This document shows, one piece after another, positions 1 to 41,982 of a stretch of 41,982 nucleotides of DNA. Source of the DNA: a virus; the IMG/VR virus record IMGVR_UViG_3300010430_000148, positions 1 through 41,982 of that record; one strand, written 5' to 3'. The position numbers and the translations under genes were made by a program. Below the pieces are notes generated by a model. That model saw only the letters and a list, made by a program, of their open reading frames with translations, was not told the DNA's origin and searched no databases. Each line of letters opens with the position of its first letter. Positions within the stretch are counted from its first letter, which is position 1.

Positions 1-162
1 CCTCTCAGCTTCCTGGGCATCGCGTCTAGCCTTTCCCGCTTGCTTGCCTTGCTTGGCCAATACCGAATCCCCACCGGCTTTCTTTGCGTTGCTGAACACC
101 ATCCATAGAAAGACAATGCACAGCGACGCGAAGCCGATGAGGATGAAGGTACCGAAGCTCAT
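1..162 (-). CDS. Partial spanin-like (Rz-like) membrane protein
   Basis: The start ATG at 162-160 shares bases with the holin stop codon (TAATG). The 54 visible codons run off the left edge without a stop. Residues 4-23 form one hydrophobic segment (FILIGFASLCIVFLWMVF), followed by a highly charged Lys/Gln/Arg/Glu stretch that looks coiled-coil. A single N-terminal membrane anchor plus a periplasmic helical region, encoded directly after lysozyme and holin, is what an inner-membrane spanin looks like. That role is inferred from shape and position only; the C-terminus is missing, and spanins share little sequence. Confidence 0.55.
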   Translation of the reverse strand, partial: MSFGTFILIGFASLCIVFLWMVFSNAKKAGGDSVLAKQGKQAGKARRDAQEAER

Positions 163-362
163 TACGAGAGCTGCTTGTTCGCGCCCAAGCGGCCAACAGC
201 CACGAGAACAGCGCCAATGGTGCCGACAAGGGTCATGACCGCATCGGTCAAGGCATCAGCGCCGAAGGGAAGTTCCCATCCGAGTGTGCCCGCAATAGAT
301 ACGGCAAACATGATGACGCCGCCCCAGAGGGTGCGGGATTGCCAAAAAGGTTTCGTTTCCAT
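162..362 (-). CDS. Holin
   Basis: This 66-residue protein has two hydrophobic helices, about residues 13-29 and 39-59, joined by a short loop, with a polar C-terminus (ANKQLS). This is a small two-helix holin topology, and it follows the lysozyme gene directly. It would form inner-membrane lesions that release the endolysin. I chose the ATG at 362, which follows the lysozyme stop by one base and has GGAAGGAC about 7 bases upstream. An upstream in-frame start at 386 would overlap the lysozyme and lacks this spacing. The stop overlaps the next gene's ATG. Exact holin family not certain. Confidence 0.75.
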   Translation of the reverse strand: METKPFWQSRTLWGGVIMFAVSIAGTLGWELPFGADALTDAVMTLVGTIGAVLVAVGRLGANKQLS

Positions 363-363
363 C

Positions 364-807
364 TTAAGAGTCCTTCCAGTTTTCACCTAAAAACATGGCC
401 CGCTCGGCATTCCGCCGACGCACCAATCCACTCAATTTCTTCTTCCCCGCATACACCCAGCGGGTGAACTCATCAGCCGCGCCTTGCCTGTCGTGGCCGT
501 TCAATTTGTTAAGCAATGTCGATGTTCTGAGCGCCCCACCACCAAGATTGAATGTGAAGCTCACCAGCGCATCAAACTCGTTCTGGGTCAGCGTGGGGGC
601 CACATACCGCTTCACGGCGTCCTCGGCCTCCTCAAGGTCTTTCACAAGGAAGTCTTCGGCCATGTGAAGTGAGATACGCATCCCCTTCTTGATGTCTTTG
701 GTGGAGCCATAGCCAATCGTCCAGACCCCTACCGAATCCTGATAGGCCGTCAGCCTGCACCCCTCGAACTTCTTGATGAGGGCGATACCTTCGGGGCTCG
801 TGCGCAT
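364..807 (-). CDS. Endolysin, lysozyme of glycoside hydrolase family 24
   Basis: This is a muramidase that cleaves the glycan strands of peptidoglycan at lysis. The N-terminus carries the family 24 signature: the catalytic Glu in KKFEG (E15), Asp nine residues later (D24) and Thr six further (T30 in TIGYG), matching the E-8aa-D-5aa-T triad of T4/P22 lysozymes. The length of 147 residues is typical. No signal peptide or anchor is visible, so export should depend on the adjacent holin. I start it at ATG 807, which overlaps the fibre stop as TAATG; a GTG at 822 would add five residues. The gene sits in a lysozyme-holin-spanin cassette at the end of the late block. Confidence 0.92.
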   Translation of the reverse strand: MRTSPEGIALIKKFEGCRLTAYQDSVGVWTIGYGSTKDIKKGMRISLHMAEDFLVKDLEEAEDAVKRYVAPTLTQNEFDALVSFTFNLGGGALRTSTLLNKLNGHDRQGAADEFTRWVYAGKKKLSGLVRRRNAERAMFLGENWKDS

Positions 808-2138
808 TACTTCTTGACGCACCAGAGAGCCGCCGCAAACGGCTGCATGATGTTGACCGCAGACCCAGAGCCGGTTTCTGATGTTAGGCCGATTGACGGA
901 ACCGTATCGCGCCCAGACAGTTCATAGTTCTTGACCGTGCCGAACGATACGTCATCACCAGCGAGATAGTTGCTGCTTGAAAGTGCCGTGCCATTGCCTG
1001 TCGTTGTGCCAGCAACAAAGTGATCGTGAGCCGGTAACTGAGATTCAGTCAGCGTTCGTGTTTCCGAGCCACCTCTGTCGCCAATAGAGCGGGCCGTGAG
1101 AGAATCAACGCCCGTCCCGTCTTCGCCCGTCCCCGTACCGATAACTGTGCGACCTTGCCAATCAGGAAGGATCATTACCTTGCCGCCAGAAAAGTCGGTT
1201 GATGCCGTGGCCTTGCTCAGTTCGGCAATCTTGAGTGTGCCAGAACCAGTGCTAGTGATATTGATTGCAGAGCCCGGACCAGCCGTTGCCGAGAGCTTGA
1301 ATGTATCTGCCGTGTCCGAAACAACGTAATAGACCTGATTGAACAGAAGCCCGGCTGGTGCCGTCGCTGACCCGCCATCGAGCAGGACCACCTTCGCGTT
1401 GGAAAGCAGTCCATGGCTTGTGATTGTAATCGTATCACCAGCCGCCGACACAGATGATACTGTTTGCCACCCAGCACTTGCCTCAATAACAGGGGCCTCA
1501 GTCTCGGATAGCGTCCCGTGAAGGCTGATAAAGAGGGCCTGGTTTGTTGCGGACGCATCATCAGCGCCAGATGTTGCATTGCCAATTGACCCGCGATCCA
1601 GAGCCGCCCACCCGCTCGGGGCAGAAGAAAGAAGAAACGGGGCAATCATCCCCGTCTGGTTTAGCTGGTCAGGGTCTGCGCCAACGAGAATCCAGTTGGT
1701 CCCGTCACTCACGATAATAGCCGACTGCCCTGCGTTCAGCGCCTTCGTAAGCGACCCCGAAATCGTCTCGGACCCAGACCCGTCAATTGTCAGAACAGCG
1801 GACCCGTCATTGCGGACAGCAAGAAGCCAATCAGAACCTACCGTCGCAGCACTCGGCAGTGTAGCTGTCGTGGCACTCGTGCCTGTGAACACCTGAATGG
1901 ACCCCTCGTCGTTACCGTCGAAGGTCGTGGTCGTGGTGAACGTACTGACAGAGTTCCCCAGCCGTGTGGCAAATGCCGACACAACAGCAGAGTTAATGGA
2001 CTCCGCAAGCGTCTTTACCGGATCACCCAGTTTGCTTTTGATGGTTGACCAGTAAATCCGGTTGGATTCTGTTTGCGAACCGTCATCATCAGGGGGCGAT
2101 GAGTTATATCCGGTGATCGCCTGAGACGTATATCCCAT
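807..2138 (-). CDS. Tail fibre/tip protein with phage tail-collar domain
   Basis: This 443-residue protein has an N-terminal region likely to attach to the virion, then a Ser/Thr/Gly-rich beta region. From about residue 160 it has a tail-collar-like module, beginning with a stretch like MIAPFLLSSAPSGW and carrying a His cluster (SQLPAHDH, about 366-373). It closes with the usual end NIMQPFAAALWCVKK. In other phages the His-rich collar module makes metal-bound trimeric tips that touch the host. The gene lies where T7 has its tail fibre gene 17, after the ejection proteins and before lysis. TTGGAG about 9 bases before the ATG supports the start. Receptor unknown. Confidence 0.8.
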   Translation of the reverse strand: MGYTSQAITGYNSSPPDDDGSQTESNRIYWSTIKSKLGDPVKTLAESINSAVVSAFATRLGNSVSTFTTTTTFDGNDEGSIQVFTGTSATTATLPSAATVGSDWLLAVRNDGSAVLTIDGSGSETISGSLTKALNAGQSAIIVSDGTNWILVGADPDQLNQTGMIAPFLLSSAPSGWAALDRGSIGNATSGADDASATNQALFISLHGTLSETEAPVIEASAGWQTVSSVSAAGDTITITSHGLLSNAKVVLLDGGSATAPAGLLFNQVYYVVSDTADTFKLSATAGPGSAINITSTGSGTLKIAELSKATASTDFSGGKVMILPDWQGRTVIGTGTGEDGTGVDSLTARSIGDRGGSETRTLTESQLPAHDHFVAGTTTGNGTALSSSNYLAGDDVSFGTVKNYELSGRDTVPSIGLTSETGSGSAVNIMQPFAAALWCVKK

Positions 2139-2171
2139 TCGTTATTGCTCCAATGATGTTGGTTGTTCTAG

Positions 2172-5100
2172 TTAGTTTGTGCGGTCAGGTGGTGGGCTCA
2201 GTAAGCCGCGCCGTTCTAGTTCATCTTCTGGCAGACTGCGCATTACGCCGAGCATGAGTTCATTCATTGATGCTTGAATGCTATCTATGCGCTGTCGCTT
2301 TTCGTCCGCGCTTAGATTTCTGTCTGTCTGCACTTGGCGCATGGTGCGCCTCATACCCGCAAGTTCTGTGGACATGCGTTCAAGAACGGGGGCAACGCCA
2401 CGCAGCCACAGCTCATTCTCGGTGAATGTGGCGTCTGGTCTGAGCCCCTGTTGCATAAGCCGGAACGTTGTCGCTTGCTCACGGGCTGAAGAAAGCAATT
2501 CGTAGAAGTCTGACTCATACTGGGTTCCCCGCAGCGGGCTTTCCCGCATGAACGAGCGCATGAGAGGCATCTCATCAAGACGCGCCGTGGGGTCCGAGCC
2601 TGAATCTTCATCAAGCGATCTGGTAAGCCAGTCAGCGGCACTCAGACCGTAAACACCAAGTGTTCCTGTGTACCCGGTCAATAGGTGCTCAACCTGTATC
2701 GGGCTAATCTCCACCCCCGTTTCTTCCCGCATAGCGCGGGCGAGCTGCACGATTGTATCACTCGTGTAAGGGCGATATTGGTCTGACGGACGAACACTTT
2801 GGAGGTCTGCCGGTACAATAGGATTTCCAGAGAAGTTCCTGTTGGTCGCGATGTCTTGAACAGGCTGCGCAAATTGGGGAACAGGGTTCATGGCAAATGT
2901 CTGGCTCAGGCTCCGCATCCAGAAATCAGCAAACGACCGCCCGTGACGTGTTTCAATAGATCGTGAAAGGCGCTCTGCTTGGCTGGCGAAAATTGTCCCG
3001 TATTCAAATGCCTTGGGAATTAGATAAGGTTCATATTCACCAGCGTCATTATAGTGCGGCACAATAAAATGCTGATCTCGCACCCAGTCCGGCAATGCCC
3101 AATAATTCGGGTCATCCCGGTTTGCCTGATACGCGGCCATCGCCGGAACCGTCTGTGACAGGAACGAGCGGGTAAACATGCGGGCCGGGTTTTCCGCACC
3201 AAGCCGCGCCATGCGGTCGAGCCCCTGAATCCGAGCGTTCATAAACGGCACCATCGCCGTCATCGCTTTCATGGTCGGGCTTGTGCCGCGCACTGAAAAG
3301 TCTGTCGCCACATCGCGCGCACCCATCGCGGCAGCACGAGCATTTACCCCGCCCGCGCGCTGGATTTGAAACTCTCTCATCCGTGACGCCTGCTCTGTGA
3401 CCGACGCAGCGGATTCAATTCCGCGCCCTATACCGGCGACAGAATCTTCGAAGAAGCGTCCGATCTTGGCGGGCGTGTCAAGAACCTGGCGCTCATAGTT
3501 TAGCCCAAAGCGGCGGTATAGGTCAGACGCGCCATCGGCAAGGTGGAATTCATTTTGGTAGAATGAACCAAACCCTGCCCCATTCGCCATCGCCGTCCAA
3601 TAGTCATCGTCTCGACGCACCCGTGTTACAACGCCGCGCGCAGTATCAACGAAGGGGATGAATGTCCCGCCTGATTGAATGAACGCGGTTTCAGTATCAC
3701 GCATCATATTTCGCATGATAAAGTCCGGTGACAGCGTGACGCCGCCGCGCAACAACTGAGCGGGCGCTGATAGATACCGAACAACAGGGCTCAATGCCTG
3801 CGGGCTGACATGCTGGATTGCTTTGTAAAGCATGGGGTCTTGAATTTCGTACAGAATACGCTGACCGTCTCGGAACACAGCATCGACTGGGTTCCCGTTG
3901 ACTCGGATATTCTCAAGCCGTCTTCCTGTGAATGCTTGAACGAGCCCGTCATCACTCAGCCCTAGATCCGCAAGCGCCTCACGAACGCGGGCGTCCGCAG
4001 CGAAGACTTCCTCCGGCATGTTTGTGATGCGGCGCGCAATCCCCTCGACACCGAGATTGTCAATCATGTCATAGACTTGCAGCTTAGCGTGGTTCTCAAG
4101 GCTGGCGTTTGTCCACATAATCGCATTGCGATTGATGTTCGACATGATCTCATTGACGTTTCGGTCAGAACCACGAAGCCGGAGAAGCGGGTTGCTACCA
4201 CTACCGCCAACGCCGCCCTCGTCCATAACACGGTAGAATGGGACATAGCTTTGCCCGGCCTCGGTCAGAGACGCCAGCGTTTCCTCGCTGATAAGCCCGG
4301 ACTGCTGCGCGAACGTCAGATTTCGTTGATTGAACTCCTGATAGCGATTGAACGCATCTTCAATGGCCGGATTCAGGCGCGAGCGCCCTACCATCCATTC
4401 GACTTGCTCGGGCGTAAACGGTGTTTCAAGCCCGCGAGCGGATAATTCCTGCGCGCGTCGGCCAGCAAAGTACCTCATGGCCTCCGACATATCGTCGCCA
4501 ACGTCACGGAATACAGAAACAAGCCCCTCGCCAGAGAACCCGATGTCCCCAGCTTCTGTCCATGTCAGTGTCCCTCGACGTTGCATCGCTTCAATGGCTC
4601 CGGGCGCGCCTCGCAACAGGCGCAAATCACGATACGGGCTCACATCGGGGGGTATAACCCCGCGCTCACGCGCTACTTCCTCAATGCGGCGAACAGGATC
4701 AAACCCGTCAACCACCTCTGTTCTGAACCGCTCCACAGTATTCCGCACTGCACCACCGTATTCGGCGCGGTAGGCGCTTTCGGCAATTTCGATATTTGTG
4801 GGGACGCCGATCTTCTCGTCCACAGCGGCGCGAAGGGCATCATCAAGTGAGCTGTTCGCCGTTTCTGCGGCTCTCGTCCGCGCTGCGGCCCGTACAGGCT
4901 CAGGAAGGCCGTCCGTGGCCTCATCCACTGCCCGCTCAATATTACGCACTGTGCGGGCTCTGGTGGCCCCTGAGACGGTAGGGGCTGCGGAGGGGGCAGC
5001 CATACCTGTAACCGACGCGGCAGAGAATAGAATGCTGTCAATGTCGTCTCTGAGCCGGTCGGCCTGAGATGATGTTGCGCCGAGTTCGCGGGATGTCTGG

Positions 5101-5615
5101 ACAATGGCCTCAACACCAGCCCTGATCGGGACATCAACAGAGCGAATTGCAAAATCAACCCCAGCGGTCCCTACCCGCGTTACCCCCTCAAGAAGATCAC
5201 GGGGCGTTGTCGTTATCCCGACTTGCCCTACGTCTTCAGGAGCATTGAATATCCCATAGTCCCGCACCTGATCCAGAGATTCCGGGTTCAGGCCAAGGGG
5301 CTCTCTTGGGTTTGCAGCGTCCACGCCCCCACGAACAGCAGCGCCAAAGATCCGAGAAAATGGCGTCCCGCCCTCTCCGGGGCTTTGTTCCCGTGCTAGT
5401 GTTTCCTGTTGCCGCCTGGTGGCTTCTTCCTGAGTGATAAACTCCGGGTTTTCGCTCGTGAACACAGGGGTGCCCGGGGCAAGCATGGCCTCGCCAACCG
5501 GAACGACGGGGAGGTCTGGTGAACTCGCGGGCTGTTCTGTGCTGCCGAACAAATTGTCAAACGTTGAGGCTGTAGTCGCCTCTGGCTGGCCAAAGAGTTC
5601 TTCGAATGAGGCCAT
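2172..5615 (-). CDS. Large internal virion (ejection) protein, LPD38-like C-terminus
   Basis: At 1147 residues this is the second largest protein here. The N-terminal 100 residues are Pro/Ser/Thr/Glu-rich with two FDNLFG/FEELFG-like short motifs. The rest is mostly helical. The last ~150 residues, with LDEMPLMRSFMRESPLRGTQY followed by a long charged helix, resemble the LPD38 domain of large phage polyvalent proteins. No lysozyme or transglycosylase motif is evident. Size and position, last of four genes between the nozzle and the fibre, match T7 gp16, the large ejected core protein. I infer a role in genome delivery. The ATG overlaps the upstream stop as TAATG. Confidence 0.65.
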   Translation of the reverse strand: MASFEELFGQPEATTASTFDNLFGSTEQPASSPDLPVVPVGEAMLAPGTPVFTSENPEFITQEEATRRQQETLAREQSPGEGGTPFSRIFGAAVRGGVDAANPREPLGLNPESLDQVRDYGIFNAPEDVGQVGITTTPRDLLEGVTRVGTAGVDFAIRSVDVPIRAGVEAIVQTSRELGATSSQADRLRDDIDSILFSAASVTGMAAPSAAPTVSGATRARTVRNIERAVDEATDGLPEPVRAAARTRAAETANSSLDDALRAAVDEKIGVPTNIEIAESAYRAEYGGAVRNTVERFRTEVVDGFDPVRRIEEVARERGVIPPDVSPYRDLRLLRGAPGAIEAMQRRGTLTWTEAGDIGFSGEGLVSVFRDVGDDMSEAMRYFAGRRAQELSARGLETPFTPEQVEWMVGRSRLNPAIEDAFNRYQEFNQRNLTFAQQSGLISEETLASLTEAGQSYVPFYRVMDEGGVGGSGSNPLLRLRGSDRNVNEIMSNINRNAIMWTNASLENHAKLQVYDMIDNLGVEGIARRITNMPEEVFAADARVREALADLGLSDDGLVQAFTGRRLENIRVNGNPVDAVFRDGQRILYEIQDPMLYKAIQHVSPQALSPVVRYLSAPAQLLRGGVTLSPDFIMRNMMRDTETAFIQSGGTFIPFVDTARGVVTRVRRDDDYWTAMANGAGFGSFYQNEFHLADGASDLYRRFGLNYERQVLDTPAKIGRFFEDSVAGIGRGIESAASVTEQASRMREFQIQRAGGVNARAAAMGARDVATDFSVRGTSPTMKAMTAMVPFMNARIQGLDRMARLGAENPARMFTRSFLSQTVPAMAAYQANRDDPNYWALPDWVRDQHFIVPHYNDAGEYEPYLIPKAFEYGTIFASQAERLSRSIETRHGRSFADFWMRSLSQTFAMNPVPQFAQPVQDIATNRNFSGNPIVPADLQSVRPSDQYRPYTSDTIVQLARAMREETGVEISPIQVEHLLTGYTGTLGVYGLSAADWLTRSLDEDSGSDPTARLDEMPLMRSFMRESPLRGTQYESDFYELLSSAREQATTFRLMQQGLRPDATFTENELWLRGVAPVLERMSTELAGMRRTMRQVQTDRNLSADEKRQRIDSIQASMNELMLGVMRSLPEDELERRGLLSPPPDRTN

Positions 5616-6520
5616 TACTGGATTTCATTACCTTGACGGTCATAGAATTTTTCGCCCCGATACTGCACAATTTCCCCGCCCGGCGTGCGATACCATGCAC
5701 CGTCTTGAAGTTCGGCTTGGGATTGGGGGGGCGGAAGCGGATTATCTGGAGCCGATCCAGCGGCGGGAAGGGACTCCGCGCCACTTGTGACTGCGCCTGT
5801 AATTCCTCCTGCACGGGAACGCACATTGCGCTGGGCAATGAGGGACGCCTCCGCAGGGGTCATAATCTCAGACATTCTTTCAAGAAGCTGAATGGCCTCT
5901 GCCGTTACCTCCGTGGCCTCGCGGAGTTGATTTGCATCGCCGGGGAGCACAAAATTTCCCGCCTCATCAAAGGTCGCCCCATAGAGAGCGCCCACCGTGC
6001 TCTGAACAAGGCGCTGCGTTGTGGGGTTGGCCCGTCCCCGTTCGTCGAACATGCCTGAAGACGGGACCGGCTCACTTGTCGCCCATGGGTCAGGTGCGCC
6101 GCCAGCGACAAGGGCATTTCGTTCTGCCATTGATTGAGTGGCGCTTAGCTCACCTTGCCGGGTCGCCGCCTGCTCAGGCGTCGGGGCTGATAGAATAGAC
6201 TCAACGCCAGACCGCCATGTAGTGCCCAGAGTATTCGCAAAACTCGGGTCTGAATTAGCAATGCTATTCACAATGCCCGTGAACTGTTGGTCATAGGCTT
6301 GGATCACAGACGAGGGGTCGCCCCCATTCTCGACAATGCTTCGCGCCTGTTCCAGCCCCGTAGCCATTTGGTCCTGTATCTGTTGATATTGCGCTTGCTG
6401 TTGAGCGCGGCGGGCTTGCTCTTGCTGCATGTCGAGAGCGCGAGTTTGGAGCCCTTGTTGCGCCACTGTGTTGCGCTGCTGAACCGCACCGCCGAGCATG
6501 ATTCCAAGATTGTTAGCCAT
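5615..6520 (-). CDS. Internal virion protein, gp15-position
   Basis: This 301-residue protein has a Gln/Ala-rich coiled-coil N-terminus (about residues 12-60), a helical middle with a conserved-looking stretch around 180-220, and a Pro/Ser-rich linker. It ends in a short Trp/Tyr-rich module (GAWYRTPGGEIVQYRG). I do not recognise a named family. It lies between the Gly-rich gp14-like gene and the giant gp16-like gene, with TAATG stop-start overlaps on both sides, so it is probably made in fixed ratio with them. By synteny with T7 genes 14-16 it is a candidate ejection protein; the sequence alone does not show that. Confidence 0.55.
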   Translation of the reverse strand: MANNLGIMLGGAVQQRNTVAQQGLQTRALDMQQEQARRAQQQAQYQQIQDQMATGLEQARSIVENGGDPSSVIQAYDQQFTGIVNSIANSDPSFANTLGTTWRSGVESILSAPTPEQAATRQGELSATQSMAERNALVAGGAPDPWATSEPVPSSGMFDERGRANPTTQRLVQSTVGALYGATFDEAGNFVLPGDANQLREATEVTAEAIQLLERMSEIMTPAEASLIAQRNVRSRAGGITGAVTSGAESLPAAGSAPDNPLPPPQSQAELQDGAWYRTPGGEIVQYRGEKFYDRQGNEIQ

Positions 6521-7332
6521 TAGCCGCCTCCCCCGCCGCTACCACTTTGGAATAGCCCGCTGATCCAGTCGGACGCCCCCTGCCCCACGGCGTCAATCGC
6601 TGGCTGGAAGAAAGCCCCGAGCCCTTGTGCATTAGCCGCCGCATTCTGTGCCGCAAGTTGAGCGTTGGTTGTGGCGAGCGCCGTCATGTTCTGCTGCACC
6701 CCTGAAATCAATGAGGCCGAAATCCCGGCGAGGTTTGCCTGTGCTGCAATGTCCTGCGCTACCGCATTCAATTGATATTGGGCTTGCTGATTGATGAGGT
6801 TCACCGTCGCGTCAATTTCCTCAAGCGTGGTTCTCGCTCTCAGGTCTGCTTCCTGTAGGGCAAACTCTGATTCCGCCCGCGTGATTTGGTCGTTCGCAAA
6901 GCTGGACCCCAGAACACGGCGGCGGGCCAGATCATCACGGAGATTACCGACCGTGCGACTGCGGTTCGCATTCAGCGCACCAACGCGAGCACTCAGTAGA
7001 TCACTGAAACCAGGCTGCACCCGCTCACGAATGCGGCCCAGTTCGTTTGATGCGTTGTTCGACAAGGAACGGAAGCTGTTGAGGCCGCTCTGATAATCAG
7101 CGCCGAGGGCGACATCATATCCGCGCCCACGTCCACCGCCCGCAAAGGGAGACGCCACAAGAGCCCCACCCCGTGATTGAGGGGAGAACGCCCTATAGGC
7201 CCGCGTGTCCATGACGCCCGAGCTATTTGTCGAGCCCCCGCCACCTCCTCCCAAGAGCGCGTTAGCCCCAGCCGACACACCCGCCGACAATGCGGCACTT
7301 CCGAGTGATGCCAGGAGTGTCCCTACCGCCAT
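6520..7332 (-). CDS. Internal virion protein, gp14-position
   Basis: This 270-residue protein begins with a small-residue hydrophobic segment (about residues 4-28) ending in a Gly run, then has long Gln/Ala/Asn-rich helices (about 105-245) and a Gly-rich tail. A hydrophobic, Gly-rich N-terminus followed by helices is typical of phage proteins that insert in the cell envelope during DNA ejection, such as T7 gp14. The gene follows the gp13-position gene directly (TAG then ATG), with AAAAGGAAG about 8 bases upstream of the start. The assignment rests on composition and gene order, not recognised homology. Confidence 0.55.
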   Translation of the reverse strand: MAVGTLLASLGSAALSAGVSAGANALLGGGGGGSTNSSGVMDTRAYRAFSPQSRGGALVASPFAGGGRGRGYDVALGADYQSGLNSFRSLSNNASNELGRIRERVQPGFSDLLSARVGALNANRSRTVGNLRDDLARRRVLGSSFANDQITRAESEFALQEADLRARTTLEEIDATVNLINQQAQYQLNAVAQDIAAQANLAGISASLISGVQQNMTALATTNAQLAAQNAAANAQGLGAFFQPAIDAVGQGASDWISGLFQSGSGGGGG

Positions 7333-7884
7333 CTAGTTCTTCCTTTTCCGCGACTGGTAGAAGGCGGCGCTATTGCCCGGCCCATATAGGTCATGCAGTG
7401 TTCCAACCCTTCTCATAATTCCGTATTTGCATAGGTTCTCAAAGAATCTCTTGGTTTCCGGCTCACGCTCATCGGCGTATTCCATAACCGTAAAGTCATC
7501 ACGCATTTCATTTATGAAGTTTGCCACACTCTCAATGCGGTTCCGTGGGCTTGACCACTTGAACCAGAGAATATCAGCGATCCATACAATGCGTGTCCCA
7601 AGCGGATTCATCGCAGTTAGTGACCCAATAGGAATACGCCCATCGGGGGTATCGGCAAGAAGCGTCAGCGCCCAATCGCGCGGGGCCAGAACCTCGGCAA
7701 GGATTGACGTAAAATCATCCCGGCCCATCTGGTGATCCTTGAACACCGGATTGAGCGTGTCGAGATCCCCGAACCGATACGCCGCCCAGTAATACTTGAT
7801 GTCTTCATCAGAGATACCGCGAAACTCTGTGTACCGCCCTTTGAGTAATCTAGCTAGACGATGCGACGAACCTGATCCCGACAT
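7333..7884 (-). CDS. GNAT-fold-like virion-associated protein, gp13-position
   Basis: This 183-residue protein resembles proteins found after the tail-nozzle gene in T7-like and roseophage-like podoviruses. Its middle (IPIGSL...WIADILWF) and C-terminal half (SSPRNRIESV, YGIMRRVGTLHDLYGPG) look like a GNAT-type acyltransferase fold of the T7 gp13/DUF2833 kind. No activity is known for that group, and I see no clear acetyl-CoA loop. The frame is open for another 79 codons upstream, but those lie inside the nozzle gene and read as low-complexity Ser/Lys/Gln. I therefore start at ATG 7884, leaving a 35-base overlap. Fold assignment is tentative. Confidence 0.55.
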   Translation of the reverse strand: MSGSGSSHRLARLLKGRYTEFRGISDEDIKYYWAAYRFGDLDTLNPVFKDHQMGRDDFTSILAEVLAPRDWALTLLADTPDGRIPIGSLTAMNPLGTRIVWIADILWFKWSSPRNRIESVANFINEMRDDFTVMEYADEREPETKRFFENLCKYGIMRRVGTLHDLYGPGNSAAFYQSRKRKN

Positions 7885-9448
7885 CGTTGATGCGGAACGT
7901 GCTTGTGCCGCTGATTTCCGTTTTGATTTGGATTTCGTTTGACCCTGACGGGGCTGCGAAGACTTCTCTTGTAACGCGGTCTTCCCCGAGGACGCCGAAG
8001 AAGACTTCACCGCCGAAGTAGTTTGTTCCTCCGAAGTGCGCTGCTCCGCTTGGGGCTGCGATGTCAATTGAGATGGGGGCATCAAACACCTGTTCGCCTG
8101 AGTGAAGGAAAGTAATGTCAACCGTAGCGGCTTCTGACTTGTGGTATTTCAGCCAGCCCTCGATCTGATATGAGCCAGCGTCAAGGGGCATGGAATAGAG
8201 CTTGGATGTTCTCGACGCTGTAATGTCAGCGGTCCCGCCATCACCAGCGGTGCCAGAGCCTTCCAGCAGATAGATGTTCCCTGTGGCGTCACCGAAATAA
8301 ACACCCTCTGAATCATCCGTCTGAGCCGGGGAAAGCATGGGCATCTGCGCCGTCCAGTTAAACCCGGACGAATGGTTCGTCGTGTACTTGATCCACCCGC
8401 TTTTACCGGACTCGCGCATCGGCTTGTAGTAGGCGTAGAGTTCGCCCTGATCGTCGTGCATGACATAGACGCGCTGGAGCTGTGAGTTGAACAGCACTAC
8501 CCATCCTGACTTGCCAACAATCTGGTCTTGAATAGGCACAGACGGGTCGTAAGGCTCGACATCGCCATAGGCGTTTGTGGCTCTCAGACTTTCAATCCGG
8601 CCACGGCGTCCATACCAAATGTCATCCCCGACAAAGGCCATAGACTCATCACCAGAAGCAGCAGACCCAGGATAAAGCTCGCCGATCGCGAAGTCCGTCG
8701 CATCGCCGCCTGACAGGTTAAAGATGCTGCCGTCTTCAGTCGAGAATGTCGTAAACCCAAACGCCTCAACAAGCCCATTAATAGGCTTTAGATCGGGCGA
8801 CAACAGAAAGAATGGATCTTCAGCAGATAGCGCGCTAGAGGGACGATCCGAAACGGACAGAACTTCGTTATCGCTCCGCGTTGAGCCCACAATCATGTGA
8901 GGGGTCGCTGTAGAATTTGAAATGACGTTCGCAAAGAACGCGCGCTCGTTTGAGACAAATCCATACTTGGCAATAAACGTGCCGCCAAGATTGTGGGTCA
9001 TATTCGAAAGCGTTGTACCATCCCACGTTTTGACGCCCTCAACCAAGCCAAGGTCCGTGATGATAACCAGATCATCCAGCGCCCAATACTGCGTGAAGGG
9101 GTTTCCCCTCAGTCTTGCACTCGCATTGACGGTGACGCCCGTGTCGGTAAACCCGTTCTCGGTTCCATCCCATTCATAGACTTTTGTTCCAGACTGAACG
9201 AGCGTGCTTTTCGTGCCGTCAGCCTTGATGAGTTGCGCGAACCCATTTATCCGCCCCCCGTTGGGGGCCATACCGACAAGATCAAAAGCCTCTCTGCGGC
9301 GAAAATCGTTATTCTCAAGGTCAAGTCGGAAGTTCTCACCAGCAACGCACTCTGTTTCGTCAATGGTATCTTCGCCAGCGCGCGTATGCAGCCCGCCGCC
9401 AAACTTGAGAACAATATCTAACTGCTGTTCAGGGACCGCTCTGGGCAT
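7850..9448 (-). CDS. Tail nozzle / tail tubular protein B-like structural protein
   Basis: This 532-residue protein is almost wholly beta-rich, with recurring short strands and Gly/Asp turns such as GTKVYEWDG, VKTWDGTTLSN, GSIFNLSGGD and EGVYFGDATGNIYLLEG. This repeat rhythm resembles a beta-propeller, as in the P22 gp10 and T7 gp12 class of tail-hub or nozzle proteins. It follows the adaptor gene with a three-base gap and precedes the T7-like core genes. It would form the distal tail tube through which DNA passes. The C-terminal ~100 residues look like a separate beta-sandwich. Family named by architecture and position. Confidence 0.7.
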   Translation of the reverse strand: MPRAVPEQQLDIVLKFGGGLHTRAGEDTIDETECVAGENFRLDLENNDFRRREAFDLVGMAPNGGRINGFAQLIKADGTKSTLVQSGTKVYEWDGTENGFTDTGVTVNASARLRGNPFTQYWALDDLVIITDLGLVEGVKTWDGTTLSNMTHNLGGTFIAKYGFVSNERAFFANVISNSTATPHMIVGSTRSDNEVLSVSDRPSSALSAEDPFFLLSPDLKPINGLVEAFGFTTFSTEDGSIFNLSGGDATDFAIGELYPGSAASGDESMAFVGDDIWYGRRGRIESLRATNAYGDVEPYDPSVPIQDQIVGKSGWVVLFNSQLQRVYVMHDDQGELYAYYKPMRESGKSGWIKYTTNHSSGFNWTAQMPMLSPAQTDDSEGVYFGDATGNIYLLEGSGTAGDGGTADITASRTSKLYSMPLDAGSYQIEGWLKYHKSEAATVDITFLHSGEQVFDAPISIDIAAPSGAAHFGGTNYFGGEVFFGVLGEDRVTREVFAAPSGSNEIQIKTEISGTSTFRINDVGIRFVASSS

Positions 9449-9451
9449 ATC

Positions 9452-10111
9452 TTACCAGTGCGCCCGTGCTTCGGTCTGCCCGAGCAGCCTTGCTGTAGCC
9501 GCGACACTCACCTCATACATGCCCTGATCCCCGCCAGCGCCACGAATCCGCTTATAGCGTTCCGTGATTGCAGGGACGAGGGCCGTAAACGCAATGTCGG
9601 TGCATGGAAACTCGTCCGCTGCTGCGGACAGGAGCGTGTCCTTTTCGTAATATACGGTATAGGTCAGGCCGTTCTCATCCGAGGTGGGTGTGAGGTCAAG
9701 CATCAGCTGCCCATCGGTAGGGCGGATCACCGCGTATTCTGCGCGGCCCGTCCAGTCTGTTGAAAGAGGCATATCCCCATAAAGCGATGACCAACCACCC
9801 GGATATTCGTAGATGAAGTAGTAATTCTGCTCATCGACAATGGGCCATAGAATACGGCTCAAATCGGTCAGGCCAAGGTCATAGTCGCGGTCGTTTGTGA
9901 CAAGCGTAAGCGTTGTGCTACCCACCGCCTTTGGCAATGACATGCCGGGCCTTGTATAAACGTCAATCAGGGTTTCGTTGATCGCCTGCACGCACTGGTC
10001 GATAAACAACTGCTTGCCCGAGTCCGTCAAAGACGAGAGGGCGTTTGTGCTGCTCACCTGACCCATCTTTTGCAGAACCTGGTTCACACCCTGAAGGAGC
10101 GTTTTAGCCAT
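9452..10111 (-). CDS. Head-tail adaptor (tail tubular protein A-like)
   Basis: This 219-residue protein starts with a helix (LLQGVNQVLQKMGQV), then a helical stretch of the kind LFIDQCVQAINETLIDVYTRPGM. A beta-rich middle ends with the pattern LTYTVYYEKD, and the C-terminal helix contains ITERYKRIRGA. This is the organisation of podovirus adaptor proteins (T7 gp11, SU10 adaptor family) that ring the portal and connect to the nozzle. It lies between capsid-associated genes and the nozzle gene, as expected. It overlaps the upstream gene by 8 bases. Confidence 0.75.
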   Translation of the reverse strand: MAKTLLQGVNQVLQKMGQVSSTNALSSLTDSGKQLFIDQCVQAINETLIDVYTRPGMSLPKAVGSTTLTLVTNDRDYDLGLTDLSRILWPIVDEQNYYFIYEYPGGWSSLYGDMPLSTDWTGRAEYAVIRPTDGQLMLDLTPTSDENGLTYTVYYEKDTLLSAAADEFPCTDIAFTALVPAITERYKRIRGAGGDQGMYEVSVAATARLLGQTEARAHW

Positions 10112-10511
10112 TCATTGCTGCTTTCAGAATTGCTTGGCGCAAGACATCGGAGCGGTTGTCAGTACCTTTCTCGGGAACCTCAACATCATAGTCTTCCGCA
10201 AATTTGACGAGGGTAAACCACTTGGCTTCTTCCAACGTTTTTGCAAACGCTTCCATTTCCGCCTCGTGGTCAACGATTGTCGGCTTTGCATCTTCCTTGC
10301 GGGCTTGCGCTTCCTGAAGCGACAGGAAACTGGCCTCTACCCCGTTGGCATCGAACAGCTTGATAAGCTGTGTCTTGGTCGGGTGGCCCGTGATCTTCAT
10401 GCCCCGCGAGCGCGCAATCTTGATAAGGTCGGTGCGGCGGAGCTGGTCAATTTCAGTGCGCGGGTCGTCAACAAGCTGCTGACCGCTACCGCTGATATGT
10501 GCAAGGCCCAT
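10104..10511 (-). CDS. Small protein with two SAP/HeH-like helical motifs
   Basis: This 135-residue protein lies between the capsid and adaptor genes. It has two stretches resembling the SAP/HeH helix-extension-helix motif. One is at about residues 22-58 (RTDLIKIARSRGMKITG...KTQLIKLFDANGV); the other is at the C-terminus (FTLVKFAEDYDVEVPEKG...DVLRQAILKA). Such motifs bind nucleic acid in some proteins and often occur in small phage head-region proteins. I start at ATG 10511, which has AAGAGGA nine bases upstream; an upstream start would read through the hairpin after the capsid gene. A head-completion role is possible but unproven. Confidence 0.6.
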   Translation of the reverse strand: MGLAHISGSGQQLVDDPRTEIDQLRRTDLIKIARSRGMKITGHPTKTQLIKLFDANGVEASFLSLQEAQARKEDAKPTIVDHEAEMEAFAKTLEEAKWFTLVKFAEDYDVEVPEKGTDNRSDVLRQAILKAAMNG

Positions 10512-10530
10512 AGTATCCTCTTGGGAAAGT

Positions 10531-10555
10531 GGGGTGGGAGAGTATCCCCCACCCC
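10531..10555 (-). terminator. Perfect GC hairpin directly after the capsid gene
   Basis: The transcript contains GGGGTGGG, a nine-base loop and CCCACCCC, a perfect 8-bp GC-rich stem nine bases after the capsid stop and 20 bases before the next start. No U-run follows, so it may be a partial terminator, an RNase barrier that stabilises capsid mRNA, or both. Confidence 0.55.
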
Positions 10556-10563
10556 TGTTGGTG

Positions 10564-11628
10564 TTAGAGGTCAGTTGCGCCAGAGATGAGGCAACGTGAC
10601 CAGTTGGCATTCAGAACCTTCGCGGCGTGCCACGCTTTCCAGCCAATCGTGCTCATCTCGTCGAGCGGGTCCGCAATACCGGACGAACCACGACCCTTCG
10701 AAATAAGCTGGATGGCAGGAGCCATGTCACCAGCCTGGTAGGATTCCTGAACGTGTGCCGTATCCAGAGAGACAGAACCGTAAGAGTTCCGGCCATAGAT
10801 AAGGGTGTTGTACAGATCAACCTTCGTGTTACCGGAGGTGCGGAGGCCCGTACCAGTGGACGTACCGCCGCCTTCGGCATCAATGCTCGAATCCGTGCTG
10901 CACATAAAGCGGACACCACCAACCGCGCCGAACTCGCCCGGCATGACTTGGGTGTTGCCGCCATACGCTTCAACACCAGTAAACCCGGCAAGCAGGCGAA
11001 TATCCTGCTCAACGTCCGGGTGCGTGATGCCGTAGTAAGACGCACGAATCGGAGACGTGTTGAAGTTCCCCGAGCCCTCGGACATCGGGGTGAACTTCAT
11101 CGTGTCATTGCGGTCCAGCGCATTCACGGTTCTGCGAATGTCCTGAAGCGTAACCTTGTTCACGACAGCCGTGGCTGAAGCAGCACTCGAAGCGAGAACC
11201 GCCGTCGAGTTATCTTCTTCTTCGTTACGCTGAAGCATGTTGAGCGAACGCCCGGCAGACACGCCGATTTGCTCAACAAGTTTCGCCGTCTGGCCATTGA
11301 AGTTAATCAGGTCAGATTCTTCGTTCTGAAGAATATACTGACCGTACTTGCCAAGAGTGGCCGACACGTTCGTGGTTGAAGGTTGAATGCTGGCCCGAAC
11401 CGGGTGGGAAATGTTCCCCGTCAGTGCGGTCAGCGCGGAAGTCGTGGGGGTCAGGTTTTCAATCCGACGCCACGACGCAGTGAAGGAACCGCTATGACTT
11501 TGAATCGTAGCGGCTTCTGTACCCATGAAATACGGACACAGCGGCTTGGCGGTTTCCAGAAGTTGCTTCTGAAAGACCACGTTGACCGGCTGGGTCAGTT
11601 GGGTGACGGTAGTAAATGCAGCAGCCAA
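10564..11628 (-). CDS. Major capsid protein, N4gp56 family
   Basis: This 354-residue protein forms the icosahedral shell. The C-terminal stretch DPLDEMSTIGWKAWHAAKVL is the hallmark end of the N4gp56 family of HK97-fold capsid proteins. Upstream features also fit: an N-terminal domain (SFTASWRRIENLTP), a spine-helix-like Glu/Asn-rich region (about 120-140) and GITHPDVEQDIRLL. The start codon is TTG at 11628, preceded by GGAG about 8 bases upstream; no in-frame ATG or GTG is nearby. It follows the putative scaffold gene and precedes a strong hairpin, which may help set its high expression. Confidence 0.9.
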   Translation of the reverse strand: MAAAFTTVTQLTQPVNVVFQKQLLETAKPLCPYFMGTEAATIQSHSGSFTASWRRIENLTPTTSALTALTGNISHPVRASIQPSTTNVSATLGKYGQYILQNEESDLINFNGQTAKLVEQIGVSAGRSLNMLQRNEEEDNSTAVLASSAASATAVVNKVTLQDIRRTVNALDRNDTMKFTPMSEGSGNFNTSPIRASYYGITHPDVEQDIRLLAGFTGVEAYGGNTQVMPGEFGAVGGVRFMCSTDSSIDAEGGGTSTGTGLRTSGNTKVDLYNTLIYGRNSYGSVSLDTAHVQESYQAGDMAPAIQLISKGRGSSGIADPLDEMSTIGWKAWHAAKVLNANWSRCLISGATDL

Positions 11629-11659
11629 TGTTTTTCTCCATTTTGGCTACGCTCACCAT

Positions 11660-12292
11660 TTACCCGTTTGTGCGAATGAAGGCATCGAGTTCAGCGGGTG
11701 ACATCTTGTTCACCTTTTCCTCGAACGCCTTTTTCTCATCTTCGGGGGCGAGCTTGGTTTGCGATGTGCCGCGAACCGATGCCCGTGCCGCCTCCCTATT
11801 TGCCGTAAGTTTCTGGTCAGGTTGTGACGTGAGTTCCGCTGCCGTTGATTGGGCAAGCTCCTTCAGCGCGGTTTTCCACGCGGAGGGGCTTTGGCCACGG
11901 ATCGCGAAGGCGCGAGCGAAGTCAGGATTCCTGCTCGCCTCGGCATACATAAGACCCTCGATCACCTTGTCGGATAGTCCGGCAAAGGCTTCTTCGGTAT
12001 CTTTGAGTGTGCTGATTGCATCCTTCACGCCCTTGTCGGTTTCGGCGCGTTGTTCTTCCTCGCGCTTCTGCCGAACATAGGCTCGGAGTTCATCGTCTTC
12101 TTTTGGGTCAAGCTGACCCGCCCCGGCAGATTGGGGGGCGACACCGGCAGCCGGTTTCGGCTGTTCAGGTGCTTTGGGGGCATCGTCAAATTCCTTGACG
12201 AGATCCCTCAAGGTCGGCTCGTGTTGTGCGTCAGGCGTCGGCTGTGCCACGCCTTGACCCGCATCGGTCACAGCCGTTTGCGTATCAGTCAT
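11660..12292 (-). CDS. Putative capsid scaffolding protein
   Basis: This 210-residue protein is highly charged and helical with a Pro/Ala/Gln-rich first third (residues 1-60), a coiled-coil-like KREEEQRAETDKG segment and a Lys-rich C-terminal helix (KKAFEEKVNKMSPAELDAF). The position between portal and major capsid genes, low complexity, and basic C-terminus are typical of podovirus scaffolds. They template capsid assembly and then leave. GAGG about 8 bases before ATG 12292 supports the start. That ATG overlaps the stop of the preceding small gene by 8 bases. No sequence signature identifies scaffolds, so this is inference from position and composition. Confidence 0.7.
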   Translation of the reverse strand: MTDTQTAVTDAGQGVAQPTPDAQHEPTLRDLVKEFDDAPKAPEQPKPAAGVAPQSAGAGQLDPKEDDELRAYVRQKREEEQRAETDKGVKDAISTLKDTEEAFAGLSDKVIEGLMYAEASRNPDFARAFAIRGQSPSAWKTALKELAQSTAAELTSQPDQKLTANREAARASVRGTSQTKLAPEDEKKAFEEKVNKMSPAELDAFIRTNG

Positions 12293-12494
12293 GTTTTACC
12301 TCGGTTTTAGGTTTTTCACCGAAAATCAGTTCATAAACATCGCTTAGAGCTTTGTTCATCCCTGACTCGTATTCCCATGTACGGGAATCTTTAGCTGATC
12401 CCGGCTGCCACGTTGACACTGGCGTTGGGGTCAGGAGCGTTTGCAACAGGCCCCGCACCACCGGGTCCTGCTTGAGCCGCAAGAGGGCTTCCAT
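12285..12494 (-). CDS. Small protein overlapping the portal C-terminus
   Basis: This 69-residue protein has a helix (MEALLRLKQDPVVRGLLQTLL), a loop containing WQPGSAKDSRTWEYESG, and a C-terminal helix (MNKALSDVYELIFG). Small proteins of this shape are common between portal and scaffold in podoviruses. The ATG at 12494 lies 104 bases inside the portal gene in another frame; a further ATG at 12539 would extend the overlap to 149 bases. The start is uncertain, but the part beyond the portal stop fills the gap to the scaffold exactly. Function unknown. Confidence 0.6.
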   Translation of the reverse strand: MEALLRLKQDPVVRGLLQTLLTPTPVSTWQPGSAKDSRTWEYESGMNKALSDVYELIFGEKPKTEVKHD

Positions 12495-14256
12495 CTGCGG
12501 AGCCTTGAGCTTGTCTTTGGACGAAATATTCACTGGCATTGTCTATGCCGCCTTCTTTCAGGAGGTCAGTGCGTATGCGGTCAACATCAATCGGCTTGCC
12601 GCCAGACTGTTGCGCTAGAGGTTCAATCTGAAGCGCGGTCATCAGGGCCTGCAACCGCTGTTGCTGCTTGTCGCGTTCTTCCAGCGGGCCGGAAACGCCG
12701 TGCACATCATAGGAAACAGTCTCAGGCAAAACATCCTTGGAGACGTTCAGGAAATGCCGCAGCTTGGGAATATAGATGGGCGAGCCTTTTTTCTTCTCGC
12801 CGATGATCTTGCGGATCATCTCGTATTCAAGCGAAAGCCACGTCCGCATTCCGCCGTACATCATGTGACGGGTGAAATCTACGGTGCGGATAACGCCGCG
12901 CTGAATTTCGGAATCAACCGCGAAGGCGGTCTGGTGGCTCTTGGTCTGAGCACCGAGACGCGGGGCAGAAACCCCCGTAACTTCCTGGAACTGCTGAACC
13001 AGCGCCAGATACACCTGAAGAAGCTCTTGCGGGTTGCCGATCTGGTGGATCTCAAGGCGGCTCAGCGTGGCCCAAAGGGCGCGCGGCTCAATTCGAGGTC
13101 CATTGTTCCCCGCATAAACCGCATCACTTGAATCATACCCGATGGGCGGTTCCGTGCTTAGAATCGCTGCATGGCATAGGCGATTGAATGCATCCGTCGC
13201 CGCTTGCTGAACAGGCATACCCTTGATTAGTGGTGACGTTCCGTAATTGGTAGAAAAATCGTCCGGGTGGTAAACATCAATGATGTAGCTTGAGAACTTG
13301 AATGGGTTGTCACGGTAACGAATAACGCGAGACAGTTCCTTGCCTGTCGAATCCTTGCCCGATACCGCCGTGATAATCACATTTGGAAGATAAATACTGT
13401 CTGTGGTCTTACGGGGGATAACGATGTCACCCTCGTATTCCGCTATCTCAACGTATCCTCCGTCATCACCCTCGACACCCTTGAGGTTCTGGGCGATCCA
13501 GCCCTCGTCCGCACCCCCGCGACTAGCGGCAAGCATCAAATCGGTGACGCGCTGCTTGTAGCAAAAGATTGGGCTCGGCGGTAAAATCTGGTCCGAGTGC
13601 TGTAGCGTTGACGGCCCGTCATCAAGATAGACCTGGCGGACATCCATAGGAACGAGCGCCGGGATTTTCTGAGAGCTGGGCACTACGCCGCGCGCTTCAT
13701 GGCTGAAATCATCCAGCTTCGCAATGCGGGCGCGACCCACCATTGTCCCATATTTCAGGGCGGAAATTGTCATGCGGTCCCAGGCGGAGCGGAACTTGTA
13801 TGTGTCTTGGTAATGGGTATGCGCGCCCTCGATGATCGCCTCAATGTCGGAAATATCGACAGAGCGTTCGTCGAGAATATCAGGCGTCCCACCAACCAGT
13901 GCATTGCTATCAATACCGGCAAGGTCTTGGTCACTCATGGACGCATGAGCGGAAAACCAATTGCGATCATCGGGGAACAGAAGGCGGTGGCTATCGGCGC
14001 TCAGAAGCTCAAGGCTTTGTGCTTGCCATGGGAGTTCCTTGAAGGTCTGCCACTCGGTGCCGGGCATGATTTGCCCGTTCTTGTCCCTGTTTGTGGGGCG
14101 TGGCGTCTGGGCGACCTGACGATCTACCTCGTTCCAGATCCTCTCCTTGTCCTGCCGCTTGCGTTTCCGCGTCGAAAGTTCATCGAAAATGTATTCGGCG
14201 GCATGGTCCCAGTCATTACGTCTGAGCGTCTTTGCCTCTTTAGGCGTATCTGCCAA
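12391..14256 (-). CDS. Portal protein
   Basis: This 621-residue protein would form the dodecameric ring at the special vertex, the docking site of terminase and tail. The N-terminal WQAQSLELLSADSHRLLFPD and NWFSAH stretches, the central crown/wing region with the pattern FKSAWDR...YGTMVGRARI-like sequence, DVYHPDDFSTNYGTSPLIKG, the helical stem region and the Gln-rich tail together match the portal class seen with N4gp56-type capsids. It follows the large terminase and one small gene. The start is TTG at 14256, overlapping the upstream gene by 17 bases, with GAGGA about 11 bases upstream and no closer ATG or GTG. Confidence 0.88.
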   Translation of the reverse strand: MADTPKEAKTLRRNDWDHAAEYIFDELSTRKRKRQDKERIWNEVDRQVAQTPRPTNRDKNGQIMPGTEWQTFKELPWQAQSLELLSADSHRLLFPDDRNWFSAHASMSDQDLAGIDSNALVGGTPDILDERSVDISDIEAIIEGAHTHYQDTYKFRSAWDRMTISALKYGTMVGRARIAKLDDFSHEARGVVPSSQKIPALVPMDVRQVYLDDGPSTLQHSDQILPPSPIFCYKQRVTDLMLAASRGGADEGWIAQNLKGVEGDDGGYVEIAEYEGDIVIPRKTTDSIYLPNVIITAVSGKDSTGKELSRVIRYRDNPFKFSSYIIDVYHPDDFSTNYGTSPLIKGMPVQQAATDAFNRLCHAAILSTEPPIGYDSSDAVYAGNNGPRIEPRALWATLSRLEIHQIGNPQELLQVYLALVQQFQEVTGVSAPRLGAQTKSHQTAFAVDSEIQRGVIRTVDFTRHMMYGGMRTWLSLEYEMIRKIIGEKKKGSPIYIPKLRHFLNVSKDVLPETVSYDVHGVSGPLEERDKQQQRLQALMTALQIEPLAQQSGGKPIDVDRIRTDLLKEGGIDNASEYFVQRQAQGSADGSPLAAQAGPGGAGPVANAPDPNASVNVAAGIS

Positions 14257-14569
14257 GCGTTGCGCCGTCCTCTATCCATTGCATTGCTACATCCAATGCT
14301 TCTTTAATTCTGTCTTCGCGGTCTGACGGGGTGTCCGTATTGCGCCAAACGCCGTGCTTTTCCTGATACATTGGATTGCGCACCACTTGCGCTACATCCC
14401 CTTCTTCGTCTCTGTCAAACGCCCAGAGCGTTTCCCAAACTGGCGTGTTATCCTGTGGATCGCGCACCACTTTTTCGGCAACCAGAACTGTGCCGTGTTT
14501 CGTCTCCCGCCTCGCCACAACCTGAAACCCTGATCGCTGCGCTGCTGAGACAAATTCCTCTCGCTTCAT
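14240..14569 (-). CDS. Hypothetical protein between terminase and portal
   Basis: This 109-residue protein has a beta-rich first half (FQVVARRETKHGTVLVAEKVV, then PVWETLWAFDRDEEGDVAQVV). The second half is helical and contains EDRIKEALDVAMQWIEDG. I recognise no family. Its ATG shares bases with the terminase stop (TAATG) and its end overlaps the portal start by 17 bases, so it is translated in step with packaging genes and may be a minor head or packaging factor. Confidence 0.6.
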   Translation of the reverse strand: MKREEFVSAAQRSGFQVVARRETKHGTVLVAEKVVRDPQDNTPVWETLWAFDRDEEGDVAQVVRNPMYQEKHGVWRNTDTPSDREDRIKEALDVAMQWIEDGATLGRYA

Positions 14570-16095
14570 TAGTAAACCGGCTGCGTATATCTTGACCCGG
14601 AAGCAGCGTTCGCTTGAACATTTGTGCGCGCGTACCGGAGCATCATCAGGCCGTAGAAACTCGCCTTGAGTGCATCGTCTTTTGTCGCCACGAGCTTCCC
14701 GTCTTTCCTGTGGTAGAACCTGAACTCATCGAGCCAAGGCCCGCAATTCGCAAACACCTTGAACCGCCCCGTCAACATGCGGTCAAGGATTTCATCAACA
14801 ATCGGCTCTGTTGCCTGTGGGCCGAGCTTGGGGTTGTCGCCCGCTCTCGGTTTGTAGTGCGCCGTATAGGGCAGCATATTCACGCCATGGCGGCGGTAGG
14901 ATTCAGCAAGGGCCAAGCCGCCAGACTTCTCGCGGTTCATCCCGTCATGCGGCCCGGCAACAGGAATCCAATGGTTCTTGTTGTTCGGACCATTCAGCCT
15001 TGCCGCGTGATAGGCGGCGGTCTGACCTGATTCCTTATAGCAGTCGTATAAATAGACCGTATCTGTATCCCGGTCGTAGGCGAGCCATGCGCCCGCTGCC
15101 GGGTGGTCAATGCCGTAGTCAATCCCGCAGATGCGCGCCCAGTGGCGCGGGATCTCGAAGGGTTGAACCACAATGCTGTCTTCCGGCACCGTGAACACAC
15201 GGCCCTCACCCATCATGGGTACACCCATCGCACGGGTTTCGCGCTCGTGCGCGGGGTAGCTTTTCAGCATTCGCTCGCGCTCTGTTCTGTCCAGATGCGG
15301 GGCGTCTTCCCATGTGGCTGTTCCAAGCCAGACGCCAGAGCCCGGCTCTGCATCCATGAAGTGCTCGACAAGTTCGGTCTTGCCCAATAGGGGGGTGAAA
15401 GTCACCATTATGATGCCCCGTGAAGACAAAACCCGTGTCAGCGCCTCAGAGTAAATTTTCTGCTCATTGCTTGTTGACGCGTCGGGTTCTTCATCAAGCC
15501 ATACCCAATCGGGTGCCGTCCCCTGCCATTTGCGCCAGCCCTGATCGTAGGACTTGAACACAATGGTGGAGATTCCACCGGATGAATGTCTGACTTTCAC
15601 CCTGTCGATAACGCCGCTGATGCCCGCTTGACGGGGTTGCGGTTTACCGACAATCAAATGCTTGGGGATAAGGCCGGAACCAAGTTCCTCGCCAAGACCC
15701 CCGAGCAATTCCTTTTGAACGATGTCGCGGCTCGCCTCGTTCGTGACAGAGCCAACCCAGCCAAGGGTTTCTTTTTCGAATCTGCGGCCTTCCCACCAGT
15801 CGGGGTATAGCCCCGTGGCGTGCATTGCCGCTTCCGCCGCCGCTGAATAAGTTTTGCCAGGCCGGTTCGCGGCCATCAGCATACGCTCTTGACAGTGCGC
15901 GCCTGCTTTGTGGAACTCGGATTGCCACGGCTTGTTTGACCAAGTGTCCCAAAGACCCCGGTCGTGCATTGCTTTCCACAACTCACCGTCCGGGCAAATC
16001 GTATCAGGATGCCCGAACGGTCTGTATTGAGTAAGTCTGTTGCCCCTCCGAACCTCGGCAAGCGTTTGGAGTGCTGCGAGGCCCTGGAGAGACAT
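14569..16095 (-). CDS. terL: Terminase large subunit
   Basis: This 508-residue ATPase-nuclease packages DNA into the prohead through the portal. The ATPase domain has a deviant Walker A loop (AANRPGKT, residues 75-82), Walker B WVWLDEE (197-203) with D201/E202, and a coupling motif near TFTPLLGKTE (232-241). The nuclease domain starts with ICGIDYG (D326 as the metal-binding Asp), continues with PHDGMNREKSGG and ends with a helix containing DDALKASFYGL. Length is normal. Its partner is the small terminase at 23740-24219, placed unusually far upstream in the same transcript. The ATG at 16095 follows a GAGG-like signal. Confidence 0.93.
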   Translation of the reverse strand: MSLQGLAALQTLAEVRRGNRLTQYRPFGHPDTICPDGELWKAMHDRGLWDTWSNKPWQSEFHKAGAHCQERMLMAANRPGKTYSAAAEAAMHATGLYPDWWEGRRFEKETLGWVGSVTNEASRDIVQKELLGGLGEELGSGLIPKHLIVGKPQPRQAGISGVIDRVKVRHSSGGISTIVFKSYDQGWRKWQGTAPDWVWLDEEPDASTSNEQKIYSEALTRVLSSRGIIMVTFTPLLGKTELVEHFMDAEPGSGVWLGTATWEDAPHLDRTERERMLKSYPAHERETRAMGVPMMGEGRVFTVPEDSIVVQPFEIPRHWARICGIDYGIDHPAAGAWLAYDRDTDTVYLYDCYKESGQTAAYHAARLNGPNNKNHWIPVAGPHDGMNREKSGGLALAESYRRHGVNMLPYTAHYKPRAGDNPKLGPQATEPIVDEILDRMLTGRFKVFANCGPWLDEFRFYHRKDGKLVATKDDALKASFYGLMMLRYARTNVQANAASGSRYTQPVY

Positions 16096-16100
16096 ACAGG

Positions 16101-16508
16101 TTAGGCGTTCAGCGTTGTCGCAACGACAGTCACGGACCCTGAAATAGCATTCGTGGTCACGCCCTTTTCAACTTCAACGGCTGTGCCCGCAGCGACATAG
16201 GTGCGCGTCAGATCACCGCTCGCGGAATCACCGGCTGACGCACCATTCGCGACAGTAGCCGTTCCATAGGTCACGGTCCCGCCAGCGTTCTTGACAGTAA
16301 AGGCAGCGGCGGATGCGCCGGGGTCCCCGGTAACGCCCGCGTGAATGCCAAGGAGATAGCAGTCAGCGGGCAGCACCGCGTAATGGGTCAGCGCCGTAGT
16401 GGCGGCAGTCCCAAGCGTTACCGGCACAACAAGCCGCGTAGCCTTTTCCATGTTGGCTTGGGTAACTTCGCTGCCCTGCCCGGTTTCAAAAAATTCACGA
16501 TCACTCAT
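16101..16508 (-). CDS. Small beta-rich protein, possible capsid decoration protein
   Basis: This 135-residue protein is rich in Ala, Thr, Val and Gly, with alternating strand patterns after residue 27 (RLVVPVTLG, YLLGIHAGV, GSVTVVATTL). There are no catalytic motifs. It resembles small beta-sandwich virion proteins, but I recognise no family. It begins within the glycosyltransferase end (8-base overlap) and stops five bases before terminase. A decoration or fibre-accessory role is only a guess. Confidence 0.5.
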   Translation of the reverse strand: MSDREFFETGQGSEVTQANMEKATRLVVPVTLGTAATTALTHYAVLPADCYLLGIHAGVTGDPGASAAAFTVKNAGGTVTYGTATVANGASAGDSASGDLTRTYVAAGTAVEVEKGVTTNAISGSVTVVATTLNA

Positions 16509-17277
16509 TTTTCAGTTCCTCATTGATGGTGGTAATTAGCCGCCCAACATCGCCCGCAAATTTGTGGGCTCCAATGTGATTGAGCGGGATTTCGGGGTCG
16601 AGATATACAATGCCCCCGGCGTCACCCCATCTCCGGCAAAAGGCATAGTCTTCAGATTTAAACAGCCGTTTTCCGGTTCTTTTACTTGGGAAGAACCCCG
16701 AGTGAAAAAAGTCCGTGTACCAATGACGTATTGGCTCATGGAGTTCTTCGGGGAAGACTTCCAATTGTTCCGCGCTGGGCTCTGCCCCACAATCGGGGTA
16801 GTGTTCGCGCATGATTTCAAATGCTTTCCTGTGGATCATCAGAAACCCGGTCCCCAGATCATCGACCGGGTAGAGCTTCTTCTCATCAAAGGTGTCAACA
16901 GCCGCCTCAGAAGCGTCAGCACTAAGGTTCACCGCGTAATTGAGTGGATACCCCTTCTTGGGATACCCCCCGCCCACGACGCCCTGAGAGTGCCCCAGAA
17001 GGCGAAGAATAGACCCGCGCGGGAACTCGATGTCTGAGTCCACAAACATGATATGCGAGAACTCGGTGCCGCCCATGAAACACGCCTGTAAATACATGCG
17101 GGCGCGGTCAATATGGCTCTCGTTCCCAAGAAACTCTATGGCGGCTGGGATGCCATTATCCCTGAGCAGCATCACTTCGGCCATAAGAGAGTGGGCGCAC
17201 TGGTAATAGAGCTGCATCCCATAACAAGGGACCGCAATATAAACGCCAGTGACCTCTTTAAAGGTATCCGAATTCAC
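16501..17277 (-). CDS. GT-A fold glycosyltransferase
   Basis: This 258-residue protein opens with YIAVPCYG, the usual first strand of nucleotide-sugar-binding transferases. It carries the metal-binding DxD motif in MFVDSDIEF (D80-S81-D82), then VVGGGYPKKGY, DLGTGFLMIHRKAFEIM and a C-terminal SEDYAFCRRW...VYLDPEIPLNHIG. Phage proteins with this pattern belong to the GT2-like group. The sugar and acceptor are unknown. The gene overlaps the sulfotransferase by 20 bases, so the two are coupled and may act on the same acceptor. The start is GTG 17277 with AAGG six bases upstream. Confidence 0.8.
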   Translation of the reverse strand: MNSDTFKEVTGVYIAVPCYGMQLYYQCAHSLMAEVMLLRDNGIPAAIEFLGNESHIDRARMYLQACFMGGTEFSHIMFVDSDIEFPRGSILRLLGHSQGVVGGGYPKKGYPLNYAVNLSADASEAAVDTFDEKKLYPVDDLGTGFLMIHRKAFEIMREHYPDCGAEPSAEQLEVFPEELHEPIRHWYTDFFHSGFFPSKRTGKRLFKSEDYAFCRRWGDAGGIVYLDPEIPLNHIGAHKFAGDVGRLITTINEELKNE

Positions 17278-18076
17278 GCATCACCTTTTCGTGGGTTTCT
17301 TCTATACGTTCGGTCTGCGATTTCGTCAGTGTGCGGCGCTTACCGCCAAAGAATTTCTGGCCGCCAACCGCTTCGTTGAAGCCATTTTCTTCTTCAAATT
17401 GTTTCAGAACTTCGAGGCGCGTAAACGCTTTTGCTTTTTCAAGTCGCTCGTCTGTCGGGAGTCCAAACGCCTTTAGCAGATCTTCAAAAGCATCGGGCAA
17501 ATCTTCCGCGCGAATAACTGTCGCGTGGTTCTTCCACCCATTAACATGGGAGGACCATGATTCGAGAAGCAGCAAAAACGCATCGTCGCGCTCTGTTGAA
17601 TAGTCATCGTCCGCCATACTGTTGACAGCCTCGTCCATACCCATGCCCATGTGGTCGGCCAGTGACGGCGCAACCCTTCGCGGGTCGCGAATCAAATAGA
17701 CTGCCGAATCCGTTACACCCCAATTGATGAACGGAAACAGCCCGCCAAAATTGGCGTTGGACGAATGCGTCTTCAAATACGGCGGTATCGCACTAAGGCG
17801 TTCTTCCTTGTGCTGATAGAACCACTGCACATGAGGGCGCATCTTGAATTGCACCATCTGGCGTTTTTCGCCAAGCCCCGCAAAATCTGCGGTGGACATG
17901 CCAGTCGCTTCTTCCCAGAGCCAAGGCGTATCACACGCGGGGCAGAATCTTGTTTTGCCTAACTCGTTCGGATCTAGCGGTTCATTCGCGTCAGCGTACC
18001 AGTTCAGCAGAAACAGCCGCGCCCATGTGTTGCGGCTCTTGGGGTAAGACGCAAGCCATTTGATGCCGCTCGTCAT
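17258..18076 (-). CDS. PAPS-dependent sulfotransferase
   Basis: This 272-residue protein carries the motifs of the sulfotransferase family, which moves sulfate from 3'-phosphoadenosine-5'-phosphosulfate to a hydroxyl or amine. The 5'-phosphosulfate loop is WLASYPKSRNTWAR (residues 7-20, K13), with Arg where Gly is usual (YPKSG). LKTH (101-104) gives the probable catalytic H104. The 3'-phosphate motif is YLIRDPRRVAPS (127-138, R130 and S138), and the C-terminal FFGGKRRTLT occupies the usual third binding segment. It overlaps the glycosyltransferase and a fibre-like gene (ATGA). The acceptor could be a virion protein, a sugar added by the neighbour, or a host surface glycan. Confidence 0.85.
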   Translation of the reverse strand: MTSGIKWLASYPKSRNTWARLFLLNWYADANEPLDPNELGKTRFCPACDTPWLWEEATGMSTADFAGLGEKRQMVQFKMRPHVQWFYQHKEERLSAIPPYLKTHSSNANFGGLFPFINWGVTDSAVYLIRDPRRVAPSLADHMGMGMDEAVNSMADDDYSTERDDAFLLLLESWSSHVNGWKNHATVIRAEDLPDAFEDLLKAFGLPTDERLEKAKAFTRLEVLKQFEEENGFNEAVGGQKFFGGKRRTLTKSQTERIEETHEKVMREFGYL

Positions 18077-18762
18077 GCGAAGCTCAGGTTTGCATAAATC
18101 GCGAAGTTGTTTTCGTCAGTGGTCGTCCCATTGTCCTCAACCGTCTGATCCAGCGGTGACGCATCATAGAATGTCGCGCCGAGCGCGACGTTGTTCGCAA
18201 CCTCTGCAACTTGGTCGAAGGCAGGAGTGTAAGCCCCCCCAAAAGACCCCGCCACCGCTCCCACCACTATACAGGGCGGCGTACCACTTGAGGACGTAAC
18301 GCTCGTGTCAGAGATGACGGAGTTTGTAACTTCCTGCGTGCTGACCGTGGGCGTGCTGGCGGGCCTCCATATTTGACACGCCATACCAAGAAGAACATCG
18401 CCGCCTGCGGTGATCTGTGACGTAACGCTCCCCGTGGAGATATCACCCGATGTCAGGACCTTGTAATAAACGCCGACCTGTTGGTCTTTCGAAGCGCGAT
18501 AGTTCACACTTGTCGTAACCGTATCATCGAAAACTGACCACCCTGTCGGGGCTGTGGCTGTCGTTCCCGTCAACGCCGTGGCGTCGTCAAAGCATTCCGC
18601 CATAATTGCGAGGTCGCCAGCGGCAGCAGACCCGTGGAATGAGACGCTGTAGCCCGTGCCGGAATTTGTGGTGCTGCCAATAAATGTAAGGTCGGCACCC
18701 CCACCACCAGCGGCGGCACGCTTTCCCCCAAAGCCAACAAGGTTTGTGGTTGTAAGAGGCAT
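18073..18762 (-). CDS. Beta-rich virion or fibre accessory protein
   Basis: This 229-residue protein is Ser/Thr/Gly/Ala-rich with a Gly run near residue 20, then regular strands (YSVSFHGSAAAGDLAIMAECF, GVYYKVLTSGDI, PCIVVGAVAGSFGG). Such proteins occur in phage tail and fibre clusters and in some cases carry a jelly-roll fold. No enzyme motif is present. It starts at an ATG sharing bases with the previous stop (TGATG) with GGAGG just upstream, and ends in an ATGA overlap with the sulfotransferase. It is a conceivable substrate of the modifying enzymes. Confidence 0.5.
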   Translation of the reverse strand: MPLTTTNLVGFGGKRAAAGGGGADLTFIGSTTNSGTGYSVSFHGSAAAGDLAIMAECFDDATALTGTTATAPTGWSVFDDTVTTSVNYRASKDQQVGVYYKVLTSGDISTGSVTSQITAGGDVLLGMACQIWRPASTPTVSTQEVTNSVISDTSVTSSSGTPPCIVVGAVAGSFGGAYTPAFDQVAEVANNVALGATFYDASPLDQTVEDNGTTTDENNFAIYANLSFA

Positions 18763-19010
18763 CAGACCTCCGTGACGGGCAGCTTTGCGTTCGTTTCCCG
18801 TACCGTCTTGTAGCCCTGCTGATCCTCGTGAGTTTTCAGGTCATCGCGCATCAGGACAAAGAAGCGGCGGACAACCCACTCCTCTTTCTCAAGATTGGTC
18901 GCGTCCGGGCCTAGCGCATAGCCCGCGTAATCGAGCAGGCGCGTGACTTGCGCCGCATCGAGCGAGAAGGACTTTGTTACATTGGGGCTCGTAATCGTAA
19001 TGGTAGCCAT
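18762..19010 (-). CDS. Small hypothetical protein downstream of the large fibre
   Basis: This 82-residue protein has an N-terminal strand (TITITSPNVTKSFSL) and then helices (AAQVTRLLDYAGYALG, KEEWVVRRFFVLMRDDLKTH). I do not recognise a family. Small proteins of this form next to fibre genes are sometimes assembly factors. It is coupled to the next gene by a TGATG overlap and lies eight bases after the fibre stop. Confidence 0.5.
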   Translation of the reverse strand: MATITITSPNVTKSFSLDAAQVTRLLDYAGYALGPDATNLEKEEWVVRRFFVLMRDDLKTHEDQQGYKTVRETNAKLPVTEV

Positions 19011-19018
19011 ATCAGCCT

Positions 19019-22000
19019 CTAATCATCGTTTGCGGCATCGGTCGTGTAGAACAGCTTGACACCGTGCAGACGTGCATCGACGCCTAACGTATCCGCGCTC
19101 ACATCCCGATAGACCTGGAAGTAAACAAGCTCGTCATCGCCGGGTGTCCCCGCGATGGTCACAGCAGTAGAAGCCGCGCTGACCATCAGGTCGCCTGCTG
19201 TCGTTACGGTATCGGTGGTGACAACGGCGGTGCCGAATGCCGTGTCGAGAACATCACTGTCGGCCAGCGCCATGCCTTGAATTGCCCATGCCACGGTCCC
19301 TGTGCCAGAAGCATTCGACCAGAAGAATTGGGCCGTAACGGTTCCGCCGTTCCATGATTTAGGGAATGCCACCGAGAATTGAGCGAACTCGTCCGCCGCC
19401 GTGTCAAAGTCGAGGGTTTCGACCATGACCTTGTTCGTGGTGGTTTCTGCCGAACCAGTAGCAGCGCCAGAAGTCGTCCGCGCTGTCATGGCAGAGGCAG
19501 GCATCCAGATAGTTTCCGTGCCGGCAGTGCGGAATACCCCATCAGAAAGCGCCGCCTGAAAATTCGCCTCGGTTGGCGTTCCAAGCAATGTCGCAACGCC
19601 CGTGCCAAGTCCAGAAACACCCGTTGAAACCGGAAGCCCCGTGGCGTTCGTAAGTGTGAGTGCTGAGGGTGTCCCTAGGTCAGGTGTTGTGAGTGCCGGG
19701 GAAGTTCCAAACACTAGAGCGCCGGAGCCAGTTTCACCTGTGACAAGGGACGCCAGATTGGCGCTGGATGGTGTTGCCGCGAAGGTATCGAAGCCCGCCG
19801 CCCGCGTCACACCCGCCCAAGATGTCAGATCAGAGTCAAGAGGCTGGAACGCTGCATCTGCGGCACTAATGCTGTAGAAATCGGTTCCGGCCTCTAGGTC
19901 CAGAAGCGCCCGCATAGCCGCGTAGTCCGCCGCCGTGACGAGGCTCTGGGCATTGGCGCTCGGAGTTAGTGTCGCCCATGTGTCAAGATCGGCATCGTAG
20001 GCTTGAACGTCAGTGCCAATTTCAAGGCCCGTGATGACATTGCCATTGAGGTCCAGATCGCCGCCAAGCTGCGGCGTGGTGTCCTCAACGATATTGGAAA
20101 GCCCACCACCGCCAATAGGGGTGCCATTTACCGCGAAAGCCCACCCCGAAGGAAGATCAAATTGGTTGGCGGACGTATCGACGCGGAATGCTTCTGTCTT
20201 CGCGCCGCCTTCATAGATATAACCTACAAGGTCGGAGACCTCAGATGATGCTGTCGGAGTTGTCCATTCCCATTCGAGCGTACCGATTTCATGAACAGAC
20301 CCACCAGCATTTTCCGCCTGAGCGATAAGACTGACACCAAACCCAGCCGCTGCCGTACCGCTCGTGTCGTGCGCAATTGTAGCGCCCGGCTGAACCGTAG
20401 TGGTTTCCGTGGTCTGCGCGCGCGAGAACAGGCCGCCGCTAGTGGTGAATGAGAGCTGCGTAGAACTGAGGATTGACCCATCCGACCCGGACTGAACCGG
20501 AACAGCGTTATTGAGCGGCGTTGAATCTCGGAGAACTGTTTTGCCATCAATCGTGACAGCAGTATCCAAATTCATTGTCGGCGTGTTGTTCGCCGTCAGA
20601 GTCGCGAACGTTTTATAGGACGTTCCGTCAACATCATAGGCCCCGAGAAGTAGCGTGTTGCCTGCGGTTGTCCCAGTCAGAAGCCCGTCGCCGTTGCCCG
20701 CAACAATATCGCTGCCGTTTGTGTCGAGATCGCCACCTAATTGGGGGCTCGTATCATCGACAATATCTGTCAGCCCGCCGCCCGCGCTCGGGAGCGTGCT
20801 CCAATCGGCTTTTCTGAGATCACCTTCAGCGCCATAGATGAGAAGGTAATCACCTGTTGCCGGGGATGCTTCGTCCGTAAGGTCAGCCAGCGCAATCGGC
20901 CCAGCGGCCCCCGCTGTATCATCCCACGCCAGAATGCGGTCAGCACCCGGATCAGCGAACTCCAGTACCGTGAGCCCCGCTGCCGTGGTTGTGAGGGCGG
21001 CAACCGCCGTAAGATCGGAGTCGAGTGGCTGAAACGCTGCGTCAGCGCCAGAAATACTATAGAAGTCAGTGCCTGCTTCGAGGTCGAGCAAAGTCCGCAT
21101 CGCGGCGCAGTTCGCCGCCTTGACGAGCGATGTTCCGTTTGCGGTCAGGCCGAGGGACGCAAGAGCCGTGTCCCCGCTTTCCGCCACCCACCCGGTAGCA
21201 GACCCGACAATGAAGTTACCATCGGCGCTGGAGAGGCCCGCAATGGCCGTCAGATCAGCATCAAGGGCCTGGAATGCAGCGTCGGCACCGGAGACAGAAT
21301 AGAAATCCGTCCCCGCTTCGAGGTTAACCCCCGCCTTAAATGTGGCCTCATCCGTAAAATCAAGCCCATCGAGATAGGCGAGGCCCGCGTCAAAGCCCTG
21401 AATGGTCGACCCGATACCGGAACTTGTGAGATAGTCGGCTTCAATCGCATCAATGGCGGCTCTGTTTTCCGCGAGAGCGCCTTCAACCGTCGTGGCTGTG
21501 ATAAGTGTCCCTGAATCCTCGATACCGATTAACGAGGCCCCGACGCCATTTGACGTTGAGGCGAGGTTCGTCAGTGTGGGGAGATCAAGTTCTGACAGGC
21601 TCTGGTCCACCCACGCGGAACCATTGTATTTCAGGAGATCGCCTGATGACGGCCCCGTGATGGTGACATCGCCAAGGCCCGAAAGATTCGCCCCTGACCC
21701 GGGGAGATTCCCGAGCTGAACCTTGCGGACGGTCCCGCCAGCCGAGTTCTCGACAATAACAAAATCACCGGATGCGGGGCTCGCGTTCTCGGTCTGCCCA
21801 AAAATATCGAGGTTGAGCGTCACATTGCCGGAGAGCGCACCACCATCGGAAAGGCCGTCCCCCGCAATAACTTGCCGGGTGTCAGGAACGTATCCTGCCG
21901 TAGAGTGATCGCCCCAACCGTAGGCCGTATCCCAATTCGATGAATTATCGGTAACAGCGCTTGTCGCGCCGCCTGAAATCTTGACGAGCCCGTCATAAGC

Positions 22001-22855
22001 AGAAACATCAGCCTCAAGGCCGCCGCGCTCATGCGCGAGCGTGCCGGATGTAATTTCGGATGCCGAGTGGTTATGCGATGCAGCGGCAATCCCCGCTTCG
22101 GCAAGGGTGTTATTCACCCAACCGGAGCCACCCCACTTGAGGAGTTCACCCGAGTCGATGGCAGAGATGGTCACATCAGCGAGGGCGGAAAGATTATCGC
22201 CCGTTACATCCGTGATATAGTTCGCAGCCTCCAGTGCATCAATGGCAGCGCGGTTCTCAGCCAAGGCCCCTTCGACAGTCGTTGCCGTAATAAGCGTGCC
22301 CGCATCCTCGATACCGATGAGGGACGCGCCATTACCGTTCGATGTAGACGCAAGATCGGAAGCAACAGAAAACCCGGAATTTGAGTTCGAATAGTTCGCG
22401 AGATCGTTATCAACGACGACATCAACGGTGCCGTCCGCGTCCTGATAAGTGACGGTGACAAGCGTCTCGGTATTGCCCGAGAACATCGCGCCAACAATAT
22501 CCTGGACTTCTTCATCCGTGAGGGTGGCTGTAATATAGCCAGCCGCCTCAAGTGCGTCGATAGCCGCTCGGTTTTCCGCCAGAGCGCCCTCAACGGTGGT
22601 CGCGGTAATCAGCCCACCGGAATCTTCAACCCCGATAAGAGATGCCCCGTCGCCATTCGATGTGGAGGCAAGGGTAGCGACCGTCGCGAAATCAGACGCG
22701 TCGGACATACTCGCGATAGCAAGCGCCGCTTCCATCGAAGCGAAGGTCACTTTTCTGTTAGCGGGGGTGCCTCCGGGATCATTGACGGTGATGAAAAGAT
22801 CGTCAGAACTGGGCGACGCGTCAGCCGTCAGCGCCGTAATTTTCTGGTCAGCCAA
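19019..22855 (-). CDS. Large repetitive tail fibre protein
   Basis: At 1278 residues this is the largest gene in the window. It is built from repeated blocks: three copies of a ~48-residue unit centred on LASTSNG...GASLIG...VEGALAENRAAID (about residues 61-109, 167-214 and near 430-480), three copies of LEAGTDFYS..GADAAFQ.LD.DL, and two of PQLGGDLD.NG. Gly/Ala/Asp-rich repeats like these form fibrous trimeric stalks. The C-terminal ~200 residues are non-repetitive and beta-rich (TVTAQFFWSNASGTGTVAWAI) and could be the receptor-binding head. The start is TTG 22855, immediately after the stop of the preceding microgene, with GGGAG five bases upstream. Confidence 0.85.
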   Translation of the reverse strand: MADQKITALTADASPSSDDLFITVNDPGGTPANRKVTFASMEAALAIASMSDASDFATVATLASTSNGDGASLIGVEDSGGLITATTVEGALAENRAAIDALEAAGYITATLTDEEVQDIVGAMFSGNTETLVTVTYQDADGTVDVVVDNDLANYSNSNSGFSVASDLASTSNGNGASLIGIEDAGTLITATTVEGALAENRAAIDALEAANYITDVTGDNLSALADVTISAIDSGELLKWGGSGWVNNTLAEAGIAAASHNHSASEITSGTLAHERGGLEADVSAYDGLVKISGGATSAVTDNSSNWDTAYGWGDHSTAGYVPDTRQVIAGDGLSDGGALSGNVTLNLDIFGQTENASPASGDFVIVENSAGGTVRKVQLGNLPGSGANLSGLGDVTITGPSSGDLLKYNGSAWVDQSLSELDLPTLTNLASTSNGVGASLIGIEDSGTLITATTVEGALAENRAAIDAIEADYLTSSGIGSTIQGFDAGLAYLDGLDFTDEATFKAGVNLEAGTDFYSVSGADAAFQALDADLTAIAGLSSADGNFIVGSATGWVAESGDTALASLGLTANGTSLVKAANCAAMRTLLDLEAGTDFYSISGADAAFQPLDSDLTAVAALTTTAAGLTVLEFADPGADRILAWDDTAGAAGPIALADLTDEASPATGDYLLIYGAEGDLRKADWSTLPSAGGGLTDIVDDTSPQLGGDLDTNGSDIVAGNGDGLLTGTTAGNTLLLGAYDVDGTSYKTFATLTANNTPTMNLDTAVTIDGKTVLRDSTPLNNAVPVQSGSDGSILSSTQLSFTTSGGLFSRAQTTETTTVQPGATIAHDTSGTAAAGFGVSLIAQAENAGGSVHEIGTLEWEWTTPTASSEVSDLVGYIYEGGAKTEAFRVDTSANQFDLPSGWAFAVNGTPIGGGGLSNIVEDTTPQLGGDLDLNGNVITGLEIGTDVQAYDADLDTWATLTPSANAQSLVTAADYAAMRALLDLEAGTDFYSISAADAAFQPLDSDLTSWAGVTRAAGFDTFAATPSSANLASLVTGETGSGALVFGTSPALTTPDLGTPSALTLTNATGLPVSTGVSGLGTGVATLLGTPTEANFQAALSDGVFRTAGTETIWMPASAMTARTTSGAATGSAETTTNKVMVETLDFDTAADEFAQFSVAFPKSWNGGTVTAQFFWSNASGTGTVAWAIQGMALADSDVLDTAFGTAVVTTDTVTTAGDLMVSAASTAVTIAGTPGDDELVYFQVYRDVSADTLGVDARLHGVKLFYTTDAANDD
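21428..22675 (-). repeat. Three ~145-base repeats within the fibre gene
   Basis: The coding repeats lie near 22529-22675, 22214-22357 and 21428-21570. Their protein sequence is almost identical but the DNA has diverged mainly at silent positions, so the repeat is old and under protein-level selection rather than a recent duplication. Confidence 0.75.
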
Positions 22856-23011
22856 TTAAGCTCCCGTCTCCTTCACAACCTTGTCGCCGGTTTCCAAAAG
22901 AAGGTAATCACCCGTCTCAAGCAAAATATATTCATCGGCAGGGGGGCCGCTCGGAACAGTACCAGCGCCGTCAGGCACCATCTGTTTCGTCGGCTTTACA
23001 AGTTCAGGCAT
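22856..23011 (-). CDS. 51-residue protein with LLETGD repeats
   Basis: This short gene fills the space between two others exactly: its ATG at 23011 directly follows the upstream TAG, and its TAA directly precedes the fibre TTG. The protein has a Pro/Gly-rich first half and then ILLETGD, LLLETGD and VVKETG, a short beta repeat seen in small phage structural proteins near fibre genes. It may contribute to fibre attachment or chaperone function; no specific role can be shown. Confidence 0.65.
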   Translation of the reverse strand: MPELVKPTKQMVPDGAGTVPSGPPADEYILLETGDYLLLETGDKVVKETGA

Positions 23012-23314
23012 CTATCGAGTAACCGCCGCCACCTTCATCGAAGCCCCCGCAGGGATCGTGAAGAAAAGCGGAACCTCCCCAGGAATGGCCGTGGTGGACG
23101 CTGTGGCCGTCGGTGACGCGCCAAACGAGATATTCGCAGCCGCCGTGGATAAAAGCATTACAACGCGTGTGCGGTCGTTAAATGCCGCCGATGCCGTGGA
23201 GGACGAGAACGATACAGCCTGCTCCGCAATCGGAGGCATCTTCAGGGCCTGGATCTCGAACCCGTCCGCGTCAAGCCCCATGCTCTCGCATTCGGTGATG
23301 AAAAGTGTCGCCAT
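23012..23314 (-). CDS. Small beta-rich virion-like protein
   Basis: This 100-residue protein starts MATLFITECESMG and continues in strands rich in Ala, Ser, Thr and Val, ending TIPAGASMKVAAVTR. Short proteins with such a start occur in podovirus structural operons and are sometimes minor capsid or fibre-base proteins. Stop codons and starts are directly adjacent to both neighbours, which indicates a single coupled transcript. No specific family recognised. Confidence 0.5.
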   Translation of the reverse strand: MATLFITECESMGLDADGFEIQALKMPPIAEQAVSFSSSTASAAFNDRTRVVMLLSTAAANISFGASPTATASTTAIPGEVPLFFTIPAGASMKVAAVTR

Positions 23315-23497
23315 CTACTTAACCTTCGTCAGATGTTTCAAAATGTCAGAAAGCCCGCGCTTTACCGCAGGTGTGTCTGCCTCAACAGGATCGGGATCAC
23401 GCTCAGCACGAACAGGACCGCCCCGGCCATAGTTCCCCTGAGCCCACTGCCGCTGCTTCTTCGGCTTAACCCCCTTGGGGTGCATCGCTCCAATCAT
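23315..23497 (-). CDS. Small basic hypothetical protein
   Basis: This 60-residue protein is strongly basic in its first half (HPKGVKPKKQRQWAQGNYGRGG) and ends in a short amphipathic helix (SDILKHLTKVK). I chose ATG 23497, which has GAGG ten bases upstream; a TTG at 23518 is the alternative. The composition suggests nucleic-acid or capsid contact, but nothing firmer can be said. Confidence 0.45.
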   Translation of the reverse strand: MIGAMHPKGVKPKKQRQWAQGNYGRGGPVRAERDPDPVEADTPAVKRGLSDILKHLTKVK

Positions 23498-23544
23498 GGG
23501 AATCAGACCTCGTTTCAACTAGAAGTGGGTAAAACCCCGTGTTT

Positions 23545-23664
23545 TCAGGCACTCAAATCAATCGGTGCACTAAAGGGTTGTGGTTTCAAAAGGGGCTGGA
23601 TGAAAATACACCAATACGCATATACCGAGACACCCTTGGGGGTGGGCCGGGGGTCCATCTTCAT
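23545..23664 (-). CDS. Possible 39-residue gene in the 23498-23739 gap
   Basis: The 242-base gap between the small terminase and the next gene contains one same-strand reading frame, ATG 23664 to TGA 23545. Its product is Pro-rich with a short aromatic segment (VSVYAYWCIFIQPLL). GGGG lies just upstream, but the codon pattern is not persuasive. The gap also holds Gly/Cys-rich runs with no clear hairpin, and I see no strong promoter in it. It may instead be leader sequence. Confidence 0.25.
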   Translation of the reverse strand: MKMDPRPTPKGVSVYAYWCIFIQPLLKPQPFSAPIDLSA

Positions 23665-23739
23665 ACCCCAGGCATTCAGCCATTCACGGTGTGCGCATAA
23701 TTACTCTTATGGGAAATACTGCACTGCATGCCAACGGAA

Positions 23740-24219
23740 TCAAGGGCTTATACCGTACTGCCCCATGATCCAGAGCATCACATCGGCCCTGTTCGCCTCA
23801 ACGTTGTGATCTTCAGCCCACTTGGTGATGATGGCGGCCCCCTCTTCGAGAGCCTGGCGAGGGTCGGTCACCTCTGTTTTGACGCGATCACTAAAGAGGG
23901 CCCCTCCACGGTCAGTCTTCCCCAACAGCTCTAGTGTCCGTACTAGTGCCCCGTCTTTGACCTTATCTCCGTTAGCCAAGTCTATAAGCCGTTCTAGGAC
24001 CCATTCAGGGGATAGATCCTTGGCCTTCATACCGTCTACCAGATGTTCACCTATACGGGCTTGAACGTTTTCATTCGTATTCACGGCCCTACAGGCGTTC
24101 CCTTTTGAAGAATAGGCCGCCTCTTGGGCGCATTCCTCGTATGTCTTACCGCTTGCCCTTGCGGCGGCGAGGATCTCTTGCTTGGGAGTGAGCTTGCTTA
24201 TGTGCTTTGTGTCAGTCAT
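23740..24219 (-). CDS. terS: Terminase small subunit
   Basis: This 159-residue protein would recognise phage DNA and load the large terminase. The N-terminus (KLTPKQEILAAARASGKTYEECAQEA) is the helix-turn-helix region typical of small terminases, followed by a helical oligomerisation core (EWVLERLIDLANGD...ALVRTLELLGK) and a C-terminal tail with an acidic segment and QYGISP. I start at ATG 24219, in an ATGA overlap with the preceding gene and with AAAGG eight bases upstream; the frame also continues to 24261. It lies at the promoter-proximal end of the late block, about 8 kb from terL, an uncommon separation. Confidence 0.8.
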   Translation of the reverse strand: MTDTKHISKLTPKQEILAAARASGKTYEECAQEAAYSSKGNACRAVNTNENVQARIGEHLVDGMKAKDLSPEWVLERLIDLANGDKVKDGALVRTLELLGKTDRGGALFSDRVKTEVTDPRQALEEGAAIITKWAEDHNVEANRADVMLWIMGQYGISP

Positions 24220-24422
24220 TGGACCTTTGATGCGTTTAGCCATTTTTCGCGCCATGCCCATTGTTCGGCCCTGTCTGCCATTTCCCTTGTGAAAGAGCTG
24301 TCTAGGCGGCGCGGGTGCTTCTTCGTGGGGTTCTGGCGATACCAGTCCACCATTTGAGCGAATAGAGACGGCTCTTTAAGCCGGGGGCCTTCTTCGAAGT
24401 ACCAGGCAGCCCAGTCAGTCAC
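24216..24422 (-). CDS. First gene of the late block, small DNA-binding-like protein
   Basis: This 68-residue protein is helical and Trp-rich (TDWAAWYFEEG, MVDWYRQNPTKKHPRR, MADRAEQWAWREKWLNASK). The ending resembles the RW.WRERAAAWD segment that follows helix-turn-helix domains in some phage small-terminase-like proteins, so it may be a partner or split piece of the terminase small subunit. I start at GTG 24422 because GAGGAG lies seven bases upstream; the open frame extends to 24482 but would begin inside the promoter region. It is coupled to terS by ATGA. Confidence 0.55.
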   Translation of the reverse strand: MTDWAAWYFEEGPRLKEPSLFAQMVDWYRQNPTKKHPRRLDSSFTREMADRAEQWAWREKWLNASKVQ

Positions 24423-24490
24423 TTTCGGCTCCTCAACGAAAAAGGGCGGCACCCATCTAAGGCCCGCCCGCAACTGTATCACTATGCCTT

Positions 24491-24518
24491 ATAGTACCTG
24501 ATCCGCGCGCCCTGTCAA
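24491..24518 (-). promoter_or_regulatory. Leftward late-block promoter
   Basis: On the minus strand a perfect TTGACA (24518-24513) is followed after 16 bases by TACTAT (24496-24491), a good bacterial housekeeping sigma-factor promoter. Transcription would start near 24484, about 60 bases before the GTG of the first late gene. No phage RNA polymerase gene is present, so use of host polymerase is expected. Confidence 0.7.
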
Positions 24519-24575
24519 GTATAGATTACCTCAATGGCCCAATAATTATTTTTCACCACATGTAAATATTTTATC

Positions 24576-24604
24576 TTGACAAGCCCATAATGACAGATTA
24601 TATC
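24576..24604 (+). promoter_or_regulatory. Rightward early-block promoter
   Basis: A perfect TTGACA (24576-24581) is followed after 17 bases by TATATC (24599-24604), in an AT-rich stretch. A start near 24611 would give a ~37-base leader ending in GGAGACTGGAAATG. It diverges from the leftward promoter, with the two -35 boxes 57 bases apart, so one regulator bound between them could control both. Confidence 0.7.
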
Positions 24605-24636
24605 TAGAGCACCAAAGCGCAATGAAGCGCGGATAA

Positions 24637-24650
24637 GGAGACTGGAAATG
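24637..24650 (+). promoter_or_regulatory. Conserved leader box, copy 1
   Basis: GGAGACTGGAAATG: Shine-Dalgarno plus spacer plus start codon, almost identical to boxes at 24944 and 25885. The identity extends through the spacer, beyond what ribosome binding requires. Confidence 0.65.
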
Positions 24651-24881
24651 CGGCACACGATGATGAACAAGGGGCTGTTTGAGCGGGAAACCGTTGTGAC
24701 GGATGGCGATGTAACCACTGAAATATGGATCGGCATCCACGGCATTGCGGATTATGCGCTGCGTCACATGATCGACGGGGAAATGGTTAGCATTGAATAT
24801 TTCCCTAGCGCCCAAAACCTCGCGGCTCGCGCTGAGTATGCTGGCGCGAACCTCGCGCAAAAAATCCGCGCAATCACATAG
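24648..24881 (+). CDS. Small early protein, function unknown
   Basis: This 77-residue protein is the first product of the rightward early block. It mixes strands (ERETVVTDGDVTTEIWIGI) with a C-terminal Ala-rich helix (AQNLAARAEYAGANLAQKIRA). I recognise no family. It directly follows a strong promoter and a conserved ribosome-binding box, and is followed by two hairpins, so it looks like a self-contained early cassette. First-expressed phage proteins often target host defences or host takeover, but this one shows no diagnostic motif. Confidence 0.6.
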   Translation: MRHTMMNKGLFERETVVTDGDVTTEIWIGIHGIADYALRHMIDGEMVSIEYFPSAQNLAARAEYAGANLAQKIRAIT

Positions 24882-24886
24882 CCGAA

Positions 24887-24924
24887 ACGCCCTACGGGCG
24901 TCTAGCGGGAATGGTCCCCCGCTA
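24887..24924 (+). terminator. Tandem hairpins after the first early gene
   Basis: ACGCCC-TAC-GGGCGT (24887-24901) is followed at once by TAGCGGG-8 nt-CCCGCTA (24903-24924). Neither is followed by a U-run, so they may be weak terminators or processing signals that set the ratio between the first and second early genes. Confidence 0.5.
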
Positions 24925-24943
24925 CTGATGATGGCAGACCAAA

Positions 24944-24958
24944 GGAGACTGGAAAATG
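24944..24958 (+). promoter_or_regulatory. Conserved leader box, copy 2
   Basis: GGAGACTGGAAAATG directly upstream of and including the start of the second early gene; identical to the copy at 25885. Confidence 0.65.
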
Positions 24959-25150
24959 GAAACCGCACAAAAGTTAGCCCCGCTGGCGTACTGTTATGCG
25001 AGTGGATACAAAACCCGCGCGGCGGCTCATATGGCGTTTTTAGATATGTGCGAGGCGGGGGAATGCTCCGAAAGTGAGTTATTCGCCTTTGAGGTTTATT
25101 GGAACGCCAAGGGCGCGCGACGTTGGCGCGTTATGCTTTGCGCCGCCTAA
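24956..25150 (+). CDS. Small early protein, function unknown
   Basis: This 64-residue helical protein has a C-terminal basic-aromatic stretch (VYWNAKGARRWRVML) and a segment of the form LAYCYASGYKTRAAAHMAF. Similar short proteins occur in alphaproteobacterial phages and plasmids as far as I can recall, without a function. The start is fixed by the conserved leader box. Confidence 0.55.
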   Translation: METAQKLAPLAYCYASGYKTRAAAHMAFLDMCEAGECSESELFAFEVYWNAKGARRWRVMLCAA

Positions 25151-25227
25151 TCAATCACGCCGGAGGCGAGACTGGAATCTTTCCCCCGGCGCTAATCCCA
25201 AACCTTAACAGAGAAGGAATAGGACTG

Positions 25228-25569
25228 ATGACTATTACCACGAAACGCGGCTTTAAGCCAAACGAAGAACGCTACACCTATGATTTTGGTGATTGCAATT
25301 ACAAGTCTGGGTGGGCGCAAGTGGACACCACACAAGACGCATCATACTTCGGCACATGGGCAAACCCGATCACACGGCAGATGTTCAGCTATTGCGAAGG
25401 TGATACATGCCTCACCACGGCGGAAACTGATGATGAATTTGTGCAGATTGTGCGCGAGTGCATCGAATGGAACCAAAAGAACGAAACCTGGAAAGGCATT
25501 GACGGCATGTGTCAGGAAAACATCATATCCCGGTTCAATGAACTGGGCCTGGGTGAATATCTGCATTAA
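25228..25569 (+). CDS. Conserved small alphaproteobacterial phage/plasmid-type protein
   Basis: This 113-residue protein has a mixed alpha/beta pattern: YDFGDCNYKSGWAQVDTTQD, then SYFGTWANP and FSYCEGDTC, ending IISRFNELGLGEYLH. I recall proteins of this pattern in alphaproteobacterial plasmids and phages but no function for them. I start at ATG 25228, with AAGGA about 12 bases upstream; the frame continues upstream without a better signal. The 77-base spacer before it holds a degenerate copy of the leader box (25168-25177) in the loop of a CGCCGG/CCGGCG stem (25158-25191). Confidence 0.6.
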   Translation: MTITTKRGFKPNEERYTYDFGDCNYKSGWAQVDTTQDASYFGTWANPITRQMFSYCEGDTCLTTAETDDEFVQIVRECIEWNQKNETWKGIDGMCQENIISRFNELGLGEYLH

Positions 25570-25580
25570 GGGAGGAAAAC

Positions 25581-25823
25581 ATGAGCATTGCAATGGAAAG
25601 TGCTGAATTTGAGGTCGGTGATACCGTCACCTTCAACGCATACAACGAGCCAATCAAGGCGCGGGTTTGCGAGGTCAAAGAGCCCGGCGAGGCATGGTGG
25701 CAAGATCCGCGTTGGAAATACCGCCTCGAAGGTATCTCTAAGGGCCTCGTGAGTGTGACTAGCGGCCTAAGCATTGAGGAAAGCCGACACTTCAAACCCT
25801 ATGACGGAAATTGGGCCGATTAA
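25581..25823 (+). CDS. Small early protein, beta-barrel-like
   Basis: This 80-residue protein has the rhythm of a small five-stranded beta fold (FEVGDTVTFNAY, IKARVCEVKEPG, KYRLEGISKGLVSVTSG), similar in outline to SH3-like or KOW-type domains, although I cannot name a family. GGGAGG lies seven bases before ATG 25581. It follows the preceding gene by 11 bases and is followed by a UUCG hairpin. Confidence 0.55.
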   Translation: MSIAMESAEFEVGDTVTFNAYNEPIKARVCEVKEPGEAWWQDPRWKYRLEGISKGLVSVTSGLSIEESRHFKPYDGNWAD

Positions 25824-25832
25824 TGAGGCGCT

Positions 25833-25856
25833 AGGGGCTGGCTTCGGTCAGCCCTT
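25833..25856 (+). terminator. Hairpin with UUCG tetraloop
   Basis: The stem is 10 bp (two wobble pairs near the base and one internal) closed by C(UUCG)G, an exceptionally stable RNA loop. It stands between two early genes and about 30 bases before the third leader box; TTAACC follows rather than a U-run. Confidence 0.6.
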
Positions 25857-25884
25857 AACCCGCGTTAATGGTGACGCGATTAGA

Positions 25885-25899
25885 GGAGACTGGAAAATG
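25885..25899 (+). promoter_or_regulatory. Conserved leader box, copy 3
   Basis: GGAGACTGGAAAATG, identical over 15 bases to copy 2; includes the start codon of the next gene. Confidence 0.65.
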
Positions 25900-26115
25900 C
25901 TTAAACCGCACACAATAAGACACAAAGGTCGCGTTTACCGACTAGAGCCTGCCGTTGACTTTCACGCGCCGAACACGGGGAGCGTGGGCACATACCAGAC
26001 AGGGCAATATTTGGTGGGCGAGATAACCATCAATAAAAATGGGGCGGAAGAATATGCGCCGCTCGGCGCTTCGTTTCGGTCCGTGGAACATTTTAAGGAT
26101 GCGCTCAATGCCTGA
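25897..26115 (+). CDS. Small early protein, function unknown
   Basis: This 72-residue protein is beta-rich with basic patches (HTIRHKGRVYRLEPAVDF, GQYLVGEITINKNG) and a short C-terminal helix (SVEHFKDALNA). No family recognised. The start is set by the conserved leader box, and its stop overlaps the next gene by eight bases, so these two are coupled. Confidence 0.55.
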   Translation: MLKPHTIRHKGRVYRLEPAVDFHAPNTGSVGTYQTGQYLVGEITINKNGAEEYAPLGASFRSVEHFKDALNA

Positions 26116-26332
26116 GAGAATAACAAAAAAGCATTTGGCGGAATATGTGGCGCGCCGGATGATGAACGAGATAATAGACTACGGCGGGCTTGAAGACTGG
26201 ATGGAACGCCTGCAAGACCACCCTGAGAAGTATCTTCTGGACCTCGCGGCGGGTTGCGTGGATTGTCTCGACCTGTCCGGCGCGCTCTTACATGACTCAA
26301 ACGTCACCCCAAAGAAGAAGGCCGCCCAATGA
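26108..26332 (+). CDS. Small helical early protein
   Basis: This 74-residue protein is almost entirely helical (KKHLAEYVARRMMNEII, LEDWMERLQDHPEKYLLDLAAGC) with a Lys-rich tail. AAGGA lies seven bases before the ATG. It ends in an ATGA overlap with the helix-turn-helix gene. Function unknown; the context is an early block closed by a DNA-binding protein. Confidence 0.55.
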   Translation: MPERITKKHLAEYVARRMMNEIIDYGGLEDWMERLQDHPEKYLLDLAAGCVDCLDLSGALLHDSNVTPKKKAAQ

Positions 26333-26535
26333 CCCCCACACAACTTCAAACCAGGCTCGCCCGTCTATACGGGAAAGACCTGAGCACCCAAAAGCTGTGC
26401 ATCTCAATCACGCGGGATATGGGCCTCACGTCTCTTGACACGGCGCGCAAGTGGATCAATGGGGTTAACCCTGTCCCGCCGTACATGGGATTGGTTCTTG
26501 ATGCGCTGGAAGCAAGGAAGGCGGCGGGCCATTAG
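26329..26535 (+). CDS. Helix-turn-helix DNA-binding protein
   Basis: This 68-residue protein has a helix-turn-helix centred on residues 20-45 (LCISITRDMGLTSLDTARKWINGVNPVP), with short flanking helices, in the style of Cro or YdaS-type single-domain regulators. It is the last gene of the rightward early block. A regulator at the end of an early operon often represses its own promoter, here the divergent 24483-24647 region, but no operator match can be demonstrated by eye. The end overlaps a hairpin at the convergent junction. Confidence 0.7.
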   Translation: MTPTQLQTRLARLYGKDLSTQKLCISITRDMGLTSLDTARKWINGVNPVPPYMGLVLDALEARKAAGH

Positions 26536-26543
26536 GCCCCCGC
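26521..26543. terminator. Hairpin at the convergent junction of early and replication blocks
   Basis: GCGG-(c)-GGGCC, loop ATTA, GGCCC-CCGC forms a 9-bp stem with one bulge. It is located between two genes that converge with a seven-base gap, overlapping the last codons of the rightward one. The structure reads the same from both strands and so could stop both transcripts; U-runs are lacking. Confidence 0.5.
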
Positions 26544-27010
26544 TACTTGCGGCCTCTTGTTGCGTGGCCCGTGATCTCTGCCAGCTCCTTGAGCGAGTGA
26601 GCCAGCACATAGCGTTCGTGTCCCTTGCCTTTGGGGCACGTCACCACAGACCTGATGCCCGCTATGCCGGATTCTCGCGCCAATACCTCGAATAACACCA
26701 CATAACTGGCCCGGCTCAATTGCTTGTGGATATCCTTAAGCCGCCCCAGGGTGTCGGCCTGAATGCCTGTGATGCTCACTTGCCCTTGGCCCGGTATTCT
26801 GTCCAGCTCAGGAACGCTCAAGCTGCCCACGCTTGCCCGGTGCCATAGCTTCGCAAGGTACAGCCCCGCCTCTTTTTCGGCCAAGCCGATCAGCCCATCC
26901 TCGAATAGCCGCGTTATGAGGTCGTTGTTTGCGTTATAGACGGTAGCGTTGCCCCTACCCTTCGCGGGTCTGAGGTCCAGCGGGTTGCCATCGCGTCCGG
27001 GCTGGCTCAT
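26543..27010 (-). CDS. DUF6456-like protein
   Basis: This 155-residue protein opens with a polar N-terminus (PLDLRPAKGRG), then helices of the type EKEAGLYLAKLWHRASVG, SRASYVVLFEVLARESGIAGI and a C-terminal helix (LAHSLKELAEITGH). The pattern of an entry helix with a charged Leu-Trp motif, a linker and a late catalytic-free helix pair is like DUF6456, common in alphaproteobacteria and their phages and sometimes linked to DNA binding. This match is weak. It is the distal gene of the replication block and overlaps its upstream neighbour by four bases. Confidence 0.5.
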   Translation of the reverse strand: MSQPGRDGNPLDLRPAKGRGNATVYNANNDLITRLFEDGLIGLAEKEAGLYLAKLWHRASVGSLSVPELDRIPGQGQVSITGIQADTLGRLKDIHKQLSRASYVVLFEVLARESGIAGIRSVVTCPKGKGHERYVLAHSLKELAEITGHATRGRK

Positions 27011-27366
27011 TTGCTTTCCTCTGTGTGGCGGGTGTGTTCGATTGCCCTTTCGGTATCAGCAGCGCGCCAATCTGGCCAATCTCGTGCCTCGTTCCGAGAC
27101 TGCTTGCCCTCAATCATGCGACAAGCCGTTTCCGCAACTTCATGCGGGTCGCGACGCTCGCCATTGACGTAAGCAAGGCGGCGGGTAAGCCCGTCAAGCG
27201 CAAGGATCACAACGTCAACCCATTCAGTGCTTTCGCCGTCGGCCTCCTCAACCTCTACAAGCTCTTTGCGAATGTGGTCTATGACGCCAGCGGTTCGCTC
27301 GCCGGGGCCGAAGGTTGCATGGCTAAATGCCATCTGGCGAATCAAATGCTGCTTGAGGTCCATCAT
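27007..27366 (-). CDS. dATP/dGTP diphosphohydrolase-like protein (DUF550, MazG-related)
   Basis: This 119-residue protein matches the DUF550 family of all-alpha nucleotide pyrophosphohydrolases. It has HLIRQMAFSHATFGPGERTAG, then DHIRKELVEVEEA, whose EL.EVE carries the metal-binding Glu residues, then EWVDVVILALDG with a further metal-binding Glu-Asp, and a C-terminal KQSRNEARDWPDW. Family members hydrolyse dATP or dGTP to the monophosphate and can reshape nucleotide pools during infection. There are two adjacent ATGs (27366, 27363); the first gives an ATGA overlap and the second has better spacing from GAGG. Confidence 0.8.
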   Translation of the reverse strand: MMDLKQHLIRQMAFSHATFGPGERTAGVIDHIRKELVEVEEADGESTEWVDVVILALDGLTRRLAYVNGERRDPHEVAETACRMIEGKQSRNEARDWPDWRAADTERAIEHTRHTEESK

Positions 27367-27740
27367 CTTTCCTCTGGTGGTTGGGGGAGTTGCCAATGGG
27401 TAATCTGCGCCGAGCAATTTCCACCAACACCGCGAAGTGGTAAGTCTGAATACTCACGGTCACGATCATCAACACACCAGCGCCCATTGAGCCACTCAAC
27501 GGCGTAAAATTCTCCGGTGTTCAGCATGACAAAGATGGTGGTTCCATCCCTCGGCGCGGCAGACATATCGCTGTTCCAGGGAGAGGGGCGGGTGTTCCAT
27601 GCCTCATATGGAAGTTGCGTTTCACACCCTTCACACTGAACAATCCCGGCGGTCTCCCATGAGGGGTGAGTGGGATGTATGGTACGCTCTGTTCCCGGCG
27701 GACAGAACGGACAGGGCAGCGGCTTTAGTTCCTCACTCAT
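27363..27740 (-). CDS. Lar-like zinc ribbon fused to DUF551-like domain
   Basis: This 125-residue protein has two parts. Residues 1-50 are a zinc ribbon of the Lar restriction-alleviation type: LKPLPCPFC, QCEGC and AWNTR, with C10, C13, C36 and C39. Residues 55-125 carry a DUF551-like domain with DGTTIFVML and the closing THWQLPQPP. Lar proteins counter type I restriction in E. coli prophages; whether this one does is unknown. I start at ATG 27740, ten bases after GGAG in a leader box shared with two other genes. Confidence 0.7.
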   Translation of the reverse strand: MSEELKPLPCPFCPPGTERTIHPTHPSWETAGIVQCEGCETQLPYEAWNTRPSPWNSDMSAAPRDGTTIFVMLNTGEFYAVEWLNGRWCVDDRDREYSDLPLRGVGGNCSAQITHWQLPQPPEER

Positions 27741-27744
27741 TCCG

Positions 27745-27758
27745 CCATCTCCTTCCGT
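27745..27758 (-). promoter_or_regulatory. ACGGAAGGAGATGG leader box, copy 1
   Basis: A 14-base ribosome-binding box identical to those before the genes starting at 27937 and 28200. Confidence 0.6.
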
Positions 27759-27766
27759 GGTTGGGG

Positions 27767-27937
27767 TTAGGCATACCACTTCTTCACTTTTTCCCATTCG
27801 TCGCACAACTCGCCGTACCCAAGACCACGAAGAAATGCTATAAGAACTTCATCTGCGAAAGAGTGAGCCATCTCAGGGTCGCCAACACCCATCTTCACAA
27901 GCTCAGCCATTCTCTTAACTGCTTCTTCCTCACTCAC
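27767..27937 (-). CDS. Small helical protein of 56 residues
   Basis: This short gene fills the space between its neighbours. GTG 27937 overlaps the upstream stop as GTGA and is preceded by AAGGAG eight bases upstream in the shared leader box. The product is helical and acidic-basic alternating (EEEAVKRMAELVKMG, AHSFADEVLIAFLRGLGYGELC, DEWEKVKKWYA). Short proteins of this pattern are common in phage accessory clusters; the function is not known. Confidence 0.7.
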   Translation of the reverse strand: MSEEEAVKRMAELVKMGVGDPEMAHSFADEVLIAFLRGLGYGELCDEWEKVKKWYA

Positions 27938-28200
27938 CGCTCCATCTCCTTCCGTACCTGCACCTCGGCTAAATATGCCAACTGCTCAACTTGATGCGTC
28001 AGCAATTGGAAATAATTAAGGACCTCCTGGAATGCTTGCTGTGTCGCAACAGTGTCGCCGTGAAAAATCTGTGGCCACACCATGTCCATATTTGTAACGA
28101 GAACCTTCCAGTTATGCGGGATGTCCTCCTTGATTTCGGCAATGAGTTTCAGGGGCTCTTTGCTTGCGTCAGAAAACTGGCCTTCATCACTCAGTGGCAT
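27934..28200 (-). CDS. Small helical hypothetical protein
   Basis: This 88-residue protein has a central PHNWKVLVTNMDMVWPQIF and a long C-terminal helix (EVLNYFQLLTHQVEQLAYLAEVQ). No family recognised. The ATG at 28200 lies inside the end of the upstream gene, and the shared leader box gives ideal spacing. It may act with the replication proteins it follows. Confidence 0.55.
   Translation of the reverse strand: MPLSDEGQFSDASKEPLKLIAEIKEDIPHNWKVLVTNMDMVWPQIFHGDTVATQQAFQEVLNYFQLLTHQVEQLAYLAEVQVRKEMER
27942..27955 (-). promoter_or_regulatory. ACGGAAGGAGATGG leader box, copy 2
   Basis: Identical to copies at 27745 and 28204; lies before GTG 27937. Confidence 0.6.
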
Positions 28201-28759
28201 CGCCCATCTCCTTCCGTATTTCCTCTAGCCGTTCCTTGGTCATGGGGCGGTCTTTTGGGTCAATCTCCGGGGGCTTGTAGCTAAGGATCTTCTGGCAATT
28301 CTCCAGCACCTCACGCGCATTTTCCACGTCATCGGCAACAAGTGCCCGCAACTCAGCCCCGCTTGGGAAGAACCTGTTTTGTGGGTTTTGACGCCACCTC
28401 GTACAGGCGAGGTTCAGCGCCCATGCGCTTAGTCCATCTGTGTCTTCCTTGAGCTTTGATGAGAACACCGTGTGCTCCGGCTTGGACATGCGGCGGCGTG
28501 GGTGCGTGATTTCAAGCTCGGCAAATGCTTGCATGATCTGCTCCGGCTGTGCTTGCCGTAGGGCCTGTCTTGCGGCCTCCATGGTGCGCTCAACCCCTGC
28601 CCTGACTTCTTCGGAAATGGTTGGTGGGTCCAATCTGTCGAACTCAATGTCCATCGGGTCGAATACCGTCACCGAACGCTTCAGCCAGCGACTCACGGCT
28701 GGTTTCAAGCTGTCGGTTATGGGGTTCTTCTGCTCGGGAACGATTGTTATTTCGCCCAT
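28187..28759 (-). CDS. Putative replication accessory protein (possible helicase loader)
   Basis: This 190-residue protein follows the DUF1376 replication gene. It is helical; the core has GVERTMEAARQALRQAQPEQI, AWALNLACTRWRQNPQNRFFPSGAELRALV and a charged C-terminus. The FFPS.AEL signature is like that of phage proteins next to O-type initiators, where lambda P-like helicase loaders are found. No P-loop is present, so it is not a DnaC-type ATPase. I chose ATG 28759 because GAAGGAAGG precedes it, which makes a 116-base overlap with the upstream gene; ATG 28654 would nearly abolish the overlap but has poor signals. Confidence 0.5.
   Translation of the reverse strand: MGEITIVPEQKNPITDSLKPAVSRWLKRSVTVFDPMDIEFDRLDPPTISEEVRAGVERTMEAARQALRQAQPEQIMQAFAELEITHPRRRMSKPEHTVFSSKLKEDTDGLSAWALNLACTRWRQNPQNRFFPSGAELRALVADDVENAREVLENCQKILSYKPPEIDPKDRPMTKERLEEIRKEMGDATE
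28204..28217 (-). promoter_or_regulatory. ACGGAAGGAGATGG leader box, copy 3
   Basis: Third identical copy, inside the end of the upstream gene and before ATG 28200. Confidence 0.6.
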
Positions 28760-29438
28760 CGTACCTTCCTTCAATCACTTTCTCGAATTTGGCCTTTTCG
28801 GCGAGCCATCCAAACGTGACATGCCAGCCGCGATCATTTTCGCCGCGCAAATGCGGTGAGCCGCGTATCTTGTCGCAAGCCTCCCGCCAGGCGTTCAGTC
28901 CGTAACGTTTCAGCGTGACCTCAAGGTTCCGTTTCGTCTTGTCGGTCAGAATTGGTTTTGGAAGGTCAAGCCCATCAGTCGCCTCAGAGTAAATCCGCTT
29001 GGCCTCTTCCACACCCCCCGAAGGGGGTAAGGGGGTTTTAAGTACCGTAGGTACTGGTGAAGGTGAAGGTGAAGGGGACTTTGTTACAGTCTCTGTTACA
29101 GACTTTCTTTTTTCCTGTAACTTCGCGCGGGCGGCCTCTGTGCGCTTGCGTTGCACCTCCTTATTATCGGCGGCTTTCTGCCGTTCTTCGTCAATCCTCT
29201 TGTGATAATAGGCGTCTTCGTGCTCATCAAAGAACGCCAATACGGTACGAAGTATTTGCAGCGACCCGCGTCCATTCAAATGCGCGATCTGTTGCAGTTG
29301 TTTGTGCACTTTGGGCAAAGGGCCGTTCCGCCAGTAGTGCATCATCAGGAGTAGATACGCGCCATGCTCAGCTGCATCGAGGTGCGCCGTGTCGGCCAGG
29401 TAGTCACCGATATAGAGGGGCATCCAGACCTTACTCAT
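28644..29438 (-). CDS. DUF1376 (YdaU-type) replication initiator-like protein
   Basis: This 264-residue protein has the DUF1376 N-terminal domain, a winged-helix-like fold: WMPLYIGDYLADTAHLDAAEHG, LLLMMHYWRNGPLP, then a charged helix. Residues 110-145 are a low-complexity Ser-Pro linker, and a C-terminal domain follows (TLKRYGLNAWREACDKI, GWHVTFGWLAEKAKFEKVIEG). DUF1376 proteins take the place of lambda O or DnaD-like initiators in many phages. The linker DNA holds a dense set of repeats, as in lambda O, where the origin lies within the gene. It overlaps the HNH gene by four bases. Confidence 0.75.
   Translation of the reverse strand: MSKVWMPLYIGDYLADTAHLDAAEHGAYLLLMMHYWRNGPLPKVHKQLQQIAHLNGRGSLQILRTVLAFFDEHEDAYYHKRIDEERQKAADNKEVQRKRTEAARAKLQEKRKSVTETVTKSPSPSPSPVPTVLKTPLPPSGGVEEAKRIYSEATDGLDLPKPILTDKTKRNLEVTLKRYGLNAWREACDKIRGSPHLRGENDRGWHVTFGWLAEKAKFEKVIEGRYDGRNNNRSRAEEPHNRQLETSRESLAEAFGDGIRPDGH
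29011..29121. repeat. Repeat-rich segment inside the DUF1376 gene, candidate origin
   Basis: In order on the plus strand there is a C-run/G-run hairpin (29014-29027) and a perfect AGTACC-GTA-GGTACT palindrome (29041-29055). Then come three tandem GGTGAA units (29056-29073), two TGTTACAG units 12 bases apart (29082-29089, 29094-29101), a T-rich tract and an inverted CTGTAAC (29115-29121). Such iterons plus an adjacent T-rich tract resemble a replication origin. Confidence 0.45.
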
Positions 29439-29878
29439 CTCGCGCCCCGTGACAGAAGCGGGTCATCGCGATAACCTCCATAAACGCACCACCCCATCCA
29501 AGCGTCCTCATATGCCGCTATGGTGTGGATGGTGTCAGCTACCCTGAACAAAGATAGGCCATCCGCCCCGATCTCGCGAAGCTCTGAGCGGGGGATGTTC
29601 ATGCGGTGGATGTCTGCAAACGCATCAAACAGGAGATCAACCGCGTACTCGATTACATCGTCGTGACGCTCAACCTCCAAAACACCCTTTCCTAGATTGC
29701 AGTCACGGCAAGCGGTCGTGAGGTTCGATTCATCATCAGAACCTCCGGCGGACACAGCATGAATATGGTCAATGTGTAGAACAACATCGGGCGCAGCCGC
29801 GCCGCAATACTGGCAGGTGAACCCGTCGCGCTGCAGGATCTCAAACCGCAGTTTCTTCGAAATTGGCTTGCGCGCCAT
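29435..29878 (-). CDS. HNH endonuclease
   Basis: This 147-residue protein has a complete HNH module: RFEILQRDGFTCQYCG (C22, C25), LHIDHIHAVSAGG (D37, H38), then SNLTTACRDCNLGKG (N52, C57, C60, N61). It would be a metal-dependent nuclease with a structural zinc. The C-terminal 80 residues are helical and unfamiliar. The location among replication genes rather than beside terminase suggests a free-standing homing or recombination nuclease rather than a packaging HNH. The ATG 29878 overlaps the upstream stop (TGATG). Confidence 0.85.
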   Translation of the reverse strand: MARKPISKKLRFEILQRDGFTCQYCGAAAPDVVLHIDHIHAVSAGGSDDESNLTTACRDCNLGKGVLEVERHDDVIEYAVDLLFDAFADIHRMNIPRSELREIGADGLSLFRVADTIHTIAAYEDAWMGWCVYGGYRDDPLLSRGAR

Positions 29879-30180
29879 CACACCGCCCAATCTACGCCGC
29901 GAGCAAGGGGGCGCTGTTTGACATTGACTGATTGGGGTTCAAGTTCCGCAAGGCGCTCCTCGGCCTTCTTACGGGCTCGACGGGCAGCATTGCGAGCGGG
30001 CATGTTCCTCGGCTCTCCTGTTCTTGGATCCGCGAAGGGCACGCCTAGCGCAAACGCCTTGGCTGCTACTGCCCCGCGCGTCCGCTTGAGTTCTTCCGCT
30101 ACCTGTTGGGGGGATAGCTTCTCAGCCGCCAATTCGCGCAGGCGGGCTTCTTCTTCTGGGGTCCAGGGGCGACCTCTCAT
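29878..30180 (-). CDS. SANT/GcrA-like DNA-binding protein
   Basis: This 100-residue protein starts with RPWTPEEEARLRELAAEKLSPQQVAEELKRTRGAVAAKAFALG, written here as a pattern over residues 4-46. It is like the Myb/SANT-type helix-turn-helix of GcrA and many phage regulators (WT.EE...L..L...G.S...IA..L..TR.AV..KA..LG). The C-terminus is Arg/Ala-rich. GcrA is a cell-cycle transcription factor of alphaproteobacteria, so a GcrA-like domain could redirect host transcription. It is coupled by ATGA to the DnaA-like gene. Confidence 0.7.
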   Translation of the reverse strand: MRGRPWTPEEEARLRELAAEKLSPQQVAEELKRTRGAVAAKAFALGVPFADPRTGEPRNMPARNAARRARKKAEERLAELEPQSVNVKQRPLARGVDWAV

Positions 30181-30515
30181 TGCCCTGCCTCCACACGGCG
30201 GCAAAGGCGCACATACCGCTCACAATATTCCGGGTCGCTCGCCATCAATTGCTTCGAACGGTTGACGCCATACAGGATTGTAGTGTGGTCCCTGTTGCCT
30301 AGAATCTTGCCGATTTCAGGCAGTGACTTCGTTGTCATATCCCGCATCACGGACATTGTGGCGAAGCGCGCATAGGACAGGCTGCGGTGCCTTTGCTGCG
30401 ATAGAATCCCAAGAGGAGGGACCCCGAACACATCGGCGGCGTGGCGTATGATGTCAGCGCCCATAATGGCGCGCGGGGAAAGAACTTCAGGGGGTAAGGC
30501 ATGGTGCACAATCAT
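30177..30515 (-). CDS. Free-standing DnaA domain IV protein
   Basis: This 112-residue protein corresponds to the DNA-binding domain IV of the initiator DnaA, without the ATPase. After a short N-terminus it shows IIRHAADVFGV, a basic QRHRSLSYARFATMSVMRDM and the DnaA signature LPEIGKILGNRDHTTILYGV (residues 65-84, with D76-H77-T78-T79). Domain IV reads DnaA boxes through that signature. A phage copy could mark a phage origin or occupy host DnaA boxes. It lies two genes above the DUF1376 gene, with ATGA overlaps on both sides. Confidence 0.85.
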   Translation of the reverse strand: MIVHHALPPEVLSPRAIMGADIIRHAADVFGVPPLGILSQQRHRSLSYARFATMSVMRDMTTKSLPEIGKILGNRDHTTILYGVNRSKQLMASDPEYCERYVRLCRRVEAGQ

Positions 30516-30862
30516 TTACTGACCTCCACAATCTCAACGCCATACTCGGCTTTGACGTGCTTTTTCTTCCAGCGATAGAGCGGGTGCTTGCGCGTAATAG
30601 GTGACTTCACATCCTCAAGAACGAACTCACCGTCCTTTGTGAAGTATGAAAAGTCCCCAATATAGCGGCCTATCAGGACAGGCTCGCCCGTCTCGTAATC
30701 GCTAACGTGCAGGGCATATTTCGGGTGCATCTCAAGGTCGGTAATTTCACCAGCAAGCAGCAGCAGCTTGAGGGATTGGTAACGTTTCGCCTCCGCCTTG
30801 CTGTCGAATTTGATACCGTCAACTTCGGTTCTGATTGCGCGGTACTTGGTTGGCTTACCCAT
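30512..30862 (-). CDS. DUF1064 PD-(D/E)XK nuclease, possible junction resolvase
   Basis: This 116-residue protein is a full DUF1064 match: KYRAIRTEVDGIKFDSKAEAKRY (conserved F.S..EA with a catalytic Glu), LEMHPKYALHV, IGRYIGDFSYFTKDG (catalytic Asp), EFVLEDVKS (E.K motif) and a Lys-rich end. The family is predicted to be a PD-(D/E)XK nuclease that could resolve recombination junctions, working with ERF and SSB of the rightward block. GGAGG lies six bases before ATG 30862. Confidence 0.8.
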   Translation of the reverse strand: MGKPTKYRAIRTEVDGIKFDSKAEAKRYQSLKLLLLAGEITDLEMHPKYALHVSDYETGEPVLIGRYIGDFSYFTKDGEFVLEDVKSPITRKHPLYRWKKKHVKAEYGVEIVEVSK

Positions 30863-31271
30863 CGATCACCTCCGCAGGGTAAACCACATCGAAACAAATT
30901 ACGGGCTTGTCTGTGGTGTCGAAGTATTTGAGTTCTTCGTCGATGCCGCGGCTTTCATCCCACCCACGCATGCGGATAAGGATGCCGCCCGCAGATGCCT
31001 CAAGCAGCGGCTTGTTGAAGCCCGACCAGTAGGCCCCATCAACGGGGCAAAGGCGGTTTCTTTGAACGGCTAGATGATGTGAGTGTGCGACGGGGCAAAA
31101 GAGATTTACGCCGCGCTCAAGAAGGGCTTGACACACCTCAACCGCATCTTCAAAAGCGCGGGAAATGCCATGGGGATATTTTGTGTAGGGCGTGAGCACA
31201 TACCAGTAACCGCCTATCTCGGGGAGATTGATTGGCTGCTCCGCCAAGGCGCAGAAACGCTGGAAGCTCAT
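30855..31271 (-). CDS. DUF1937 protein, nucleoside deoxyribosyltransferase-like
   Basis: This 138-residue protein has YVLTPYTKYPHG near the N-terminus, then FEDAVEVCQALLERGVNLFCPVAHSH, a central W...NKPLLEAS.GILIRM.GWDESRGI and a C-terminal KPVICFD. This is the DUF1937 pattern, which has a Rossmann-like fold related to nucleoside 2-deoxyribosyltransferases. The substrate is unknown; with the DUF550 gene of the same transcript it may alter nucleotide pools. It overlaps its neighbours by four and eight bases. Confidence 0.75.
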   Translation of the reverse strand: MSFQRFCALAEQPINLPEIGGYWYVLTPYTKYPHGISRAFEDAVEVCQALLERGVNLFCPVAHSHHLAVQRNRLCPVDGAYWSGFNKPLLEASAGGILIRMRGWDESRGIDEELKYFDTTDKPVICFDVVYPAEVIDG

Positions 31272-31381
31272 TCCCCACCCCCGACACTACCCACAGAATG
31301 GCTCAGAAACGGCCACAGGAGCCCGTACAGCGCCGAAAGCTCAATATCTGGTGTGGTGGAGCAGAGATCAATTCCGCGCAT
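31268..31381 (-). CDS. 37-residue microprotein
   Basis: ATG 31381 lies inside the end of the regulator gene and TGA 31268 overlaps the next start as ATGA, so it fits the coupled operon perfectly. The product has a short hydrophobic stretch (LSALYGLLWPFL) and a Gly/Ser tail. GGGGG precedes the ATG. It could be a small membrane-associated protein or merely a coupling device; nothing more can be said. Confidence 0.5.
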   Translation of the reverse strand: MRGIDLCSTTPDIELSALYGLLWPFLSHSVGSVGGGE

Positions 31382-31631
31382 GTGAGCCCCCTTTAACGCC
31401 CTTCCATTGCTTTTCACCTATACGATGTCTCCGGCGCGGCCCATACTCCTCTGGCGGGTAAAGGTCAGGTCTTATGACATAACGAGGTGTTCCCGTGAAG
31501 GATTCCAGAACCAGCACATATTCTGCCGGAACGCTCAGCCAATACTCAACGGCTTGCCGAGTAAGGCCCAAATGGTCGGCGATAGCCTGGCTTGTGACTT
31601 TCCCCGACCAATGTTTTCTGAATGCAGTCAT
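31368..31631 (-). CDS. Cro/YdaS-like helix-turn-helix regulator
   Basis: This 87-residue protein has a helix-turn-helix (TSQAIADHLGLTRQAVEYWLSV, roughly residues 13-34), then VPAEYVLVLE and the closing YVIRPDLYP. This is the layout of YdaS/Cro-like phage regulators (Q.AA..LG.S.QAVS.W..VP...V..VE..TG..R..LRPD). It heads the leftward replication block, back to back with the rightward block, in the place of a genetic switch. No Shine-Dalgarno is visible before ATG 31631, and a predicted transcript start falls at the ATG, so the mRNA may be leaderless. The C-terminus is basic. Confidence 0.75.
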   Translation of the reverse strand: MTAFRKHWSGKVTSQAIADHLGLTRQAVEYWLSVPAEYVLVLESFTGTPRYVIRPDLYPPEEYGPRRRHRIGEKQWKGVKGGSHARN

Positions 31632-31638
31632 GTGCGGG

Positions 31639-31666
31639 ACGATAGCATAAAAAAAATCTGCCGCAA
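31639..31666 (-). promoter_or_regulatory. Leftward promoter for the regulator/replication block
   Basis: On the minus strand TTGCGG (31666-31661) is followed after 16 bases, including a run of eight T, by TATCGT (31644-31639). Transcription would begin at about 31632, next to the ATG. Confidence 0.45.
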
Positions 31667-31679
31667 GTGGTTTTTACTA

Positions 31680-31708
31680 TTGACCCTGCAAAACGTGCTT
31701 GCTACGGT
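31680..31708 (+). promoter_or_regulatory. Rightward promoter for the 31733-40212 block
   Basis: TTGACC (31680-31685), a 17-base spacer and TACGGT (31703-31708) precede a GGGAGG ribosome-binding site and ATG 31733. Moderate match; it faces away from the leftward promoter, forming a second divergent control region. Confidence 0.45.
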
Positions 31709-31732
31709 GCTGGGGAATTAAGGGAGGACCAC

Positions 31733-31945
31733 ATGGACACGTTTACGGACTTTCTCAAATCCATTGCTGATACGCGGGACACGGCAGAACTGAACGCTGA
31801 CATTTTGGCGCGCGTCAGGGAAACCCGTCAGGCGGTTAACAACATCGCGTCGTTCGATGAAGAAGAAACCTGCCCCCGTTGCGGCAAGCCCGCAGCTCTT
31901 GGTGCATGTGTTGAAACTGATTGTCCTCTGGAGGGGTCGGAATGA
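31733..31945 (+). CDS. Small protein with C-terminal zinc ribbon
   Basis: This 70-residue protein is helical in its first two-thirds (FTDFLKSIADTRD, ILARVRETRQAVNNIASF). It ends in a probable zinc knuckle, CPRCGKPAALGACVETDC, with four Cys at fitting spacing. It is the first gene of the long rightward block, with GGGAGG seven bases upstream, and ends in an ATGA overlap. Such leader proteins may be early regulators, but no function is known. Confidence 0.6.
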   Translation: MDTFTDFLKSIADTRDTAELNADILARVRETRQAVNNIASFDEEETCPRCGKPAALGACVETDCPLEGSE

Positions 31946-32160
31946 ACACCCTCCACAACATTCAAAGCCTCGATGATGCCCGTTTGGCGATGTCTGCCAT
32001 CGCGGACTGGCGCGAGAAACCGGATTGGCCGCAACACCGAAAACTCGGGAAGCGTCATGGTGGACTTGCCAGAACCAACCTAGGGACAACGATCTTGATC
32101 TGGAAAACAACTTCCGGTTGGCATGCCGAAATTATTGAACGTCCCCTGGAGGGTGAGTGA
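31942..32160 (+). CDS. Hypothetical protein
   Basis: This 72-residue protein has an N-terminal helix (LDDARLAMSAIADWREKP), a basic middle (QHRKLGKRHGGLARTNLG) and two strands (TILIWKTTSGWHAEIIE). No family recognised. The start is in an ATGA overlap with GGAGGGG upstream; the end is in a TGATG overlap. Confidence 0.5.
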   Translation: MNTLHNIQSLDDARLAMSAIADWREKPDWPQHRKLGKRHGGLARTNLGTTILIWKTTSGWHAEIIERPLEGE

Positions 32161-32465
32161 TGTCTAAGACGAAAGCACTTGCAAAGTGGTTGCGTTATGT
32201 CGAGGACGTTAATGGGTGGCCATTTATTAGGGGGTCAGAAGCCGCCGACCACATAGAAGCGCAACAGGCCACTATTGATGAGCTTTATGAGGCGCTGGAG
32301 CGGGCGAGCAAAGAGCTTGACCAGATGCTGCGTGATTTCCGGTGTGAAATGTGGCCCCGCGCGGCGGAACACATGGATAAGACCGTCGAGATGTCAAACA
32401 CCGCCCTCGCCAAGGCCCGAGGTGAAGTTACCCCCGTTCATTTGGAAGATGGAGATGTGTCGTGA
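32160..32465 (+). CDS. Coiled-coil hypothetical protein
   Basis: This 101-residue protein starts with KALAKWLRYVEDVN and then has a long charged helix (ADHIEAQQATIDELYEALERASKELDQML), typical of the small coiled-coil proteins that crowd phage early regions. A GTG at 32157 is an alternative start. The position suggests no specific role. Confidence 0.5.
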   Translation: MSKTKALAKWLRYVEDVNGWPFIRGSEAADHIEAQQATIDELYEALERASKELDQMLRDFRCEMWPRAAEHMDKTVEMSNTALAKARGEVTPVHLEDGDVS

Positions 32466-32728
32466 GTGTGAAAACAACGTTTTCCAGCACCAACCCAAGA
32501 GATGATCTCCCGTGGGAGGCGTTACAAGCTGGCCGCATCTATCTCGGTAACGGTTCTGGGGCGATCTACTTGATTGTTGAAGTCTATGTGGAGGGCGGAG
32601 AGAACCAAAAAACAGCCATCGTCGTTCATCATGAAGGCCATAGCGCGCCGGACTTTAAGTGGGCGGCTCCGCAGGGTGGGACATTCACGGAGGTATTCGG
32701 GAAGCTCACGCTGGAGTTCGTCCAATGA
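32462..32728 (+). CDS. Hypothetical beta-rich protein
   Basis: This 88-residue protein has a run of short strands (GRIYLGNGSGAIYLIVEVYVEGG, TAIVVHHEG) and a C-terminal strand (VFGKLTLEFV). No family recognised. GTG start in a GTGA overlap with GGAG upstream. Confidence 0.5.
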   Translation: MSVKTTFSSTNPRDDLPWEALQAGRIYLGNGSGAIYLIVEVYVEGGENQKTAIVVHHEGHSAPDFKWAAPQGGTFTEVFGKLTLEFVQ

Positions 32729-32907
32729 CCCACCATCACCTAATGCTTGCGGCCCTTTGCTTTGGTGCCCTTATGGTGGCTCTGCCGCCTTTGATGTTTC
32801 CGGGGGCTGTGTGCTTCTTTGGCTGGCTTCTTCTTGTGGATGAAACTGTGGTTGTCACGGGTGTTGACCCTGATGGATGGCCCGAATGGTTGGAGGAAGC
32901 CCAATGA
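32725..32907 (+). CDS. Small membrane protein, two hydrophobic segments
   Basis: This 60-residue protein has hydrophobic segments at about 7-24 and 25-38 (LMLAALCFGALMVALPPLMF, AVCFFGWLLLV) and an acidic tail (DPDGWPEWLEE). It is coupled by ATGA on both sides and followed by another membrane microprotein. It might change the inner membrane during infection, for example in superinfection exclusion, but there is no direct evidence. Confidence 0.6.
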   Translation: MTHHHLMLAALCFGALMVALPPLMFPGAVCFFGWLLLVDETVVVTGVDPDGWPEWLEEAQ

Positions 32908-33008
32908 CCTTCCTTCTCACTGAAACAATAAAGCTCGCTCTCTGGTTCTCAACTCTGTGTGCCTTTGGAATTGCATGTTCGATTATTAGTAGGGGGATGG
33001 GGCTGTGA
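32904..33008 (+). CDS. 34-residue membrane microprotein
   Basis: This gene is defined by ATGA (start) and GTGA (end) overlaps with its neighbours and by GGAGG ten bases upstream. The product is nearly one membrane helix (IKLALWFSTLCAFGIACSII) with a short basic tail. It pairs with the membrane protein directly before it. Confidence 0.6.
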   Translation: MTFLLTETIKLALWFSTLCAFGIACSIISRGMGL

Positions 33009-33196
33009 GGGCTGTACCGCAAGTCAGGAACGGTGTCCGTGAATTCCTGCTTATCCCAGAATCAGACGCAGACACCGATTTTTGTGAAGCAATTGACGGC
33101 ATGGAGTTTAAGGCGCGGCTGTTGAGGTCGGAGGTCATATTCATCGCCACATCAAGCCCCGTGACAGCCACTATAGAATTCTGTGCGACATCATGA
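33005..33196 (+). CDS. Small hypothetical protein
   Basis: This 63-residue protein is a mix of strands (VREFLLIPES, EVIFIATSSPVTATIEF) and acidic turns. It starts with GTG in an overlap with the microprotein stop and ends in ATGA. No family recognised. Confidence 0.45.
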   Translation: MRAVPQVRNGVREFLLIPESDADTDFCEAIDGMEFKARLLRSEVIFIATSSPVTATIEFCATS

Positions 33197-33498
33197 CTGG
33201 CCAAACAATGACAAAAGACGAGGCGACACCAGACTTCCAGGCAATGACTAAGGACGAAGTGATTGAGCTTCTTCGGTACGAGCTTTGGGAAGGGCAACGG
33301 GGGCTGTGTCCCCACGACGAGGGCAAGCGCCTTGAGCGGCAATACCAAATCTACCTCGCGGCAAAGGAATATCTGCCGGAGAAAGAGGGTCCACGTCCCG
33401 CCATTCAACTGTCGCCTGAGAAATACAGATACGCGGGCACGAAAGACGCATACGAGAACGCAACTGGCTACGGAATTAAATGGGGATCGGAGGAGTGA
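33193..33498 (+). CDS. Hypothetical protein
   Basis: This 101-residue protein is polar and helical in the middle (KDEVIELLRYELWEGQRG, RLERQYQIYLAAKEYL), with a repeated MTKDE motif near the start and a C-terminal Tyr/Gly-rich segment (KYRYAGTKDAYENATGYG). The region between the two MTKDE motifs may be a short duplication. Function unknown. Confidence 0.5.
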   Translation: MTGQTMTKDEATPDFQAMTKDEVIELLRYELWEGQRGLCPHDEGKRLERQYQIYLAAKEYLPEKEGPRPAIQLSPEKYRYAGTKDAYENATGYGIKWGSEE

Positions 33499-33887
33499 TG
33501 TCTAAGGCAGAAGAACTGAAAGCGCGTCTAACCGCTGCAACAGGGCCGGATGACATTAACAAATGGTCTAGTCAGAACTGCGTTGCGGATCATTTCTGGT
33601 GTGATGTCTGCCTTCCTATGGGGTTGGACCCCGACACATTCGACGCACTTAACCTTGGAGACTTCTGGGAAGTTGGCGCATACGAGAGCGCGGTAATCGC
33701 TCTTACAGAAGCAGTGCTGCCGGGGCGGTACATCAAAATAAACATTGGAAGGCAGCCAGACGAGACGTGGGTGTGGGTAGAGGGCGAAACGACAGGGCAC
33801 CCCGCATACGGAAACACCTGTATCGCCCTCCTCCTCGCCGCTGTATCCGCACTTATTGAACGGGAGAAGAATGATGCCCCTGCTTAA
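33498..33887 (+). CDS. Phage ABA-sandwich domain protein
   Basis: This 129-residue protein begins SKAEELKARLTAATGPD, a typical opening of phage proteins with the ABA-sandwich domain. It continues with alternating strands and helices and ends with HPAYGNTCIALLLAAVSALIERE, the conserved Pro-Ala-Tyr plus Ala-rich helix of that group. Members are frequent in early regions and have no known function. The ATG is in a TGATG overlap. Confidence 0.6.
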   Translation: MSKAEELKARLTAATGPDDINKWSSQNCVADHFWCDVCLPMGLDPDTFDALNLGDFWEVGAYESAVIALTEAVLPGRYIKINIGRQPDETWVWVEGETTGHPAYGNTCIALLLAAVSALIEREKNDAPA

Positions 33888-34062
33888 CATCTATGTGGAT
33901 GATGCTGCCTTTCACCGCCTTAAGCTTGCCTCGAAGGATTTAGACCGAACTGTCGAGGATTTGGCTGGCTGCGCCGTGGAGGAGGCGGCGCTTGAAGATT
34001 GGAAGCGCAGGGGGATGCCGAAGCTACGCAAGCGCGAGGAGAACACCAATGACCGGGGATAA
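33874..34062 (+). CDS. Ribbon-helix-helix-like DNA-binding protein
   Basis: This 62-residue protein starts with a strand (LLNIYVDDAAFHRL), then a helix with a turn (KLASKDLDRTVEDLAGCAVEEAALEDW) and a basic tail (KRRGMPKLRKREE). This is the ribbon-helix-helix shape of Arc/CopG-type small repressors. Two ATGs (33871 and 33874) are possible; the second has better spacing from GGGAG. It may regulate the surrounding block. Confidence 0.55.
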   Translation: MPLLNIYVDDAAFHRLKLASKDLDRTVEDLAGCAVEEAALEDWKRRGMPKLRKREENTNDRG

Positions 34063-34417
34063 AGCAACAGAGCGGTGGAGGTTCATTGAATTGAAAACCG
34101 ACTGCGGACGGGCGTTCCGTATTGGCTCCGGCGCAATGCTGGACGCGGGAAGGGGGTGTTGCATCATCTATGACGATTACCCCGGCAGACCTGACAACAA
34201 GCAAAAGGCTAACGCCGAACTCATCGTCCGCAGCGTCAACAACTACGAAAAGCTATACGAGATAGCTGATAGAATGGCGGAGCAAGGCGTGGCATTGCAA
34301 GCGCGGGCTATACCCTCCCCGCACAGAGACTATGTAATGGTTCGTAGAGACGACTGGACTCAGTTCCTATCAGTTCTTTCCCCCTTCCGCCAATTCCAGA
34401 AGGAGCATGGAGAATGA
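34049..34417 (+). CDS. Hypothetical protein
   Basis: This 122-residue protein shows strands in its first half (ERWRFIELKTDCGRAFRIG, CCIIYDDYPG). The second half is helical (NAELIVRSVNNYEKLYEIADRMAEQG). GAGGAG stands nine bases before ATG 34049. The arrangement of an asparagine-rich reader segment followed by a helix (IVRSVNNYE) is common in Ea22-like phage proteins. No function known. Confidence 0.5.
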   Translation: MTGDKATERWRFIELKTDCGRAFRIGSGAMLDAGRGCCIIYDDYPGRPDNKQKANAELIVRSVNNYEKLYEIADRMAEQGVALQARAIPSPHRDYVMVRRDDWTQFLSVLSPFRQFQKEHGE

Positions 34418-34587
34418 GCGTAAAAGAAAGAACTCAAATCGCGCTTATTGCAATCGCGTTCATCACATGGACGGGCGGGACGCTAACTTGTGTCGTTACT
34501 GGGCACCCAATCTGGGCCTTTGTCTGGTTCGCGTTCTGGGGGGTCATTACCTTCGCATTTATTGAGTCCGCTGGAGAAGATAAATGA
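34414..34587 (+). CDS. 57-residue membrane protein with two helices
   Basis: This gene is fixed by ATGA overlaps at both ends and by GGAG just upstream. After a polar start (MSVKERTQ) there are two hydrophobic helices (IALIAIAFITWTGGTLTCVV and IWAFVWFAFWGVITFAFI), then an acidic tail. It resembles small inner-membrane proteins; role unknown. It precedes the ERF recombinase group. Confidence 0.65.
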   Translation: MSVKERTQIALIAIAFITWTGGTLTCVVTGHPIWAFVWFAFWGVITFAFIESAGEDK

Positions 34588-34844
34588 CCGTCATTGATCT
34601 GGATAAACATCGCGCGGGGCACTCCCTCTCAACACCCGCGCCAGCGGGGGAGTCTGCCCTCCCCGATTCCCCCGCGACCATCGACGTAGAGCAGCGCCTT
34701 CATTCGATAAGGAGTCAAGTCGATGCGCTCTATGCGGACTGTCAGCCGGGATCTGAATACCTGGAAGCATTGAAAGACAATGCCGGGTTTCTAGGCCCCA
34801 TCATGCAGCAACTATTGGAATGCGAAAGGCTAACGAGGAAATGA
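34584..34844 (+). CDS. Hypothetical protein upstream of ERF
   Basis: This 86-residue protein has a disordered Pro/Ala/Ser-rich first half and a helical second half (IDVEQRLHSIRSQVDALYADC, LGPIMQQLLECERL). It is coupled to the ERF gene by ATGA. A role as a recombinase accessory is possible only from position. Confidence 0.5.
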   Translation: MTVIDLDKHRAGHSLSTPAPAGESALPDSPATIDVEQRLHSIRSQVDALYADCQPGSEYLEALKDNAGFLGPIMQQLLECERLTRK

Positions 34845-35530
34845 AAACCAGCCCAGAAATAACCGAACTTGCGAAGGCTCTGGTCGAGGCCCAGTCAGAG
34901 ATTGGCACGGCAAAAAAGGACGCAGAGAACAAGTTTTTCAACAATGCCAAATACGCTACACTCGCTAGTGCGTGGGCAGCATGGCAGGAGGTTGGCCCCA
35001 AGAATGGCCTGTGTGTTGTGCAGGCGATGGGGTCAGACGATGAGGCGTCTATTGTCACAACCCGGCTCTGCCATTCATCGGGTCAATGGATGGAAGGCGA
35101 GCTTCGCCTGAAACTTCCAAAGGAAGACATGCAGGGCATGGGGTCCGCCATCACTTATGCGCGTCGGTATAGCCTCATGGCTATGGTCGGCATAGCCCCA
35201 GCAGATGATGACGATGGGAATGCCGCCGTTCAATCGGGGGCTGGAGCAGCACCAAAACAAGAAACAGCAAAGCGGAAAACCATTGCGGCGGTTAAAGACA
35301 GCGGCGAGTGGGATGAGATGGTCAAGCGGCTAGAGGCGGCAACTGATGTGACCCACCTTGAGTTGGTCGCAAACGAGATCCGCGACAAGATTGTCGATTG
35401 GCCAAAGACCCTGCAAGCAGAACTCAAGGATGTGAGGGAGCGCGTAAGGATTGAGATTGTCGGCGATGCTGACGACGAAATGCCGGACGACATTAAAGAG
35501 CAACTAACCAATCCATTGGCAGCGGGGTAA
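34841..35530 (+). CDS. ERF-family single-strand annealing recombinase
   Basis: This 229-residue protein anneals complementary single strands in phage recombination and genome circularisation. The N-terminal domain is a clear ERF match: ELAKALVEAQSEIGTAKKDAEN, KYATLASAWAAW, then CHSSGQW.EGEL and MQGMGSAITYARRYSLMAMVGIAP, followed by the acidic DDDDGNAA. The C-terminal part is helical and acidic. The partner genes SSB (directly downstream) and the DUF1064 nuclease (leftward block) complete a recombination set. ATG 34841 overlaps the previous stop and has GAGG upstream. Confidence 0.93.
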   Translation: MKTSPEITELAKALVEAQSEIGTAKKDAENKFFNNAKYATLASAWAAWQEVGPKNGLCVVQAMGSDDEASIVTTRLCHSSGQWMEGELRLKLPKEDMQGMGSAITYARRYSLMAMVGIAPADDDDGNAAVQSGAGAAPKQETAKRKTIAAVKDSGEWDEMVKRLEAATDVTHLELVANEIRDKIVDWPKTLQAELKDVRERVRIEIVGDADDEMPDDIKEQLTNPLAAG

Positions 35531-35535
35531 GAGAG

Positions 35536-35946
35536 ATGAGTGGATCAGTCAATAAAGCCATTTTGCTAGGGCACGTTGTCCGTGAGCCGGAAGTGAAGAT
35601 GACTTCCTCCGGGCAGATGATTGCGAATTTCAGCATCGCCACGAATGAGAGTTGGCGTGACAAGCACACGGGCGAGAAGAAAGAGAAGACGGAATATCAC
35701 CGTGTCGCCTGCTTCTCCGAGCCCCTGTGCAAGATTATTGAGAAGTATGTGCACAAGGGAACGCAACTCTATATCGAGGGTTCTGTCCAGACGAGAAGCT
35801 GGGAAGACCAGTCAGGCGCTAAACGCTATTCTACTGAGATTGTCTTGCAGGGGTTCAACTCCACGCTGGCGCTTCTTGGTGGGCCACAGACATCTACTGA
35901 CCGTGATGTCGGTAATGTGGACATTGACGACGATTTACCGTTTTAG
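35536..35946 (+). CDS. ssb: Single-stranded DNA-binding protein
   Basis: This 136-residue protein has a standard bacterial-type OB fold: VNKAILLGHVVREPEVK, ANFSIATNESW.DK, EKTEYHRVACF, then KGTQLYIEGSVQTRSWEDQ and STEIVLQGF. It has a short linker and the acidic tip DIDDDLPF, which recruits partner proteins. It covers single strands during replication and ERF-driven annealing. It follows ERF by five bases. Confidence 0.95.
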   Translation: MSGSVNKAILLGHVVREPEVKMTSSGQMIANFSIATNESWRDKHTGEKKEKTEYHRVACFSEPLCKIIEKYVHKGTQLYIEGSVQTRSWEDQSGAKRYSTEIVLQGFNSTLALLGGPQTSTDRDVGNVDIDDDLPF

Positions 35947-35955
35947 GCGAATGAT

Positions 35956-36705
35956 GTGCAGAAGCTCAAGGTCCTTGATTTGTTTAGCGGTATCGGCGGG
36001 TTCTCAAAGGGCCTTGAAGACAGCGGCTATTTCGAGACGGTCGCCTTCTGCGAGAAGGATAACTTTCGCCAGAGCGTTCTCCGGCACCACTGGCCTGACA
36101 CCCCAATCTATCACGATATTCGAGAGGTGAGCGGTGAAGAAATTGGACACGCAGACACAATGTGCGGCGGGTTCCCCTGCCAAGATGTCTCGGTTGCGGG
36201 ATTTCGCGGAGGGATTAGACCATCTACTCGCAGCGGACTTTGGGCAGAGTTCTGCCGAATCCTTCGCAACGTGGGACCAGGAACGGTTGTATTGGAAAAC
36301 GTCACAGGGCTCCTTTCTCTCGGGCTTGGACGAGTTCTCGGAGACCTGGCCTCGTGCGGGTATGATGCGGAGTGGTTCTGTTTTCCTGCGGCGTCAGTCG
36401 GTGCGCCACACTCCCGCGACCGCGTTTGGATTGTTGCCTACGCCCGCGAGAAGGGATGGGAAGGACCTGTCGTCAACTGGCAAACCTTTCCCAGCCCAAG
36501 TCTCCAGGAAGTCACCAAGTTTGGCAACGCTCGCGCAATCTGCGGGCATGAGTGGGCAAAACATTTCCCGTCTGTATCAATGGGCAATGGGGTACCCGGT
36601 CGACTGGTGCGAGATACCATCAGCGCATGTGGCGACAGCGTTATCCCAGTCATTCCTAGACTCATCGGACACGCAATCGCAAGAGCAGAAGGGCTGACGG
36701 CATGA
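35956..36705 (+). CDS. C5-cytosine DNA methyltransferase
   Basis: This 249-residue enzyme transfers a methyl group from S-adenosylmethionine to cytosine C5. Motif I is DLFSGIGG (8-15), motif IV is GGFPCQ (71-76) with catalytic C75, motif VI is ENV (114-116), and motif VIII is HSRDR (152-156). The end has GDSVIPVIPRLIGHAI in place of the usual motif IX-X GN.V.P. The target-recognition region is short, as in compact phage enzymes. No restriction partner is visible, so protection from host restriction is the likely role. The GTG start is in frame with the SSB stop. From 36134 on, another gene is read in a second frame. Confidence 0.9.
   Translation: MQKLKVLDLFSGIGGFSKGLEDSGYFETVAFCEKDNFRQSVLRHHWPDTPIYHDIREVSGEEIGHADTMCGGFPCQDVSVAGFRGGIRPSTRSGLWAEFCRILRNVGPGTVVLENVTGLLSLGLGRVLGDLASCGYDAEWFCFPAASVGAPHSRDRVWIVAYAREKGWEGPVVNWQTFPSPSLQEVTKFGNARAICGHEWAKHFPSVSMGNGVPGRLVRDTISACGDSVIPVIPRLIGHAIARAEGLTA
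36134..36697 (+). CDS. Nested gene in the methyltransferase, methyltransferase-associated family
   Basis: This 187-residue frame lies wholly inside the methyltransferase gene, shifted by one base. It reads like a phage protein family that I recall beside or fused to C5 methyltransferases: WKTSQGSF (54-61), FSETWPRAGMMRSGSVF (68-84), LLPTPARRDGK (100-110) and, near the end, WAMGYPVDW (150-158, cf. WLMGFP..W). Matching four motifs in order is hard to explain as a chance reading of the other frame. The GTG 36134 has AGAGG eight bases upstream. The function of the family is unknown to me; it may adjust target choice or activity of the enzyme. Confidence 0.75.
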   Translation: MKKLDTQTQCAAGSPAKMSRLRDFAEGLDHLLAADFGQSSAESFATWDQERLYWKTSQGSFLSGLDEFSETWPRAGMMRSGSVFLRRQSVRHTPATAFGLLPTPARRDGKDLSSTGKPFPAQVSRKSPSLATLAQSAGMSGQNISRLYQWAMGYPVDWCEIPSAHVATALSQSFLDSSDTQSQEQKG

Positions 36706-36809
36706 AGGATGAATTTACCAACGAGTCTGCCGCGTTTGTCTGCGGGTGCTTCTGTGGTGTTCTCGGCACATTCTCGGTTCTCATTATTGTTTCATGGGTG
36801 ATTGCATGA
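36702..36809 (+). CDS. 35-residue membrane microprotein
   Basis: ATG 36702 overlaps the methyltransferase stop as ATGA, and TGA 36807 overlaps the next start the same way. After a polar start (MKDEFTNES) the rest is one Cys/Gly/Val-rich membrane helix (AAFVCGCFCGVLGTFSVLII). Function unknown. Confidence 0.55.
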   Translation: MKDEFTNESAAFVCGCFCGVLGTFSVLIIVSWVIA

Positions 36810-37249
36810 CCAAGCGTAAGAGCCCCACCCCAAACATGTACCGTGAAATCTGCATGAGGCAGATGGCCAAGGGCTATGTGGTTCATGTCGGGAACGGCTC
36901 TTATCGACTTGGATGTCCTATCTGTGAGAAGGCTATTGACCCGCTATCGAAAATGGTGCGGGAACATTGGCAGGCATTGGAGCGTGGCGGGGAAGATGAC
37001 CCGTCAAATATGTTCTTCGTCCATGCCCATTGCGCGAAGGCCAAGACATTTGGAACGGGTGCCACCACACGCGGCTCCGATATTGGTGAAATAGCAAAGA
37101 CCAAGCGCCTAGAGAAAGCCCGTGAGGCAATGGAGCGTGGCGATAAGCCCAAGCCCAAGGCGAAGATTCAATCACGCGGGTTCGGCAATACGAAATTCAA
37201 ACGCCGTATGGACGGCACAGTTGTGGAGAGAGAAGATGCAAAAAACTGA
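36806..37249 (+). CDS. HNH-like zinc protein
   Basis: This 147-residue protein resembles the phage HNH-type proteins used for packaging or cleavage. It has CPICEKAI, then KMVREHWQALERGGEDDPSNM, VHAHCAKAKTFGTGATTRGSDIGEIAK and a closing QSRGFGNTKFKRRMDG, where homologs have a KI.SRPFPK-like end. The C..C and H..C positions could bind zinc; the His-Asn-His active residues are only partly evident (EHW, N, H.HC). It may be a nuclease or a structural relative. Confidence 0.65.
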   Translation: MTKRKSPTPNMYREICMRQMAKGYVVHVGNGSYRLGCPICEKAIDPLSKMVREHWQALERGGEDDPSNMFFVHAHCAKAKTFGTGATTRGSDIGEIAKTKRLEKAREAMERGDKPKPKAKIQSRGFGNTKFKRRMDGTVVEREDAKN

Positions 37250-37382
37250 CCTACAAATCCTCATTGAAGACTCGCCCCGTATTGCCTTGGGCACTGCCCT
37301 TATTGGCTTGGTCGGGGGCTTTACCTTGGCCTTTGGTGCTTGGGTGTTCTTCCTGTTTCTTGGGCTGGTGTTCGGGCTATGA
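37236..37382 (+). CDS. 48-residue membrane protein
   Basis: I start at ATG 37236, with GGAG nine bases upstream. The N-terminal third is polar (MQKTDLQILIEDSPR) and the rest is one or two short membrane helices (ALIGLVGGFTLAFGAWVFFLFLGLVFG). Coupled to the next gene by ATGA; function unknown. Confidence 0.6.
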   Translation: MQKTDLQILIEDSPRIALGTALIGLVGGFTLAFGAWVFFLFLGLVFGL

Positions 37383-37714
37383 GCAACGCCCTTGTCTCAG
37401 ACGCGAAGGTGCAGGACGCACTGGAATACCTGGCGAGGTCAGCGGGGCCATTCGCACAAGCTCAGGCCAAGGCTCGGTCCGGGGAGCGCCGCGCTAAGGC
37501 CATCAGGGCGCGCGTAGAGGCCCACTCAAAGGCAAAGACCGCTGCGGAGCGTTCCGCGATTGCCGAATGTTCAGAGCCCTACATGACCGCCCTCGATGAT
37601 TGGGAGGCGGCAGTCCATGAGGCGACTGAGATTGGCGCACATAGAGAGCGAGCCCGCTACATGATCGAGGTATGGCGGTCAATGAATGCAAATGCTCGGC
37701 AAGGGAAACTGTAA
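37379..37714 (+). CDS. Helical, Ala/Arg-rich hypothetical protein
   Basis: This 111-residue protein is nearly all helix (KVQDALEYLARSAGPFAQAQAKARSGE, AKAIRARVEAHSKAKTAAER, WEAAVHEATEIGAHRERARYMIEVW). Proteins of this form often stand near recombination genes in alphaproteobacterial phages. Function unknown. The stop overlaps the peptidase-like gene as TAATG. Confidence 0.55.
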   Translation: MSNALVSDAKVQDALEYLARSAGPFAQAQAKARSGERRAKAIRARVEAHSKAKTAAERSAIAECSEPYMTALDDWEAAVHEATEIGAHRERARYMIEVWRSMNANARQGKL

Positions 37715-38337
37715 TGACTAACGCCCCCACCATATACGGCCACCCCTCTGCACTCGGGAACCTTCCTGATGATATGGAATATGTAAAAGAAGCCGTGTTG
37801 GCTTGGAGGGGTTGGCCCTTTGACTTTCTGAGCCCGCCATGGGTCTTTAACCCGTTTCACATGTGGACGGTAGACCTTCTCCACCATGGTGTGCGCCGGG
37901 TTCTATCCTACGAAGCCGACACCGAGCAGGAACACCGCTGGCAACACCCTGAGAGCCTTCTGTGTGGGCCTTCGATCAAATACCTCCACGGGGATTGCGA
38001 AGACTTTGCCCTGTGCTTCGCTGGTCTTGCTCACCGCGCACTGGGCATAGGCCCCGCTGATATATTCGTGACGGTGATGCACCTTCCGAATGAGGATGCG
38101 GTTTCTTTCCCGAAGGGCTATGACCCCGCACACACCCATCGGGTGAAGGCGATTGTGACCCCCATGATCCACGCCGTATGCGTTATCCGCACCGAAGGAG
38201 GCAACAAGGTTCTGGATCAACGGGCAATCGAGGTCACGGATGATACGCCTGACGCGGACATTGCTCCGATATTTTCAATCAACTTGAACGGCGAAGTGTT
38301 TTGGCACAGCCCGCCAGCACGAAAGGAAACGGCATGA
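37714..38337 (+). CDS. Transglutaminase-like cysteine peptidase (BTLCP type)
   Basis: This 207-residue protein carries the Cys-His-Asp set of bacterial transglutaminase-like cysteine peptidases: GDCEDFALCFAGL (catalytic C95), MIHAVCVIR (H153) and KVLDQR (D168), preceded by a typical W.HPE lead-in (RWQHPESL). In bacteria of this family, substrates include adhesins such as LapA/LapG systems. No signal peptide is visible, so the phage enzyme would act in the cytoplasm or after lysis. Target unknown. The gene stands amid early small proteins rather than structural genes. Confidence 0.75.
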   Translation: MTNAPTIYGHPSALGNLPDDMEYVKEAVLAWRGWPFDFLSPPWVFNPFHMWTVDLLHHGVRRVLSYEADTEQEHRWQHPESLLCGPSIKYLHGDCEDFALCFAGLAHRALGIGPADIFVTVMHLPNEDAVSFPKGYDPAHTHRVKAIVTPMIHAVCVIRTEGGNKVLDQRAIEVTDDTPDADIAPIFSINLNGEVFWHSPPARKETA

Positions 38338-38711
38338 CCACTGATGACATAGACATTTCAGAAGAACGGGTTGGGCGCATGGCCGCAGCCGTTTATTTGG
38401 CGACCGAAAAGACAGCGGCGGACGATATATCAGCCACCCTCCGCGCTCTACGCTCTACACTGACAGAGGCGGAGGAAGACGGGGATGCGTACGCGGAACT
38501 TGCAGGTAAGAGGCAAGACGAGCGCGACAAGTGGAAGAAGCTGGCTGATGAGTTGGCGGGGGCGTTGGGGTGGTATCGTGATGCTGCCGATGGGTGCCGA
38601 AAATTTGGTGACGCTGGCGATGCCGCAAGAGCGGACTTGGACAAGGATGGTGGAAGCCAAGCCCGCGCCGCCCTCAACGCATACGAAGCACAGATGAAAG
38701 GTGGTGAGTGA
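38334..38711 (+). CDS. Coiled-coil protein, paralog of the 38946 gene
   Basis: This 125-residue protein has a charged helical body and a C-terminal segment KWKKLADELAGAL...ARAALNAYEAQMK that reappears in the gene at 38946-39305. The N-termini also share DI.ISEE. The pair flank a different gene, so they look like a duplication with diverged middles. No family recognised. Confidence 0.55.
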   Translation: MTTDDIDISEERVGRMAAAVYLATEKTAADDISATLRALRSTLTEAEEDGDAYAELAGKRQDERDKWKKLADELAGALGWYRDAADGCRKFGDAGDAARADLDKDGGSQARAALNAYEAQMKGGE

Positions 38712-38712
38712 T

Positions 38713-38943
38713 ATGGCGAAAGTCACAAAAGAAGAGTGGCTGGCCAAGGGGGCCAATCGTAACTGGTCGCATCCTAAGCCCGCTCCATGGTGGATCAGGC
38801 GCATACCCATCTTCAATGCCTTCCGTTGGCGGTGGATAGGCTGGCAAATGCACAAGCATTATGAGTTCTGGCGCTCACTCGGCGCGGCTTCTACCGGGTA
38901 CGATGAATGGGCGCTCTATGGAATTTATCGGGGATGGATTTGA
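38713..38943 (+). CDS. Trp-rich basic hypothetical protein
   Basis: This 76-residue protein is rich in Trp and Arg (ANRNWSHPKPAPWWIRRIP, FRWRWIGWQMHKHYEFWRSLG). It could be a peripheral membrane or nucleic-acid-binding protein; no family known. ATG 38713 was chosen over two upstream GTG codons at 38701 and 38704. It separates two paralogous coiled-coil genes. Confidence 0.5.
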   Translation: MAKVTKEEWLAKGANRNWSHPKPAPWWIRRIPIFNAFRWRWIGWQMHKHYEFWRSLGAASTGYDEWALYGIYRGWI

Positions 38944-38945
38944 TC

Positions 38946-39305
38946 ATGGCTGACATCAACATTTCAGAAGAAGCGGGGATAGGGCCAATCATTGCACGTC
39001 AACTCAATGGCGTTGCAGATGCGATTGATTGCCTAAAGCTAGAAGTCGAACGCGAACGCCATATCCTGACAGTGAATTTAACAAACGCGGAGCGCCGCGC
39101 AGAAGCCGCAGAAGCCGAAGCCGCGAAGTGGAAGAAGCTGGCGGGAGAGTTGGCGCGAGCAGCGGCACCACTTGCCCTCCAAGACCCTGACTACGATGGA
39201 ATGTGGAATGGCCCGTGCACGCTTTGCCACCACGATTATAGGCGGGCGGCAGACGCCCTCAACGCATACGAAGCACAAGTGAAGAAAGGAAAGGAAACCA
39301 AATGA
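38946..39305 (+). CDS. Coiled-coil protein, paralog of the 38334 gene
   Basis: This 119-residue protein has a long helix (LKLEVERERHILTVNLTNAERRAEAAEAEAAKW), then the shared KWKKLAGELARA segment, a probable zinc pair in GPCTLCHHDY, and the shared end DALNAYEAQVK. The DNA for the KWKKL and NAYEAQ segments is close to that of the first paralog. Function unknown. Confidence 0.55.
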   Translation: MADINISEEAGIGPIIARQLNGVADAIDCLKLEVERERHILTVNLTNAERRAEAAEAEAAKWKKLAGELARAAAPLALQDPDYDGMWNGPCTLCHHDYRRAADALNAYEAQVKKGKETK

Positions 39306-39484
39306 CTACTGAAGAACTGAATCAAATCAAGGAAGCCCGTGAGGCATGTGCCAACCGCGCAGAGGATTTGTATGCCGAGGCAGAAGCCCTTGCTATCAAG
39401 GCCGAGATAGCCAAGCGGGAAGCCGACTCCCAACGCAATACCGTCATGGGATGGGATAGTGTTCTTACGCTCTTGGGCGAATAG
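39302..39484 (+). CDS. Small coiled-coil protein
   Basis: This 60-residue protein is essentially one charged helix (EELNQIKEAREACANRAEDLYAEAEALAIKAEIAKREAD by pattern) with a short hydrophobic end. It starts in an ATGA overlap and ends with TAG at 39482. The same frame stays open after that TAG, see the next entry. Confidence 0.5.
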   Translation: MTTEELNQIKEAREACANRAEDLYAEAEALAIKAEIAKREADSQRNTVMGWDSVLTLLGE

Positions 39485-39649
39485 GGCCTTGCCCCTCTCT
39501 ATATTGAAAATGGAGTCGTTCCAAGCACCAGAACTGACAATGAGAGTTTAACATCACGGACAGCCAATTCGCCGGAGCCATGGTGCGGGTCAATCCGCGT
39601 TGTGAAGATACACTTCTGCCCCAACTGTGGCGCGGCAAGCTCCCCCTAA
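39485..39649 (+). other. Open frame with zinc ribbon but no start codon
   Basis: Directly after the TAG of the preceding gene the same frame continues for 54 codons to TAA 39647. It contains no ATG and only one GTG, near the end. The last third looks like a real phage zinc knuckle (PWCGSIRVVKIHFCPNCGAA). It may be a gene that lost its start, a readthrough extension of the preceding gene, or chance. Confidence 0.35.
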
Positions 39650-39670
39650 CCACCCCCAAGGAGAAGACAG

Positions 39671-39733
39671 ATGAGCCAGACCAAAGCAGATAGATATGTT
39701 CCTGCCCCACCCCATGTACAGGAGGGGGAGTGA
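39671..39733 (+). CDS. 20-residue leader peptide before the ASCH gene
   Basis: ATG 39671 has AAGGAG about seven bases upstream, and the stop overlaps the ASCH start as TGATG. The peptide is Pro-rich (KADRYVPAPPHVQEGE). It is probably translated, and may serve to couple ribosomes to the next gene. Confidence 0.45.
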   Translation: MSQTKADRYVPAPPHVQEGE

Positions 39734-40212
39734 TGGGCGAATTACCGCACCTCGCGCTATCCGTTCGCCAGCCGTGGGCGTGGGCAATCATCTTTGCGGG
39801 CAAGGATATTGAGAACCGCAGCGCAGCGGCTGTGCGCCACGGCATGAGGCGCGGCCCGCTTGCCATTCACGCGTCAAAGGGAATGAGCCAATACGAGTAT
39901 GAGAGCACCGCACGCTTCATGGCCAGCATCGGCGTGACATGCCCTCCTGCAAACGAATTGATACGCGGAGGTATCATCGGCCAGTGCGAAGTCGTGGACA
40001 TTGTGACCGAACATGACAGCCCGTGGTTCTTTGGGCCGAGCGGACTTGTCTTGGCGAACGCCTCATCGTGTGAACCAATACCAGCTTCCGGTGCCTTGGG
40101 CTACTTCAAGTGGTCGCGTGGCGGAGAACTGGAAACACCGAAAAGATGGATGGTGGCGGAGCAGCCCGAGCCCACGCCAAAGGTGGAAGAACCGCTCCCG
40201 TTATTTGACTAA
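39733..40212 (+). CDS. ASCH-domain protein
   Basis: This 159-residue protein has the ASCH fold: LALSVRQPWAWAIIFAGKDIENRS at the N-terminus, then GPLAIHASKGMSQYE, GGIIGQCEVVDIV and a C-terminal PIPASGALGYFKW. ASCH proteins are related to PUA domains and bind RNA or act on modified nucleosides in known cases. In phages they are frequent in early blocks. The start is fixed by TGATG and GGAGGGGG upstream. It is the last gene of the rightward block and is followed by a terminator. The tail (EPTPKVEEPLPLF) is Pro/Glu-rich. Confidence 0.8.
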   Translation: MGELPHLALSVRQPWAWAIIFAGKDIENRSAAAVRHGMRRGPLAIHASKGMSQYEYESTARFMASIGVTCPPANELIRGGIIGQCEVVDIVTEHDSPWFFGPSGLVLANASSCEPIPASGALGYFKWSRGGELETPKRWMVAEQPEPTPKVEEPLPLFD

Positions 40213-40227
40213 CCCCCAATAGAAAAT

Positions 40228-40254
40228 GGCCCCCCGCCATTACAGCGAGGGGCC
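40228..40254. terminator. Bidirectional terminator between convergent blocks
   Basis: GGCCCC-c-CGC, a 7-base loop and GCG-a-GGGGCC give a 9-bp stem with one mismatch. On the minus strand the stem is followed by ATTTTC, and on the plus strand by TTACGTTT. It stands between the ASCH stop and the end of the leftward block, so it can serve both. The remaining bases to 40356 show nothing else clear. Confidence 0.65.
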
Positions 40255-40356
40255 TTACGTTTGCGGGAGGGCGTGTTGCCCCTCTTTTGTCACGGAATTG
40301 TTGGGTCACCGCGCACGACCACTGAGATCAAGATTTTACCATATACATGATAGCGG

Positions 40357-40587
40357 TCAATTGGTTTCGGGGCCTTCTTCTTTCCTCAAGTCTTCAACTA
40401 TCGTGCTTGTCCAGCGACATAGCTCGTTATCGTCTATGCCAACTTTGCATTTCAAGAGGTCCATATCACGGTTCAGGTCATACCATGCGACAAGCCCGGC
40501 ACCGAAGACACCAAGGCCAGCAACAAACATGCTGACGATATAGACCGGGAGCATTTCATGGATATGGTCTGCGAGCCTCTGTATCAT
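40357..40587 (-). CDS. Small membrane protein with one helix
   Basis: This 76-residue protein starts at ATG 40587 in an ATGA overlap; the longer frame upstream lies within the next gene and is unlikely. A helix (HEMLPVYIVSMFVAGLGVFGAGLVAWYDL) crosses the membrane once, and a charged C-terminal tail with two Cys (LLKCKVG, ELCRW) follows. It is the last gene of the leftward block. If the block continues from the lysis genes across the window ends, it could be lysis-related, but that is guesswork. Confidence 0.55.
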   Translation of the reverse strand: MIQRLADHIHEMLPVYIVSMFVAGLGVFGAGLVAWYDLNRDMDLLKCKVGIDDNELCRWTSTIVEDLRKEEGPETN

Positions 40588-40826
40588 TTGTCCAAATCCT
40601 TGGGGCCAGCAAAGCCACCTTCCAGATAGCGGGTCAGGTCGTCTATGGCCTGTAGCCCGGCCTTGTTCGTCGGGAACCCCATTGTGGTAATGAATAGAAG
40701 AACCGCCCATGCGCGTCTTCGCTCGGCGGCGCATTTTCTGACGGGCACGGATTCGAGGTAGGCGCGAGTGACCCATGACGTAGGTTCCGTCTCGCCTTCT
40801 TCAGCGCATTCAAATTCATCGCTCAT
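40584..40826 (-). CDS. Hypothetical protein
   Basis: This 80-residue protein is acidic at the start (MSDEFECAEEGETE), with a short hydrophobic helix (AWAVLLFITTMGF) and then a polar helix (AGLQAIDDLTRYLEGG). It is bounded by ATGA overlaps with two membrane-protein genes. No family recognised. Confidence 0.5.
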   Translation of the reverse strand: MSDEFECAEEGETEPTSWVTRAYLESVPVRKCAAERRRAWAVLLFITTMGFPTNKAGLQAIDDLTRYLEGGFAGPKDLDK

Positions 40827-40924
40827 AGAACACCTAGAAGTTTGAGGATGCCGAAGCAGAGGAAGGCCGCCACAGCCCCACCGAAAAACAGGAAGGCAAC
40901 CAAGCCGTCAAAATCAGGAACCAT
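40823..40924 (-). CDS. 33-residue membrane microprotein
   Basis: ATG 40924 has AGGAGAG about six bases upstream, and TGA 40823 overlaps the next start. The product is one membrane helix (FDGLVAFLFFGGAVAAFLCF) with a short Lys-containing end. It overlaps the end of the phosphoesterase gene by 11 bases. Confidence 0.6.
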   Translation of the reverse strand: MVPDFDGLVAFLFFGGAVAAFLCFGILKLLGVL

Positions 40925-41982
40925 CTCTCACTCTCCTAATATCTGCCGTGTGGCGTTCCACTTCACCGTACTCGCGGTCATAGACAATGCACTTCATCGT
41001 CCTGCCTGAGCGGTAGCCCTGCGCGGCGTGCCATGCGTCTTTCGCGGCTAAGGTCCGGTGACATTCCATGACCACGCCCATGTCCTCTTGAACCCTGTCA
41101 TGGTGAACGTGACCCGTGTGCCAATAGCGGTAAACGGACTGACCCCAATCGTCGGGGCGATCCACAGCCATGATCTTGGCCAAATCCTTCCATTTGGCTT
41201 TGTCACCGTGTGTCGCCCCGATTAGAACCTTTCCAAAGCGCATGTACCAAACCGCGCTCGGGGAAAGCTCTACCGTCACTCGCGGCTCATCCCGGTAGTA
41301 AGCGTCCAGCAGGAGGCTCAGGAACACCGCTGAGTGGTCATCGTGATTGCCTATAACATTCCTGATCACCACGTCCCTGTGCTTCTTGAGGGCGCTCTGA
41401 ACGAGGGTATAGAAGGCCCTCGCCCCTACCTGAAGAACCTTCTGCCAGCGGGTATCCACATCAAGGACATTGCCGCTTCACATGGTGCGGTTTTCCATAT
41501 TGTCCGCGTGGAAAAAATCCCCGAGATTGAGAATCAATGCCGTCTCTGATTTGGGGGCGGATTGAACGAGTCGCGCCATAGCGGCGGTCAGATCCCGCTC
41601 GGCAATATCGAGGTCAAAATCCTCCCCCGCTTCGTCTGCCCATGCGTACATCCCTATGTGGGGATCACCCATAGGATAGACGGTAAGAAGGTCTGCCTCT
41701 GTTGATTTGGGTTCCTTGGTGGGCTTGACCTTGCCCTGCACAATCTCGGCAAGTTCTTCGGCAAAGGCCCGGAACTGTTCTTCCCGTTGTTCCTTATCGG
41801 CCTCGGTCTTGACCCACTGGGCTTTGATTTCACCGTCACCACCAACAAGGGTGGATGTTCCCTTGACTGAGAACCCTAGAGGGGGTGGTTCCTGGATGAC
41901 CCCGGACGGGACCATCTTGCCTTTTTCTCGCGCTGTCTTCAGGCGGTGCCGCATGGCGCGGGGTGACAAGCCAAGAACGGAC
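40914..41982 (-). pseudogene. Calcineurin-like phosphoesterase interrupted by in-frame TGA, partial at right edge
   Basis: Two open stretches in the same frame, 41478-41982 and 40914-41477, together make one metallophosphoesterase. The first has an N-terminal helix-turn-helix end (LGLSPRAMRHRLKTA), a linker, then GDPHIG and LGDFFHADN; the second has GNHDD, THGD and GHVHHD. All five metal-site motifs are needed for activity, and they are split by TGA at 41480-41478. Around the stop the protein reads NRTM-stop-SGNVLDVDTRW, where relatives have an unbroken segment, so a point nonsense change (for example CGA to TGA), readthrough or sequence error is likely. A GTG at 41459 could restart, without a ribosome-binding site. 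The true start lies beyond the window. Confidence 0.75.

Follow-up and report, generated by a model that had tools for sequence, protein, structure and literature searches.

Can a single stretch of phage DNA encode, in two of its reading frames, both chains of one DNA methyltransferase? This question is raised by a viral sequence of 41,982 nt (IMG/VR record IMGVR_UViG_3300010430_000148, positions 1 to 41,982), the whole of which is referred to below as the window, and in which the gene of a C5-cytosine methyltransferase (alpha) holds a second open reading frame (ORF), beta, in its +1 frame. A preliminary description of this DNA had reported the two nested ORFs, the 8 bases that separate their stop codons, and an AGAGG belonging to the nested GTG, and the ORF coordinates and translations agree with it on each of these points. 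The features of the locus are:

35956-36705, + strand: alpha, the C5-cytosine methyltransferase catalytic chain, 249 aa, GTG start (PF00145, phrog_363, AF2/Foldseek).
36123-36127, + strand: AGAGG, a Shine-Dalgarno-like site for beta, 6 bases before its GTG (sequence, anti-SD duplex).
36128-36130, + strand: TGA closing the upstream part of the beta frame; the first start after it is the GTG at 36134.
36134-36697, + strand: beta, the nested protein in the +1 frame relative to alpha, 187 aa, GTG start (phrog_1008, synonymous constraint on alpha).
36584-36607 (approximate), + strand: motif IX of beta, WAMGYPVDW, on DNA shared with the conserved N-G-V-P-G-R-L of alpha (translation).
36619-36648 (approximate), + strand: motif X of alpha, ACGDSVIPVI (conservation of alpha).

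An out-of-frame HNH element has been reported in gp65 of ShiLan, a methylase gene (PMC11855218); an insertion of this type was considered and rejected, as that element sits in a different methylase gene. Directly downstream of the locus, a 35-aa ORF (36702-36809) overlaps the alpha stop through an ATGA and has a hydrophobic C-terminus; it probably encodes a membrane peptide, and a PHROG search with it returned zero matches. Elsewhere in the window (2172-5615, - strand), a protein of 1147 aa shows partial matches to very long phage proteins, and one of the PHROGs that it matches is named DNA methyltransferase (phrog_15406, 6e-15).

Typical C5 methyltransferases carry motifs I-VIII, followed by a target-recognition region and then by motifs IX and X. 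Alpha belongs to this family (PF00145), with the catalytic-domain motifs I (DLFSGIGG), IV (GGFPCQ, including its PCQ), VI (ENV) and VIII (HSRDRVWIV) all present. These four motifs had already been named in the preliminary description, while the end that it had likened to motifs IX-X proved to contain motif X only (GDSVIP); when frame 1 was scanned, motif IX was absent from alpha of the window. The profile searches that had been proposed for both products gave matches of alpha to PF00145 (1.2e-40) and phrog_363 (1.9e-67), and of beta to phrog_1008 (1e-17). Motif X of the window copy has GD where its relatives have a nearly invariant GN, and this copy may therefore be weakened or altered in activity. 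With the AF2 model of alpha (pLDDT 83.6, pTM 0.81), the top Foldseek hits were all M.HhaI (E ~1e-14), and residues 182-209 are disordered in the model at the place where the small domain should be; alpha is predicted from this model to be an M.HhaI-like catalytic domain without the small domain.

We consider it highly probable that the locus encodes a two-subunit C5-cytosine methyltransferase, in which the target-recognition side and motif IX come from an internally started beta. Alpha would provide the large domain, which binds SAM, performs catalysis and contains motifs I-VIII and X; beta, for which a Shine-Dalgarno site of its own would direct initiation at GTG 36134, would carry the region that is placed after motif VIII in single-chain relatives. 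The two chains would then assemble into one active enzyme, which may methylate the phage DNA and so probably protect it from restriction by the host.

What beta may contribute can be read from its relatives. It contains the motifs KTSQ, SETWPRAGM, LLPTP and the motif IX-like MGYPVDW, and tblastn found relatives of it in 187 phage records. The preliminary description had asked whether the second frame has homologues of its own, and phages, viral contigs and bacterial genomes all contain such homologues; zero matches were obtained to Pfam or NCBIfam families, or, in a PDB search, to the sequences of solved structures. Among the relatives are single-chain enzymes. In two of them, L016 and L017, motif VIII of frame 1 is followed directly by the PTP region and EWMMGYPAGW, and these by motif X; in a third (L007), frame 1 contains the motif IX part of beta. 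The HMM of beta finds L016, L017 and L007 at 5e-8, 5e-11 and 9e-7, respectively, MGYPVDW of beta aligns with their in-frame motif IX, and a protected +1 frame is absent in L016 and L017 by the shuffle test described below. Because these single-chain enzymes carry that part in frame, the C-terminal half of beta appears to be the equivalent of what in a normal enzyme is the target-recognition side plus motif IX, and it is best explained as supplying a putative target-recognition region with PTP motifs together with motif IX. Modelled by itself, beta gave an AF2 structure of low quality (pLDDT 62.6, pTM 0.28), too poor for a fold search, which may be taken as weak evidence that this subunit depends on its partner.

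The N-terminal half of beta (SPAKTS, KTSQ, SETWPRSGM) is another matter, as no counterpart of it was found in single-chain methyltransferases, and the nested ORFs of the type found in pneumococcal phage MM1 (see below) lack motif IX. Both observations would fit a beta that acts separately, as a regulator, an inhibitor or an anti-restriction partner, and is encoded within a methyltransferase gene by chance. We regard this explanation as improbable, since the C-terminal half of beta occurs fused in frame at the correct place in single-chain enzymes, and since alpha lacks exactly that part. The associated protein or control module of the preliminary description thus stands as a conserved second protein, but it is better described as a missing part of the enzyme, namely its target-recognition region and motif IX.

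As to how the beta chain of such a two-subunit enzyme would be made, the anti-SD pairing upstream of beta amounts to -10.1 kcal/mol in the window, with a median of -7.1 over homologous loci, and strong Shine-Dalgarno sites stand ahead of internal starts in many loci, e.g. AAGGAGG before ATG in L036. The start of beta is ambiguous in some loci, and many relatives start upstream of the point that is occupied by the TGA at 36128-36130 in the window (M-T-M/T...). Alternatively, a programmed +1 frameshift downstream of motif VIII might join the two frames into one chain with motif IX. This is conceivable from mycobacteriophage Miramae (L009), where alpha terminates past motif VIII and motifs IX and X follow in the continuing +1 ORF, so that a shift would yield a full enzyme. 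In the window, however, the product of such a shift would lose motif X, which lies in alpha; moreover, the constraint on the +1 frame begins near 36121, long before motif VIII is reached, which a frameshift leaves unexplained, and beta starts in many loci are preceded by the good Shine-Dalgarno sites mentioned above. For these reasons internal initiation at GTG 36134 is favoured as the probable origin of beta, and a frameshift seems to us very improbable.

All of this presupposes that the second frame is translated into a protein under selection, and its length and conservation were therefore compared with those expected from synonymous shuffles, which preserve the protein and its codon usage. 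In the window, the +1 run is 176 codons long versus 91 expected, and none of 100 shuffles reaches 176, while the +2 run of 61 codons is as expected (73 codons). Among 80 IMG/VR viral loci that were picked on the methyltransferase frame alone, in every one the C-terminal part of alpha is overlapped by a +1 ORF of 100 codons or more, and the median +1 run is 185 codons versus 88 expected; the +1 run reaches p<=0.05 in 70 of them, and the +2 run in one. The excess in the +1 frame persists at 32-41% GC, as in L097 (37% GC), with 417 codons versus 115 expected. Motif IX was found in frame 1 of none of these 80 loci; the +1 ORF has MG[FWYLVMI][PE] in 72, and in the other eight a degenerate version occupies the corresponding position.

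As loci selected on frame 1 are biased towards relatives of the window, a second sample was fetched on DNA patterns for motif IV (GGFPCQ) alone, in two codon flavours, which gave 199 usable unique viral enzymes. In this unselected sample, p<=0.05 was reached by the +1 run in 158 of the 199 and by the +2 run in nine, the latter being the chance level. Motif IX occurs in the +1 frame only in 140 of the 199 enzymes with a loose pattern and in 132 with a strict one, and in both frames in none; as controls, the strict pattern was met in 8 of 1990 shuffles and in the +2 frame of none of the 199.

The preliminary description had further proposed that the overlap is dual coding with both products constrained, and this is borne out by the synonymous variation of alpha, which collapses over the overlap. 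For 79 alpha genes of less than 80% identity, the synonymous codon agreement has a z-score of 2.7 before the overlap, little different from expectation, and of 86.9, a large excess, inside it. As such z-scores ignore relatedness, the inside value is properly judged against the upstream part of these genes. The constraint sets in at 36121-36134 and climbs over 36121-36151, at the beginning of beta; it is highest at SETWPRSGM, LLPTP and motif IX of beta, and fades past the last of these. Similarly, the pair SG4/Spikelee differs by 17 synonymous changes of frame 1 in 50 codons outside the overlap and by 21 in 202 codons inside it; the other pairs were too close, and E. coli PT62 with Salmonella phage S9-5 offered too little non-overlap.

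How tightly the two frames interlock can be seen at motif IX, where the same bases encode MGYPVDW in beta and NGVPGRL in alpha. Gly212 of alpha is GGG in 70 of the 79 genes, and residue 211 of alpha may be D, N, H or Y, yet its codon is nearly always xAT in these relatives. Since the residue varies and xAT stays, alpha appears to drift on the base that is a wobble position of beta, while the ATG of beta is kept.

That alpha alone is made and the +1 similarity is a mere shadow of conserved alpha motifs and codon bias, as might be argued from the parts of beta that overlie motifs IV, VI and VIII of alpha, where some similarity is forced, and from the missing Pfam or NCBIfam family, is hardly credible in view of the +1 runs far above the synonymous shuffles when +2 runs are not, the very strong constraint at motif IX of beta where alpha is otherwise variable, the fixed AT of the beta Met under a drifting alpha residue 211, the motif IX found in frame in single-chain enzymes, and several public annotations that name beta as the gene instead of alpha. 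On these comparative grounds, we take it as confirmed that the second frame is a real coding sequence.

The arrangement is widespread. In the first 12 phage loci inspected, from phages of Mycobacterium, Gordonia, Vibrio, Sulfitobacter, Stenotrophomonas, Microbacterium, Salmonella and other hosts, the relative of beta always lies in the +1 frame and overlaps the methyltransferase gene. When loci were selected on beta, alpha was found in the same +1 overlap in all 80 viral loci and in all 24 bacterial or archaeal loci. One pair (L197) lies in a contig whose bin is assigned to an archaeon (Candidatus Alkanophagales); provided that this assignment is correct, the layout may extend beyond bacteria and bacterial viruses. 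A plasmid search gave merely six matches, all of them weak.

Annotation mostly records one of the two frames, and sometimes beta rather than alpha. At L215:829-1374, L216:763-1491, L005:1800-2498 and L012:1827-2507, beta is annotated as a hypothetical protein and alpha is missed, and in an E. coli prophage RefSeq records alpha alone. The nested layout appears to be the majority form among the sampled viral enzymes and seems to be under-appreciated; in the literature searched, which covered few subscription journals, we found neither a general survey of such overlaps nor a statement that the layout dominates. On balance, we lean towards the view that overlap-coded two-chain C5 methyltransferases prevail in prokaryotic viruses (about 80% of the GGFPCQ-type enzymes have a protected +1 ORF), that their target-recognition and catalytic halves evolve under a constraint imposed jointly by the two frames, and that they fall into at least two classes, one with motif IX in the nested frame and one of the MM1 type. 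If this is true, many methyltransferase genes of viruses and prophages are misannotated, with alpha or beta missed or beta called hypothetical; alpha expressed alone would yield an inactive enzyme, and predictions of specificity from one chain would fail. The loci would also constitute a natural data set, comprising hundreds of cases at 32-68% GC, of two probably interacting proteins encoded in the same DNA, in which overprinting, co-evolution and the switching of target specificity would be directly testable.

Several methyltransferases that are divided between two chains, or overlapped by a second ORF, are available for comparison. The small subunit of M.EcoHK31I is reportedly encoded in an alternative frame within the gene of the large subunit, and M.EaeI is said to be of the same kind; the known examples of this kind are bacterial restriction-modification enzymes (YGGCCR). 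In M.EcoHK31I, motifs I-VIII and X are located in the larger subunit and motif IX alone in the small one, and the predicted target-recognition domain was placed in the large subunit (PMC3404938). Likened by motif layout, our pair is divided in the same way: alpha has motifs I-VIII and X and lacks motif IX, which is located in beta. The beta ORF also lies inside the alpha gene in another frame, as is said of M.EcoHK31I. Unlike M.EcoHK31I, the pair belongs to a phage recombination operon, with Erf, SSB and one weak HNH match as its neighbours and no evident cognate restriction enzyme among them, and the fusions found here point to target recognition in beta, not in the large subunit. Judged by its motifs, the locus very likely joins this kind as a two-chain methyltransferase of a phage.

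Total overlap of C5 methyltransferase ORFs has also been described in S. thermophilus phages of the 5093 group, with pneumococcal phage MM1 and Tn5252 cited (PMC5601072). As in the window, two proteins are encoded there by the same DNA in different frames: ORF14 of MM1 lies in the +1 frame inside ORF13 (L187:7480-8637 and 7631-8056), and the overlap locus of 5093 is at L188:6067-7026. Unlike in the window, however, alpha of MM1 and 5093 is a complete single chain with a motif IX of its own (RLQGFPDW), and the nested +1 ORF, unlike beta, lacks motif IX and ends in an element resembling SLSDILEExVDExYFLS; supplying motif IX can therefore not be the only role of the nested protein everywhere. This MM1-type class recurs in most of the 15 loci of the unselected sample that have motif IX in frame 1. 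By eye, the terminal element resembles the segment after motif VIII in M.HhaI, a likeness that a search did not confirm, as phmmer with the C-terminus of the MM1 nested ORF against the PDB gave zero matches.

M.AquI, in which motifs IX and X are located in the small subunit (PMC3404938), is likewise a C5 methyltransferase in two chains. It differs from the locus of the window, where motif X (GDSVIP) stays in alpha and does not accompany motif IX in the small chain. The split of M.AquI is resembled by gp79/gp78 of mycobacteriophage Miramae (L009:1802-2344 and 2313-2894), in which the first chain stops after motif VIII and the +1 ORF has motifs IX and X, and which is possibly an intermediate or a frameshift case.
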